DNA of 49,017 nt from assembly GCA_022424955.1 (NCBI GenBank), contig JAKMGK010000066.1, forward strand, positions 1 to 49,017. Reading direction: 5' to 3'. Positions within the stretch are counted from its first letter, which is position 1. Each line of letters starts with the position of its first letter. Shown here in pieces: positions 1 through 49,017 of the stretch. A model generated the notes under the pieces. It searched no databases. It was not told where the DNA came from and worked only from the letters and a program-made list of their open reading frames with translations. The stretch is from Flavobacteriaceae bacterium. Lineage in GTDB: Bacteria; Bacteroidota; Bacteroidia; Flavobacteriales; Flavobacteriaceae. A program made the position numbers and the translations under genes.

Positions 1-2
1 CT

Positions 3-164
3 ATACCAGGGGGTGTGGAGATGATTGATATTGTAGACTACAAATTACCGTTAGGAATGCTTGGAAGAATTGCGCACCCCCTTTTTGTCAAAAGACAATT
101 GAATCAAATTTTTAATTACAGATATAATAAACTCGTTGAGTTGTTCGGCGAATTTAGGGATTAG
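3..164 (+). CDS. SRPBCC family protein, C-terminal part only
   Basis: The window opens inside this gene. The open frame gives 53 residues ending at TAG 162-164, with the segments PGGVEMIDIVDYKLPLG and LFVKRQLNQIFNYR near the end. These match my memory of the last strand and C-terminal helix of small SRPBCC (polyketide cyclase-like, helix-grip) proteins that sit beside photolyase genes in flavobacteria. The fold binds hydrophobic ligands; the ligand here is unknown. The gene ends 6 bases before the SDR gene, so it is probably part of the same transcript. The N-terminus lies outside the window, so length and start cannot be judged. Confidence 0.7.
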   Translation: MPGGVEMIDIVDYKLPLGMLGRIAHPLFVKRQLNQIFNYRYNKLVELFGEFRD

Positions 165-170
165 ATAGCT

Positions 171-869
171 ATGAAAAAGAACATTTTAATCATTGGTGGT
201 TCAAGCGGAATAGGCCGCGCCTTAGTAGATTTACTGGCGCCAGAACACAACATTTACGTCGCGTCCAGAAGCAACGAATCACTGGCTAATACAGGAGTTA
301 CTCATATATCCTACGATGTTATGAACGATGCACTTGATTTGAGCAACTTGCCCGAACAACTTGACGGTTTTGTTTACTGCCCTGGCAGTATCAACTTACG
401 CCCTTTCCGTGGATTAAAGCCACAAACATTTCAAGATGATTTTAACTTGAACGTCCTGGGCGCAGTAAAGTCTATACAAGCCGTTTTACCTCTGTTACAA
501 AAAAGCCCGCAAGCAAGCCTAGTCTTTTATAGCACTGTTGCGGTAAGTACTGGAATGCCCTTCCATGCCTCTGTAGCAGCAGCCAAAGGGGCGCTTGAAG
601 GCTTAACCCGTTCGCTTGCAGCAGAATATGCCCCTAAGTTTAGGGTCAATTGTATTGCACCGTCCTTAACAGACACCCCTTTAGCAGATAAGTTTTTAAA
701 CAACGAAGCTAAACTAGAAAAAGCACAAGAACGCCACCCCTTAAAACAAGTGGGAAGCGCAAAAAATATCGCCCAGATGACGGCCTTTTTATTAGGAGAA
801 GAAAGTCAATGGATGACCGGTCAAATACTGCACGTAGATGGTGGAATAGGAGACCTAAAAACAAATTAG
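171..869 (+). CDS. SDR-family protein in the photolyase operon, atypical active site
   Basis: A 232-residue short-chain dehydrogenase/reductase fold protein. The N-terminal Rossmann motif GGSSGIGRA (residues 9-17) binds NAD(P). The structural Asn (N94 in FNLNVLGA) and the active-site-region Ser (S121) are present, and the C-terminus has the family's IAPSLTDTPLA and HVDGGIG segments. The catalytic YxxxK motif is not normal: Lys139 is there, but the residue four positions earlier is Val135, not Tyr (FHASVAAAK). I remember the same FHASVAAAK motif in other SDR proteins next to photolyase genes, so this may be a subgroup trait. It starts 6 bases after the SRPBCC stop and ends one base before the photolyase start, which argues for co-transcription. 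The substrate is unknown and classical dehydrogenase chemistry is doubtful. Confidence 0.88.
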   Translation: MKKNILIIGGSSGIGRALVDLLAPEHNIYVASRSNESLANTGVTHISYDVMNDALDLSNLPEQLDGFVYCPGSINLRPFRGLKPQTFQDDFNLNVLGAVKSIQAVLPLLQKSPQASLVFYSTVAVSTGMPFHASVAAAKGALEGLTRSLAAEYAPKFRVNCIAPSLTDTPLADKFLNNEAKLEKAQERHPLKQVGSAKNIAQMTAFLLGEESQWMTGQILHVDGGIGDLKTN

Positions 870-870
870 A

Positions 871-2169
871 GTGGAAAACTATACAGTATTCTGGTTTAGA
901 AGGGACCTGCGCATTGAAGACAATGCAGGGCTTTATCACGCCTTAACAAGCGGTAACAAGGTACTCCCCCTCTTTATTTTTGATACTGAGATTATTCACA
1001 AGCTGCCTAAAAAGGATGCTAGAATAGAAATGATTCATGCGGCCTTGAGGAACATAACTGATGCTATGGAGAGGAACAGATGTAACGTTGGAATGTATCT
1101 GGGACAACCCAAGGCCGTTTTTGAATCACTTTTAAAAAAATTTAATATCACTAAAGTCGTCACGAATCACGACTATGAACCCTATGCCACAGAGCGAGAC
1201 ACTGCTGTAGGAGAATTTCTACAAAAAAAGGGTGTCGCCTTTGAAACCTATAAAGACCAAGTCATTTTTGAAAAAAGTGAAGTGGTCAAAGACGATGGCA
1301 ACCCCTATAAAGTTTATACACCCTATTCACACAAATGGTTAAAACGCTTTGCAGAAGAAGGTCTGTCTCACTACCCTTCTGAAGCCCATTTAAATCAATT
1401 GGCTCCCGTTGAACAACCCCAACTTAGTCTCAATGATTTGGGCTTTGAACCCTCTCATGTTCCACAACCTCAATACACCTTCAATGCAACAGTCATTAAG
1501 GAGTATGAGGAAACCAGAAATTTCCCTGCAGTAGATAAAACCTCTAGAACAGGAGCGCATTTGCGCTTTGGAACTCTAAGTGTTCGTAAAATGGTAGCCG
1601 ACTCTGCCCAAGAAGAAAATCCTACCTTTTTAAAAGAATTAATCTGGCGTGAATTTTTCATGCAGATTTTATGGCATTTCCCCCATACGCCTCAAAGTAG
1701 TTTCAAACCCAAATACGAACGTATTGAATGGCGTAATAATGAGGAAGAATTTAAACGGTGGTGTGAAGGTAAAACAGGTTACCCTTTTGTAGACGCAGGA
1801 ATGCGCGAACTCAATACTACAGGCTTTATGCACAATCGTGTGCGTATGTTAGTGGGAAGTTTTTTGTGTAAACACCTCTTGATCGACTGGCGATGGGGTG
1901 AAGCTTACTTTGCAGAAAAATTATTGGATTATGAAATGTCGAGCAATGTAGGGAATTGGCAATGGGTTGCAGGCTGCGGCGTTGATGCTGCCCCTTACTT
2001 TAGAATATTTAATCCCATTGATCAAATCAAAAAGTTTGATCAACAGCACCAATACATCCAGAAATGGGTCCCCGATTATCAAGAATTGACCTACCCAAAA
2101 CCCATTGTTGATCACAAATTCGCCCGCGAACGTTGTTTAGCGACCTACAAAGCTGCATTGAATGCCTAA
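871..2169 (+). CDS. phr: Class I deoxyribodipyrimidine photolyase
   Basis: This 432-residue flavoprotein should use FAD and blue light to split cyclobutane pyrimidine dimers in DNA. The N-terminal photolyase domain ([15 protein letters not shown], residues 7-21) has an antenna-domain loop [12 protein letters not shown]. The C-terminal FAD domain carries [25 protein letters not shown] and YFRIFNP. All three residues of the electron-transfer Trp triad are seen at the canonical spacing (W287, W340, W363; 53 and 23 apart), as is the flavin-contacting Asn359. The start is GTG at 871, one base after the SDR stop; no ATG fits the conserved N-terminus. It is the most conventional of four CPF genes in the operon. 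The exact lesion (CPD or other) cannot be read from sequence alone. Confidence 0.93.
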
Positions 2170-2320
2170 GGGGGTAAAGAAATCAAACCTTCCAGAAAAA
2201 ATATGTTTGAGCTGTAAGCGTCCTTTTAGCTGGCGTAAGAAATGGAAAAGGGACTGGGAAAATGTAAAATATTGTAGCAAAAGATGCAGAAACGAAAAGG
2301 AAAAGCCCTCGTCTGGCTAA
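2162..2320 (+). CDS. DUF2256 small Cys-rich protein
   Basis: A 52-residue gene easily missed by length cut-offs. The product reads [18 protein letters not shown], then [20 protein letters not shown] and [14 protein letters not shown]. The CxxC (C15, C18) and CxxxC (C38, C42) pairs around a Trp- and Lys/Arg-rich core are the DUF2256 signature and look like a small zinc ribbon. It starts 8 bases inside the end of the photolyase gene and its last 37 bases overlap the CRY-DASH start, so translation of the three genes is probably coupled. The family is known mainly as a neighbour of photolyase/cryptochrome genes and its function is unknown. Basic residues would suit nucleic-acid binding, which is inference. 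Confidence 0.9.
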
Positions 2321-3597
2321 GAAATGATTTGCGCATTAAAGACCAAGTGTCTTTTTATCACGCCACCCACAAACACGAAACGGTTATTGCCTTCTACAGC
2401 TTTGATCCATTGCACTACAGCGATACGGGATGGGGATTTAAAAAAACCGAAGCCTTTAGAGCACAGTTTCTACTCGAAACACTTGCACAGCTTCAGAGAG
2501 ACCTTAAAGACCACAACATTAGCTTAGTAGTTCAACATGAAGAACCGTCAAAGGGTATTCAAGAACTAATCGAAGCGCATGCTATTACAGACCTCTACTG
2601 GCAAAAAGAATGGACCCAGGAAGAAAGAGAGCGGGAAGATGAAGTTCGCGCTGTCCTCTCAGAAAATATTTCGGTGCATACCCATTATGATCAATTTCTT
2701 TTTCATCCAGAAGATGTTCCTGTGGAAATTAATCAACTCCCTGAAGTCTTTACCGTCTTTCGTAAAAAATGCGAAAAATACAGTAAAGTGCGCAGTAGTT
2801 TTCCTGCTGCTGCAATTATGCCAGAAAATAACCTTTTAACCAAAGTAACGCCACTACCCAGTCTGGAAAATTTAGGCTTAAATACGCCCACTGCTCACCC
2901 TCACTCTGCCTTTCCCTTTAAAGGTGGAAGCAAAGCGGCAGAATTACGCATGGAACACTATTTTTGGGACACAGAAAAACTCTCCTTCTACAAACAAACC
3001 CGCAATGGGCTATTAGGTTTAGACTATAGCTCAAAGTTCTCTGCTTGGTTAGCAAACGGGGCTATCTCTGCAAGACAAATCTATTGGGAAATCAAAGAAT
3101 ATGAAGCACAAGTGCAAAAGAATCAATCTACCTATTGGCTCATTTTTGAATTAATATGGCGCGACTACTTTAAGTTTATCTCCCTAAAACATCAAGATAA
3201 AATCTTTCAATTGGGAGGAATTTTACAGAAAGATTATCACTGGAAAAATAATCCCAAAACCATTCAAGCATGGATCGATGGGGAAACCCGTGAGCCCTTT
3301 GTCAATGGGAATATGATCGAATTGCAAAAGACGGGATGGATGAGCAATCGCGGAAGACAAAATGTCGCCTCCTATTTTGCTAAAGATTTATTGCTCGATT
3401 GGCGCATAGGGGCGACCTATTTTGAAGCCCAACTAATCGACTATGATGTACATAGTAATTATGGCAACTGGATGTATGTCGCTGGCGTAGGAAATGATCC
3501 TAGAGATCGTAAATTCAACGTTCGCATGCAGGCTGAACGCTATGACGAAAACGGTAAATTTCAACGCTTGTGGAATCAAAAAAGTCTGTTTGAATGA
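2284..3597 (+). CDS. DASH-type cryptochrome/photolyase
   Basis: A 437-residue CPF protein. The N-terminal antenna domain begins [13 protein letters not shown] (residues 8-20). CRY-DASH hallmarks in the FAD domain are [22 protein letters not shown] (split here as [10 protein letters not shown] and [12 protein letters not shown]), [14 protein letters not shown] and a C-terminus [10 protein letters not shown]. The Trp triad is complete (W320, W373, W396). CRY-DASH proteins bind FAD and usually methenyltetrahydrofolate, repair CPDs in single-stranded or looped DNA, and some act as light sensors. The start codon lies within the DUF2256 gene and the stop overlaps the next ATG by four bases (ATGA, 3594-3597). 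Confidence 0.92.
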
Positions 3598-5126
3598 AAC
3601 TACGTCTAATTTTAGGAGATCAGCTCAACTTACAGCATCAGTGGTTTGATACAGTCGATCAAGAAGTAACTTATATCTTGATGGAAATGCGACAAGAAAC
3701 AGATTATGCCCCGCATCATATTCAAAAAGTCGTCGGTTTTTTTGGCGCGATGCGCCATTTTGCTCAAACCCTCAAACAGCAAGGACATCAAGTGATTTAT
3801 TTAAAACTTGATGATGCTGAAAATCAACAGTCGCTCCCCGCTAATCTCAATAACATCATCGCACAAGAGCATATCACTTCATTTGAATATCAAGCGCCAG
3901 ATGAGTACCGCCTAGACCAGCAATTAAAAAGCTTTTGCGAGGAAATTAATTTACCTACTGCTCTAGTAGATAGCGATCATTTTATGACCAGTCGGGAAGA
4001 ATTATCGCAGTTTTTTGAAGGAAAAAAACAATTGATTCTAGAGTTCTTTTACCGCAATATGCGCAAGCAATTCAACCTCTTGATGCAGCAAGGACAACCC
4101 GAAGGAGGACAATGGAACTTTGATAAAAGCAATCGTAAAAAATGGAAAGGAAGTCCAGCCATTCCGGTAGCTTATATCCCCCAAACAGAAGAACTTGCGT
4201 CGCTAAAACAACTCATTCACAAGGCTGGGGTAAAGACTATTGGAACCCTAGATACAGAAAATTATCTCTTCCCTTTTAGTCGGGAAGAAGCGCTTGTACA
4301 ACTTGCCTATTTCTGTGAACATCTATTGGTTCACTTTGGGGATTATCAAGATGCCTTGCATACTGAAGAAATTAACCTCTTCCATTCTAGAATATCATTT
4401 GCACTCAATGTAAAAATGATTAGTCCGCTAGAGGTAGTAGAAAAAGTAATCGCCTATTATCGCCAATACGATGATGAAATTGAATTGGCACAAGTCGAAG
4501 GTTTTGTTCGACAGATCATTGGATGGAGAGAGTATATGCGTGGAATTTATTGGAAAGAAATGCCCGCTTATGCATTGAAGAATGCCTTAGAAAATCACAA
4601 TCCACTTCCAGATTTTTATTGGACGGCAAAGACAAAAATGAATTGTTTGCATCACAGTATTCAAAACTCTTTAGATAATGCTTATGCCCACCATATTCAA
4701 CGCCTGATGATCACGGGGAACTTTGCTTTGTTAGCCCAAGTACATCCCGATGCTGTAGATCAATGGTATTTGGGCATTTATGCCGATGCAATTGAATGGG
4801 TACAAATCACCAATACACGAGGAATGAGTCAATGGGCAGACGGGGGAATAGTCGCGACAAAACCCTATGTTTCTGCCGCTTCTTATATCAATAAAATGAG
4901 CAATTACTGCGAAAGCTGTGCTTATGATAAAAAGAAACGCCTGGGAGAAGATGCCTGTCCTTTTAATAGTCTCTATTGGAATTTCCTCGACGATAAAAAG
5001 CAATATTTCGCAAAAAACAATCGCATGGCCATGATGCTGCGATTACTCGAAAAAATCCCTCCGCAAGAGTTAGCAGAAATCAAAGCCCGTGCAGGAGCAA
5101 TACTAAGTAATCCAGATGCCTATTAA
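3594..5126 (+). CDS. FeS-BCP family photolyase (PhrB/CryB type, likely (6-4) photolyase)
   Basis: A 510-residue member of the prokaryotic iron-sulfur cryptochrome/photolyase group. It starts [12 protein letters not shown], the usual beginning of 'deoxyribodipyrimidine photolyase-related' proteins. Four cysteines, C351, C439, C442 and C455 ([23 protein letters not shown]), fall one residue from the [4Fe-4S] ligands of Agrobacterium PhrB as I remember them (350, 438, 441, 454). The family has FAD and a lumazine antenna and repairs (6-4) photoproducts; some members signal. The segments [12 protein letters not shown] and [13 protein letters not shown] are typical. It overlaps CRY-DASH by 4 bases and the next CPF gene by 11. 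FAD photochemistry is well supported; repair specificity is inferred from the family. Confidence 0.92.
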
Positions 5127-6597
5127 TACGATCCCAGTAGCTATCGTTTGGTTAAAGCGTGACTTGCGCTTAAGAGATAATGCTGCGCTTAGTTTGGCAC
5201 AAAAAAATCATAAACATGTTCTTTTACTCTATATTGCAGAACCATCACTGCGTTCTGAAGCCCACAGTAGTGAACGTCACTTTGACTTCATCAAACAATC
5301 TTTGGTTGATTTAAATCAACAATTAAAAGCGTTGAACACCACTGTTTTATCTGTGGTGGGAGAAGTAATTGATATTTTAAACCAACTCAAACAACTCCTG
5401 ACCATAGAGGGAATTTATTCGCATCTAGAAACGGGTATTGAAATAACCTATCAAAGGGATTGCAATGTTGCTGACTGGTGTCAAGAACATGATATACCTT
5501 GGGTCGAAAAAAGACAACAAGGGGTTTTCCGGGGCATGCGAAATAGGAAAAAATGGATTCAACAATGGAGTCAATTAATGAATAAAGCGCAATATCCTAC
5601 CCCATCAAAAAAAGGTTTTATCCATGAAAAAGAAATCGCTAACCTTAGAAAACATTTTAAGTCTTTAGATTGCTCTACAACACCCCAAAAAGGGATCCAA
5701 CCCGGAGGGGAAAAAGCAGCTTATCGTTACTTAGATTCTTTTTTTGAAGGTCGCTATCAAAACTATCAAACCCATATTTCAAAGCCAGATCTCGCCCGCA
5801 AAAGCTGTAGTCGTCTCTCGCCTTATATCGCCTATGGGAATCTTTCCATGCGACAGGTTTTACAACGTACAGAAGCAGAAAAGGAAGCTGGTAAAAAAGG
5901 TTTTGGGATTCGTGCCTTTGAATCGCGCTTGCGCTGGCAAGCCCATTTTATTCAAAAATTTGAAATGGAATGCCGCATGGAGTTTGAGAGTATTAATCGC
6001 GGGTATCACTTACTCAAAAAACCTTTGAATCAAAACTATATAAGCGCATGGGAAGAAGGCAAAACAGGTGTTCCCATGGTTGACGCCGCTATGCGCTGTT
6101 TAGTCGCGACAGGCTACTTGAATTTTAGAATGCGTGCTTTAGTAGTCTCCTTTTTTGTCCATCAGTTATGGCAGCCGTGGCAGGCATGTTCGGCTTTTCT
6201 AGCGAGACAGTTCTTGGATTTCGAACCTGGGATTCATTTTCCCCAATTACAAATGCAAGCTGGTGAAACTGGGATCAATACCTTGCGTATATACAATCCT
6301 GTAAAAAACGGACAAGAGCACGACCCAAAAGGACATTTTACCCAACAGTGGCTGCCCGAGCTAAAAAATCTCCCCGCTACGTTGGTTCATACCCCATGGG
6401 AAATCACCCCTTTTGAAGAAGGACTTTATGATTTTGAATTAGGTAAAAGTTATCCTCAACCTATCGTTGATCTTAACAAAAGCAGGAAACACGCCTCGGA
6501 TATATTGTGGAACTTACAGAAGAATTCAAAGGTATACCAAGAAAGTAAACGTATTTTACAGCGACATACCTTACCCAATAGAAAAAGCATACAATAA
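5116..6597 (+). CDS. Divergent cryptochrome/photolyase family protein without the classical Trp triad
   Basis: A 493-residue protein with a clear photolyase N-terminus ([16 protein letters not shown], residues 10-25) and FAD-domain landmarks [13 protein letters not shown] (232-244), [15 protein letters not shown] (313-327) and RIYNPVK (391-397). Counting from the retained Trp355 (PWQACS), the positions for the other two triad residues hold Lys302 and Leu378; no Trp lies between residues 356 and 411. The flavin loop, normally N-x-G-x-W, reads [13 protein letters not shown] here. It also has a long N-terminal linker with [12 protein letters not shown]. It overlaps the preceding gene by 11 bases and ends 2 bases before the DUF2805 gene. 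It is surely of the CPF fold, but whether it repairs DNA or acts as sensor or partner is unknown. Confidence 0.85.
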
Positions 6598-6599
6598 AG

Positions 6600-6887
6600 A
6601 TGAAGAAGAAGAAGTTTGACCTTAATGAGCAACAAGTCGATCGTATTATCGAAATGGCTTGGGAAGATCGCACCCCTTTTGATGCCATCACAGATCAATT
6701 TGGCTTAAAAGAGCAGGATGTTATTGAATTAATGCGCAAAGAAATGAAACGCTCAAGTTTTAATTTGTGGCGTGCACGTGTTCAAGGACGAAGCACTAAA
6801 CACCGTAAAAATCGCGGAGAAGATGTGGATCGCTTTAAGTGCTCTAGACAACGTAGCATTACCAACAACAAGGTCTCTAAAAGATAA
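6600..6887 (+). CDS. DUF2805/TIGR03643 family small protein
   Basis: A 95-residue protein whose first 70 residues match the TIGR03643/DUF2805 pattern: NEQQVDRIIEMAWEDRTPFD, then ITDQFGLKEQDVIELMRKEM and SSFNLWRARVQGRSTKH. The helical arrangement resembles a helix-turn-helix, with QFGLKEQDVIELMR as a candidate turn and second helix. The C-terminal tail (RKNRGEDVDRFKCSRQRS and onward) is basic. The family is known mostly from its association with photolyase and cryptochrome genes and has no assigned function. It starts 2 bases after the fourth CPF gene and appears to be the last gene of the operon; a perfect hairpin follows at 6897-6916. DNA binding is inference. Confidence 0.87.
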   Translation: MKKKKFDLNEQQVDRIIEMAWEDRTPFDAITDQFGLKEQDVIELMRKEMKRSSFNLWRARVQGRSTKHRKNRGEDVDRFKCSRQRSITNNKVSKR

Positions 6888-6896
6888 ATTTTGTAC

Positions 6897-6916
6897 CTTA
6901 AGGAGAAATCCTTAAG
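6897..6916 (+). other. Perfect 8-bp hairpin with GAAA tetraloop
   Basis: CTTAAGGA (6897-6904), loop GAAA, then TCCTTAAG (6909-6916). The hairpin ends two bases before the ATG at 6919 and contains the AAGGAG Shine-Dalgarno-like sequence in its 5' arm and loop. There is no U-tract, so a classical terminator is unlikely. It could cap the photolyase operon transcript or hide the ribosome site of the following gene. Confidence 0.5.
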
Positions 6917-6918
6917 AA

Positions 6919-7334
6919 ATGAAACAGAATAAAACACAAAAAACAAACGAAAGTGTGCGCTTGTTTTTGTCTTCTGTAGCAGAGGAACAAAAACGGGAAG
7001 ACAGTTATACCCTCTTAAACTTAATGGGGAAATTACCAAAGCTGAACCCCACTTATGGGGAACAAGTATTATTGGTTTTGGAGAATATCATTACAAATAC
7101 AAGACGGGTCGTGAAGGGGACTGGTTTTTAGTGGGCTTCTCTCCCAGAAAACACGCCTTGACCCTTTATTTAATGTGTGATCTTTCGCACGATGGATTAG
7201 ATTTTACCGGTTTAGGAAAATATAAATTGGGAAAGGGGTGTCTTTATATTAAACGCTTGAGTAATGTCAATATCGATGTCCTTAAAAAGATCATTAAAGA
7301 CTCGATTCGCATCATTAAAGAAAAGTATTCTTAA
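6919..7334 (+). pseudogene. DUF1801 protein gene broken by a one-base frameshift
   Basis: The ATG frame gives a good DUF1801 N-terminus (SVRLFLSSVAEEQKREDSYT, then LLNLMG) and then runs into nonsense ending at 7131. A second frame from about 7032 gives ITKAEPHLWGTSIIGFGEY, HYKYKTGREGDWFLVGFSPR and ends GCLYIKRLSNVNIDVLKKII, the rest of the same domain. Restoring one G in the G-run 7026-7029 joins both halves into a 138-residue protein of the expected length. DUF1801 is a small YdhG-like fold of unknown role. The stop overlaps the stop of the convergent gene. Either a real mutation or a homopolymer error in the assembly explains it. Confidence 0.85.
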
Positions 7335-8160
7335 TTCTTTTTTTGCAATAACTCTACGCCCATGCCTATACATAAAGCACGCTGTTTAACCCAATGAGCA
7401 TGACTTGGACTACGCGCATAATGGGATTTTCCAAACACTCCAGCAGAAAACCAAAGCCCCTCAACACCCAGGTCTTCAATCCATTCAATGGACACAAAAA
7501 AGTCGTCTTCTACATAAATGTCATAGGGGGTTAAATCGACCTCAATGGTTTGGGGTTCATTAGGCAACTCTAAATAGATAGGTTCTTTTAAAACATTCTC
7601 TCCAGGAAACCCCTCTTCTTTTAAATAGATATTTAGTCTTAAAATGACACTCTAATAGTGTTTTCTGCTATGGATAACCAAAAGCGTTGAATCAAGGTGG
7701 GACGTTGCTTTTTTACCCGCTCAAATTGTGCTATTTCATTCCCCAATTGATTGGTGGTAAAGCCAGTTGTAATTAATTTAGAATCAGTTTCATTCCCCAC
7801 TGCTTTTCGCTCCCACTTTCCGCTAGTAACCACGACTTCTTTTAAAGCGGTAGTTTCTGGTTGAAATGCAATGTTGAGCAGCTTCTCTTTTGTACCATCA
7901 ATTTGGTTAATTTTAAAGCTTTGAAAGGCAAATCCCACCATAGAAAAATAGATAGAATCATTGACCTTGTCAGAAGGAATTTCAAGTAAATAATAGCCTT
8001 GTTCGTCACTTACGGTACCAATCCCTGCACCGGGAATCCCAATATTGACAAAGGGTAAAGGTTCGTTAAATTCGGCATCTGTGATTTTACCAAAGACCAT
8101 CGTTTGGGCTTGTAGTATACTTCCTATAAGAAGGAAGAGAATAATGTAGGTAGGTCGCAT
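7331..8160 (-). pseudogene. Secreted CarboxypepD_reg-like domain protein, frameshifted
   Basis: The first frame (8160 down to about 7654) gives a signal peptide (IILFLLIGSILQAQ) and a CarboxypepD_reg-like beta-sandwich (VFGKITDAEFNEPLPFVN, GTVSDEQGYYLLEI), ending IAENTI before the frame breaks. The other frame continues as SVILRLNIYLKEEGFPGENV, then VDLTPYDIYVEDDFFVSIEW and GLWFSAGVFG to the stop at 7331. This is the order seen in intact flavobacterial homologues as I remember them. One missing base near 7651-7654 explains the break; with it the gene is 276 codons. These proteins are periplasmic or surface proteins of unknown function that share the domain with TonB-dependent receptors. It is the second frameshift within 650 bases. 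Confidence 0.83.
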
Positions 8161-8185
8161 ATAAAGGATTTGGATTAATACGTGT

Positions 8186-9493
8186 TTACATGCGTTGAAT
8201 TTTAGCGCCTATTTTTTGAAGCCGTTCCACAATTCTTTCATAACCACGGTCAATTTGCTCGATATTGTGGATGGTAGAAGTTCCTTGTGCAGATAAAGCA
8301 GCAATCAATAAAGAAATACCAGCACGTATATCTGGAGAAGTCAAGGTAGCGGCTTTTAACTGAGACTTAAAATCATGCCCAATGATAGACGCGCGATGAG
8401 GATCACATAAGATGATTTTTGCTCCCATATCAATTAATTTATCGACAAAGAATAAGCGGCTTTCAAACATTTTTTGATGAATTAAAACACTCCCTCTAGC
8501 TTGTGTTGCCACTACAAGAACAATACTTAATAGATCTGGTGTAAATCCAGGCCAAGGAGCATCTGCAACGGTTAGTATTGATCCATCAATATAATTTTGT
8601 ATTTCATAACCTTCTGTATGGGCGGGGATAAATATATCATCTCCCTGTTTTTCTATGGTTAATCCCAGTTTTCTAAAGACAGAAGGGATTTGCCCTAGGT
8701 ATTCCCATTGGACATTTTTGATGGTTAATTCACTCTGAGTCATGGCAGCTAGTCCAATCCAACTTCCAATTTCTACCATATCGGGTAAAACACGATGGCT
8801 AGTTCCGCCCAAAGCATCTACTCCTTCTATGGTCAACAAATTTGATCCAACTCCAGCGATATTAGCTCCCATTCTGATCAGCATATTACACAACTGTTGT
8901 AAATAAGGTTCACAAGCTGCATTGTAGATGGTAGTTTTGCCTTTTGCTAAAACAGCCGCCATTACTATATTGGCCGTTCCTGTGACAGAAGCTTCGTCTA
9001 AAAGCATATCCGTCCCAATCAATTCTTTGGCTTGTACAGTATAAAAATAATCTTCTGAATTATAGCTGAATTCTGCTCCCAGCTTGATTAAACCTTCAAA
9101 ATGAGTGTCTAAACGACGACGTCCAATTTTATCTCCCCCGGGTCTTGGAATACTTCCTTTTCCAAAGCGGGCTAATAAGGGTCCAACCAGCATAATCGAT
9201 CCACGCAGTCCTTTTCCATCAATTTTAAATTGATCTGATTGTAAATAATCGAGGTTGACTTCATCTGCATGAAAGCGATAACTTCCTGGTCCTAATTGTG
9301 TTACTTTCACACCAAAGTTGATGAGTAATAGAATAAGTTTACTGACATCGATGATGTCTGGGATATTGTTGATGGTTACTTCTTCTGCAGTAAGCAGTAC
9401 AGCACATAAAATTTGCAGGGCTTCATTTTTTGCCCCTTGTGGTGTGATTTCACCTTTTAATTGATGTCCACCTTCAATGATAAATGTCCCCAT
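8186..9493 (-). CDS. murA: UDP-N-acetylglucosamine 1-carboxyvinyltransferase (C to D variant)
   Basis: MurA transfers enolpyruvate from PEP to UDP-GlcNAc, the first committed step of peptidoglycan synthesis, in the cytoplasm. The 435-residue product has the inside-out alpha/beta-barrel repeats of EPSP synthase-type enzymes, the N-terminal GGHQLKGEITPQGAKNEAL (residues 8-26) with the conserved KN pair, and C-terminal DIRAGISLLIAALSAQG. The active-site loop reads RPGGDKIGRR: Asp121 stands where E. coli MurA has Cys115. This substitution is known to keep activity and prevent fosfomycin adduct formation. It follows the DUF4290 gene by 9 bases. Confidence 0.96.
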   Translation of the reverse strand: MGTFIIEGGHQLKGEITPQGAKNEALQILCAVLLTAEEVTINNIPDIIDVSKLILLLINFGVKVTQLGPGSYRFHADEVNLDYLQSDQFKIDGKGLRGSIMLVGPLLARFGKGSIPRPGGDKIGRRRLDTHFEGLIKLGAEFSYNSEDYFYTVQAKELIGTDMLLDEASVTGTANIVMAAVLAKGKTTIYNAACEPYLQQLCNMLIRMGANIAGVGSNLLTIEGVDALGGTSHRVLPDMVEIGSWIGLAAMTQSELTIKNVQWEYLGQIPSVFRKLGLTIEKQGDDIFIPAHTEGYEIQNYIDGSILTVADAPWPGFTPDLLSIVLVVATQARGSVLIHQKMFESRLFFVDKLIDMGAKIILCDPHRASIIGHDFKSQLKAATLTSPDIRAGISLLIAALSAQGTSTIHNIEQIDRGYERIVERLQKIGAKIQRM

Positions 9494-9502
9494 GGATAGC
9501 GT

Positions 9503-10147
9503 TTAATAACGTTTACGGTTTCTATTTTTTCTTGGTTTATTACTCCCATTACTCTTGGGACCATTTCCGTTTTTCGACTTCATGCGTAAAACGTCTTGTG
9601 TGAGTGTAAGGGGGAGAAACTCTTCTTTAACTTTAAGTTCACCCTTTGAAAGTTCTGTAAGGTGATCAAAAATAACCGGATCATCTACCGTGTCTTTATT
9701 CCAATTCAAAAAACACTTTTTCATGTGATTCGCAATATTGTAAACCAAAGCATCTTTCATTTCACCTTCTTCCCACTTTAGCGCAACGTCAATCATACTC
9801 TTGATATTGTTGCCATAAAAACGGTATTTAGGGAAACCTTGAGGATAACTTAAAGGTTCTGGTCTTTGCTCTAAGACTTCTCTTTCTGGCTTTTCAAAGG
9901 GAGAATCTACATCGAGCTTAAACTCAGACATAATGAATAATTGATCCCACAATTTGTGTTGAAAATCAGGGACATCACGTAAATGCGGATTAAGATTTCC
10001 CATCACTCCTATGATGGCTTTTGCCTTTTTATTGCGCTCTTCTTTGTCTTCTGTCTCAAGAAGTTGTTGCACCATAATATGCATATGGCGTCCGTATTCG
10101 GGAATAATTAATGGTGTTCTTTCAGAATTGTATTGCAGTGCTTCCAT
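9503..10147 (-). CDS. DUF4290 domain protein
   Basis: A 214-residue cytoplasmic protein with no signal peptide, starting MEALQYNSERTPLIIPEYGR and containing AKAIIGVMGNLNPHLRDVPD and QGFPKYRFYGNNIKSMIDVA, hallmarks of the Bacteroidota-specific DUF4290 family. The C-terminal 25 residues are Asn/Lys/Arg-rich and probably disordered. The function is unknown. It lies directly upstream of murA on the same strand, an arrangement I remember from many flavobacterial genomes, which hints at a role linked to the cell envelope or simply a conserved operon. Confidence 0.9.
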   Translation of the reverse strand: MEALQYNSERTPLIIPEYGRHMHIMVQQLLETEDKEERNKKAKAIIGVMGNLNPHLRDVPDFQHKLWDQLFIMSEFKLDVDSPFEKPEREVLEQRPEPLSYPQGFPKYRFYGNNIKSMIDVALKWEEGEMKDALVYNIANHMKKCFLNWNKDTVDDPVIFDHLTELSKGELKVKEEFLPLTLTQDVLRMKSKNGNGPKSNGSNKPRKNRNRKRY

Positions 10148-10212
10148 AAATGGTTTGGGTGATGTTTTAGGTAAACTATGTAAATGTAGTGTTTAAATGA
10201 AAAAGGAAAAAA

Positions 10213-10503
10213 TTATAGGGTAATTAGTCCTTTAATCTTTTGGGCTTGCTTATAGATGGAAATTACGGCATCTGGGTCTTCCATCTTTACTTTTACTGAT
10301 AAGCTGGTAAAGGTTTTTTTAGAGGATACTTTTCTTGAAAAAACAGCCGATTTTTGCGGAAACATTTCCTTAAGCGCATCTTCCTTTACTTCTCCTTCTC
10401 TCAGAATAAATTTGAACAAATAAACGCCTGGCCATTCTTGTGAATTGAGGAGTTGTTCGTGAAATCGTGAATAAAATTCTTCTGGATTTTCTTTAAGAAG
10501 CAT
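10213..10503 (-). CDS. DUF493 (YbeD-like) family protein
   Basis: A 96-residue protein. The C-terminal segment FTSLSVKVKMEDPDAVISIY and the preceding WPGVYLFKFI match the DUF493/YbeD ferredoxin-like fold, which resembles ACT regulatory domains. It is cytoplasmic with no known enzymatic residues. It starts at ATG 10503 behind a near-consensus Bacteroidota promoter (10523-10553). A 65-base gap separates it from DUF4290. The role is unknown; a small regulatory or allosteric role is suggested by the fold only. Confidence 0.85.
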   Translation of the reverse strand: MLLKENPEEFYSRFHEQLLNSQEWPGVYLFKFILREGEVKEDALKEMFPQKSAVFSRKVSSKKTFTSLSVKVKMEDPDAVISIYKQAQKIKGLITL

Positions 10504-10522
10504 TCGTTGGGCTATTTTTATG

Positions 10523-10553
10523 CAAATATAGACGAAATCTTAGGTTATCGAAA
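10523..10553 (-). promoter_or_regulatory. Promoter of the DUF493 gene
   Basis: Read on the minus strand, TTTC (10553-10550), 19 bases, then TATATTTG (10530-10523). The Bacteroidota sigma-A consensus is TTTG-N(17-23)-TAnnTTTG, so only the last base of the upstream box differs. The expected start site lies just upstream of the ATG at 10503. The element overlaps the 5' end of the divergent ATPase gene. Confidence 0.6.
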
Positions 10554-11113
10554 CTCAAACAACACACATCAAGCGGATTGTACTTACTGGTGGCCCAGGC
10601 AGTGGCAAGACTACCCTTATCAATCTTTTAAAAAAGGCGGGCTACCCCTGTTTTGAAGAAGCCTCGAGAAAATACATTCAAATGGGGAAAGCAGAAGGGA
10701 AGGATAACTTTTTTGCAGAAGATCCTTTAGCGTTTAGTCAACTCATCTGGAAGGACAGAAAAGAACAGTTCCGTTTAGCAAATGAAATGATTGTGGGAAA
10801 TCAAAAAGGTCATCTCATATTTTTTGATCGTGGTCTTGCCGATGTGACTGCCTATTTAAGACACACCAAATCTCCACAAAGCAATTGGGAAAAAGAATTA
10901 AGTCAATATCCTTATGATAAGGTTTTTTCAATTGCTCCAGTCGCATCCATCTATCAAAAAGACGAAAGTAGAATGGAGTCTTTTCAAGAGGCCCTCTCTT
11001 TACATCAAGCAGTCAAAGAAAGTTATCAAGGACTAGGACCATTAATAGAGGTGCCGTTCTTATCACCAGAAGAAAGGATGAAATTTATATTAAAACATTG
11101 TGATGAGGGATAA
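10547..11113 (+). CDS. P-loop ATPase/kinase-like protein, no canonical start codon
   Basis: The frame contains a perfect Walker A, IVLTGGPGSGKTTLINLL, encoded from about 10574, with CFEEASRK, a Walker B-like LIFFDRGLADVT and a C-terminal RPRK-free helical tail. It matches the small flavobacterial AAA/thymidylate-kinase-like NTPases of about 180 residues. The first in-frame ATG (10682) lies downstream of Walker A and cannot be the start. The frame is closed by TAG at 10541-10543, and between them there is no ATG, GTG or TTG. The best candidate is ATC at 10547, where one base change would restore ATG and give an N-terminus METQTTHIKRIVL; another ATC is at 10568. The 3' end overlaps recQ. The substrate is unknown. 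Confidence 0.7.
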   Translation: METQTTHIKRIVLTGGPGSGKTTLINLLKKAGYPCFEEASRKYIQMGKAEGKDNFFAEDPLAFSQLIWKDRKEQFRLANEMIVGNQKGHLIFFDRGLADVTAYLRHTKSPQSNWEKELSQYPYDKVFSIAPVASIYQKDESRMESFQEALSLHQAVKESYQGLGPLIEVPFLSPEERMKFILKHCDEG

Positions 11114-13001
11114 GCTAAAATCACTTTTAAGAAAACATTGGAATGTAGATCACTTTAGACCGCTACAAGAAGAGATCTGTTGTTCTATTTTAAACAAAAA
11201 GGATAGCCTTGTACTGTTACCCACTGGGGGAGGGAAATCCCTGTGTTATCAACTTCCCTCTCTTTTACTTGAAGGCCCTACTCTAGTGATCTCTCCTTTA
11301 ATTTCTTTAATGCAAGATCAAGTAGCTCAAGCCAATAGTAAAGGGATAAAAAGCATGGCCTTACGCAATGATCAACCCATGTATAAGCAACTAGATAACA
11401 TCACTTATGGCAACTATAAATTGATCTATTGTTCCCCAGAAAAGACACAAAACAAGCTTTTTTTAGAGCGGCTTGTACAACTCAACATACAATGTATTGC
11501 AGTAGACGAAGCCCACTGTATTTCTCAATGGGGCAGCGATTTTAGACCTGCTTATAAAAAATTAGCCTCCTTAAGAGATTTACTGCCTAAGATTCCTGTG
11601 ATTGTCCTTACAGCAAGTGCCACATCGCTGGTCGTAAAAGATATCATCTCTGAATTAAAATTAGTCGATCATCAACATTTTCAATCTTCATTCGAGCGAA
11701 GTAATATTTCCATTGAACTCGATCGCTCTCCTGATAAATTAGGTAGTATAATTAGACGATTAAAGCAGCAACAGCAGAAAACGACGATCATCTATTGTAG
11801 TAGTCGAAGAGAGACAGAAGAAGTATCGGCCGCCTTAAACGTAAATGGCTTATCCTCGACTTATTTTCACGGTGGCTTAAGCGCCCATGAAAAACAAGAT
11901 CGTCTACATGCTTGGAAAAGCAATTCTATTCCCATTATTGTAGCCACTAATGCCTTTGGGATGGGAATTGATAAAGCCGACGTCCATTTTGTTTTTCACC
12001 TAAATCTACCCGCTAGTTTAGAGCATTATTATCAAGAAATAGGAAGGGCAGGAAGAAATGGGCAGGCGGCGAATGCCATTCTTTTTTTCCAGCCACAAGA
12101 CGCATCACGAGCCAAAAAACAATTTTTAGCTCACCAGCCCCCCAATGACTTTATTGAAAAGTGCTATAAAAATTTGTGCAACTATCTCAATATCGCCTAT
12201 GGGGAGGGACATGAGAATGTCTGGGATCTTTCATTTACAGACTTTTGTACCACCTATCAACTCTCAGCAAAAAAAGTAGCACATTGCATCACATTGTTTG
12301 ATCAAGGAAGTATTTTCCATCAAATTCAACACAGCAATTTAGAAGCAAAAGCACAATTTTTGTGTACCCCTAGTCAATTTAAAAACGAACTAGAGCGAGG
12401 AACAGTTTCACAGGCAAAAGCGCTACAAACTATCGCCCGGAAATACCCAGGCATTTTTGACCAAGAACTCACTATCGATCTAGATGAAATTGTTCAAAGT
12501 AGCTCCATTCAATTTTCAGAAATCATTGCCCTATTCAATCAATATCACGAGCAAGGGGTAATGTCTTTTAATTACAATAAAAGTGACCTAAGACTCATTG
12601 GTTTAGTGCCAAGAGAAGACCAATACACTTTGAGAGAATTATTGAGGAATAACAAAAATTATCTTCAGGGGAAAAAGGAAAAAATTGAAGCAATGATCGC
12701 CTTTGCCACAAGAGAAGATCAATGTAAGCAAAAAGAATTACTGGCTTACTTTGGAGAAAAAAAAGAGGAAGATTGTCAACAATGTTCTGCTGTAAGCTGT
12801 AAAAAGTCAAAAATAAACTTAGCCACTTCCCATTTGACCCAAAAAATAGAAGAAATTCTTTCAAAAGGAGCGTTAGCCCCCCACCAGCTTAAATTATCTT
12901 TACCACAGTATCCTGTTGATCAAATCGCAGATGCGATTGAACTACTAGAGAAAAAACAAATAATTAAGAGAAACACATTAGATCAATATACCAAAGAATG
13001 A
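11100..13001 (+). CDS. recQ: ATP-dependent DNA helicase RecQ
   Basis: A 633-residue superfamily 2 helicase that unwinds 3'-5' in recombination and fork repair. Visible motifs are Walker A LLPTGGGKSLCYQLP, motif II DEAHCISQWGSDFRPAY, motif III VLTASAT, and motif VI QEIGRAGRNG. The RecQ-C-terminal zinc site is seen as C-x16-C-x2-C-x4-C (QCKQKELLAYFG then EEDCQQCSAVSC), followed by a winged helix. There is no HRDC domain, as in shorter RecQ forms. The start could be GTG 11100 or ATG 11103; both overlap the ATPase gene. The stop overlaps the fmt start by 4 bases (ATGA). Confidence 0.95.
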   Translation: MMRDKLKSLLRKHWNVDHFRPLQEEICCSILNKKDSLVLLPTGGGKSLCYQLPSLLLEGPTLVISPLISLMQDQVAQANSKGIKSMALRNDQPMYKQLDNITYGNYKLIYCSPEKTQNKLFLERLVQLNIQCIAVDEAHCISQWGSDFRPAYKKLASLRDLLPKIPVIVLTASATSLVVKDIISELKLVDHQHFQSSFERSNISIELDRSPDKLGSIIRRLKQQQQKTTIIYCSSRRETEEVSAALNVNGLSSTYFHGGLSAHEKQDRLHAWKSNSIPIIVATNAFGMGIDKADVHFVFHLNLPASLEHYYQEIGRAGRNGQAANAILFFQPQDASRAKKQFLAHQPPNDFIEKCYKNLCNYLNIAYGEGHENVWDLSFTDFCTTYQLSAKKVAHCITLFDQGSIFHQIQHSNLEAKAQFLCTPSQFKNELERGTVSQAKALQTIARKYPGIFDQELTIDLDEIVQSSSIQFSEIIALFNQYHEQGVMSFNYNKSDLRLIGLVPREDQYTLRELLRNNKNYLQGKKEKIEAMIAFATREDQCKQKELLAYFGEKKEEDCQQCSAVSCKKSKINLATSHLTQKIEEILSKGALAPHQLKLSLPQYPVDQIADAIELLEKKQIIKRNTLDQYTKE

Positions 13002-13939
13002 GTTTAAAGGTTGTATTTATGGGAACCCCGGGATTTGCAATAACTATACTGGCAGCAATCCACGGGTCCAAACACAAAATAGTAGGCGTAGTTACTAATG
13101 TAGACAAACCTGCTGGGAGAGGAAAAAAAATAAGTACCTCGGCAGTAAAAGATTATGCGGTAGCACAACAATTACCCTTATTACAGCCCTCTTCTTTAAA
13201 AGACCCCACTTTTGTTAAGGACTTACAAGCGTTAGAGGCAGATGTATTTGTGGTAGTCGCTTTTCGCATGTTACCAAAAGTAGTATGGTCTATCCCACCA
13301 AAAGGTACATTTAATCTACATGCGTCTTTACTCCCGGCTTATCGTGGGGCAGCCCCCATTAATTGGGTGATTATTAATCAAGAAAAAGAAAGTGGTGTAA
13401 CCACCTTTTTAATTGACGAGAAAATAGATACTGGTAATGTTTTATTACAAGAAAAAATACAGCTTGAAAAGGGGGAAACAGCGGGGAGTCTTCATGACAA
13501 GCTTGCATTACTGGGCGGGAAAGTGACGATTGACACCCTGGAGGCTTTACAAAAAGGGATTGAAACCCAACCACAGTTAACTGACGGAAGCGAAAAAGAT
13601 GCTCCGAAATTAACAAAAGAGAATACCCGAATCGACTGGAATAAATCCCTTGATGAAATCGAGGCGCATGTTAATGGACTTTCCCCTTATCCAGTTGCCT
13701 GGACAGAGCTATGTGAAAATGAAAAGACAGCACGAATAAAAATATATGGTGTAAAAGTAGAATTGTGCTCACATGATTACGCCCAACAGCGTATTGTGAT
13801 AGAGAATAAACAAATGAAAATTGCCCATTCACAGGGATTTTTGCATTGTAAAAGCATTCAAATGCCCAATAAAAGGCGAATGGAGGTCAAAGATTTACTC
13901 AATGGCTACTCATTTGACCCCATGGCGAGGCTAAAATAA
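12998..13939 (+). CDS. fmt: Methionyl-tRNA formyltransferase
   Basis: Transfers a formyl group from 10-formyltetrahydrofolate to Met-tRNA(fMet) for translation initiation. The 313-residue product has the formyltransferase domain with DKPAGRGKK, catalytic Asn-His in FNLHASLLPAYRGAAPI and Asp in DEKIDTG, then the oligonucleotide-binding-like C-terminal domain from about residue 205 (RIDWNKSLDEIEAHVNGLSP). The N-terminal motif reads FMGTPGFA, where most family members have Asp or Glu in place of the Gly. The start overlaps recQ by four bases, so the two are probably translated together. Confidence 0.95.
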   Translation: MSLKVVFMGTPGFAITILAAIHGSKHKIVGVVTNVDKPAGRGKKISTSAVKDYAVAQQLPLLQPSSLKDPTFVKDLQALEADVFVVVAFRMLPKVVWSIPPKGTFNLHASLLPAYRGAAPINWVIINQEKESGVTTFLIDEKIDTGNVLLQEKIQLEKGETAGSLHDKLALLGGKVTIDTLEALQKGIETQPQLTDGSEKDAPKLTKENTRIDWNKSLDEIEAHVNGLSPYPVAWTELCENEKTARIKIYGVKVELCSHDYAQQRIVIENKQMKIAHSQGFLHCKSIQMPNKRRMEVKDLLNGYSFDPMARLK

Positions 13940-13954
13940 GGCCGGGTTATAAAC

Positions 13955-13998
13955 AATCGGGCTATTTTATTAACAATAGCGGTGATTTAGTCCCGATT
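13955..13998 (+). terminator. Possible fmt terminator, nested hairpins
   Basis: AATCGGG (13955-13961) pairs with CCCGATT (13992-13998), and inside it CTATT (13962-13966) pairs with AATAG (13975-13979). A short TTTTC follows. The U-tract is weak, so termination efficiency is uncertain. The structure separates fmt from the HU promoter. Confidence 0.4.
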
Positions 13999-14001
13999 TT
14001 C

Positions 14002-14031
14002 TTTGGACTTACCACAAAGCCTATATATTTG
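14002..14031 (+). promoter_or_regulatory. Promoter of the HU gene
   Basis: TTTG (14002-14005), 18 bases, then TATATTTG (14024-14031), a full match to the Bacteroidota consensus TTTG-N(17-23)-TAnnTTTG. The ATG of the HU gene is 36 bases downstream, leaving a short leader. This is the best promoter in the window and fits a highly expressed gene. Confidence 0.75.
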
Positions 14032-14066
14032 TGAGAGTCTAAAATGTTAATTTAAATCTAAATATT

Positions 14067-14339
14067 ATGAACAAAACAGAATTAATCGACGCAATGGCTG
14101 CAGATGCTGGAATTTCAAAGGCTGCTGCTAAAAAAGCATTAGAGTCTTTCCTAGGTAATGTAGGTGGAGCTCTTAAAGGTGGTGGACGTGTTTCACTCGT
14201 TGGATTTGGATCTTGGTCTGTATCTAAGCGTTCTGCTCGTGACGGAAGAAACCCACGTACAGGAGAAACAATCAAAATTGCTGCAAAAAATGTAGTGAAG
14301 TTTAAAGCAGGTGCTGAATTATCTGGAGCTGTAAACTAA
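14067..14339 (+). CDS. hup: HU family DNA-binding protein
   Basis: A 90-residue nucleoid protein. It begins MNKTELIDAMAADAGISKAAA and has the beta-arm region SVSKRSARDGRNPRTGE with the intercalating RNPRTG proline motif, ending KNVVKFKAGAELSGAVN. HU dimers bend and compact DNA. It is monocistronic: its own consensus promoter lies upstream and a strong UUCG terminator immediately downstream. Codon use looks biased to GCT and GGT, in line with high expression. Length and motifs are normal. Confidence 0.97.
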   Translation: MNKTELIDAMAADAGISKAAAKKALESFLGNVGGALKGGGRVSLVGFGSWSVSKRSARDGRNPRTGETIKIAAKNVVKFKAGAELSGAVN

Positions 14340-14357
14340 ACTTAGCCCTAACAATAG

Positions 14358-14388
14358 AAAAAAAATCTCCTTCGGGAGATTTTTTTTT
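14358..14388 (+). terminator. Rho-independent terminator of the HU gene
   Basis: A 13-bp perfect stem, eight A followed by TCTCC (14358-14370), UUCG tetraloop (14371-14374), then GGAGA and nine T (14375-14388). It is the clearest terminator in the window. The A-tract and T-tract make it formally bidirectional, but the next gene is on the same strand. Confidence 0.9.
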
Positions 14389-14402
14389 ACCTAATTTTAA
14401 GC

Positions 14403-14963
14403 ATGGAGAAAAAACTTCACCCCGGAGACTTTTTAATTGCAGACCCCTCTATTTTAGGCGATGCATCTTTTCATCGCGCAGTAGTATTAATCTGTGGGAT
14501 TGAAGACAAGTCTCCCATGGGCTTTATTTTTAACAAAGCCTATGATTTTTCTTTAAAGGATATGGTGCCAGAGGTGAACCATGATTTTCCCCTATTCTAT
14601 GGCGGTCCAGTTGATACAGACCAGCTTTTTTTTATTTATAATGCGAAAGAAGCTATGGTTGAAAACAGTCATTTAATTCAAGAAAATCTTTATTTAGGGG
14701 GAAATATTGAACAAGCCTTTGAAGGAATCGAAAACAAACGCTTACACCCAGAAAACACCCGTTTCTTTTTAGGCTATAGTGGCTGGTCAAAGGGGCAGTT
14801 AGAACATGAAATTGAACTCAACAGCTGGTTGGTTCAAAAAAACAAAGCTGAAAAAAAGCTATTTACCTATCCACCAGAAGATTTATGGCGTAACGCTATG
14901 ATCAAAAAAGGGGGGAAATATACCCTTTGGGCGAATGCCCCAGATAATCCTGCTTATAATTGA
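14403..14963 (+). CDS. YqgE/AlgH family protein
   Basis: A 186-residue protein with the YqgE/AlgH signature: LHPGDFLIADPSILGDASFH, then RAVVLICG, MGFIFNKAYDF, FYGGPVDTDQLFFIY, and FFLGYSGWSKGQLEHEIELN. The family is widespread and structurally known, but its biochemical role is undefined (AlgH is genetically linked to alginate regulation in Pseudomonas). Its last 10 bases overlap the convergent aminotransferase-like gene. Confidence 0.93.
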   Translation: MEKKLHPGDFLIADPSILGDASFHRAVVLICGIEDKSPMGFIFNKAYDFSLKDMVPEVNHDFPLFYGGPVDTDQLFFIYNAKEAMVENSHLIQENLYLGGNIEQAFEGIENKRLHPENTRFFLGYSGWSKGQLEHEIELNSWLVQKNKAEKKLFTYPPEDLWRNAMIKKGGKYTLWANAPDNPAYN

Positions 14964-15814
14964 TTTTGGCTAGAAACATGTTCAAGGAACATCGCCCAGA
15001 TCTTTTCTGTTTGAGTAGCATGAAATTTCTTTTTACGGTATTGAGCAATACTGTATATCCCTTGAGCGTCGTCTAAAACAAATAATTCGTCTGCTTTTTG
15101 AATGGAAAAGGGAGAAATGGCATCTTCGGTAATTTCAAAATCTTCTGATTTTGATAATACAGACAACAACTGCTTGCGATAAACAGATTTCCTACCACCT
15201 TGATCCAGGCCAGGTGTACTTATTTGATTTCCTTTTATAAGAAACAAGGCTCCCCTTAGGGTTTCAACCAAATGTTTCTCTGTATTGAGAAGAATCCCAT
15301 CACAATAATCATTTTCGTGTACATAGGTCCAGGCCATATCACGCCATTGCTGGGCTGCACTTTCTAATGAGGTATAAAGGCCTGTTGACAAATAATGATC
15401 TTTATATAAATCAATGGGCTGAGTGGTTGTGTTAAACATTAGCGTTTCTTCCCCTTCAGTAGCAGGAATTGCGGTAATTGAATAAGCCGTTGGTGGAACA
15501 GCTTGGTCAGGGGTGGGCTGTGCCATCTTGACAACATTGAGACATGCACGACCATGAAAGGCTTCTTTTGAAAGAGTTGATGTCAATGCTATAATCTTTT
15601 CTGAAAGATGTTCTAAAGTAAATGACAAAGGAATTTCCATACGTAAAATACGCATCGATGCCATTAGTCGCAAATAGTGCTCTTCCCAAAACAAAATTTT
15701 GTTTTGCTGTATCGCAATGGTCTCTGTTAATACATTGTTTTGAATAAAAGCAGATAAAATATCACCAGACACTTCCTTTAGCGAAGTGTAGTTTTGACCT
15801 TGAAATGAATACAT
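14954..15814 (-). CDS. Aminotransferase class IV homologue, probably catalytically inactive
   Basis: A 286-residue protein of the fold-type-IV PLP family (BCAT, 4-amino-4-deoxychorismate lyase). The flavobacterial subgroup is recognised by FWEEHYLRLMASMRILRMEI, HENDYCDGILLN, the conserved KSVYRKQLL and C-terminal QYRKKKF. The Schiff-base Lys expected in a motif like L-K-T-N-N is missing: the aligned segment is YTSLESAAQQW, with Glu. The N-terminal motif for PLP phosphate binding (R-x-Y-x-Y-G-D-x-x-F-E-T) is also eroded to AFIQNNVLTET. It looks like a pseudoenzyme, although the frame is intact and the rest is well kept. It is followed upstream by the START-like gene (4-base gap). Confidence 0.82.
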   Translation of the reverse strand: MYSFQGQNYTSLKEVSGDILSAFIQNNVLTETIAIQQNKILFWEEHYLRLMASMRILRMEIPLSFTLEHLSEKIIALTSTLSKEAFHGRACLNVVKMAQPTPDQAVPPTAYSITAIPATEGEETLMFNTTTQPIDLYKDHYLSTGLYTSLESAAQQWRDMAWTYVHENDYCDGILLNTEKHLVETLRGALFLIKGNQISTPGLDQGGRKSVYRKQLLSVLSKSEDFEITEDAISPFSIQKADELFVLDDAQGIYSIAQYRKKKFHATQTEKIWAMFLEHVSSQNQL

Positions 15815-15818
15815 AGAT

Positions 15819-16211
15819 TTAAGTGGCGCCTAGAACTTGTTTTAAACTTCCGATAAGGTTTTCCCAAAGCATTTTGGCTTCCTCTAACTCATCTTCATCG
15901 GCAAAATCAGAAACGATCAAAGAGACATCTTTAGTGATTTCATCCACCACTATTTTAAATTCAAAATGATAGTCGTCTTGATCTTCTTCGTCATTCATCC
16001 AACGAAAACGTACCTTCTCGTTTGTCTTCTTTTGCAAAAGCATTGCATATTCTTCTCCATCATCCCAGATAAAGGTAAAATCCTCTCCTCTAGAGTTGAC
16101 ATTATCTGCAAACCATTCTGATAAACCAGAAGGAGTGGATAAATATTGAAACAACAGCTGAGGGGATGCTTGAAAATCAATTTCTAATGAAAAGGCTACT
16201 TTAGATGACAT
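15819..16211 (-). CDS. START-like domain (SRPBCC) protein
   Basis: A 130-residue helix-grip protein: KVAFSLEIDFQASPQLLFQY, LSEWFADNVNSRGEDFTFIW, VRFRWMNDEEDQDDYHFEF and a Glu/Asp-rich end. It resembles the flavobacterial 'START-like' relatives of AHSA1, which bind hydrophobic ligands in a cavity; the ligand is unknown. It starts at ATG 16211 and runs into the aminotransferase homologue with a 4-base gap, so both are probably one transcript. The synteny HU, yqgE, aminotransferase IV, START-like is one I remember from flavobacterial genomes. Confidence 0.87.
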   Translation of the reverse strand: MSSKVAFSLEIDFQASPQLLFQYLSTPSGLSEWFADNVNSRGEDFTFIWDDGEEYAMLLQKKTNEKVRFRWMNDEEDQDDYHFEFKIVVDEITKDVSLIVSDFADEDELEEAKMLWENLIGSLKQVLGAT

Positions 16212-16312
16212 AGGTAAATGTTAGGGGGGCAATATATTGAAAAAATAGAAACATGCTCCTAGAAATTAGGATTTTTTAAGGAGAAAAACATAACGATTCT
16301 ATGCATTTTTTT

Positions 16313-16320
16313 TATATTTG
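16313..16320 (+). promoter_or_regulatory. -7 element of the tRNA-Met gene
   Basis: TATATTTG, a full match to the Bacteroidota -7 box TAnnTTTG, 13 bases before the tRNA. The upstream -33 box is not recognisable in the T-rich run before it. Confidence 0.55.
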
Positions 16321-16333
16321 CCACCGTTGAAAA

Positions 16334-16407
16334 GGCGAGGTAGCTCAGCCGGTTAGAGCGTCGGATTCATAACCCGGAGGTCGGGAGTTCAAGTCTCCCT
16401 CTCGCTA
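16334..16407 (+). tRNA. tRNA-Met (anticodon CAU)
   Basis: A 74-base cloverleaf. The acceptor GGCGAGG pairs with TCTCGCT (two G-U pairs), the D-arm is GCTC/GAGC, the anticodon loop TTCATAA has CAU, and the T-arm GGGAG-TTCAAGT-CTCCC is perfect. The discriminator is A and CCA is not encoded. The first base pair is G-U, and the anticodon stem lacks the three consecutive G-C pairs of initiators, so elongator Met is most likely. A CAU anticodon could also be the lysidine-modified tRNA-Ile. Confidence 0.92.
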
Positions 16408-16419
16408 CAATCAAATTAG

Positions 16420-16449
16420 AGGCTTTACAGCAATGTAAGGCCTTTTTTT
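16420..16449 (+). terminator. Terminator after tRNA-Met
   Basis: AGGCTTTACA (16420-16429), GCAA tetraloop, TGTAAGGCCT (16434-16443), then a run of T to 16449. The stem is ten base pairs with one G-U. The 90 bases that follow, up to the orphan gene at 16539, hold nothing recognisable. Confidence 0.85.
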
Positions 16450-16538
16450 GTGGAGATAAATGGAAGGCTAATGACTTAAATTAAGAGAAATAAAGGGGAA
16501 GGCTAGCGAAATAATTAATCTCTTAAAAGGGATGCTGA

Positions 16539-16898
16539 TTAAATATCTAAGAGTCTTTCTTTACATGCGTTTATAACATAATTGGCACGCTCTTCAACGG
16601 TCATATTCATATTAAAAGTAGTAATGCCCATTTCATAGGTAATATCTTCTAAAATCGTTCTATGCGCTTCGTTTTCAATCCCACCCAATATAAAAATAGG
16701 AAGGAGTCCATTGAGCTGACCCTCTAAGTACACCTCACTACTGGGGTTTTGGTTTTCTTGATTGATCAATTCAATAAACTGAGAAAACCAATCATTCAAT
16801 CTTATATAATTTTCTACAATTAGTCGAATAATGGAACATTTATGATCAAATTCTTCTTGACTCATTTTTGGCCAATTATAAAGTGTGTTGAATTTCAT
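16539..16898 (-). CDS. Orphan hypothetical protein (119 aa)
   Basis: I do not recognise this 119-residue protein. It is soluble and mostly helical by composition, with no signal peptide: MKFNTLYNWPKMSQEEFDHK at the start, then acidic and Asn-rich stretches and VEERANYVINACKERLLDI at the end. It is AT-rich compared with its neighbours. It is transcribed divergently from a double-HTH regulator, with an 84-base very AT-rich intergenic region between them, so the regulator may control it. The gene lies just after a tRNA, a common place for acquired genes, but no integrase or repeat is seen. Confidence 0.6.
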   Translation of the reverse strand: MKFNTLYNWPKMSQEEFDHKCSIIRLIVENYIRLNDWFSQFIELINQENQNPSSEVYLEGQLNGLLPIFILGGIENEAHRTILEDITYEMGITTFNMNMTVEERANYVINACKERLLDI

Positions 16899-16958
16899 GT
16901 TATATAATTATAAAGAACATATCTTTATATTATAAATATACAATAACAGACAGTTTAT

Positions 16959-16974
16959 TATGTATTTAAACATA
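16959..16974. promoter_or_regulatory. Candidate operator between divergent genes
   Basis: TATGT (16959-16963), six bases, ACATA (16970-16974): an inverted repeat 9 bases before the HTH gene ATG in the shared intergenic region. Such dyads are usual operators for HTH dimers, but the region is so AT-rich that short repeats are expected by chance. Confidence 0.3.
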
Positions 16975-16982
16975 CTAATTAT

Positions 16983-17459
16983 ATGAATGAATTTGACGAA
17001 GTCAGTTACAGCGTTGGTGTTGCATTAAAACAACTTAGAAAAAATGCAGGTTATAAAAGCTATGAGCAATTTGCTTTTGGGAATAAAATGAGTCGAATTC
17101 AGTATTGGAAGATGGAAAATGGAAATAATTTTACCCTTAAAAGTCTGTTAACTATACTTGACATACATCAAGTCGAAGTTACTTCTTTTTTTGTGTCCTT
17201 AAAAAAATTCTCTTCCATTACAACAGACGACAGCATAAGACTAAATCAAATTATGGACTATGTCCAGCTGGATAAAAAAGCCTTCGGAGAAAAATTAGGT
17301 TATAAAAACTCAAATATCCTCAATCACGTTTTATTGGGAGGGAAAAAAATTTCTTTACCCCTTGCCCGTAAAATAAAAAAAACATTTCCTACCATAAATT
17401 TATCATGGATATTAAAGGGTGAGGGAAGTTTTTTACAAAGTAGTAATCAGGGCGTATAA
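16983..17459 (+). CDS. Protein with two helix-turn-helix domains, XRE/phage-repressor like
   Basis: A 158-residue protein. Residues about 10-68 resemble an XRE-type [50 protein letters not shown]. Residues about 86-150 look like a second, CI-repressor-like [50 protein letters not shown]. The [11 protein letters not shown] ending is typical of Bacteroidota phage-type repressors. There is no peptidase or dimerisation domain. It lies divergent to an orphan gene and its stop overlaps the convergent mutB end by 27 bases. A local transcription regulator is likely; the target is unknown. Confidence 0.75.
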
Positions 17460-19523
17460 GAGCTCTTTCGCAGCTATACTTAATTTTGTTCCAGGACCAT
17501 AAATCCCAATCACCCCTTGCGCCTTCAAGAAAGCATGATCCTTTTGAGGGATTACCCCACCCACAACAACCTTAATATCTTGTCTTCCATAGGCCTCAAG
17601 TGCTTGCATTACTGCTGGAACTAAAGTAGTATGTCCAGCAGCAAGAGAGGAAATCCCCAAAATATGCACATCATTCTCAACTGCCTGCTTTGCCGCTTCT
17701 TCTGGGGTTTGAAATAGAGGACCTAAATCGACATCAAATCCCATATCAGCATAGCTTGTTGCAATTATTTTTGCCCCTCGATCGTGGCCATCTTGCCCCA
17801 TTTTGGCAATCATTATTCTAGGACGCCTTCCTTCCATTTGGGCAAAATCATTGCTTAAGGTCTTAGCCTCTAAAAAGTCTTTATCGTTGTTCACTGCTTT
17901 TGCATATACACCTGTAAAGGTATGAGATTTTGGTTGGAAGCGTCCAAAGGCAGTTTCTAGAGCGGTGCTAATCTCTCCTAGCGTGGCTCTTGCTCTTGCT
18001 GCTTTAACACATAAGGTCAAGAGATTTTCACTTGTTTTATTTTCCTTTCGCGCTTGAGCAGATTGAGTAATATTTTCTAAAGCATCTTTTACTAAAGCCT
18101 CTGCTCTGTGCTGTTTAATATGTTTGAGCTGCTGATTTTGGTATTCTAATACACTACGATTGTCTACTTCCAGTGTCGCTATGGCTTCTTCTTCTTTTGC
18201 GATAAATTGATTAACCCCTACTATGATCTCTTCTTGGCTGTCAATTTTTGCTTGTCTTTTTGCAGCGACTTCTTCAATACGCATTTTAGGGATTCCAGCT
18301 TCAATGGCTTTTGTCATCCCGCCTAAAGTTTCGATTTCTTGAATTAACTCCCAGGCCTCTTCTATTAAGTCATGCGTTAATTTTTCAACATAATGACTTC
18401 CTCCCCAAGGATCAACTACTCTGTTAATTTGCGTTTCTTCTTGAAGAAACAACTGCGTGTTTCGAGCAATTCTTGCCGAAAAATCTGTGGGTAAAGCGAT
18501 GGCTTCATCAAGGGCGTTGGTGTGTAAGCTTTGTGTTCCTCCAAAAACAGCAGCCATGGCTTCAATCGAAGTTCTTGCCACATTGTTAAAAGGGTCTTGG
18601 GCGGTCAAACTCCATCCACTGGTTTGACTATGGGTACGTAGTGCCAAAGATTTAGCATTTTTAGGATGGAATTGCTGAACGATTTTTGCCCATAAAACCC
18701 TTGCAGCTCTCAGTTTAGCGATTTCATCAAAATGCTTCATCCCGATTCCCCAAAAAAAAGATAGACGAGGGGCAAAATCATCTATGGCTAGCCCTACTCC
18801 AATACCGGTGCGAAGATACTCCCATCCATCTGCTAGGGTATAGGCTAATTCTAAAGCGGTCGATGCTCCTGCTTCATGCATATGATAGCCAGAGATACTT
18901 ATACTGTTAAATTTTGGCATAAACTGCGCAGCATATTGGAAAACGTCTGCCACAATTTTCATAGAAGCTGCAGGAGGATAAATAAATGTATTACGCACCA
19001 TAAACTCTTTCAGAATGTCGTTCTGTATCGTTCCAGCAAGGCTATCGAGGGTAACATCTTGTTCTTCTGCTGCGACAATATAAAATGCCATTATGGGGAG
19101 GACAGCGCCATTCATGGTCATTGAGACAGACATTTTATCTAAAGGGATTTGATCAAACAATCGCTTCATATCTTCCACCGTGTCAATCGCCACTCCAGCT
19201 TTTCCTACATCGCCAATTACGCGCGGATGATCACTGTCATAGCCGCGATGGGTAGGTAAATCAAATGCAATGGAAAGTCCCTTTTGCCCCATCGCAAGGT
19301 TTCTGCGGTAGAAAGCATTGCTTTCTTCTGCCGTGGAAAATCCTGCATATTGTCTTATGGTCCATGGACGTTTTGCATACATGGTCGAATAGGGACCACG
19401 CAGATAAGGAGGAACACCTGCCCCAAAAACCTCGTGTGGATAAGTAATCGCTTGCTTTTGTTCCTCTTGCGATTTAGCAGTAGAAGCAGAAGATAAAGGA
19501 CCAAATGTTTTACGCTCTTCCAT
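17433..19523 (-). CDS. mutB: Methylmalonyl-CoA mutase, large (B12-binding) subunit
   Basis: Interconverts methylmalonyl-CoA and succinyl-CoA with adenosylcobalamin. The 696-residue product has the TIM barrel ([50 protein letters not shown]) and a C-terminal cobalamin domain with the base-off motif [10 protein letters not shown], then [16 protein letters not shown] and [11 protein letters not shown]. It is one base downstream of the small subunit and surely cotranscribed and complexed with it. It serves propionyl-CoA from odd-chain fats, branched amino acids, or the reverse direction. The 3' end overlaps the HTH gene by 27 bases. Confidence 0.96.
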
Positions 19524-19524
19524 T

Positions 19525-20844
19525 TTACTCTTGTAAATATTGAATGCTTAATGGAGTGAAATCTGCGTATTGCTGTAAAGAGGCTGTCGCTTTTGCAACA
19601 GCATTAAGACTCGTTGAGTCTTGATACTTTGTTGCACCAACTAAGACTTGCTCTCCTGTACGCAAACGAGCTTTTTCGGCTTCTGCTACCGCGATAATAG
19701 TCTTTTGCAAATCATTAGTCTGTACGACCTTTTCCCATCCTCCTTTTGCTTCTTGTGCTAAAAATTGCGTCCAGGATTGAGCACTTAATTCCTCGATAAG
19801 TGCAGCAATATAGTGCGTTCCTCCCACCGGAGAAGAACATTGGTCAAAACCACTTTCGTGTTTTAGAAGTAATAGTTGATTTCTGGCCATGCGATCGGCA
19901 AAATCATTTGGAAGATTAAACCGTAGATCATAGGGATGATTCATTGCATAATCTACCTCTCCTAAAACAGCCGACATCATCTCTGTTGTAGTACGCAATA
20001 AGTTTACATTGTAATCCATTGTACATTTATTGCGTTGCAAGGGCTCACCCAAGAGGCTTAAGTTTACTTTAAAATCATAGGGTTCAAAGATATTTTCTGC
20101 CAGTATCTTAAAGGCATGAGATTTAGCAATTTCGAAAAAATAATTACTCCCAAAGGCCAATTGAACCAGTATATCAATGGGTGCTTTTTGTTTGTTTTGG
20201 GCAAGTGTATTTAAATACTCATTAAGGTGTAAAAGGATAAAAGCAAGTTGCTGAGATATATCTGCTCCAGCATTCGCATAAATGGACCCATTGACATACA
20301 AACTTAGGGACTTAAATTGTTTGAACAGTGACCACCACTGTTGCTTTGAAGTAGCATAAGATGCTGGCCAACCACCTTGACATAAGCCTTCTGCTTGAAA
20401 ATCATAACAAACAAGAACACCATCCACCCCTTGAAGCAATTCGATCTCCTCTTTTTGGGGTAAATACCTAAAAACAAAGAAAGCTTTATCAACCTTATTT
20501 TTTAGGAGAGTCAATAGGGTTTGTATAAAATCACAAGGAGAACATAGTTCAAGATACAAGGTCTCTACCCCATGGTTTAATGCATTTTCAACTCGCTTTA
20601 AAAAGACTTCTTCTTTCTTTTCAAAGGAAAGGTACTGGGTTATTTTCCAGGAATGCACTTTCCTTAACGCATCCCTTTTAATTTCCGTTTCTTTCAAAGG
20701 ATATATGGGATGTACCTCTATCCTTTCTGGAGCATTCCAAATTAAAGTATCATAGTCTTTTTCTCCACCAAGGTCATGGTGGATTTTCGCTAACTGATCT
20801 GCGACAGAAAGTGGTTCAAACTCTTTAAAAAAGGATTTTTCCAT
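19525..20844 (-). CDS. mutA: Methylmalonyl-CoA mutase, small subunit
   Basis: A 439-residue paralogue of the large subunit lacking the B12-binding domain. It ends shortly after the barrel ([14 protein letters not shown]). Conserved landmarks include [20 protein letters not shown] and [20 protein letters not shown]. In known heterodimeric mutases the small subunit is catalytically inactive and structural. It starts 46 bases after the acyl-CoA dehydrogenase and ends one base before mutB. Confidence 0.92.
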
Positions 20845-20890
20845 GTGTTAATTTACACATTTGAAATCAAAAGGAAGTCGGCGAAACAAA

Positions 20891-22048
20891 CTAAAGCGGT
20901 AGTTGAAGCTCCCCTTTTCCTATATGTCTTGAGAGAACGATTTTTTGAATTTCAGAAGTTCCTTCGTAAATCTGAGTGATCTTGGCATCACGCATTAATC
21001 GCTCTACATGATATTCTTTGACATAGCCGTTTCCACCGTGAACTTGTACTGCCTCGACGGTAACTTGCATGGCGACTTCAGAAGCTTTTAACTTTGCCAT
21101 CGCACTTGCATATCCGTAAGGCTTTCCTTCATCTTTTAACACCGCTGCTCGATAGACTAGCATTCTTGCCGATTCTATTTCCATGGCCATTTCTGCGAGT
21201 TTAAATGCTACGCCTTGATGCTCGATAATGGGTTTCCCAAAGGCTTTTCTTATTTGTGCATATTGCGCAGCTAATTCATAAGCTCCAGCGGCAATTCCCA
21301 GGGCTTGCGCTGCAATTCCTATTCGTCCACCCTCAAGGGTCTGCATGGCGAATTTAAAACCGAAGCCATCTTCACCAAGTCGATTTTCTTTAGGTACTTT
21401 TACGTCAGTATAGATAATTGAATGGGTATCTGAAGAGCGAATCCCTAGTTTATCTTCTTTTACGCCTATCTCTACTCCTTCCCAATTTTTTTCTACTACA
21501 AATGCGTTAATCCCTCTATGTCCTTTTTCGCGATCGGTTTGTGCTATGACGATATGATAATCTGCTTTTCCACCATTGGTGATCCAATTCTTGATTCCGT
21601 TTAGTACATAATGGTCTCCCTTGTCAATGGCTGTAGTTTTTTGACTAGTTGCATCACTTCCTGCTTCTGGTTCTGACAAACAGAAACAACCAATAGCTTT
21701 GCCGCTGGCTAAAGGAGCTAAATAATTTTCTTTTAACGCTTCTGATCCATACTGCTCAATCCCATAAAGAGCTAAAGAATTGTGCGCGCTCATGATGACA
21801 GAGGCACTTGCATCAATCTTGGAAATTTCTTCCATGGCAAGCACATAAGACAGGGTATCCATTCCACTTCCGCCATAGGTGGGAGAAGTCATAATTCCCA
21901 TAAACCCTAGTTCACCCATCTCTTTGACTAAATCTGTAGGATAGGCCATGTGAGTATCACGCTCAATCACACCTTCTTTTGCCTTTTGTGCAAAATCTCG
22001 CGCAGCGGCTTGAATCATTTTATGCTCTTCTGAAAGGGAAAAATTCAT
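20891..22048 (-). CDS. Acyl-CoA dehydrogenase
   Basis: A 385-residue flavoenzyme that oxidises acyl-CoA to trans-2-enoyl-CoA. It has the FAD/substrate segments [73 protein letters not shown] and [21 protein letters not shown], whose Glu in YEGTSEIQ is the catalytic base of short/medium-chain members. It precedes mutA by 46 bases on the same strand, so the likely substrate is a short, branched or medium acyl chain feeding the propionyl/methylmalonyl route; chain length cannot be read directly. It stands behind a 150-base AT-rich region and alkB. Confidence 0.94.
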
Positions 22049-22057
22049 TTAATTTAA

Positions 22058-22192
22058 TTTAGTTTAAATAATAGTTTCAAAACGTATGCGCCTTATCAAT
22101 ATTATTAAGGAAATATTTATGTCAATTCTATTGTTTAAAATTAAGCTATATTAATCCAATACAAGTAATTATTCCAATTTAATTAAACTAAA
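22058..22192. promoter_or_regulatory. Inverted 10-mers flanking the alkB-acyl-CoA dehydrogenase gap
   Basis: TTTAGTTTAA (22058-22067) and its exact inverse TTAAACTAAA (22183-22192) flank the 150-base gap, one beside the dehydrogenase ATG and one beside the alkB stop. They could be operator half-sites or the base of a large hairpin in the transcript. The region is about 80 percent A+T, so chance is quite possible. No consensus promoter is obvious inside. Confidence 0.25.
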
Positions 22193-22198
22193 ATTTAA

Positions 22199-23251
22199 TT
22201 ATATGTTAGCGAAATTGATTTGTTCCTTTGGCACACGTGGATTCATTAATCTAAACCAGATTGGAGGAACAAAGGCTAATAAGATGGAGGAAGGATAACC
22301 AAAGGGTAATTGTGGACTATCGGTAATATTCTCCAGTACTTGGTACTTTTTAGCGGCTTTAAAATGATGGTCACTATGACGGGTTAATTCATAAAGAACG
22401 ATACGCCCAATATAATGATTTGAGTTCCACGAGTGATGCGGCTGAACCCTTTCATATCTTCCAGAGGGGAGTTTTTTGCGTTGTAGACCGTAATGCTCAA
22501 TATAATTGATGGTCTCTAAGAACAAAAAAGAAATTACCGCCACCATAATGGCAACTGCTAAGGCGAAACTTCCCAAGAAAAAATAAATGGAAAACAAATA
22601 AGCGGGTTGTATTAACGAATACCAAAGCATATCATTTTTGATCGAAAAGAAAGCGCGATTTTGCTGTTGAAGGAGTTTAAATTGAATGTTCCATGCATTG
22701 CGATATTGTTGAATTACAGATATGATCCAAAAATGATAAACCGTTTGATTTAATTTTGACGTAGCCGGGTCTAGCGGAGTAGCCACATTTTTATGATGTC
22801 CAAAATTATGTTCCAAGTAAAAATGCATGTACAAACAAGGCATTAATAAAAGCTTAGATAAACTTCGTTCAAAATGGGTCTTGCGATGACCTAGTTCATG
22901 CGCAACATTAATTGCATTAGTCGCTAAGAGTATCCCCAAAGAGAGAATAATACCAACATATTCTACTGTCGTATAAGTTGTTGTACTTAAAAGGATGAGT
23001 CCATAGCCTAAAATACCAAAAACGATAGGAATATTGAGGTACAATAGAAGGTCGAAAAGAAAATTATTTAAGCGATTTTCTTTTTGTGAAGCAGTATATT
23101 TTTGATCAAAATCTGCTAAAATTATTTCTAAAAAAGGAATAAAAATAAAGGTATAGATGGGGGCAGTAAAGGTTAAAACTCCGTTAGATAATACAGAAAC
23201 CAATGCCGCCAAAGGTACGGTGTAGGCAAACAAATACTTTAAATCACTCAT
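22199..23251 (-). CDS. alkB: Alkane 1-monooxygenase (AlkB family)
   Basis: A 350-residue integral membrane diiron hydroxylase, several membrane spans (residues about 10-45, 65-90, 95-112, 215-245). All histidine boxes are present: HELGHRK (118-124), EHNFGHH (147-153), NYIEHYGL (249-256) and LTRHSDHH (289-296), matching AlkB-type omega-hydroxylases, with HHSW in addition. It should terminally hydroxylate alkanes or related acyl chains with electrons from a rubredoxin, which is not encoded here. The neighbouring acyl-CoA dehydrogenase and methylmalonyl-CoA mutase suit downstream oxidation of the resulting chains. AlkB versus a desaturase relative is the main alternative; the NYxEHYGL box favours AlkB. 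Confidence 0.9.
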   Translation of the reverse strand: MSDLKYLFAYTVPLAALVSVLSNGVLTFTAPIYTFIFIPFLEIILADFDQKYTASQKENRLNNFLFDLLLYLNIPIVFGILGYGLILLSTTTYTTVEYVGIILSLGILLATNAINVAHELGHRKTHFERSLSKLLLMPCLYMHFYLEHNFGHHKNVATPLDPATSKLNQTVYHFWIISVIQQYRNAWNIQFKLLQQQNRAFFSIKNDMLWYSLIQPAYLFSIYFFLGSFALAVAIMVAVISFLFLETINYIEHYGLQRKKLPSGRYERVQPHHSWNSNHYIGRIVLYELTRHSDHHFKAAKKYQVLENITDSPQLPFGYPSSILLAFVPPIWFRLMNPRVPKEQINFANI

Positions 23252-23340
23252 ATACTACGCTTTAGACGAATATACTAATTTATTACGGAATAATATTTAA
23301 AACAACAAGGTCAACTATGGCTTAAAAAACGAGGGATTTT

Positions 23341-24204
23341 TTAGGTTAATTGCTCTTCTTTAACCCTTTTTGCTTTGTACAACACACTTAGTGTTAAGCT
23401 AATGATCACTAGAGCAATCCCAATAAGACTTGTCAAGGTATAGACTTCACCAAACCAATACACTCCAAAACTGAGGGTAAAAACTACCTCAGAATATTTG
23501 ATTGGAGCTACTTTACTTGCCTCCCCATTTTGAAAAGCTTTGGTCATATAATACTGTCCAAAAAAGCCGAAAAAGCCTAAAAGTAAAAGAAGTAACCATT
23601 CATAACCATTAGGGAGAATAAAATGATTAATGCTACCGATCAATCCCGTAAGTGTAGCAATTCCCATAAAAAACAGCACTACTAATAAAGGGTGATCTTG
23701 CTTTCCAATTTTAGATATGATGATATAAACAATCGCACTAAAAAAAGCTGCCCCTAGAACAACCGCTACACCAAATAAACTAATCGTTGTATCAAATCCT
23801 TTGATTAAAACCACCCCGAAAAAAGCTACAACATAAAAAAACCATTGCAATGGGAAGATGCGTTCTTTTAGAAAATAAACTGCTAATACAGCCCCAAAAA
23901 GTGGCGCGATATATCGAATGGTCACCGCAGATCCAATGGGGATAAAATGAATCCCTAAAAAGAAAAGGGACATGGAAGTAACCCCCACAACTCCTCTTAA
24001 AATCAACAATTTAGGCTGATTAGGTACAAGAGAAATCTTTCTAGAACGCAATAAGAAAAAAGTGAGCACTAGAGTCCCTAGTGAGCGAAAAAAAACCAAC
24101 TCAAAGGTGGGAAAATGAATAAGATATTTTATCAAGGCGTTCATGAAAGCAAAAGCAAAAGTGCTTAACAACATATAACGAATCGAAAGTGGAATTTTTT
24201 TCAA
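23341..24204 (-). CDS. EamA/DMT-family transporter
   Basis: A 287-residue membrane protein with about ten hydrophobic segments in two EamA repeats: MLLSTFAFAFMNALIKYLIH, then TIRYIAPLFGAVLAVYFLKE in the first, and PIKYSEVVFTLSFGVYWFGE in the second. Drug/metabolite transporters of this kind export metabolites or take up small solutes; the substrate is unknown. It is monocistronic, divergent to the TauE/SafE gene. Confidence 0.9.
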   Translation of the reverse strand: MKKIPLSIRYMLLSTFAFAFMNALIKYLIHFPTFELVFFRSLGTLVLTFFLLRSRKISLVPNQPKLLILRGVVGVTSMSLFFLGIHFIPIGSAVTIRYIAPLFGAVLAVYFLKERIFPLQWFFYVVAFFGVVLIKGFDTTISLFGVAVVLGAAFFSAIVYIIISKIGKQDHPLLVVLFFMGIATLTGLIGSINHFILPNGYEWLLLLLLGFFGFFGQYYMTKAFQNGEASKVAPIKYSEVVFTLSFGVYWFGEVYTLTSLIGIALVIISLTLSVLYKAKRVKEEQLT

Positions 24205-24268
24205 AGAATGTATTTCAATGGAAATATAGCTAAATGATGGCGTACTCCACGAATAAAATACTATTATT

Positions 24269-25027
24269 GTGGTTGAAATTATACATTCTCATTCAATGCT
24301 TTCCCCCACTTTTCTTTTTGCGGCTTTAGGCTCTTTTCTTTTAGGAATTGCTAAATCTGGTGTAAAAGGGATTGCTGTTTTCATTGTGATCCTTTTTGTG
24401 TATGCCTTTGAAGCCAAAGCCTCCACTGGGATTCTACTCCCCCTTTTGATTGGGGGGGATATTTTTGCGATTCTATACTATAAAAAATACGCTCACTGGA
24501 AATATATCTTCACCCTAATCCCCTGGATGTTTTTTGGAGTGATTATGGGTACCTATGGCGGAAATTTATTAGACGAAACTACATTTAAAACCGGGATGGC
24601 CAGTTTAATTCTTTTGACAACAGTCTTGTTATTCTATCTTGAACGAAAACCTTTAAAAGCTATACCTACCCACTGGAGTTTCGGAAGTTCTTTGGGAATA
24701 CTAGCAGGATTCACTACCATGATAGGAAATTTAGCTGGTGCAGTGACCAACATTTACTTCCTTTCCATGCGATTGCCTAAAAACGTTTTCATAGGAACTT
24801 CTTCTTATGTGTTCTTTATCATTAACCTATTCAAAATCCCCTTTCATATTTGGGTGTGGGAAACCATAGACCTCACCTCTGTACAAACCAGTCTAAAGTT
24901 TTTCCCTTTTTTAGGACTTGGTCTTTTTATGGGGGTTAAACTGGTTAAAAAAATCAATGATGAGGGTTATAGAAAATTAATTCTTTTCCTCACAGCTATA
25001 GGAGCGATTGTATTATTCTTTCGCTAA
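24269..25027 (+). CDS. Sulfite exporter TauE/SafE family (TSUP) membrane protein
   Basis: A 252-residue protein with about eight transmembrane stretches. Typical TSUP features are the N-terminal LFAALGSFLLGIAKSGVKGI, the charged loop LLPLLIGGDIFAILYYKKYA, and the second repeat ILAGFTTMIGNLAGAVTNIY. Family members move sulfite, sulfoacetate or other organosulfonate or organic anions; the substrate is not predictable. The start is uncertain: GTG 24269 is used here, but ATG 24296 is nine codons downstream and just before the first helix. The stop overlaps the end of the convergent acs by 15 bases. Confidence 0.9.
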   Translation: MVEIIHSHSMLSPTFLFAALGSFLLGIAKSGVKGIAVFIVILFVYAFEAKASTGILLPLLIGGDIFAILYYKKYAHWKYIFTLIPWMFFGVIMGTYGGNLLDETTFKTGMASLILLTTVLLFYLERKPLKAIPTHWSFGSSLGILAGFTTMIGNLAGAVTNIYFLSMRLPKNVFIGTSSYVFFIINLFKIPFHIWVWETIDLTSVQTSLKFFPFLGLGLFMGVKLVKKINDEGYRKLILFLTAIGAIVLFFR

Positions 25028-26926
25028 TCCAGCGATAATTTCATCAACAATTTCAGGATTTAAAAGGGTAGAAATATCCCCTAGTTGATCTATTTCATTT
25101 GCGGCTAACTTCCGCAGTATGCGTCGCATAATTTTCCCACTTCGGGTTTTGGGTAAACCAGAAACAACCATGACACGGTCTGGTTTTGCAATAGGGCCTA
25201 TTTGTTTTGAGATTTCTTCCCTTACTTCGGAGATAAGGGTAGCATTATCTTCGATTGACTCATAAAGAATCACATAAGCCATCAAGGCATTTCCTTTTAT
25301 ATCGTGAGGATAACCCACCACGGCACTTTCGACTACGGCAGGATGCGCATTAATGGCATTTTCAATGGGTGCAGTACCTAAGTTGTGCCCAGAAACAATC
25401 ACGACATCATCAACGCGACCAGTGATGCGGTAATTTCCATCAACATCTCTTAATGCTCCATCTCCAGGGAAATAACGCCCTTCAAAAGCAGAAAAATACA
25501 CCTCCTTATAACGTTCGTGATCTCCATAAATCGTTCTGGCGATACTAGGCCAGGGATAATTAATCGTTAAAATACCTTCCGCTTCATTTTCTATAATGAC
25601 TTTCCCCTCATTATCGACTAAAGCTGCCTGAATACCGGGCATGGGTAGGGTGGCATAGGTTGGTTTTTGTGGGGTTACTCCCGCTAATGAAGAAATTAAA
25701 ATTCCTCCTGTTTCAGTTTGCCACCAAGTATCTACTATAGGTGTTTCATTGTACCCTATATGGGTATCATACCAATGCCATGCCTCCTCATTAATAGGTT
25801 CTCCTACAGAACCCAAAACTTTTAAAGAAGACAAATCATAATCTTCAATTAATTTTGTGGGATGCTTCGCCAAAGCACGAATGGCCGTGGGTGCGGTATA
25901 AAATTGAGTAACTTTATGTTTTTCACAGATTTCCCAAAAACGGTTCCATTTTGGGTATGAGGGCACCCCCTCAAAATGCAAGGAAGTTGCACCACAAGCT
26001 AATGGTCCATATATCATATAACTATGGCCAGTGATCCAGCCAATATCTGCAGTACACCAATAAATATCTTCAGGTTGATATTGAAAAACATTCATGAAAG
26101 TATAGGCGGTATAAACCATATAACCCCCACAGCTATGCACCATTCCTTTTGGTTTCCCTGTAGATCCAGAAGTGTATAAAATAAACAAGGGGTCTTCTGC
26201 ATCCATTATAGCTGGGGTACAAGTGTCGGCTAAACCTTCGATAAAGTCGTGCCACCAAATATCTTTTCGTGGATTCCAATTGATCTCTTGAAATGTACGC
26301 TGGAAAACAAAACACTTTTTAACACTTTCACACTGGGCTAAAGCCTGATCTGCAATATCTTTTAACGGGACGGTTTTATTCCCTCTAAAAGCACCATCTG
26401 AAGTAATGAGTAAAGCACAAGAAGCATCGTTAATTCTCGCGGCAAGAGCAGTAGAAGAAAAACCAGCAAAAACAACAGAATGTATCGCACCAATTCTTGC
26501 ACAGGCAAGAACAGCAATGGTAAGCTCTGGGACCATGGGCATGTAAATACACACCCTATCTCCTTTTTTAATGCCCTGGTTTTTTAAGCCATTGGCAAAT
26601 TGACATACGGCCGATAACAAATCTTTATAGGTATAACGGACAGTCGCATCGTTTGGGTCATTTGGTTCCCAGATCAAAGCATCTTTGTCTGGATGAGTGA
26701 CAACATGACAATCTAAACAATTCTCGGTTATATTTAATTTCCCTCCTAAAAACCATGCTGTCTTTGGAACAGACCAATCATAGCGCAAAACCTCTTCCCA
26801 GGGTTGTTGCCATTTAAAAGTCGAGGCGATTTCTCCCCAAAAAGCTTGAGGATTTTCTATGGATTTTTTATGGGCTTCTCTAAAGGATTCGTTTGTTTTT
26901 AACTGATAATCATACAGCTGTTTCAT
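25013..26926 (-). CDS. acs: Acetate-CoA ligase (acetyl-CoA synthetase)
   Basis: A 637-residue AMP-forming enzyme that makes acetyl-CoA from acetate, ATP and CoA. It has the N-terminal ACS-type region, the nucleotide-binding loop YTSGSTGKPKGMVHSCGGYM, VDTWWQTETGGILIS and the C-terminal catalytic-lysine motif KTRSGKIMRRIL. The EPIN-type WxxD sequences are normal. It could equally accept propionate; the usual acetate pocket residues cannot be judged here. It is monocistronic with its own upstream gap and is transcribed with alkB-mutB on the same strand but separately. Confidence 0.95.
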   Translation of the reverse strand: MKQLYDYQLKTNESFREAHKKSIENPQAFWGEIASTFKWQQPWEEVLRYDWSVPKTAWFLGGKLNITENCLDCHVVTHPDKDALIWEPNDPNDATVRYTYKDLLSAVCQFANGLKNQGIKKGDRVCIYMPMVPELTIAVLACARIGAIHSVVFAGFSSTALAARINDASCALLITSDGAFRGNKTVPLKDIADQALAQCESVKKCFVFQRTFQEINWNPRKDIWWHDFIEGLADTCTPAIMDAEDPLFILYTSGSTGKPKGMVHSCGGYMVYTAYTFMNVFQYQPEDIYWCTADIGWITGHSYMIYGPLACGATSLHFEGVPSYPKWNRFWEICEKHKVTQFYTAPTAIRALAKHPTKLIEDYDLSSLKVLGSVGEPINEEAWHWYDTHIGYNETPIVDTWWQTETGGILISSLAGVTPQKPTYATLPMPGIQAALVDNEGKVIIENEAEGILTINYPWPSIARTIYGDHERYKEVYFSAFEGRYFPGDGALRDVDGNYRITGRVDDVVIVSGHNLGTAPIENAINAHPAVVESAVVGYPHDIKGNALMAYVILYESIEDNATLISEVREEISKQIGPIAKPDRVMVVSGLPKTRSGKIMRRILRKLAANEIDQLGDISTLLNPEIVDEIIAGLAKE

Positions 26927-27018
26927 CGATTAATTTGTTTAACATCTCAATATATAAAATTGATACCAATCCAGATAATCTTAGACAAAAAGATAGTAAT
27001 TTGTTGAAAAATAAATGA

Positions 27019-27411
27019 ATGATTTCAAAGGGAAATAAACTCTACAGTATTCTAAACATTAAGTGTCCCCAATGTCATGAGGGAGCTTTTCTAGAACGTA
27101 AAATTTATGACTTTTCAGCATTTACTAAAGTACGCAAGGCTTGCCCTAATTGCCAATTAAACTATCATGTAGAACCCAGTTTCTATTACGGTTCAATGTA
27201 TGTTGCCTATGCTTTGGGAGTAGCGATAATGATTGCGGTGATTGTACTTAATTTACTTCTTTTTGAGACTTTTTCCTTTATCCGAACTTTTGGGATGGTG
27301 GTAGGAGCAGTGATTATTTCAGCTCCATTAATGAATGCTTTAGCCAAGATTATTTGGGCCAATTTTTTCTTTCACTATAAAAAAGACTGGAAGGATAAAA
27401 TCAAGGCTTAA
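27019..27411 (+). CDS. DUF983 membrane protein
   Basis: A 130-residue protein with an N-terminal zinc-ribbon-like CPQCHEG...CPNCQLNYH pair (residues 15-18 and 42-45) and two transmembrane helices (about 60-80 and 88-110). This is the DUF983 pattern: cysteines at the membrane edge and a short PSFYYG motif between. Function is unknown; a CPxC-type pair suggests metal or redox sensing. The stop overlaps the end of the convergent cutC by 11 bases. Confidence 0.9.
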   Translation: MISKGNKLYSILNIKCPQCHEGAFLERKIYDFSAFTKVRKACPNCQLNYHVEPSFYYGSMYVAYALGVAIMIAVIVLNLLLFETFSFIRTFGMVVGAVIISAPLMNALAKIIWANFFFHYKKDWKDKIKA

Positions 27412-28099
27412 GGAGAGCGATTACCTTATTTAAAGCTTCGACATCTAAACCGTATTGTGGGGCAGAAAAAAGAGATTTAGGAAAATCATCAACCGCTTTT
27501 TTAGCAGACAAATGCAACCATTCAAAATCTAATGCTTTAAACTGAAAACAATTGTCTGCGTTAATTCCTCCACCCGGTAAAATGATTAGTTTCCCATTGG
27601 CTTGAGTTTTCCATTGCTTTAATGAATGAATACCTGCTAAAGCGCTACTTTCTTGCCCTGATGTCAAGACACCATCATAGCCTAAAGTAATCAAATCTTC
27701 TAGGGCCTTTGCTGGAGTATTCACCTCATCAAAAGCCCGATGAAAATAAAGTTTCCCTTTAGAAACAATCGAACGAAAACTTTTTAAAACTGCTAAAGGA
27801 AGTTTTCTTTCTTGCGTTAAGGCACCAGTAACAATACCGTCAGCCCCTAGATCTTGCAATTGCGCTATGGTTTTTTTCATTTCAAAAAGCGTTGCTTCTG
27901 AATATACAAAATGACCACTTCGTGGGCGTACTAGAACATGAATGGGCAGGGTACTAATAGCTAAAGCTTGCTCGACCATAGCAAGGGAGGGTGTTAATCC
28001 GCCACAGGCTAACTCAACACACAACTCAATACGATCAACCGCAAGGGATTGAAGGAGTGCTACATCTTCTAGCCGATTAATGCATACTTCTATTTTCAT
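27401..28099 (-). CDS. cutC: Copper homeostasis protein CutC family
   Basis: A 232-residue TIM-barrel protein with the CutC signature: RIELCVELACGGLTPSLAMV, HVLVRPRSGHFVYSE, TGALTQERKLPLAVLKSF, KLYFHRAFDEVNTPAKALED and LPGGGINADNCFQF. CutC was named for a copper-tolerance phenotype in E. coli, later mostly ascribed to a neighbouring small RNA, so its reaction is unclear. It is monocistronic behind a candidate promoter box at 28122-28129. Confidence 0.93.
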   Translation of the reverse strand: MKIEVCINRLEDVALLQSLAVDRIELCVELACGGLTPSLAMVEQALAISTLPIHVLVRPRSGHFVYSEATLFEMKKTIAQLQDLGADGIVTGALTQERKLPLAVLKSFRSIVSKGKLYFHRAFDEVNTPAKALEDLITLGYDGVLTSGQESSALAGIHSLKQWKTQANGKLIILPGGGINADNCFQFKALDFEWLHLSAKKAVDDFPKSLFSAPQYGLDVEALNKVIALLKP

Positions 28100-28121
28100 C
28101 GAATAATAGCAGAATTTAGAT

Positions 28122-28129
28122 CAAAAGTA
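28122..28129 (-). promoter_or_regulatory. -7 element upstream of cutC
   Basis: On the minus strand TACTTTTG, a full match to TAnnTTTG, 23 bases before the cutC ATG. The matching upstream box is not clear. Confidence 0.45.
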
Positions 28130-28168
28130 TTTTAGGAAAGATAAGTAGATTTTAATACATTGGTAAGC

Positions 28169-29143
28169 ATGAAACGTAGATCTTTTTTACACAAAGCTAC
28201 TTTGGCAGGAGTGGCTCCAGCCATGTTGCCTAAAACAGGCTTTTCGTATCAAAAAAGTGATTCAACGATCACAAATGATCCTATTGCGATTTGCACTTGG
28301 AATTTTGAGCAAGCTAATGCCACTGCGGGAAAGGCCCTAATGAGTGGGGACAATGCGCTCAATGCAGCTATCCTAGCAGCACAAGTGGAAGAAGAAAACC
28401 CAGAAAATAGTACGGTAGGCTTAGGCGGTGCGCCAGATAGAGATGGACAAGTAAGCCTAGACGCCTGTGTTATGGATCATCAAGGAAATTGTGGTGCCGT
28501 TCTCGCGGTTGAAAATTTTGTTCATGTTGCGGCACTTGCAAGAGATGTAATGACAAAAACACCCCACGTAATGCTTTCTGGTAAAGGAGCCGAAATGTTT
28601 GCAAGAGAACAAAACTACCCTAGCACTCCCCTGCTTACGCCGCAGGCAAAAAAAGCTTGGGAGCAATGGAAAGAAACAGAAAAATATCAACCTATAATCA
28701 ATGTAGAAAACCATGATACCATTGGGGTACTGTGTCGAGATAAAGAGGGAAACATTAGCGGAGCGTGCAGCACTAGTGGTTTAGGATATAAAATGAAAGG
28801 GCGAATTGGAGATTCACCTATCATTGGTTCCGGTCTCTTTATTGATAACGAAGTGGGAGGAGCAGTAGCCACTGGCATGGGTGAAGAGGTGGTCAAAACA
28901 GTAGGCAGTTTTCTTATTGTCGAATTAATGCGACAAGGAAAAACCCCACAAGAAGCCTGTGATCAAGCCATAGAACGTATCATTAAAAAACAACAAGGAA
29001 CCCCTAATTTTCAAGTCGCCTATATCGCACTTGATAAAGCTGGAAATATCGGAGCAAGATGCATCCACAAAGGGTTCACCTATATGCATTTTCAAAATAA
29101 TTCAAACAAAAACATCGCTGTTAAAGCTTATATAAATTCATGA
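28169..29143 (+). CDS. Glycosylasparaginase/isoaspartyl peptidase family (Ntn hydrolase) with Tat-like signal
   Basis: A 324-residue Ntn-hydrolase precursor that self-cleaves to expose a catalytic Thr. The cleavage site is in IVENHDTIGVLCRDKEG-type sequence (here VENHDTIGVLC), followed by TSGLGYKMKGRIGDSPIIG and GVGSFLIVELMRQGKTP-like motifs, all typical of N4-(beta-N-acetylglucosaminyl)-L-asparaginase. The N-terminus MKRRSFLHKATLAGVAPAML is a twin-arginine signal with RRSFL, so export to the periplasm is likely. ATG 28169 was preferred over the upstream TTG 28160. It overlaps glpK by four bases (ATGA), an odd partner for a glycerol operon. Confidence 0.9.
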   Translation: MKRRSFLHKATLAGVAPAMLPKTGFSYQKSDSTITNDPIAICTWNFEQANATAGKALMSGDNALNAAILAAQVEEENPENSTVGLGGAPDRDGQVSLDACVMDHQGNCGAVLAVENFVHVAALARDVMTKTPHVMLSGKGAEMFAREQNYPSTPLLTPQAKKAWEQWKETEKYQPIINVENHDTIGVLCRDKEGNISGACSTSGLGYKMKGRIGDSPIIGSGLFIDNEVGGAVATGMGEEVVKTVGSFLIVELMRQGKTPQEACDQAIERIIKKQQGTPNFQVAYIALDKAGNIGARCIHKGFTYMHFQNNSNKNIAVKAYINS

Positions 29144-30618
29144 AATATATTTTAGCCATCGATGCTGGAACGACCAGTTCCCGCGCCATTATTTTTGATA
29201 AAAACGGCCAACAAAAAGCCATTGCTCAATACGAATTTCCACAACACTTTCCACAAGAAAGTTGGGTAGAACACAATGCAAATGAAATTTGGGAAACCCA
29301 GCTTAAAGCTGTTGTAGAAGTCTTAGCATCAAAAGACATTAACTCAAGTGAAATAGCAGCCTTAGGAATTACTAACCAAAGGGAGACCACAATTCTTTGG
29401 GATCGAAAAACAGGAGAACCTGTTCATAATGCCATTGTTTGGCAAGATAGAAGAACCGCAAGCATTTGTGATGATTTAAGAGATCACGCTCCAACTTTTT
29501 TAAACAAAACTGGGTTGGTCTTAGACGCCTATTTTTCTGGCACTAAAATCAAATGGATTTTAGATAGTGACCCTGCTATTCGTCAAAGAGCAGAAGCTGG
29601 AGAGCTTGCCTTTGGAACAGTAGACTCTTGGTTAATCTGGAAATTAACCCATGGAAAAGTTCACACCACAGATGTAACAAATGCCAGTAGAACACTAATT
29701 TACAACATCCACGATCTTTGCTGGGACGAAGAATTATTATCCCTGTTAAATATCCCTGCGAGCCTATTACCCAAAGTAGTGAGTTCTTCAGAAAAAGTAG
29801 GAGAAACCACAGAAGAAGTCTTGGGAATCTCCCTCCCTATTAGTGGAATTGCGGGAGACCAACAGGCCGCCCTCTTTGGACAACTATGTATTGAACCAGG
29901 GGATGTAAAAAACACCTACGGAACCGGTTGTTTCTGTATTATGAATACAGGGGAAAAAGCCGTTACTTCTAACAATAAAATGCTCACCACCATTGGGTGG
30001 CAGCGCAACGGAAAAACAATCTATGCGCTAGAAGGTAGCGTCTTTATTGCCGGAGCACTGATTCAATGGTTAAGAGATCAACTACAAATCATCGATTCGG
30101 CTCCAGAAGTGGAAGCCCTCGCTAAAACAGTAGAACACAATGGCGGAGTTACCTTTATTCCTGCATTATCTGGCTTAGGAGCTCCCTATTGGGATCCAGA
30201 GGCCACAGGAGCTATTATGGGGATTACCAGGGGAACAGAAAAAGGACATATTGCCCGTGCTGCACTGGAGGCGATTGCACTTCGATCTAGGGATATAATT
30301 ATTGAAATGCAAAAAGATGCTCAAGTAGAATTCTCTGCTCTGAAAGTTGATGGTGGTGCAACAGCTAACGACCTTTTAATGCAAATTCAAGCCGATTTAC
30401 TTCAAACACAAGTTGTTCGACCTGATACTACAGAAACCACTGCATTAGGAGCAGCCTTTTTAGCCGGCCTAGCTGTAGGTTTTTGGAAAGATGAAAACGA
30501 ACTAAAATCCATTTGGAAAGAAAACAAAACGTTTAGTCCACAAGACAATACACATGCAGAGCGTATTTTGTACCTATGGAACAAACGAATTTCAAAAATG
30601 TTAAAGGGTAATGAATAG
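29140..30618 (+). CDS. glpK: Glycerol kinase
   Basis: Phosphorylates glycerol to sn-glycerol 3-phosphate with ATP, the entry step of glycerol use. The 492-residue FGGY-family sugar kinase begins with the phosphate-1 motif AIDAGTTSSRAIIFD (residues 5-19) and includes TNQRETTILWDRKTGEPVHN, DAYFSGTKIKWILD and the FGGY-family C-terminal LKVDGGATANDLLMQIQADL. It overlaps the upstream hydrolase by four bases and the downstream glpD by eight, and is therefore within a tightly coupled operon. Confidence 0.97.
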   Translation: MKYILAIDAGTTSSRAIIFDKNGQQKAIAQYEFPQHFPQESWVEHNANEIWETQLKAVVEVLASKDINSSEIAALGITNQRETTILWDRKTGEPVHNAIVWQDRRTASICDDLRDHAPTFLNKTGLVLDAYFSGTKIKWILDSDPAIRQRAEAGELAFGTVDSWLIWKLTHGKVHTTDVTNASRTLIYNIHDLCWDEELLSLLNIPASLLPKVVSSSEKVGETTEEVLGISLPISGIAGDQQAALFGQLCIEPGDVKNTYGTGCFCIMNTGEKAVTSNNKMLTTIGWQRNGKTIYALEGSVFIAGALIQWLRDQLQIIDSAPEVEALAKTVEHNGGVTFIPALSGLGAPYWDPEATGAIMGITRGTEKGHIARAALEAIALRSRDIIIEMQKDAQVEFSALKVDGGATANDLLMQIQADLLQTQVVRPDTTETTALGAAFLAGLAVGFWKDENELKSIWKENKTFSPQDNTHAERILYLWNKRISKMLKGNE

Positions 30619-32164
30619 AAACAATCATTTAAAAAAAGTAAAGAACAAGAAAAAACCTTGGGATATTGTTGTTATTGGAGGAGGAGCTTCTGGACTTGGG
30701 GCAGCGGTTGATGCCGCTAGTCGTGGTTACCGTACCCTCTTGCTCGAAAAAAATGACTTTGCAAAAGGCACCTCATCTCGGAGTACCAAATTAGTTCATG
30801 GCGGAGTACGGTATTTACAAAATGGAGATATTTCCTTAGTGATTGAAGCCTTAAAAGAGCGCGGTATTATGCGTAAAAACGCTCCGCATCTTGTTCAAGA
30901 CCTCAGCTTTGTGATCCCATCATATGACTGGTGGAACAGTCCCTTTTATGGTATTGGACTAAAAATCTATGACATGATGGCGGGGAATTTAGGACTTGGT
31001 CCCTCTACCCTTTTAGACCGTCAAGAGACCATTGATTTAATTCCGAATGTTAAAAAGAAAGGATTAAAAGGTGGGGTAATTTACCACGATGGACAATTTG
31101 ATGATGCTCGTATGGCCATTAGTTTAGCCCAAACGGCAGAAAATCACGGGGCCAGTCTTATCAACTATTGCGGTGTAACTAGTCTTGTAAAAGAGGGAGA
31201 TATGATTACAGGCGTTACTGCTAAAGATGAGTTTAGCGGAGAAGAATTTAGCATCTCGGCAAAAGTAGTGATCAATGCTACGGGTGTTTTTTCAGATCAA
31301 ATTATTCAAATGGATCAACCCGGAAGCCGAAAACTAATTGTTCCTAGTCAAGGTGTACATATCGTCTTAGACAAATCTTTTTTAAATGGACCCCATGCGA
31401 TTATGGTCCCCCATACTTCAGATGGGCGAGTCCTTTTTGCTGTCCCCTGGAATGATTATGTCGTGGTGGGAACCACAGATACACTAATCGAACAAACCCT
31501 AGAAGAACCCATTGCATTAGAAGAAGAAATAGCCTTTATTTTAGAAAATGCTGGGGCCTATATGACCACCCCTCCTACTCGCGCAGATGTAAAAAGTGTT
31601 TTCTCTGGATTAAGACCACTGGCCGCTCCAGAAGACAACGGCAGAGCATCCAAAGAAATTTCACGTCATCACAAGGTCACAGTAAGCACCTCTGGTTTAG
31701 TGAGTATTTTAGGCGGAAAATGGACTACCTACCGCAAGATGTCTGAAGATTTAATCAACACAGCACAATCTGTAGGAGGTTTACCAGAAAGAGCCTGCAT
31801 TTCGCATAGCTTACCTATACATGGCTATGATTATAATTCAGACTGGTCAAATCCCTTGCACGTCTATGGGACAGATATTGAAAAAATACACAAACTGGAT
31901 GAAGCTGGAAATGAATCCCTAAGTGATCAAGTACACTTGACTAAAAATCAAATTGTCTGGGCCGTTCGAGAAGAGATGGCCATTACAGTAGAAGATGTTT
32001 TAGCTCGCCGCTCAAGGGCATTATTCCTCAATGCTGAAACTACTTTGGCGCTTGCGCCAAAAGTGGCAAAAATCATCGCAGAAGAGGCAGGTCACAATCA
32101 AGATTGGATTGACCAGCAGATCAAAGAATTTAACGCATTAACACAAAACTATCTACTATCATGA
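30611..32164 (+). CDS. glpD: Glycerol-3-phosphate dehydrogenase, FAD-dependent
   Basis: Oxidises glycerol 3-phosphate to dihydroxyacetone phosphate, feeding electrons to the quinone pool at the inner face of the cytoplasmic membrane. The 517-residue product has the FAD-binding VIGGGASGLGAAVDAASRG (residues 22-40), SRSTKLVHGGVRYLQNGD, GVIYHDGQFDDARM and the C-terminal DAO-like SILGGKWTTYRKMSEDLI, then a helical cap. It overlaps glpK by 8 bases and glpF by 4. Confidence 0.96.
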   Translation: MNRNNHLKKVKNKKKPWDIVVIGGGASGLGAAVDAASRGYRTLLLEKNDFAKGTSSRSTKLVHGGVRYLQNGDISLVIEALKERGIMRKNAPHLVQDLSFVIPSYDWWNSPFYGIGLKIYDMMAGNLGLGPSTLLDRQETIDLIPNVKKKGLKGGVIYHDGQFDDARMAISLAQTAENHGASLINYCGVTSLVKEGDMITGVTAKDEFSGEEFSISAKVVINATGVFSDQIIQMDQPGSRKLIVPSQGVHIVLDKSFLNGPHAIMVPHTSDGRVLFAVPWNDYVVVGTTDTLIEQTLEEPIALEEEIAFILENAGAYMTTPPTRADVKSVFSGLRPLAAPEDNGRASKEISRHHKVTVSTSGLVSILGGKWTTYRKMSEDLINTAQSVGGLPERACISHSLPIHGYDYNSDWSNPLHVYGTDIEKIHKLDEAGNESLSDQVHLTKNQIVWAVREEMAITVEDVLARRSRALFLNAETTLALAPKVAKIIAEEAGHNQDWIDQQIKEFNALTQNYLLS

Positions 32165-32904
32165 TGACGCCATTTATCGCCGAAATTATCGGTACAGCAT
32201 TATTAATATTATTAGGCGCCGGCGTAGTCGCGAACGTGAGCCTAAAAAAAACCTATGGAGAGGGGCAAAGCGCTCTTGTTTTAATCACTACCGCCTGGGG
32301 ATTTGCTGTATTTGTAGGAGCTTATGTCACTGGACAATTTAGTGGAGGGCATCTTAATCCCGCTGTTACCATAGGTCTTGCAGTAACGGGAAAATTTACA
32401 TGGAGTTTAGTCCCCCTCTATATCCTTGCACAGGTAATTGGTGCCATGCTGGGGAGTTGGCTAAACTACCTGCTCTACATCGATCATTATCGCATTACAG
32501 AAGATGAAGACGCCATAAGAGGAACCTTTTGTACCGCTCCTGCGATTCGCAATTTTAAAAACAATTTCTTTAGTGAAACCTTAGGTACTTTTGTACTGAT
32601 TTTTGGAATATTTTTTATTGCTTCTCCCTCTATAAAAATTGACGGGATGGCGACTGAAAATTTTGGGATTGGCTCACTAGAGGCACTACCTGTTGCCTTG
32701 CTGGTATGGGTCATTGGAATGGCATTAGGGGGAACAACGGGCTATGCTATTAATCCTGCAAGGGATTTTGGCCCGCGATTGGTTTATCAATTACTCCCTA
32801 GAAAGAATAAAAAAGCCGACTGGAGTTACAGCTGGATCCCCATCTTAGGCCCCTTAACAGGAGCCTTTATTGCGGGAGTGCTTTACAATGTATTGATGGC
32901 CTAA
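32161..32904 (+). CDS. glpF: Glycerol facilitator/aquaglyceroporin
   Basis: A 247-residue MIP channel with six membrane helices. Both NPA motifs are intact: GGHLNPAVTIG and GYAINPARDFGPR; the latter has the D following NPAR that is typical of glyceroporins. It would admit glycerol to GlpK. It overlaps glpD by four bases (ATGA) and is the last gene of the operon, one base before the stop of the convergent rny. Confidence 0.95.
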   Translation: MMTPFIAEIIGTALLILLGAGVVANVSLKKTYGEGQSALVLITTAWGFAVFVGAYVTGQFSGGHLNPAVTIGLAVTGKFTWSLVPLYILAQVIGAMLGSWLNYLLYIDHYRITEDEDAIRGTFCTAPAIRNFKNNFFSETLGTFVLIFGIFFIASPSIKIDGMATENFGIGSLEALPVALLVWVIGMALGGTTGYAINPARDFGPRLVYQLLPRKNKKADWSYSWIPILGPLTGAFIAGVLYNVLMA

Positions 32905-32905
32905 T

Positions 32906-34471
32906 TTATTTAGCCACGTTGACAGCACGTGTTTCTCTAATCACCGTAACTTTTACTTGTCCGGGATAGGTCATGTCTGTTTGAATCTTTTGAGAAATCT
33001 GGAAAGATAATTCTGACGCATTGTTGTCAGACACCTTTTCGCTCTCTACAATAACGCGCAGTTCACGTCCTGCTTGAATTGCATAAGCTTTGCTAACGCC
33101 ATTAAAATCATAGGCAATTTTCTCAAGGTCTTTTAAACGCTGGATATAACTGTCTAAAACTTGTCTGCGTGCACCAGGACGAGCGCCAGAGATAGCGTCA
33201 CAAACTTGTACAATAGGAGACAAAAGGGAAGTCATTTCAATTTCATCGTGGTGCGACCCAATGGCATTGCACACCTCTGGCTTCTCACCGTGCTTCTCTG
33301 CCCATTGCATTCCTAAGATAGCGTGAGGTACTTCTGTCTCTTCTTCGGGTACTTTTCCAATATCGTGCAATAATCCAGCACGCTTGGCGAGTTTTGGGTT
33401 AATTCCTAATTCTGATGCCATTACTCCGCACAGCTTGGCTACTTCTCTCGAGTGTTGCAATAAGTTTTGCCCATAAGAAGAACGGTATTTCATACGTCCT
33501 ACCATCTTGATTAATTCTGGGTTTAAACCGTGAATTCCTAGATCGATTACCGTACGTTTTCCTACTTCAATAATTTCGTTTTCAATCTGCTTAGTCGTTT
33601 TCTTTACCACCTCTTCAATACGTGCAGGGTGGATACGACCATCTGTCACTAAACGGTGAAGAGATAGGCGGGCGATCTCTCTTCTAACAGAGTCAAAACA
33701 TGAAAGAATAATGGCTTCTGGAGTATCATCGACAATGATTTCAACTCCTGTTGCCGCTTCTATGGCACGAATATTACGTCCTTCTCTACCAATGATACGC
33801 CCTTTGACGTCGTCTGAATCGATATTAAAAACAGAAACACAGTTTTCTACCGCTTCTTCTGTTCCAATGCGCTGGATGGTATTAATAATAATTTTCTTTG
33901 CTTCTTGCTCTGCAGAGAGTTTAGCTTCTTCAATCGATTTTTGAATAAAGGACATGGCCTCTGTTCTTGCACTATCTTCAAGCGAAGCGATTAATTCTTT
34001 TTTGGCGTCTTCTGTACTTAAACCAGAGACCACTTCAAGTTGATCTTGATAACGCTTTTCTGCCTTGTCTAATTCTTCTTTTTTGCGATCAATGTTTTGA
34101 ATACGCTGATCAAAATTATTGGCCTTTTGCTCTAAACGCTCATTAGTGATTTTAGTTTTAGACAATTCTTTGTTAAGGGAATTCTCTTTTTCACGGGCGC
34201 GTTTTTCAATTTCGCTAATTTTCTTTTCCCGGTTAAAGATGACCTTTTCGTGTTCTGCCTTTAATTCGATAAAACGTTCTTTTGCTTGAAGCATTTTATC
34301 TTTCTTTATTCTGTCTGACTCTTGATGCGCTTTTTTAATGATGCGCTTCGCCTGTTGCTCGCTTTTCTTTATACGGTTTCCCGCTTTGGTGCGTTGTGCG
34401 ATTTGCATGGTGATAACGCCAAGTAATCCACCGCCAACTGCTGCCCCTATAATGAGTATTGTTGTTGTCAT
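32906..34471 (-). CDS. rny: Ribonuclease Y
   Basis: A membrane-anchored endoribonuclease that starts mRNA decay. The 521-residue protein has an N-terminal transmembrane helix ([20 protein letters not shown]), a long coiled coil (about 25-200), a KH domain ([20 protein letters not shown]) and an HD domain with [11 protein letters not shown] and AIGSHHDE. Length and order are standard. It follows the 6S RNA on the same strand and ends one base from the glpF stop. Confidence 0.96.
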
Positions 34472-34489
34472 TGCTATTGTAATTAAATC

Positions 34490-34656
34490 AAAAAAACCTG
34501 CATCGGTCTAGGATTTGTATAAACTCCATAATAACAGGATTGCGGCTAACCTATGGATCAAGGATCTGTTCAAGACAGCGTGCTTTTACCATATGGACTC
34601 ACCTCTTTTAAAAAAAAGTTCGTTGAGTTTATCAAAAAAGTAAACCAATACAGGCA
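34490..34656 (-). ncRNA. ssrS: Structured RNA between zapA and rny, probably 6S RNA
   Basis: Transcribed from the minus strand. CCTGTATTGGTTTA (34654-34641) pairs with TAGACCGATGCAGG (34510-34497) over 14 consecutive pairs, three of them G-U, and a run of T follows (34496-34490). Inside, ATAAACTC (34632-34625) pairs exactly with GAGTTTAT (34526-34519), with a further 3-bp extension possible after a bulge. The centre is an open bubble with a terminal CTGT/ACAG or AACAG/CTGTT hairpin. A long closing helix, large central bubble, 165-base size and U-tail are the 6S architecture that mimics an open promoter, and zapA-linked location is known for 6S in other phyla. Family assignment is from structure and context only. 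Confidence 0.72.
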
Positions 34657-34683
34657 GTAAGTGTATCTATATTAAAGAACGCA

Positions 34684-34980
34684 TCAGAAAGTAGCCATGT
34701 GCTCTTCGATCATTTGATTAAGATGGTCGAGGGTAGCGGTATCCATAGCGATACTTTCTTTTTCATTTTGGCGGTTTTGCTCCACTTGTGTTGCATATTG
34801 CAACGCACACATGGCCAAGACGTCTTGCTTGTCTCGCACCGCATAGTTTTGTTCCAACTGTTTGATCATCGCTTCAATCTTTTTGGCCGAAGCACGTAAG
34901 GCTTCCTCCTGTTCTGGAGCTACAGATAAGGGATAAACCCTATCTGCTATGGTCAATTTTATTTTTAGCAATTCACTCAT
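34684..34980 (-). CDS. zapA: Cell division protein ZapA
   Basis: A 98-residue protein, starting MSELLKIKLTIADRVYPLSV, then EQEEALRASAKKIEAMIKQL and a coiled-coil tail. ZapA binds FtsZ and stabilises the Z-ring at midcell. The ATG at 34980 was chosen over the upstream in-frame one because the extra residues are unlike the family. It lies 8 bases downstream of a coiled-coil gene, with which it should be co-transcribed, and upstream of the 6S RNA. Confidence 0.92.
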   Translation of the reverse strand: MSELLKIKLTIADRVYPLSVAPEQEEALRASAKKIEAMIKQLEQNYAVRDKQDVLAMCALQYATQVEQNRQNEKESIAMDTATLDHLNQMIEEHMATF

Positions 34981-34988
34981 ACTATTCT

Positions 34989-35285
34989 CTATGCTAGCTG
35001 CTGCAACTGGTCGATACAAGTATCAACTTGTTGTATTAGCGCATTGATTTTATGTTTGGTTGTCGCATTACTTTCGTTACTGCCAAGTAAGGAATTTGCC
35101 ATGGTCAACGAATCGTTTTCTTTTTTCAACGCCTGCTTCTCTTCTTCTATTGTCTTAAGCTTAGATTGATTATCTTCTAGCTGTTGACGAAGGGTTTCGA
35201 GTGCATAGTGGTTGTCTTTTAATTTATTTAACGATAACACTATATTTTGCTCGAGTTGGGCAATTCGTTGATTAGATTCGGTCAT
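34989..35285 (-). CDS. Coiled-coil protein upstream of zapA, candidate ZapA partner
   Basis: A 98-residue protein that is nearly all coiled coil: RIAQLEQNIVLSLNKLKDNH, LETLRQQLEDNQSKLKTIEE, then KQALKKENDSLTMANSLLG. No signal peptide or membrane segment. Its stop precedes the zapA start by 8 bases. A small coiled-coil gene directly before zapA is found in many flavobacteria in my memory, and coiled-coil ZapA partners (ZapB, ZauP) exist in Proteobacteria. The function is an inference from position and shape. Confidence 0.7.
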   Translation of the reverse strand: MTESNQRIAQLEQNIVLSLNKLKDNHYALETLRQQLEDNQSKLKTIEEEKQALKKENDSLTMANSLLGSNESNATTKHKINALIQQVDTCIDQLQQLA

Positions 35286-35308
35286 AACGCCTTCTTTACT
35301 CCTATAAT

Positions 35309-35316
35309 CAAAGGTA
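35309..35316 (-). promoter_or_regulatory. -7 element upstream of the coiled-coil-zapA operon
   Basis: On the minus strand TACCTTTG, a full match to TAnnTTTG, 23 bases before the coiled-coil ATG at 35285. No upstream TTTG at the right distance is seen. Confidence 0.45.
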
Positions 35317-35375
35317 GGGAATTTTATCTTTGCCTAAGTTTTCCCAAAGCGGCATTTTAAAATTTAACAGAATTT

Positions 35376-35741
35376 TTAGGCTTGAGATAGGCTCGAATTG
35401 AGCAATTCAAGGGCCTTTTCCCCTAAGGCTAAGGGCACTAAGAAATAATCGTGATGATAAGCCGCTATGACATTACAGGGAATATTCGCTGCTGCTAAAA
35501 CCCCCGATACTTTTGCCGTGATCCCCACTGCATCTAAAGCAGTAGTTGCTTCAAGCTGAATACAACGACAAGGAAAAGTAAAAGACAGTCCCTTTGCTTT
35601 TACTTGAGGAATTACATAAGAGAAGCCTTCCTTTTCATAAAACTGTGCTAGAGGTATCACTCCTTTGGGACAGTCTTGGGTATAAACATAAATAGCTGGG
35701 TCTAAAACGAATTGATCTTCCATAACAAAACGAATGTACAT
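35376..35741 (-). CDS. ACT domain protein
   Basis: A 121-residue protein of the CASTOR-type/ACT_7 group: FYEKEGFSYVIPQVKAKGLS, then ATTALDAVGITAKVSGVLAA and CNVIAAYHHDYFLVPL. These match small proteins with two ACT-like subdomains that sense amino acids. The N-terminus looks about eight residues shorter than in relatives I remember; an in-frame stop (TAA) shortly upstream of ATG 35741 prevents extension. ATG at 35723 is an alternative start. No partner is adjacent, so the ligand is unknown. Confidence 0.85.
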   Translation of the reverse strand: MYIRFVMEDQFVLDPAIYVYTQDCPKGVIPLAQFYEKEGFSYVIPQVKAKGLSFTFPCRCIQLEATTALDAVGITAKVSGVLAAANIPCNVIAAYHHDYFLVPLALGEKALELLNSSLSQA

Positions 35742-35776
35742 TTTTTTATATCTTTAAAGTACCTAAATCTTTAAAC

Positions 35777-36165
35777 ATGTTGCGTCTCTCCTTCCTACTT
35801 TGCCTCTTGGCCTGCGGGCTATGTTATAGCAAGCAAATCTCGCCTATGGGGATTCTTTTCAAGAACAACTTCCTTTACGCAAATAAGTACGCGGGTATCC
35901 AGAGGCGCAAAAAGCGTTGAATCACTACCGCCTAAAGATCATTGGAGGATCTGTGGTGGGCACTTCTGGAGTAATTTTATTAAATTATTCTTTGGGGGGT
36001 ATTTCACCTAGAAAGCCTCATAAATGGGAGGTAACAGGAATTGGAGCTGGGCTTGTCGCTGTAGGATTATTGATCACAAAAGGGGCGAAAAAAAAGCGTC
36101 AAGAAGCCTATGACATTATCCAAGACAAAAAAAAATCGCTCTTAACCATCATCCTGGCGGTTTAA
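35777..36165 (+). pseudogene. Small envelope protein gene, likely broken by one frameshift
   Basis: The first frame (35777-35920) gives a signal peptide MLRLSFLLCLLACGLCYSKQ and a short mature stretch, then stops at TGA 35918. A second frame starts with no good codon (TTG 35917) but is open back to about 35887 and continues GYPEAQKALNHYRLKIIGGS, GIGAGLVAVGLLITKGAKKK. Together they follow a flavobacterial family I remember: signal peptide, then 'PEA...HY' and a glycine-rich double membrane or hydrophobic hairpin. One missing base near 35891-35896 would join them into 129 residues. Function is unknown. As an alternative, two overlapping genes are possible. Confidence 0.6.
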
Positions 36166-36228
36166 AGATTTCTTTTTAAACATTCTTCAATATTCTTTGT
36201 ATTTTGAGCCGGAAAAACCTTACGATAG

Positions 36229-37065
36229 ATGCGATCTTTTTTATACTATATTTTAGTTGGCTTCTTTTTTGTTCAATGTGATAAAAAAGTACTTCCGGAA
36301 GGAGCCATTGAACTTCCCAGAAAAATCAGAGAAACTTCTGGTCTAGCCACCTTAAATAATCAATTCCTCACCTTTAATGATTCTGGTGGGAAAGCCGCTT
36401 TATACGCCATTAATCCAGATGGAACAGGCTTAACAAAATACAAGATTAAAGGTGCCATTAACCGCGACTGGGAGGACATTGCCCAAGACAGCAGTTATTT
36501 CTATATCGCAGATATGGGCAATAACTTTGGGTACAGAAAAGACTTGACCATTTACATTATACAACACAATTTTAGCTTAGTAGACTCGATCAAAATTAGC
36601 TATGCTAGCCAAGAGAAATTCAACAAGCGTAAAAAACACAAATACGACGCAGAAGCCATTATGGTCTATGGAGATTCTTTGCTTTTGTTTTCAAAAAACA
36701 GAAAGTCCCATAAAACACAACTTTATGTATTTCCTAAACAAGCAGGAGAATATGTACTAACGAAGCGAAAGACTTTTGACGTAAATGCCCTAATCACAGG
36801 CGGCGATTATAACCATAAAACCAAAAAACTAGTGTTGACCGGCTACCTTCCAGACTATACTCAGTATATTTTTAAAGCAGAAAACTTCTCTTTAGACAAG
36901 CTAGACGAAGTCAAGCTTGAACGCTACCCACTCGCTTTTGAAAATGCTCAAGTCGAAGCCACAAAGATTTTATATGATGGAAGTGTTTGGATTAGTTCTG
37001 AAGGGGAAGATGTCAATGTACCTTTTATCTACCAAGTGGACTTTGACAAACTTCAAACCCCCTAA
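36229..37065 (+). CDS. Putative exported beta-propeller-like protein
   Basis: A 278-residue protein with a hydrophobic N-terminus ending VQCDKK (Cys at residue 17), either a signal peptide or an atypical lipobox with Gln before Cys. The mature part begins PEGAIELPRKIRETSGLATL and has repeating 'loop-strand' sequences such as FLTFNDSGGKAALYAI, NRDWEDIAQDSSYFYIADMG and DGSVWISSEGEDVNVP. This resembles SdiA-regulated or phytase-like esterase propellers but the match is tentative. It precedes the doxX gene by 31 bases on the same strand. I give no specific function. Confidence 0.65.
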   Translation: MRSFLYYILVGFFFVQCDKKVLPEGAIELPRKIRETSGLATLNNQFLTFNDSGGKAALYAINPDGTGLTKYKIKGAINRDWEDIAQDSSYFYIADMGNNFGYRKDLTIYIIQHNFSLVDSIKISYASQEKFNKRKKHKYDAEAIMVYGDSLLLFSKNRKSHKTQLYVFPKQAGEYVLTKRKTFDVNALITGGDYNHKTKKLVLTGYLPDYTQYIFKAENFSLDKLDEVKLERYPLAFENAQVEATKILYDGSVWISSEGEDVNVPFIYQVDFDKLQTP

Positions 37066-37096
37066 TCCTTTACTTTTTCTTTAAATTAAGTTGTAC

Positions 37097-37528
37097 ATGA
37101 AACCATTCTCCTTTTTTATCTCATCAAAAACATATCACGATTTAAGTTTACTCATCGCAAGGGTTTTTAGCGGCTATCCTATGCTCAGCCTTCACGGTTG
37201 GGGGAAAATCACCGCAGGTACAGACCGCTGGAAAGGTCTGGGCAGTGGTTTAAGTGATTTAATTGGCCTTGATTTTCTTAGTATCCCTTTAGGCTTTATG
37301 GCCAGTTTTGCCGAATCGATTGGCGCATTGCTTATCATTCTAGGTTTAACCACAAGACCCGCTGCTTTCCTGCTGGCTTTCACCATGTTTGTTGCGGTTT
37401 GTAAAAAACTCCCTGGCGGAATTAAAGGGGCAGAACTCCCCGCACTCTTTCTTTGCCTTTCTCTGGTCATTATGTTATCTGGAGCGGGGAAATACAGTCT
37501 AGACCATCTCTTAAAACGAAAAAAATAA
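37097..37528 (+). CDS. DoxX family membrane protein
   Basis: A 143-residue protein with four transmembrane helices, LSLLIARVFSGYPMLSLHGW, then GFMASFAESIGALLIILGL, PAAFLLAFTMFVAVC and ALFLCLSLVIMLSGAGKYSL. The charged residues in the first helix and the LDHLL end are typical of DoxX. These proteins appear in thiosulfate/quinol oxidation and in oxidative or membrane stress; function here is open. The ATG at 37097 is preferred over TTG 37091. Confidence 0.88.
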   Translation: MKPFSFFISSKTYHDLSLLIARVFSGYPMLSLHGWGKITAGTDRWKGLGSGLSDLIGLDFLSIPLGFMASFAESIGALLIILGLTTRPAAFLLAFTMFVAVCKKLPGGIKGAELPALFLCLSLVIMLSGAGKYSLDHLLKRKK

Positions 37529-37531
37529 AAC

Positions 37532-37954
37532 ATGCTTCTACCCACTTTATATTTATTACTTAGTCTCTTTCAACCTTCGGATAAAACAGATGAAGCTGTA
37601 ATGGTAGGGAAATGGAAACTCAGCCGAAAAGTTCCGCTAGATGGACCCAATCGTTGTTTTGTTGACAACCTTACTTTCTATGAAAATAATGAGTTCGAAC
37701 TCGTCTTTAAAACCATTATCTCTAGTGTTGAAAAAGTCTATACCTATACAGGGGAAGTCAATAGTCAAGGAGATGCAAGTATTGCACTGGGTAAGGGTGT
37801 AGCTTACTTAAAAGACTTTAAACAAGTAGAAAACAAAGTTGATTTTCGTTTTGAATATGGTGAAAATTTAGGAATGTTTTGTACCAGAGAGAATCACCCC
37901 TACCCTCACAAACATCTTCCGCATGACATCAAGGGAGAAAAAGTAAAGTCCTAA
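37532..37954 (+). CDS. Small exported hypothetical protein, lipocalin-like
   Basis: A 140-residue protein. The N-terminus MLLPTLYLLLSLFQPSDK is a short signal-like segment; then VMVGKWKLSRKVPL, followed by strands such as LTFYENNEFELVF. A 'GKWKL' start and beta-rich body resemble the lipocalin-like domains common in Bacteroidota. A Cys at 42 and another near residue 117 could pair. It sits 3 bases after doxX and 7 before the ABC-F gene. I do not assign a function. Confidence 0.65.
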   Translation: MLLPTLYLLLSLFQPSDKTDEAVMVGKWKLSRKVPLDGPNRCFVDNLTFYENNEFELVFKTIISSVEKVYTYTGEVNSQGDASIALGKGVAYLKDFKQVENKVDFRFEYGENLGMFCTRENHPYPHKHLPHDIKGEKVKS

Positions 37955-37961
37955 AAAACAC

Positions 37962-39824
37962 ATGAATCTACTCTCAGTTGAAGGGGTTGGTAAAACCTTT
38001 CAGGATAAAGCAATATTTGAAAATATTTCTTTCGGAATTAATCAAGGGCAAAAGATCGCCTTAATTGCAAAAAACGGTTCTGGAAAAACCACCCTGCTCA
38101 AAGTAATTGCTGGTGTGCTTTCTCCAGATCAGGGCGAGGTGAATCAACGCAAAGACTTGCGGGTTTCTTTTTTGGCGCAAGAACCCATCTTAAACTCACA
38201 ACTCACGGTAGAAGAATGTATTCTTCAATCTGGGAACGAAATCCTTCAAGTAATCCAACGCTATGAAACAGCCCTTTTGCATCCGGAAGAAGAAGAGGAA
38301 TACCAAGCTGCCTTTGAAGCCATGGATCAACATCAAGCCTGGGATTTTGAAACTCAATACAAGCAAATTCTATTTAAACTAAAACTTGACCAGCTTGAGG
38401 CGAAAGTAGGTAGCCTATCTGGGGGGCAACGCAAACGCATTGCCCTGTGTATCGCCTTACTTGAAAAACCCGATTTATTGATCCTTGATGAGCCCACTAA
38501 CCACCTTGATCTAGAAATGATCGAATGGCTAGAAGCCTATTTTGCCAAGGAGAAATTCACCCTCTTAATGGTGACCCACGACCGCTATTTCTTAGAACGG
38601 GTATGCAATGAAATTATAGAATTAGACAACGGAGAGCTCTATACGTATAAAGGCAACTATTCTTATTACCTCGACAAAAGAGACGCAAGAATTGTGCAAG
38701 AAACCACCGAAGCGCATAAAAACAAACAGCATTTTAAAAAAGAGCTTGAGTGGATGCGACGTCAACCCAAGGCACGAACAACCAAATCTAAATCCCGTAT
38801 AGAAGACTTCAAAGTAATTAAAGCAAAAGCACACCAGCGACGTCAAGAACACGAGGTCCAATTAGAAATCAACATGGAACGCCTGGGGACCAAAATGATT
38901 GAAATGCATGCCGTGGCAAAAGTTTATGGAGACAAAGTCATCTTAGACAAATTTGACTACAACTTTCAACGCAATGATCGCATTGGGATTATTGGTAAAA
39001 ACGGAACAGGAAAATCGACTTTTCTCAACCTACTCACCGGAACAGATAAAGTAGATGGCGGAAAGATTGTATGGGGGGAAACGGTCAAATTTGGGTATTA
39101 TACCCAAGGGGGAATTGAGGTAAAAGAAGGTCAAAAGGTCATTGAAGTAATTCGAGAATTTGGTGAATTCATCCCCCTTAAAAAGGGTCGGAAAATCTCT
39201 GCAAAACAACTCTTAGAACGTTTTCTTTTTGACCGTAAAAAGCAATATGACTTTGTCGAAAAACTAAGCGGTGGAGAAAGAAAACGCCTCTATTTGTGTA
39301 CCGTTTTAATTCAAAATCCAAACTTCCTTATTCTTGATGAGCCTACAAACGACCTCGATATTGTCACGCTAAATGTATTAGAAAGTTTCCTGCTGGATTT
39401 TCCAGGCTGCTTGATGGTTGTATCCCACGATCGCTATTTTATGGATAAAATCGTCGATCACTTATTTGTTTTCCGCGGAGCGGGGCAAATCGATGATTTC
39501 CCTGGGAATTACTCTGATTTTAGAAGTTATGAAAATAGTCAGTCCAAAGAAGACAAAGCAAAAGAGACGAAAGGCAAAGGCGATTGGAAAAACCCCAAAG
39601 CACAGTCAAGTAGTTTATCCTATAACGAGCAAAAAGAATTTAAACGCCTTGAAAGAGACATCGCTCGTTTAGAAGAAGAAAAAGCGACAATAGAAAGTCG
39701 ATTTATCGCAGAAGACATTACCCCAGAAGAAATCACTACACTCTCCATTGAACTGAATACACTGACAACGACCATAGAAGAAAAAACAGAGCGCTGGTTT
39801 GAACTTTCTCTTTTAGCAGATTAA
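37962..39824 (+). CDS. ABC-F family ATPase
   Basis: A 620-residue protein with two ATP-binding cassettes and no membrane domain. First: Walker A LIAKNGSGKTTLLKVIAG, signature LSGGQRKRIALCIALLEKPD, LILDEPTNHLD. Second: IIGKNGTGKSTFLNLLTG, LSGGERKRLYLCTVLIQNPN, LILDEPTNDLD. A linker with RRQPKARTTKSKSRIED and a charged coiled-coil C-terminus (about 550-620) fit Uup/YbiT-like translation factors that bind the ribosome. Resistance-type ABC-F cannot be excluded but the housekeeping form is more likely. Its end overlaps the convergent gntP by four bases. Confidence 0.93.
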   Translation: MNLLSVEGVGKTFQDKAIFENISFGINQGQKIALIAKNGSGKTTLLKVIAGVLSPDQGEVNQRKDLRVSFLAQEPILNSQLTVEECILQSGNEILQVIQRYETALLHPEEEEEYQAAFEAMDQHQAWDFETQYKQILFKLKLDQLEAKVGSLSGGQRKRIALCIALLEKPDLLILDEPTNHLDLEMIEWLEAYFAKEKFTLLMVTHDRYFLERVCNEIIELDNGELYTYKGNYSYYLDKRDARIVQETTEAHKNKQHFKKELEWMRRQPKARTTKSKSRIEDFKVIKAKAHQRRQEHEVQLEINMERLGTKMIEMHAVAKVYGDKVILDKFDYNFQRNDRIGIIGKNGTGKSTFLNLLTGTDKVDGGKIVWGETVKFGYYTQGGIEVKEGQKVIEVIREFGEFIPLKKGRKISAKQLLERFLFDRKKQYDFVEKLSGGERKRLYLCTVLIQNPNFLILDEPTNDLDIVTLNVLESFLLDFPGCLMVVSHDRYFMDKIVDHLFVFRGAGQIDDFPGNYSDFRSYENSQSKEDKAKETKGKGDWKNPKAQSSSLSYNEQKEFKRLERDIARLEEEKATIESRFIAEDITPEEITTLSIELNTLTTTIEEKTERWFELSLLAD

Positions 39825-41161
39825 ACCAGTAACCATAAAAGGCTAATACTGGCAAAACCCACTAGGGCAATTAATAGGGTCATGATGGACCAGGAACGAA
39901 AAGTTTCTTTTTCCGTTAGGCCTAAATACTTACTCACTAGCCAAAATCCGCTATCGTTGACATGAGACAGTATGGAGGCTCCTGCAGCGATGGCAAGAAC
40001 AATTAGAGCCTTTTGCGGAGCGGTTAAAGCTTCATTTAATAAAGGGGCCGTCAATCCAGCGGCAGTGATCATAGCTACCGTGGCAGAACCCTGTAACAAG
40101 CGAATACTTACCGCAGCTAAAAAAGCGAATAATAACAAAGGGACCCCTTGTGCTGCAAAAACCTCTGCCAGCATCTTCCCCGCATTGGTAGTGATTAACA
40201 TCTGCTTAAAAGTTCCCCCAGCACCAGTCAATAGAATAATAAGACCAGCCGGGGCCATGGAACGGTTCGCCAGTTGATTAAGGGCAGCAGAAGATACCCC
40301 TCGTTTTTTACCTAAAACATACCAAGCCACCAAATTCGCAATTAATAAAGCCCCAAAGGGATGTCCAATGAGGCCTAGGATTTCCCCGATAAACAAAGGT
40401 AAAGTTGGGGTTATAGCAAAAGAAGTAAATAATGTATTCAAAACAATAAGTCCTAAAGGCAGACCAATAACAAATAAAACAACGCCTAAACCAGGTTGAG
40501 TTGCCATGTTTTGCCCTTCTGTTGAAGATAAAATAGGCGCTTTAACCATGACTTTTTTACTAATCATTCGAGCGAAAAGCGGCCCACTTATCGCCGCCGT
40601 GGGTAATCCCACAACGAAACCAAAAACAATCACCCACCCCAGATTAGCCGATAAAATTTCTGCCACAGCAACTGGTCCAGGGGTAGGGGGAATAAAAGCA
40701 TGGGTTATGGCTAAACCCGCTAATAAGGGCAAGCCATATAATAAAATTGATTTCCCTGTCTTGCGCTGTAAAGAATACACGATGGGAACTAATAGAATAA
40801 AAGCCACATCAAAAAATACTGGAATGGCCAATAAAAAACCTGCTGTAACCAGTGCCCAGGCGGTACGTTTTTCACCGAATGATTTTAAAAGTTGCTGCGC
40901 AAGGGCTTCTGCCCCACCAGAGTGTTCTAATAAACCGCCTAATAGGATACCCAGCCCCACCAATATAGCGACAAAACCCAAAGTGTTGCCCATGCCTTCT
41001 TGAAGGGTGCTAAGAATTTTCGTAATAGAGATTCCCGCAAATACGCCTACACTTATACTGGCCAGCAGCAAAGCCAAAAAGGCGGGAAGTTTAAAGCGTA
41101 AGATCAATAACAGCAGTAAAGCAATTCCGCCCAATACCGCCCAAAGCAATGCATAGTCCAT
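39821..41161 (-). CDS. gntP: Gluconate/H+ symporter (GntP family)
   Basis: A 446-residue permease with about 12 hydrophobic segments. It contains HAFIPPTPGPVAVAEILSAN, a GntP hallmark, and LQGSATVAMITAAGLTAPLL and NDSGFWLVSKYLGLT near the end. It would take up gluconate or a related sugar acid. It is divergent from the GntK-Gnd fusion, which strongly supports gluconate as the substrate. The 121-base region between them is AT-rich and probably holds both promoters; no clear operator was seen. Confidence 0.92.
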   Translation of the reverse strand: MDYALLWAVLGGIALLLLLILRFKLPAFLALLLASISVGVFAGISITKILSTLQEGMGNTLGFVAILVGLGILLGGLLEHSGGAEALAQQLLKSFGEKRTAWALVTAGFLLAIPVFFDVAFILLVPIVYSLQRKTGKSILLYGLPLLAGLAITHAFIPPTPGPVAVAEILSANLGWVIVFGFVVGLPTAAISGPLFARMISKKVMVKAPILSSTEGQNMATQPGLGVVLFVIGLPLGLIVLNTLFTSFAITPTLPLFIGEILGLIGHPFGALLIANLVAWYVLGKKRGVSSAALNQLANRSMAPAGLIILLTGAGGTFKQMLITTNAGKMLAEVFAAQGVPLLLFAFLAAVSIRLLQGSATVAMITAAGLTAPLLNEALTAPQKALIVLAIAAGASILSHVNDSGFWLVSKYLGLTEKETFRSWSIMTLLIALVGFASISLLWLLV

Positions 41162-41282
41162 TCTAATTCAATTTGTTTGTTCAAGATAATAGATTTCACA
41201 CAAATTAAATCAGATTATTACATCTCATTAAGTGACTATAACATCAAACAGTAACTCAAGATATAATTACTATTTTTATATT

Positions 41283-43154
41283 ATGATATATATCCTTTAT
41301 GGTGTAAGTGGGGTTGGAAAAACCACCTTAGGAAAAGCTTGGGCAAAAGAATTGTCCCTTCCTTTTTTTGATGCCGATGATTTTCATCCCGCTTCAAATA
41401 AGGATAAAATGCGAGCTGGTCAAGCATTAACAGACGAAGATCGATGGCCGTGGTTAGCAGAACTCAAAGCAGCTTTTCCCCAATGGGAAAAAGAAGGAGG
41501 AGCTGTTTTAGCCTGTTCTGCCCTAAAAGAAAAATACCGTTCCTTTTTATTGAGGGAACAGCCTATTCCCCTTCATTTTATTTTATTAGATGCTTCTAAA
41601 GACATTATTAGTGAGCGCATGAAAGAGCGAGATCATTTTATGCCCATCACTTTATTAGATTCTCAATTGGATGCCCTTGAAAAAGCAAACTATGGAAGCA
41701 CCCTCAATGTAGAAAAGAGTATAGAAAAAAACATAAGTCAATTGAAAGAAAAGATAGAAAACAAAGCTGATCTAGGTCTTTTTGGCCTAGGCGTAATGGG
41801 AAAAAACCTTGCCATCAATATTGCTAATAACAAATTTAGTCTTGCCACCTATAACCGTTATGTTACTGGTAGTGAAGAGCATATTGCAGAACAACTGGCT
41901 GCAGCTCACCCTAACTTGCCCTTTATCCCTACCCCTTCTATCGAAGTATTTGTGGAATCCATTGCCTTACCCAGAAAAATTATTTTGATGATTCCCGCAG
42001 GAAAAACAGTAGATCTTGTTCTAGATCAATTAACGCCTTTTTTAGATCCAGGGGACATTATTATGGATGGAGGAAATTCTCATTTTGAAGATAGCATAAG
42101 AAGGACAAAAGCTTTAAATGAAAAGCATTTACATTTCTATGGGATAGGAATTTCTGGCGGAGCCAAAGGGGCACGAAAAGGGCCCGCATTAATGCCCAGT
42201 GGAGCAAAAGACATATTCCCTCAAATTACGCCTATTTTAGATCGTATCGCGGCAAAAGACACCCACGGAAATCCGTGCAGTGGCTGGATTGGAAAAGCCG
42301 GATCTGGGCATTTTGTCAAGATGATTCACAACGGTATTGAATATGGAGAAATGCAATTAATTGCAGAGCTTTATCACGCCTTGCGTTTTCATGCAAATAA
42401 AACTGTTGATGAAATTGCTCATCTCTTTGAAACCTGGCAAAAAACCGATACTGCGAGTTATTTGTTAGACATATCTGCTAAGATTTTAAGAACAAAGGAA
42501 AACGGCACCCCCCTAATCGATTTAATTCTTGATAAAGCAGGAAATAAAGGCACCGGGAACTGGAGCGCAAAGGCTGCTTTTGAACTGGGCGTTCCCTTTA
42601 ATGTGGGAAGTGCTGCACTACAAGCAAGATTCATATCGGCTTTTAAAGCAGAAAGGCTAAGCGCTAGTACAAGCTTTCCCCTTTCAAAAGGCAGTGCTAA
42701 TTTTGACTTGAGCCAACTTCAACAAAGCTATCAAATGGCACGTATTATCAATCATGCGCAAGGATTAAAAGTATTACAGCAAGCTAGCGAAACTTATCAC
42801 TGGGAATTAAATTTAGTCGAAACAACACGCATCTGGACCAACGGTTGTATTATTCGTTCCCAATTAATGGAAGAATGTACAAAACACTTAGCCCTTTCAA
42901 ACGAGCATATTTTAAACAATCTCCTCGATAATAAAGACTATAATAAGAGGATAAAGGCTTTAACTCATTTTGTTCATAAGGCTTTAGGTGCTGCCTGCCC
43001 AGTTCCAGCTCATAGTGCTGCGTTGAACTATTTTTTAGGAAGTCATAGCGAGCAAACTTCAGCCAATATGATACAAGCGCAACGCGACTTTTTTGGGCAA
43101 CACAGCTTTGAAAGAATAGATCGAAAAGGATCGTTTGCTTACCCTTGGGAATAA
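41283..43154 (+). CDS. Fused gluconokinase/6-phosphogluconate dehydrogenase
   Basis: A 623-residue two-domain enzyme. Residues 1-155 are a GntK-type kinase: Walker A GVSGVGKTTLG (7-17), DADDFHPASNKDKMRAG (30-46), ACSALKEKYR. Residues 163-623 are 6-phosphogluconate dehydrogenase: dinucleotide site GLFGLGVMGKNLA, GISGGAKGARKGPALMPSG, and the catalytic GHFVKMIHNGIEYGEMQLI. The family's usual SGGEEGARYGPS reads SGGAKGARKGPA. Gluconate would go straight to ribulose 5-phosphate with CO2 and a reduced nicotinamide. ATG 41283 is preferred; an upstream GTG 41232 would add a low-complexity tail. It is divergent from gntP. Confidence 0.92.
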   Translation: MIYILYGVSGVGKTTLGKAWAKELSLPFFDADDFHPASNKDKMRAGQALTDEDRWPWLAELKAAFPQWEKEGGAVLACSALKEKYRSFLLREQPIPLHFILLDASKDIISERMKERDHFMPITLLDSQLDALEKANYGSTLNVEKSIEKNISQLKEKIENKADLGLFGLGVMGKNLAINIANNKFSLATYNRYVTGSEEHIAEQLAAAHPNLPFIPTPSIEVFVESIALPRKIILMIPAGKTVDLVLDQLTPFLDPGDIIMDGGNSHFEDSIRRTKALNEKHLHFYGIGISGGAKGARKGPALMPSGAKDIFPQITPILDRIAAKDTHGNPCSGWIGKAGSGHFVKMIHNGIEYGEMQLIAELYHALRFHANKTVDEIAHLFETWQKTDTASYLLDISAKILRTKENGTPLIDLILDKAGNKGTGNWSAKAAFELGVPFNVGSAALQARFISAFKAERLSASTSFPLSKGSANFDLSQLQQSYQMARIINHAQGLKVLQQASETYHWELNLVETTRIWTNGCIIRSQLMEECTKHLALSNEHILNNLLDNKDYNKRIKALTHFVHKALGAACPVPAHSAALNYFLGSHSEQTSANMIQAQRDFFGQHSFERIDRKGSFAYPWE

Positions 43155-43190
43155 TTGTCTAAAATAAGAGAAACCCTTAACTTCGTTTTT

Positions 43191-44891
43191 ATGATCCAAA
43201 GCATTAAACGTAATTTCTCTCTTTCGCTAGTAGCGATTTTATCCTCCTTTTTACACGCCCAAGACGCTCCTACTCCTCCCCTAGACATCCCTTTAAAATT
43301 ATCGGGGACTTTTGGGGAATTTCGTCCCACCCATTTTCATGCCGGTTTAGACATTAAAACACAAGGAAAAGAAGGGTTTAAGGTAAGTAGCATAAAAGCA
43401 GGAAGTGTATGCAGAATAAAAGTCGCAACAACAGGTTATGGAAAATGTTTATACATTCAACATGCCGATGGAACAACCTCTGTTTATGCTCATTTAAAAA
43501 AATTCGCTCCTAAAATCGAATCTTTTATTAAGGCCTATCAATATGAGAAAGAAACTTTCCTCACACAGAAATTCTTGAAAATAGGTGAAATGACGGTAGA
43601 ACAGGGAGAAGTCATTGGGTATTCTGGTAATACAGGAGGATCTCTAGGTCCTCATTTACATTTTGAAATCCGCGATACTAAGGCAGAGACCCCTTTAAAT
43701 CCCTTACAATTGCGCTTTGAAATCCCCGATAGCATTCGACCTATCGTACAAGGTTTCTATCGCTATAAAAAGGAGGAAAATGGATTAAGTAAAAAAACAC
43801 AGCTACCTCTAGAAAGAATCAACGATAGTGTATATCAAGCAGACTTGCAACTACTGGGCGGTACACATGCCTTTGGGATTCGTCTCTTTGATCGACAAGA
43901 CTTAAGCTATAACAGAAATGGAATTTACAAAGCAGTAGTTAAGGTCAATGGAGAAGAAAAATTCTCCTATACTTTTGACAAAATTGATTTTAGAGATGGG
44001 AAAAAAATTGATGCACTTATTGATTATCTCACCTATCGTGAAGAGCGTATTCGCATTCAAAAACTGTTTAGAGACCTTGATGTAGACTATAGTTTCTTAC
44101 CTAAAACAGCTCCAGATGGTTTGGTCAATTTTGAAAAAGATCGCGCCTATCAAATTGAAATTGTTGTAGAAGATTACACCCACAATAAAACCTATATTTC
44201 ATTTTATGTGGAAGGAAAAGAAGATTTCCGCTCAGCTCCAGTTGCCGCAATGCAAAACCCCATTGCAATAGATAAAGATTATCTATTTGCCTTTGAGCAA
44301 CACGAAGTCTATGTCCCTAAAAACACTTTTTATCAAAGCATTGATTTAGTCATCAACGAAAAGAAAGACACATTAATCATTGAGGAAATTCCTTTTCCGC
44401 AACGCAAGGGTTTTGAATTAAGTGTAGCAATACCCAAAGCCCTTGATTCAATCGAAAGACAGCAATTGAGTCTTGCGGTATATGACCCCAAAGAAGAGAA
44501 AGAAGAACAACAACTACTTTATGTTTGGACAACTAAAAAGGATAGTATTTTACAAACTAAATACGCTTATGCTGGGCAATATGTTTTAACAAAAGACAGC
44601 CTTGCGCCCACGATAAAACCTTTGAATTTCAAAGACCAACAGTGGATGAGCAATTATAAGTTTCTCGAAGTAGAGGTCGATGACGAATTTTCTGGAATCA
44701 AATCATATCGGGCTACAATAAACGGTCAATGGATTTTGATGGAACACGAGCTTAAAGACAAAACCTTGATCTATAATTTTGCAGATATTGAATTTGACCA
44801 AACACAATTGAATTTTGAGCTTGAAGTTGAAGATCAGGTGGGAAATACGTCAGTATTTAATGCCACCATCTTTAGGAAGCAATCGAAGTAG
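43191..44891 (+). CDS. M23 family metallopeptidase (LytM-like), secreted
   Basis: A 566-residue exported peptidase. A signal peptide (SLSLVAILSSFLHAQD) is followed by the M23 domain at about residues 30-165: zinc ligands in HFHAGLDIK and in GPHLHFEIRD, with GYGKCLYIQHADGTTSVYAH. Active members cleave peptidoglycan stem peptides in the periplasm. A long C-terminal beta-rich region follows with no named domain, but with a repeated EDYTHNKTYISFYVEG-type sandwich. ATG 43191 was chosen; the upstream TTG 43155 would precede the signal. The stop region overlaps the convergent cysteine desulfurase by 20 bases. Confidence 0.92.
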   Translation: MIQSIKRNFSLSLVAILSSFLHAQDAPTPPLDIPLKLSGTFGEFRPTHFHAGLDIKTQGKEGFKVSSIKAGSVCRIKVATTGYGKCLYIQHADGTTSVYAHLKKFAPKIESFIKAYQYEKETFLTQKFLKIGEMTVEQGEVIGYSGNTGGSLGPHLHFEIRDTKAETPLNPLQLRFEIPDSIRPIVQGFYRYKKEENGLSKKTQLPLERINDSVYQADLQLLGGTHAFGIRLFDRQDLSYNRNGIYKAVVKVNGEEKFSYTFDKIDFRDGKKIDALIDYLTYREERIRIQKLFRDLDVDYSFLPKTAPDGLVNFEKDRAYQIEIVVEDYTHNKTYISFYVEGKEDFRSAPVAAMQNPIAIDKDYLFAFEQHEVYVPKNTFYQSIDLVINEKKDTLIIEEIPFPQRKGFELSVAIPKALDSIERQQLSLAVYDPKEEKEEQQLLYVWTTKKDSILQTKYAYAGQYVLTKDSLAPTIKPLNFKDQQWMSNYKFLEVEVDDEFSGIKSYRATINGQWILMEHELKDKTLIYNFADIEFDQTQLNFELEVEDQVGNTSVFNATIFRKQSK

Positions 44892-46026
44892 TCGAAAATT
44901 CTGCCAAAACTTCAAGTAAATAATTTATCTCTTCTTTGGTGTTAAAACGAGAGAAAGAAAAACGTATAGAAGGATGACTTTTTAATTCTTTTGGAACCAC
45001 TTCTTCTAAAACATGTGAACCTATATTACTCCCAGCTTGACAGGCACTCCCCTTTGAACAAGCAATCCCTTTTAGATCTAAGTGAAAATCTAAGAGTCCC
45101 GCTTTTTCTGCTGGAACGGGTAAACACACATTAACTAAAGTATAGGTGCTTTGAGATAAATCTCCACAACAACCATTAAGATGCAAGGAAGGGAAAATTG
45201 ATTTTAAACCTTGGATTAAATGTTGTTTAAGCGATAAGATGTACTCCTTTTCGGTGGCAAGATTAGCATAAGACAGTTCTAAGGCTTTTGCCATACCCAT
45301 AATATTATGCACAGATTCTGTTCCAGCTCTAAGGCCGCGTTCTTGCCCCCCTCCTAATATAAAAGGGTTAAGTCCGCTATTTTTTCTAACAAAAGAAAAA
45401 CCAACCCCTTTAGGTCCATGAAACTTATGTGCAGCCGCAGATAAAAAATCGATTTTTATTTCAGATAAATCAATGTCATAATGCCCCACCCCTTGTACGG
45501 CATCACTGTGAAATAACGCATGGTGTTTTTGACAGCTTTCTGCCACACGAGCGAGGTCAAGTATGGTTCCTATTTCATTATTAATATGCATTAAGGTGAC
45601 TAATTTCTTGCTATTATCACTCGCTAGTGCCTTATCAAGCATGTCATAATCTAGCTGTCCGTTTTGATCAACGGGAATATAAATAATATTACAGCCTTTA
45701 GTAGCTAAAAAATCTAAGGTATGGGTAATCGCGTGATGTTCAATTTTAGAACTGATGATGGTTTGTACCCCTAAATCTTCGACGGCACAGCGCAGCAGCA
45801 TATTGTCTGACTCTGTCCCTCCAGAGGTGAAAATAATTTCTTGAGGCTGCGCATTAAAATGGGCAGCGATGCTTTTGCGTGCAGTTTCGATTTGGGTGCG
45901 CGCCGTTCTACCAAATCCATGGGTGGAAGATGGGTTCCCAAAGGTTTGTTGTAATGCTTCATGCATTACTTCAATCACCTCTGGACGAAGAGGGGTGGTC
46001 GCTGCATTGTCTAAATACACTTGCAT
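44872..46026 (-). CDS. Cysteine desulfurase family protein (NifS/IscS type)
   Basis: A 384-residue PLP enzyme of aminotransferase class V. It has the PLP-lysine motif SAAAHKFHGPKGVG, FTSGGTESDN, HSDAVQGVGHYDID and the catalytic-cysteine loop ACSKGSACQAGSNIGSH. It should mobilise sulfur from cysteine as persulfide for Fe-S clusters or thio-tRNA. It lacks the rest of an isc or suf operon nearby, and lies 2 bases after rocD on the same strand. Group I (IscS) versus group II is not settled; the loop length suggests group I-like. Confidence 0.93.
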   Translation of the reverse strand: MQVYLDNAATTPLRPEVIEVMHEALQQTFGNPSSTHGFGRTARTQIETARKSIAAHFNAQPQEIIFTSGGTESDNMLLRCAVEDLGVQTIISSKIEHHAITHTLDFLATKGCNIIYIPVDQNGQLDYDMLDKALASDNSKKLVTLMHINNEIGTILDLARVAESCQKHHALFHSDAVQGVGHYDIDLSEIKIDFLSAAAHKFHGPKGVGFSFVRKNSGLNPFILGGGQERGLRAGTESVHNIMGMAKALELSYANLATEKEYILSLKQHLIQGLKSIFPSLHLNGCCGDLSQSTYTLVNVCLPVPAEKAGLLDFHLDLKGIACSKGSACQAGSNIGSHVLEEVVPKELKSHPSIRFSFSRFNTKEEINYLLEVLAEFSTTSIAS

Positions 46027-46028
46027 GC

Positions 46029-47321
46029 TTAAGCTTTTACAGGTTCAAATTCTTTTAGCGTTGTAGTGATAATTGAAATACAATCAAGCAATTGTTCACG
46101 GTTCATCACCAGCGGTGGAGCAAATCGAATGATATTTCCATGCGTAGGCTTTGCTAACAAACCATTATCCCGCAGTTTTAAGCAAATATTCCATGCCGTT
46201 TTACTGTCTTCTGTATCATTAATCACTATGGCATTCAACAGTCCACGTCCACGCACTAAATTGACAATATCACTCTGATCGATATATTTTTGCATTTCTG
46301 AACGAAACAATGTGCCTAGTTCACGGGCATTCTGCGTTAACTTTTCATCGCGAATAACAGACAAAGCTTCCATGGCGACAGTCGTTCCTAATGGATTACC
46401 TCCAAAAGTGCTTCCGTGTTGTCCAGGCTGAATCACATCCATAATAGCGCGATCGGCTAAAACGGCAGAAACTGGAAAAACACCCCCACTAAGGGCTTTC
46501 CCTAATATCAATAAATCTGGACGAGTATAGGTGGCTTCTTGTCTTTCGCAATGTCCTTCACAGCTACAGTTCCCACAAACAGCTAACAAAGCGCCAGTTC
46601 TACCAATTCCTGTTTGTATTTCATCTGCAATTAATAAGACATTATATTTAGAACAAATGGCCCTTGCTTTGCGAACAAAATCTTCGTCTGGTGTATAAAC
46701 TCCTGCTTCCCCTTGAATGGGTTCGACTAAGAAACCAGCAATATTAGGATGATTAGCTAAAACATTTTCTAATGCCTCAGTATCGTTATAGGGTATGTGA
46801 ATAAATCCTTGGGTATGAGGCCCAAAGTGGTCTTTTGATCCCGCATCTGTTGAAAAAGAGATAATTGTAGTAGTGCGACCATGAAAGTTATTATCACAAA
46901 CCACAATTTGTGCTTGTCCTTCTGGAATACCTTTCACAGTATGTCCCCATTTACGGGTAATCTTGATGGCAGTTTCAACCCCTTCTGCTCCAGTATTCAT
47001 GGGAAGAAGGCTTTCAAAGCCAAAATATTTAGTGGTGAATTCCATATAGCCGCCCAACTTGTTGTTGTGAAAAGCACGTGAGGTCAAAGTAAGTGTTTCG
47101 GCTTGCTCTTTCATGGCGTTAATGATACGTGGGTGACAATGACCCTGATTTACAGCAGAATAGGCTGATAAAAAATCGTAGTACTGTTTTCCTTCAACGT
47201 CCCATAAATAAACGCCTTCACCTTTGGCTAACACAACCGGTAAGGGATGGTAATCATGTGCGCCATATTTTTTTTCGAGAGCTAAATTTTCTTGCGATGT
47301 GGTGGCTTTTGTAGTTTCCAT
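46029..47321 (-). CDS. rocD: Ornithine aminotransferase with Cys-rich insert
   Basis: A 430-residue class III aminotransferase that converts ornithine and 2-oxoglutarate to glutamate-5-semialdehyde and glutamate. It contains MNTGAEGVETAIKITRKWG, FLVEPIQGEAGVYTPDEDF, LLIADEIQTGIGRTG and the PLP Lys in LILGKALSGG (Lys275), then QHGSTFGGNPLGTTVAMEAL. Between residues 248 and 266 there is an insert VCGNCSCEGHCERQEATYT with C-x2-C-x-C-x3-C (249, 252, 254, 258), absent from typical OAT proteins. It is followed by the desulfurase gene at a 2-base gap. Confidence 0.93.
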   Translation of the reverse strand: METTKATTSQENLALEKKYGAHDYHPLPVVLAKGEGVYLWDVEGKQYYDFLSAYSAVNQGHCHPRIINAMKEQAETLTLTSRAFHNNKLGGYMEFTTKYFGFESLLPMNTGAEGVETAIKITRKWGHTVKGIPEGQAQIVVCDNNFHGRTTTIISFSTDAGSKDHFGPHTQGFIHIPYNDTEALENVLANHPNIAGFLVEPIQGEAGVYTPDEDFVRKARAICSKYNVLLIADEIQTGIGRTGALLAVCGNCSCEGHCERQEATYTRPDLLILGKALSGGVFPVSAVLADRAIMDVIQPGQHGSTFGGNPLGTTVAMEALSVIRDEKLTQNARELGTLFRSEMQKYIDQSDIVNLVRGRGLLNAIVINDTEDSKTAWNICLKLRDNGLLAKPTHGNIIRFAPPLVMNREQLLDCISIITTTLKEFEPVKA

Positions 47322-47463
47322 ATCTAAAACCGTATTAAAATTATAAATATAAAATTCCTACTTATCAGGGAGAGAAATCATCCGTGATAAATTTACAATT
47401 ATTTCTTTGATTTCTTGAAAACTGAAGGTTTAAGAAACGCATTTAAAAGTGTATTTTTACGGC

Positions 47464-48867
47464 ATGCGAAATCGACACAAATCCAAAACCTTTGAGAAAC
47501 TCACAATCATAGATACTGCTGCCAAAGGAAAAACAGTAGCAAAAACAGCCGAAGGGATCCCCATTTTTTTAAGTGAAGGGGTACCAGGAGATGTAGTTGA
47601 CATAAGAACTTTTAAAAAAAGAAAAGGCTTTTTCGAAGGGAGAGTGGAACGTTATCATCAAAAATCTGAAGATCGCACCACCCCTGCCTGTGAACATTTT
47701 GGCACCTGTGGAGGGTGTAAATGGCAACATATGCAATACCCGGCACAACTCAAGTTCAAGGAAAAAGAAGTGAGTGAAAACCTAAAGCGAATTGGGGGGA
47801 TTACGCCCCAGCATACGGCAGAAATTTTGGGTAACGAAAGCCCTTATTTTTACCGCAATAAAATGGAATTCTCATTTTCTTCTAATCGCTGGATGACCCA
47901 AGAAGAAATTGCTTCAGAAAAAGAGTTTAACAAAAATGCATTAGGTTTCCATAAACCAGGGATGTGGGACAAAATCGTTGATATTGAAAAATGTCATTTA
48001 CAAGCAGATCCCTCTAATGCCATTAGAAACGAAATAAGACGTTATGCAATTGAAAAAGGATTATCCTTTTTTCATCCCAGAGATCAGAGTGGCTTTCTAA
48101 GAAGCCTAATGATTCGCACCACATCGACTGGAGAAGTGATGGTGCTTTTACAACTGGTTCACGATGCGCCAGAACTTTTGCCTTTACTTGAACATATTAA
48201 GGCAACTTTCCCTCAAATCACTTCTCTTTTATATGTGATTAACAATAAAGCCAATGATACCCTTTATGATCAAGACATTTTGCTTTGTGCTGGGCGAGAT
48301 TATATCGTAGAGGAAATGGAAGGTTTGCAATTTAAGATTGGTGCAAAAACCTTTTATCAAACCAATTCACTACAAGCCTATGAGCTGTATAAAGTCACCC
48401 GTGAATTTGCCCAATTAAAGACAGACGATGTGGTGTATGATCTTTATACAGGGATAGGAACCATTGCACAATTTATTGCAAAATCTGTTGCTAAGGTCGT
48501 GGGAGTAGATGTGGTTCCAGAATCTATTATTGCCGCAAAAGTAAATGCCGCAGAAAATAAAATCGATAATGCATTCTTTGAAGCGGGGGACATGAAAGCC
48601 ATTTTTACCGAAGATTTTATCAACCGCCATGGCAAAGCTAATGTGGTCATTACAGACCCCCCACGGGATGGCATGCACAAAGATGTCGTTCAACAATTAC
48701 TTTCCCTTTCGCCAGAGCGCATTGTATATGTGAGCTGTAATAGTGCCACACAAGCAAGAGATTTAGCCTTGCTAAAAGAGGAATATAAACTTATTAAATC
48801 GCAAGCAGTAGATATGTTCCCACAAACACATCATGTAGAAAATGTTGTACTTTTGGAAAACATTTAA
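47464..48867 (+). CDS. rlmD: 23S rRNA (uracil-C5)-methyltransferase RlmD/RumA type
   Basis: Methylates a uridine of 23S rRNA using SAM. The 467-residue protein has an N-terminal TRAM domain (about 1-65), a [4Fe-4S] site with C76, C82, C85 (ACEHFGTCGGCKWQHMQY) and a later Cys in KCHLQAD, then the methyltransferase with DLYTGIGTIAQFIA, TDPPRDGMH and the catalytic Cys in VYVSCNSATQARDLALL. The upstream GTG 47449 is possible, but ATG 47464 starts the conserved part. It precedes the DUF6452 lipoprotein gene by 4 bases. Confidence 0.93.
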   Translation: MRNRHKSKTFEKLTIIDTAAKGKTVAKTAEGIPIFLSEGVPGDVVDIRTFKKRKGFFEGRVERYHQKSEDRTTPACEHFGTCGGCKWQHMQYPAQLKFKEKEVSENLKRIGGITPQHTAEILGNESPYFYRNKMEFSFSSNRWMTQEEIASEKEFNKNALGFHKPGMWDKIVDIEKCHLQADPSNAIRNEIRRYAIEKGLSFFHPRDQSGFLRSLMIRTTSTGEVMVLLQLVHDAPELLPLLEHIKATFPQITSLLYVINNKANDTLYDQDILLCAGRDYIVEEMEGLQFKIGAKTFYQTNSLQAYELYKVTREFAQLKTDDVVYDLYTGIGTIAQFIAKSVAKVVGVDVVPESIIAAKVNAAENKIDNAFFEAGDMKAIFTEDFINRHGKANVVITDPPRDGMHKDVVQQLLSLSPERIVYVSCNSATQARDLALLKEEYKLIKSQAVDMFPQTHHVENVVLLENI

Positions 48868-48871
48868 TCCC

Positions 48872-49017
48872 ATGTCAAGAAACATTTTTTGTTTACTGTT
48901 TTTAAGCTGCTTAACCTTTGGGTGTGAAAAAGATGATATTTGTAACGAAGGAACCCCTGGGACACCTAATGTGGTGATTCGTTTCTTTGACAAAGACAGT
49001 CCAGAAGAATGCAAAGC
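48872..49017 (+). CDS. DUF6452 family lipoprotein, N-terminal part
   Basis: The first 48 residues only; the gene runs off the window. MSRNIFCLLFLSCLTFGCEK is a lipoprotein signal (lipobox LTFGC, Cys18), then DDICNEGTPGTPNVVIRF. The CEKDDIC start and TP-rich beginning match the DUF6452 proteins that follow rlmD in flavobacteria in my memory. Lys-Asp-Asp after the Cys resembles a Bacteroidota surface-export signal. It starts 4 bases after rlmD and probably shares its transcript. Confidence 0.8.
   Translation, partial: MSRNIFCLLFLSCLTFGCEKDDICNEGTPGTPNVVIRFFDKDSPEECK

Follow-up and report, generated by a model that had tools for sequence, protein, structure and literature searches.

According to the accessible parts of the respective reports, light-inducible gene sets have been described for the LitR regulators PplR and PmlR of Pseudomonas putida and P. 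mendocina (PMC9758184), a photolyase gene cluster is enriched in proteorhodopsin-bearing marine Flavobacteriia (PMC5932025), and Synechococcus sp. PCC 7335 has a UV-B-inducible operon of two photolyases, whose authors count only two earlier reports of photolyase operons (PMC9649867). Eight groups of cryptochrome/photolyase (CPF) proteins have been defined (PMC9178010). We found no description of a LitR/CarH photolyase regulon in Bacteroidota in the open-access literature searched.

We analysed a 49,017-nt stretch of a Flavobacteriaceae genome (hereafter, the window) that carries four CPF genes near its start, the fourth of which, CPF4, is divergent. As in the Synechococcus operon, overlapping CPF genes are joined in a single operon; that operon, however, has two CPF genes, one of them of the PhrSph98 type, compared to four here (PMC9649867). 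The Flavobacteriia cluster comes from the same lineage, and the genome of the window likewise has a rhodopsin gene. The accessible text on that cluster does not give gene order, operator, regulator, a CPF4 class or roles of small proteins (PMC5932025).

The eight-gene block

Eight genes lie on the plus strand at the 5' end of the window with intergenic gaps of -37 to +6 in the ORF list, and both the ORFs and the spacing agree with the first-pass annotation. We assigned the family labels from Pfam, NCBIfam and PDB sequence matches. The first gene (3-164) is the 3' end of an SRPBCC-type gene whose 5' part is cut off by the contig end. Its label is weak, as the 53-aa fragment had no family match in the Pfam search; the intact homologue in the related locus L021 reached 21.2 bits, below the cut-off of 23.4, against Polyketide_cyc, which we take to be an SRPBCC-type family. 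It is followed by a short-chain dehydrogenase/reductase gene, SDR (171-869; gap +6; PF13561, 134 bits), a class I CPD photolyase gene (871-2169; gap +1; PF03441, 256 bits) and a gene for DUF2256, a small four-cysteine protein of zinc type (2162-2320; gap -8; PF10013, 75.8 bits), the ORF of which overlaps both of its neighbours. Next are the genes for CRY-DASH (2284-3597; gap -37; TIGR02765, 492 bits against a cut-off of 317), an FeS-type prokaryotic 6-4 photolyase (FeS-BCP/DPRP; 3594-5126; gap -4; PF04244, 267 bits), CPF4 (5116-6597; gap -11; PF03441, 207 bits) and the HTH-like small protein DUF2805/TIGR03643 (6600-6887; gap +2; 119 bits against a cut-off of 66.6).

The operon start and promoter are outside the window, on contig C29 of the same genome, which carries the 5' part of the SRPBCC gene and the operator described below (G000:C29:352-381). 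By eye, the last residues of the C29 fragment are the first residues of the window frame; the contigs were left unjoined. The genome is 91% complete, and all CPF genes detected in it (three PF03441 matches and one DPRP match) sit in the block. A search of the first 9 kb with TTTG / TAnnTTTG, which we used as the presumed Bacteroidetes promoter consensus, gave a single match, on the minus strand at 6063, which was taken as chance.

The proposal that the genes form one unit was upheld within the genus, where all eight families are present in 11 of the 16 loci carrying DUF2805. Contig ends truncate four of the others; in the remaining one, L029, CPF4 is undetectable and the DASH gene is split in two.

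The four CPF proteins had been assigned to four different clades, and our tree, which carries long-branch warnings, agrees. Aligned to E. coli photolyase (1dnp), the class I protein keeps E274, W277, N341, M345, N378, W384 and the Trp triad, which we take to be the diagnostic residues of class I CPD photolyases, and it clusters with E. coli PhrB with modest support (82/78). CRY-DASH, besides passing its family cut-off, matched PDB 6kii at 367 bits. The gene at 3594-5126 is predicted from its sequence to encode an FeS-type 6-4 photolyase: the product matched PDB 7ykn/8a1h at 523 bits and has the DPRP domain with four cluster cysteines (351, 439, 442 and 455), conserved in 36/36 sequences of >45% identity.

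CPF4 and the two small protein families

CPF4 is the most novel part of the operon. It has the two-domain CPF fold (PF00875 and PF03441), and its structure model (pLDDT 91) superposes on CPF structures with a TM of about 0.8. It reached none of the NCBIfam CPF cut-offs; the score of 142 bits against 317 for TIGR02765 shows that it is not a CRY-DASH, and in the tree it forms a separate clade with support of 100/100. We counted its residues on 50 rows, obtained from 56 sequences after near-duplicates and one fragment were dropped. At the class I lesion-site positions E274, N341, M345 and W384 these rows have R (50), F (49), A (47) and M (49), and at the flavin-side N378 His replaces the flavin-N5 Asn in all 50, which is not the CPD photolyase pattern. 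The FAD-proximal Trp382 is not Trp in 50/50, whereas Trp306 is kept in 49/50 and Trp359 in 48/50. The clade is found in Bacteroidota, Proteobacteria and Deinococcus, and in Deinococcus CPF4 is fused to a uracil-DNA glycosylase (UDG). A 711-aa CPF4 frame in genome G287, with its extra length upstream of the CPF4 match, is possibly a second fusion.

We favour a putative role for CPF4 as an auxiliary protein in repair over one as a signalling cryptochrome. Tentatively, it may be a distinct CPF class with its own photochemistry, reversing a UV lesion that known photolyases handle poorly (e.g. uracil-containing dimers arising from cytosine deamination), and DUF2256 may serve CPF proteins in general as a metal-binding partner. 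The uracil-dimer reading would explain both the UDG fusion and the constant company of CPF4 with the 6-4 photolyase.

The CxxC...CxxxC motif of DUF2256 is present in 18 of the 19 listed sequences, the remaining one being cut. Together with the listing of DUF2256 in the TRASH metal-binding clan in the accessible part of PMC4047054, these cysteines support the putative zinc-ribbon-like nature suggested earlier. As for the suggestion that DUF2805 is an HTH factor, the protein is modelled as an HTH-like helical bundle, with residues 11-60 mostly above pLDDT 90, and solved HTH domains matched it no more than weakly in the fold searches. The open-access literature, as far as accessible, yielded no function for DUF2256 or DUF2805/TIGR03643. 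In the available part of PMC3597751, DUF2805 is assigned to a spoke of a network that is characterised by translation domains, an assignment that does not favour repair.

Across 247 Bacteroidota genomes the families co-occur well above expectation, by Fisher p-values that ignore phylogeny. With CPF4 called at E <= 1e-80, all 36 CPF4 genomes also have DPRP (12.1 expected); DASH was called at its family cut-off (59 genomes above, of 172 with any match). DUF2256 and DUF2805 track CPF genes across genomes, DUF2805 more loosely. Gene clustering of these families is not general, as CPF4 lies <=10 kb from DPRP in only 7/36 genomes and DUF2805 in 12/61. Within 10 kb, DUF2256 is on the same strand as DPRP in 30/30 pairs, CPF4 in 21/21 and DASH in 34/35, and it adjoins CPF genes in Alpha- and Gammaproteobacteria. 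Of 582 confirmed DUF2805 matches, the best 80 make up the named loci, which are therefore biased to close relatives; in 26 of these 80 there is no CPF gene within 5 kb and no AlkB within 3 kb, and in 12 AlkB is beside DUF2805.

We found no DUF2805 match in the phage collection, no CPF gene near Tolypothrix DUF2805, Spirosoma DUF2256 and Azospirillum DUF2256 in plasmid records, and no DUF2256 near CPF4 in Duffyella, Deinococcus and some other records. In Vibrio fortis, CPF4 is ~3 kb from DUF2805 on the opposite strand.

A 30-bp inverted repeat and its candidate regulators

Upstream of the operon in relatives we observed a 30-bp inverted repeat, TGTTTAA-N16-TTAAACA. There are 59 exact copies (56 distinct) in 1,938,534 bp and none in the reversed control; they are spread over 44 of the 113 loci, two locus pairs being from the same genome. 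When gaps of 8-24 were allowed, copies appeared only at 16 (59), 17 (4) and 10 (1). Of the 17 short-form operons for which upstream DNA is available, 15 have the repeat before their first gene (14 exact copies, one with one mismatch); it also precedes genes for phytoene desaturase, FolE, TspO, MsrA and an ECF sigma factor. As the operon shares this predicted operator with carotenoid genes, it is probably light-controlled.

Internal promoters had been named as a sign against a single unit. None of the operator type was seen in window 1-7400, at up to 2 mismatches, but in other Flavobacteriaceae the operon has a long form that carries a second operator mid-operon, exact before a 142-aa gene in 12/19 loci. 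DUF2805 was considered as the operator binder and provisionally set aside, because most of the sites observed are at other genes and because of the 26 of the best 80 loci in which it has no CPF or AlkB neighbour.

The repeat flanks the gene of a MerR protein, the only MerR gene detected in the genome, on contig C109 outside the window. Between this gene and an adjoining phytoene/squalene synthase gene is a site with one mismatch, and in three other families the homologous gene is closely followed by exact copies. The protein has a MerR HTH (PF13411, 51.8 bits) and a B12-binding_2 domain (PF02607, 43.4 bits). It had no match to the B12-binding family PF02310 at E <= 1, although its phmmer alignment to CarH spans W-x9-EH and ExH, which we take to be the CarH motif positions. 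Since it scored 56 bits against the NCBIfam CarH equivalog, the cut-off of which is 400, we call it CarH/LitR-like only, and with the missing PF02310 match B12 sensing is not secure. It is probably a light sensor acting through B12, and we infer that it binds the repeat.

A probable light-induced photorepair operon and its relation to known systems

We conclude, with a probability of roughly 60%, that the block is a light-induced operon for DNA photorepair and photo-protection under a CarH/LitR-like MerR repressor. In the dark the repressor would hold the operator at the operon promoter; in light, sensed probably through coenzyme B12, it would let go, and the repair enzymes would be made together with the carotenoid genes. 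By the known activities of their families, the class I enzyme would reverse CPDs, the FeS enzyme (6-4) photoproducts, and CRY-DASH would handle dimers in single-stranded or looped DNA. CPF4 may serve beside them as an auxiliary flavoprotein, binding or repairing a UV lesion on which these enzymes act poorly, e.g. dimers with deaminated cytosine. DUF2256 may be a metal-binding partner that helps several CPF proteins to mature, remain stable or be recruited to DNA, and DUF2805 may assist direct-reversal repair as a small accessory protein that binds nucleic acid.

The repeat could instead be bound by a TetR_C_23 regulator, with light acting indirectly via redox, porphyrin or membrane state. Exact sites precede the TetR gene that opens the long-form operon in 15/18 loci, 20 TetR_C_23 loci contain 10 one-mismatch sites against none in the control, and the one TetR_C_23 gene in the genome of the window has such a site. 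Among 31 relatives, a MerR homologue is present in 15 of the 16 with an exact site and in 9 of the 15 without, and TetR in 14 and 6, respectively, so presence alone does not decide the regulator. We nevertheless consider the TetR regulator unlikely: in genome G038 a MerR homologue occurs together with two exact sites but no TetR_C_23 match, G040 has TetR_C_23 with neither MerR homologue nor site, and in G038, G039 and G042 exact sites are directly beside the MerR gene.

The first-pass annotation had favoured an integrated light-responsive repair or signalling module. In its signalling version the CPF proteins, above all CPF4, would signal, with DUF2805 as the DNA-binding output and DUF2256 as an adaptor. 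Light-responsiveness and repair probably stand, but signalling by the CPF proteins appears quite improbable. The absence from CPF4 of the FAD-proximal Trp and of the class I lesion residues does recall cryptochromes, some of which likewise diverge from photolyases; the best PDB sequence matches of CPF4 are plant cryptochromes, and DUF2805 is HTH-like. Against this are the glycosylase fusion, the invariable presence of the 6-4 photolyase with CPF4 in the 247 genomes, and AlkB beside DUF2805 among its best 80 loci; an operator that has other regulator genes next to it also accounts for control of the operon, and the likelier light sensor is the MerR protein encoded elsewhere. The many accessory genes had been taken as a sign of signalling, but what was found in the neighbourhoods, namely FolE, TspO, glutathione peroxidase, flavin reductase, AlkB, carotenoid genes and a fusion to UDG, suggests functions in repair and photo-protection; some neighbour gene names (HtpG) were assigned from sequence alone. 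Plain redundancy, with the genes gathered by a sunlit lifestyle and compact-genome selection and the small proteins functionally unconnected to the CPF enzymes, is highly improbable. Lifestyle can drive co-occurrence, to which the p-values are blind, the families are not neighbours in many genomes, and two dissimilar subclades, one with the FeS cysteines and one lacking them, fill the 6-4 slot; against this reading are the strand bias of DUF2256 near CPF genes, its adjacency to them in Proteobacteria, and the operator common to the operon and carotenoid genes.

If the light-induced repair operon is correct, Flavobacteriaceae, many of them rhodopsin users, would gain a defined light switch, with one operator common to DNA photorepair, carotenoid, folate and porphyrin-linked genes. 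It would also tie two small protein families to photorepair and single out a photolyase-fold clade that has unusual residues in its active site and to which no substrate is assigned.

Photolyase clusters of Flavobacteriia (PMC5932025) and LitR-controlled photolyase genes of Pseudomonas (PMC9758184) are already published, as far as these sources are accessible. The Pseudomonas system likewise has a MerR-family LitR regulator and paired operator half-sites, and its PhrB, SDR, CryB (cryptochrome/photolyase) and FolE genes are light-inducible or neighbour LitR. In contrast, its operator is TGTACA-N12-TGTACA, the host is a member of Pseudomonadota instead of Bacteroidota, and the accessible text, which describes a LOV partner, names no CPF4, DUF2256 or DUF2805 (PMC9758184). 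Three CPF proteins of the window fit the CPD I, DASH and prokaryotic 6-4 (FeS-BCP) groups of PMC9178010, whereas CPF4 fits none of the groups that could be compared by sequence, the 'DASH-like' group being available there by name only. New here are the operator before the operon, the CPF4 clade with its residues, and the tracking of CPF genes by DUF2256 and DUF2805.

Organization and conservation of the photolyase operon

The first-pass annotation had described a block of eight genes on one strand with four cryptochrome/photolyase family (CPF) genes among them. The spacing of the open reading frames (3-6887, gaps of -37 to +6) and the Pfam and NCBIfam matches bore this out; the operon is real and conserved. 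The two databases supported the class I photolyase, CRY-DASH (above its NCBIfam cut-off), DPRP/FeS-BCP and divergent CPF genes and, among the partners named earlier, SDR, DUF2256 and DUF2805/TIGR03643. SRPBCC was tentatively assigned from an intact homologue whose match to Polyketide_cyc fell below threshold. The FeS protein matched solved FeS 6-4 photolyases when compared with structures by sequence, and its four cluster cysteines were conserved in 36/36 homologues of >45% identity. The window spans all of contig C36, which is cut at its left end; profile searches of this Bacteroidota genome (1.8 Mb, 91% complete) placed every CPF gene detected within the operon. The genome also carries a bacterial rhodopsin gene (contig C82, 17357-18022; PF01036, 121 bits). 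Downstream of the operon, a DUF1801 gene (6919-7334) is split into two overlapping ORFs that lie in different frames; its counterpart at locus L021 is a single protein of 138 aa with a DUF1801 match above cut-off.

Among 16 same-genus DUF2805 loci, the eight families were complete and identically ordered in 11; contig ends interrupted four, and one had no detectable divergent CPF gene. A longer form occurs in other marine Flavobacteriaceae, including Winogradskyella and Gelidibacter, and in several cases adjoins the same MurA gene. Its order is TetR, ABC1 kinase, flavin reductase, YbjT-like, DUF2256, DASH, 6-4 enzyme, divergent CPF, a 142-aa protein, DUF2805, FolE, SDR, glutathione peroxidase, TspO, SRPBCC and PHR1. 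In the 6-4 slot there is either the FeS enzyme or a relative of 31-35% identity that keeps the cluster cysteine in 0/18 at each of the four sites. Cluster-free members of the 6-4 group form subgroup M in the accessible part of PMC9178010.

We counted the families in 247 Bacteroidota genomes, scoring DASH only above cut-off. The divergent fourth CPF protein (CPF4; 5116-6597, + strand, in the window) was found in 36, DUF2256 in 79, DUF2805 in 73, DPRP in 83 and DASH in 59. All 36 CPF4 genomes also had DPRP (12.1 expected), and 35, 31 and 30 of them had DUF2256, DUF2805 and DASH, respectively. DUF2256 and DPRP occurred together in 73 genomes (26.5 expected). The p-values are inflated by shared ancestry; the CPF4 genomes nevertheless cover 24 genera.

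Among pairs within 10 kb, DUF2256 was on the same strand as DPRP in 30/30, CPF4 in 21/21 and DASH in 34/35, and 55 of the 59 DASH genomes had DUF2256, at a distance of <1 kb in 30. However, CPF4 and DPRP were within 10 kb in only 7/36 genomes, DUF2805 and DPRP in only 12/61, and DUF2256 and DUF2805 in 22/61 (17 of these same-strand), which counts against a general operon. The 80 named DUF2805 loci (the best 80 of 582 confirmed matches) fell into three sets: 42 with a CPF gene no more than 5 kb away, 12 with an AlkB-type dioxygenase no more than 3 kb away, and 26 with neither; several of these last are on short contigs. At seven loci (L053, L057, L064, L080, L099, L102 and L113) DUF2805 is directly 3' of an AlkB-type 2OG dioxygenase gene, often preceded by an AraC regulator. 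In Salinivibrio and Tritonibacter, both outside Bacteroidota, DUF2256 comes after CPF4, and an Acinetobacter plasmid groups DUF2805, DUF2256 and a DPRP enzyme. In Acinetobacter sp. WY4 (L134:6998-10095) a nudC gene is near these three; a DUF2805-NudC domain architecture appears in the portion of PMC6856373 available.

The divergent CPF protein

Of the operon's parts, CPF4 is the likeliest candidate for a new class. Its AlphaFold model is a confident CPF fold (pLDDT 91), which matches solved photolyase and cryptochrome structures at a TM of about 0.8. In a tree of 56 CPF rows, the 18 CPF4 rows, which extend to Alpha- and Gammaproteobacteria and Deinococcus, grouped together with 100/100 support on a long stem; the class I protein grouped with E. 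coli PhrB at a support of only 82/78. Class I reference positions (E. coli photolyase numbering) were mapped by alignment. Among 50 CPF4 rows, Glu274 is replaced by Arg (50), Asn341 by Phe (49), Met345 by Ala (47), Asn378 by His (50) and Trp384 by Met (49), and position 382 is Trp in none; Trp277 (50/50), Trp306 (49/50) and Trp359 (48/50) are retained. None of the classes in the residue table of PMC7560933, in the part accessible, combines Ala and Met at these two substrate positions.

In two Deinococcus plasmid proteins CPF4 runs on into a uracil-DNA glycosylase (UDG) domain by Pfam (L129:3995-6268, 757 aa; L141:4013-6334, 773 aa), and a UDG-named gene underlies the CPF4 match in 7/7 Deinococcus records listed. 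Photolyase reversal of a dimer with a deaminated cytosine would leave uracil, matching this fusion, and such a dimer is therefore suggested as a candidate CPF4 substrate.

A further CPF group, at 25-30% identity to the class I protein, formed its own clade (100/99; L044:8947-10074, L094, L100, L125 and L137:4824-5999). It adjoins DUF2805 in four loci, is directly 5' of CPF4 in Persicobacter, and may be of the PhrSph98 kind. In two distant Bacteroidota (L166, L185) the neighbour of CPF4 is a DASH-related protein of high divergence (26%), with a long branch and an unsure placement.

A shared operator and its probable regulator

Alignment of relatives' DNA revealed a conserved 30-bp inverted repeat, TGTTTAA-N16-TTAAACA, upstream of SRPBCC, with a GTATCTTT-like element closely 3' of it. 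In 31 relatives we found 27 exact copies of this operator in 16 genomes, against five for the reversed control. In 1.94 Mb of loci picked for DUF2805, there were 59 exact copies (56 distinct, in 44/113 loci) against none in the control, and 14 one-mismatch copies against one. Two-mismatch copies were no commoner than in the control (45 versus 47), so the signal lies only in close copies. Among gaps of 8-24, gap 16 gave 59 copies, 17 four, 10 one and the others none. The operator is 5' of the first gene in 15/17 short-form (eight-gene) operons with upstream DNA and in 15/18 long-form operons; within the latter, an exact copy also precedes the 142-aa gene in 12/19 loci. For the window's genome, the copy directly 5' of the SRPBCC start lies on contig C29. 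Operator sites also precede genes for phytoene desaturase (NCBIfam CrtID, above cut-off), TspO, MsrA, an ECF sigma factor, FolE and a protein that we take, from its sequence, to be HtpG. In the window's genome (contig C48; L204:2139-2957) and two relatives (L206, L208), an exact copy is at the start of a GLPGLI-family gene, for which we know of no link to light.

Two regulators were weighed for this operator, a MerR protein and a TetR protein. The only MerR gene detected in the window genome encodes 307 aa with MerR and B12-binding_2 domains; among solved structures it matches T. thermophilus CarH/LitR-type proteins best (49 bits). As it scored 56 bits against NCBIfam CarH (cut-off 400) and a profile search found no PF02310 domain, we call it CarH/LitR-like. 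A one-mismatch operator separates the MerR gene from an adjoining phytoene/squalene synthase gene, and in three relatives (G038, G039, G042) exact copies lie directly 3' of the MerR homologue and 5' of phytoene desaturase or a sigma factor. Operator sites with at most one mismatch numbered 15 at 25 loci of this MerR family (control 0) and 10, none exact, at 20 TetR_C_23 loci. The MerR homologue was present in 15/16 relatives with an exact operator and 9/15 without, and TetR in 14/16 and 6/15; presence and absence by itself does not decide between them. G038, with operator copies and MerR and no TetR match, and G040, with TetR only, favour the MerR protein. Control of the operon by the CarH/LitR-like protein is likely but unproven.

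Comparison with known systems

We read the operon as a light-induced photorepair and photo-protection unit with a CarH/LitR-like MerR repressor at the operator. We put the probability of this at 0.62, reduced from about 0.7 since the MerR protein scores below the CarH cut-off and gives no match to the second B12 domain. Signalling, one of the two roles that the first-pass annotation allowed for its light-responsive module, is ranked below repair and photo-protection. The literature surveyed, mostly as listings, held no earlier description of the operator or a Bacteroidota photolyase-carotenoid regulon, of the CPF4 residues and UDG fusion, or of a link, drawn from counts, between CPF genes and both DUF2256 and DUF2805. 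A photolyase-related gene cluster is enriched in proteorhodopsin-bearing Flavobacteriia according to the accessible part of PMC5932025, and in Pseudomonas the PhrB, SDR, CryB and FolE genes are light-inducible and LitR-linked, as given in the available portion of PMC9758184.
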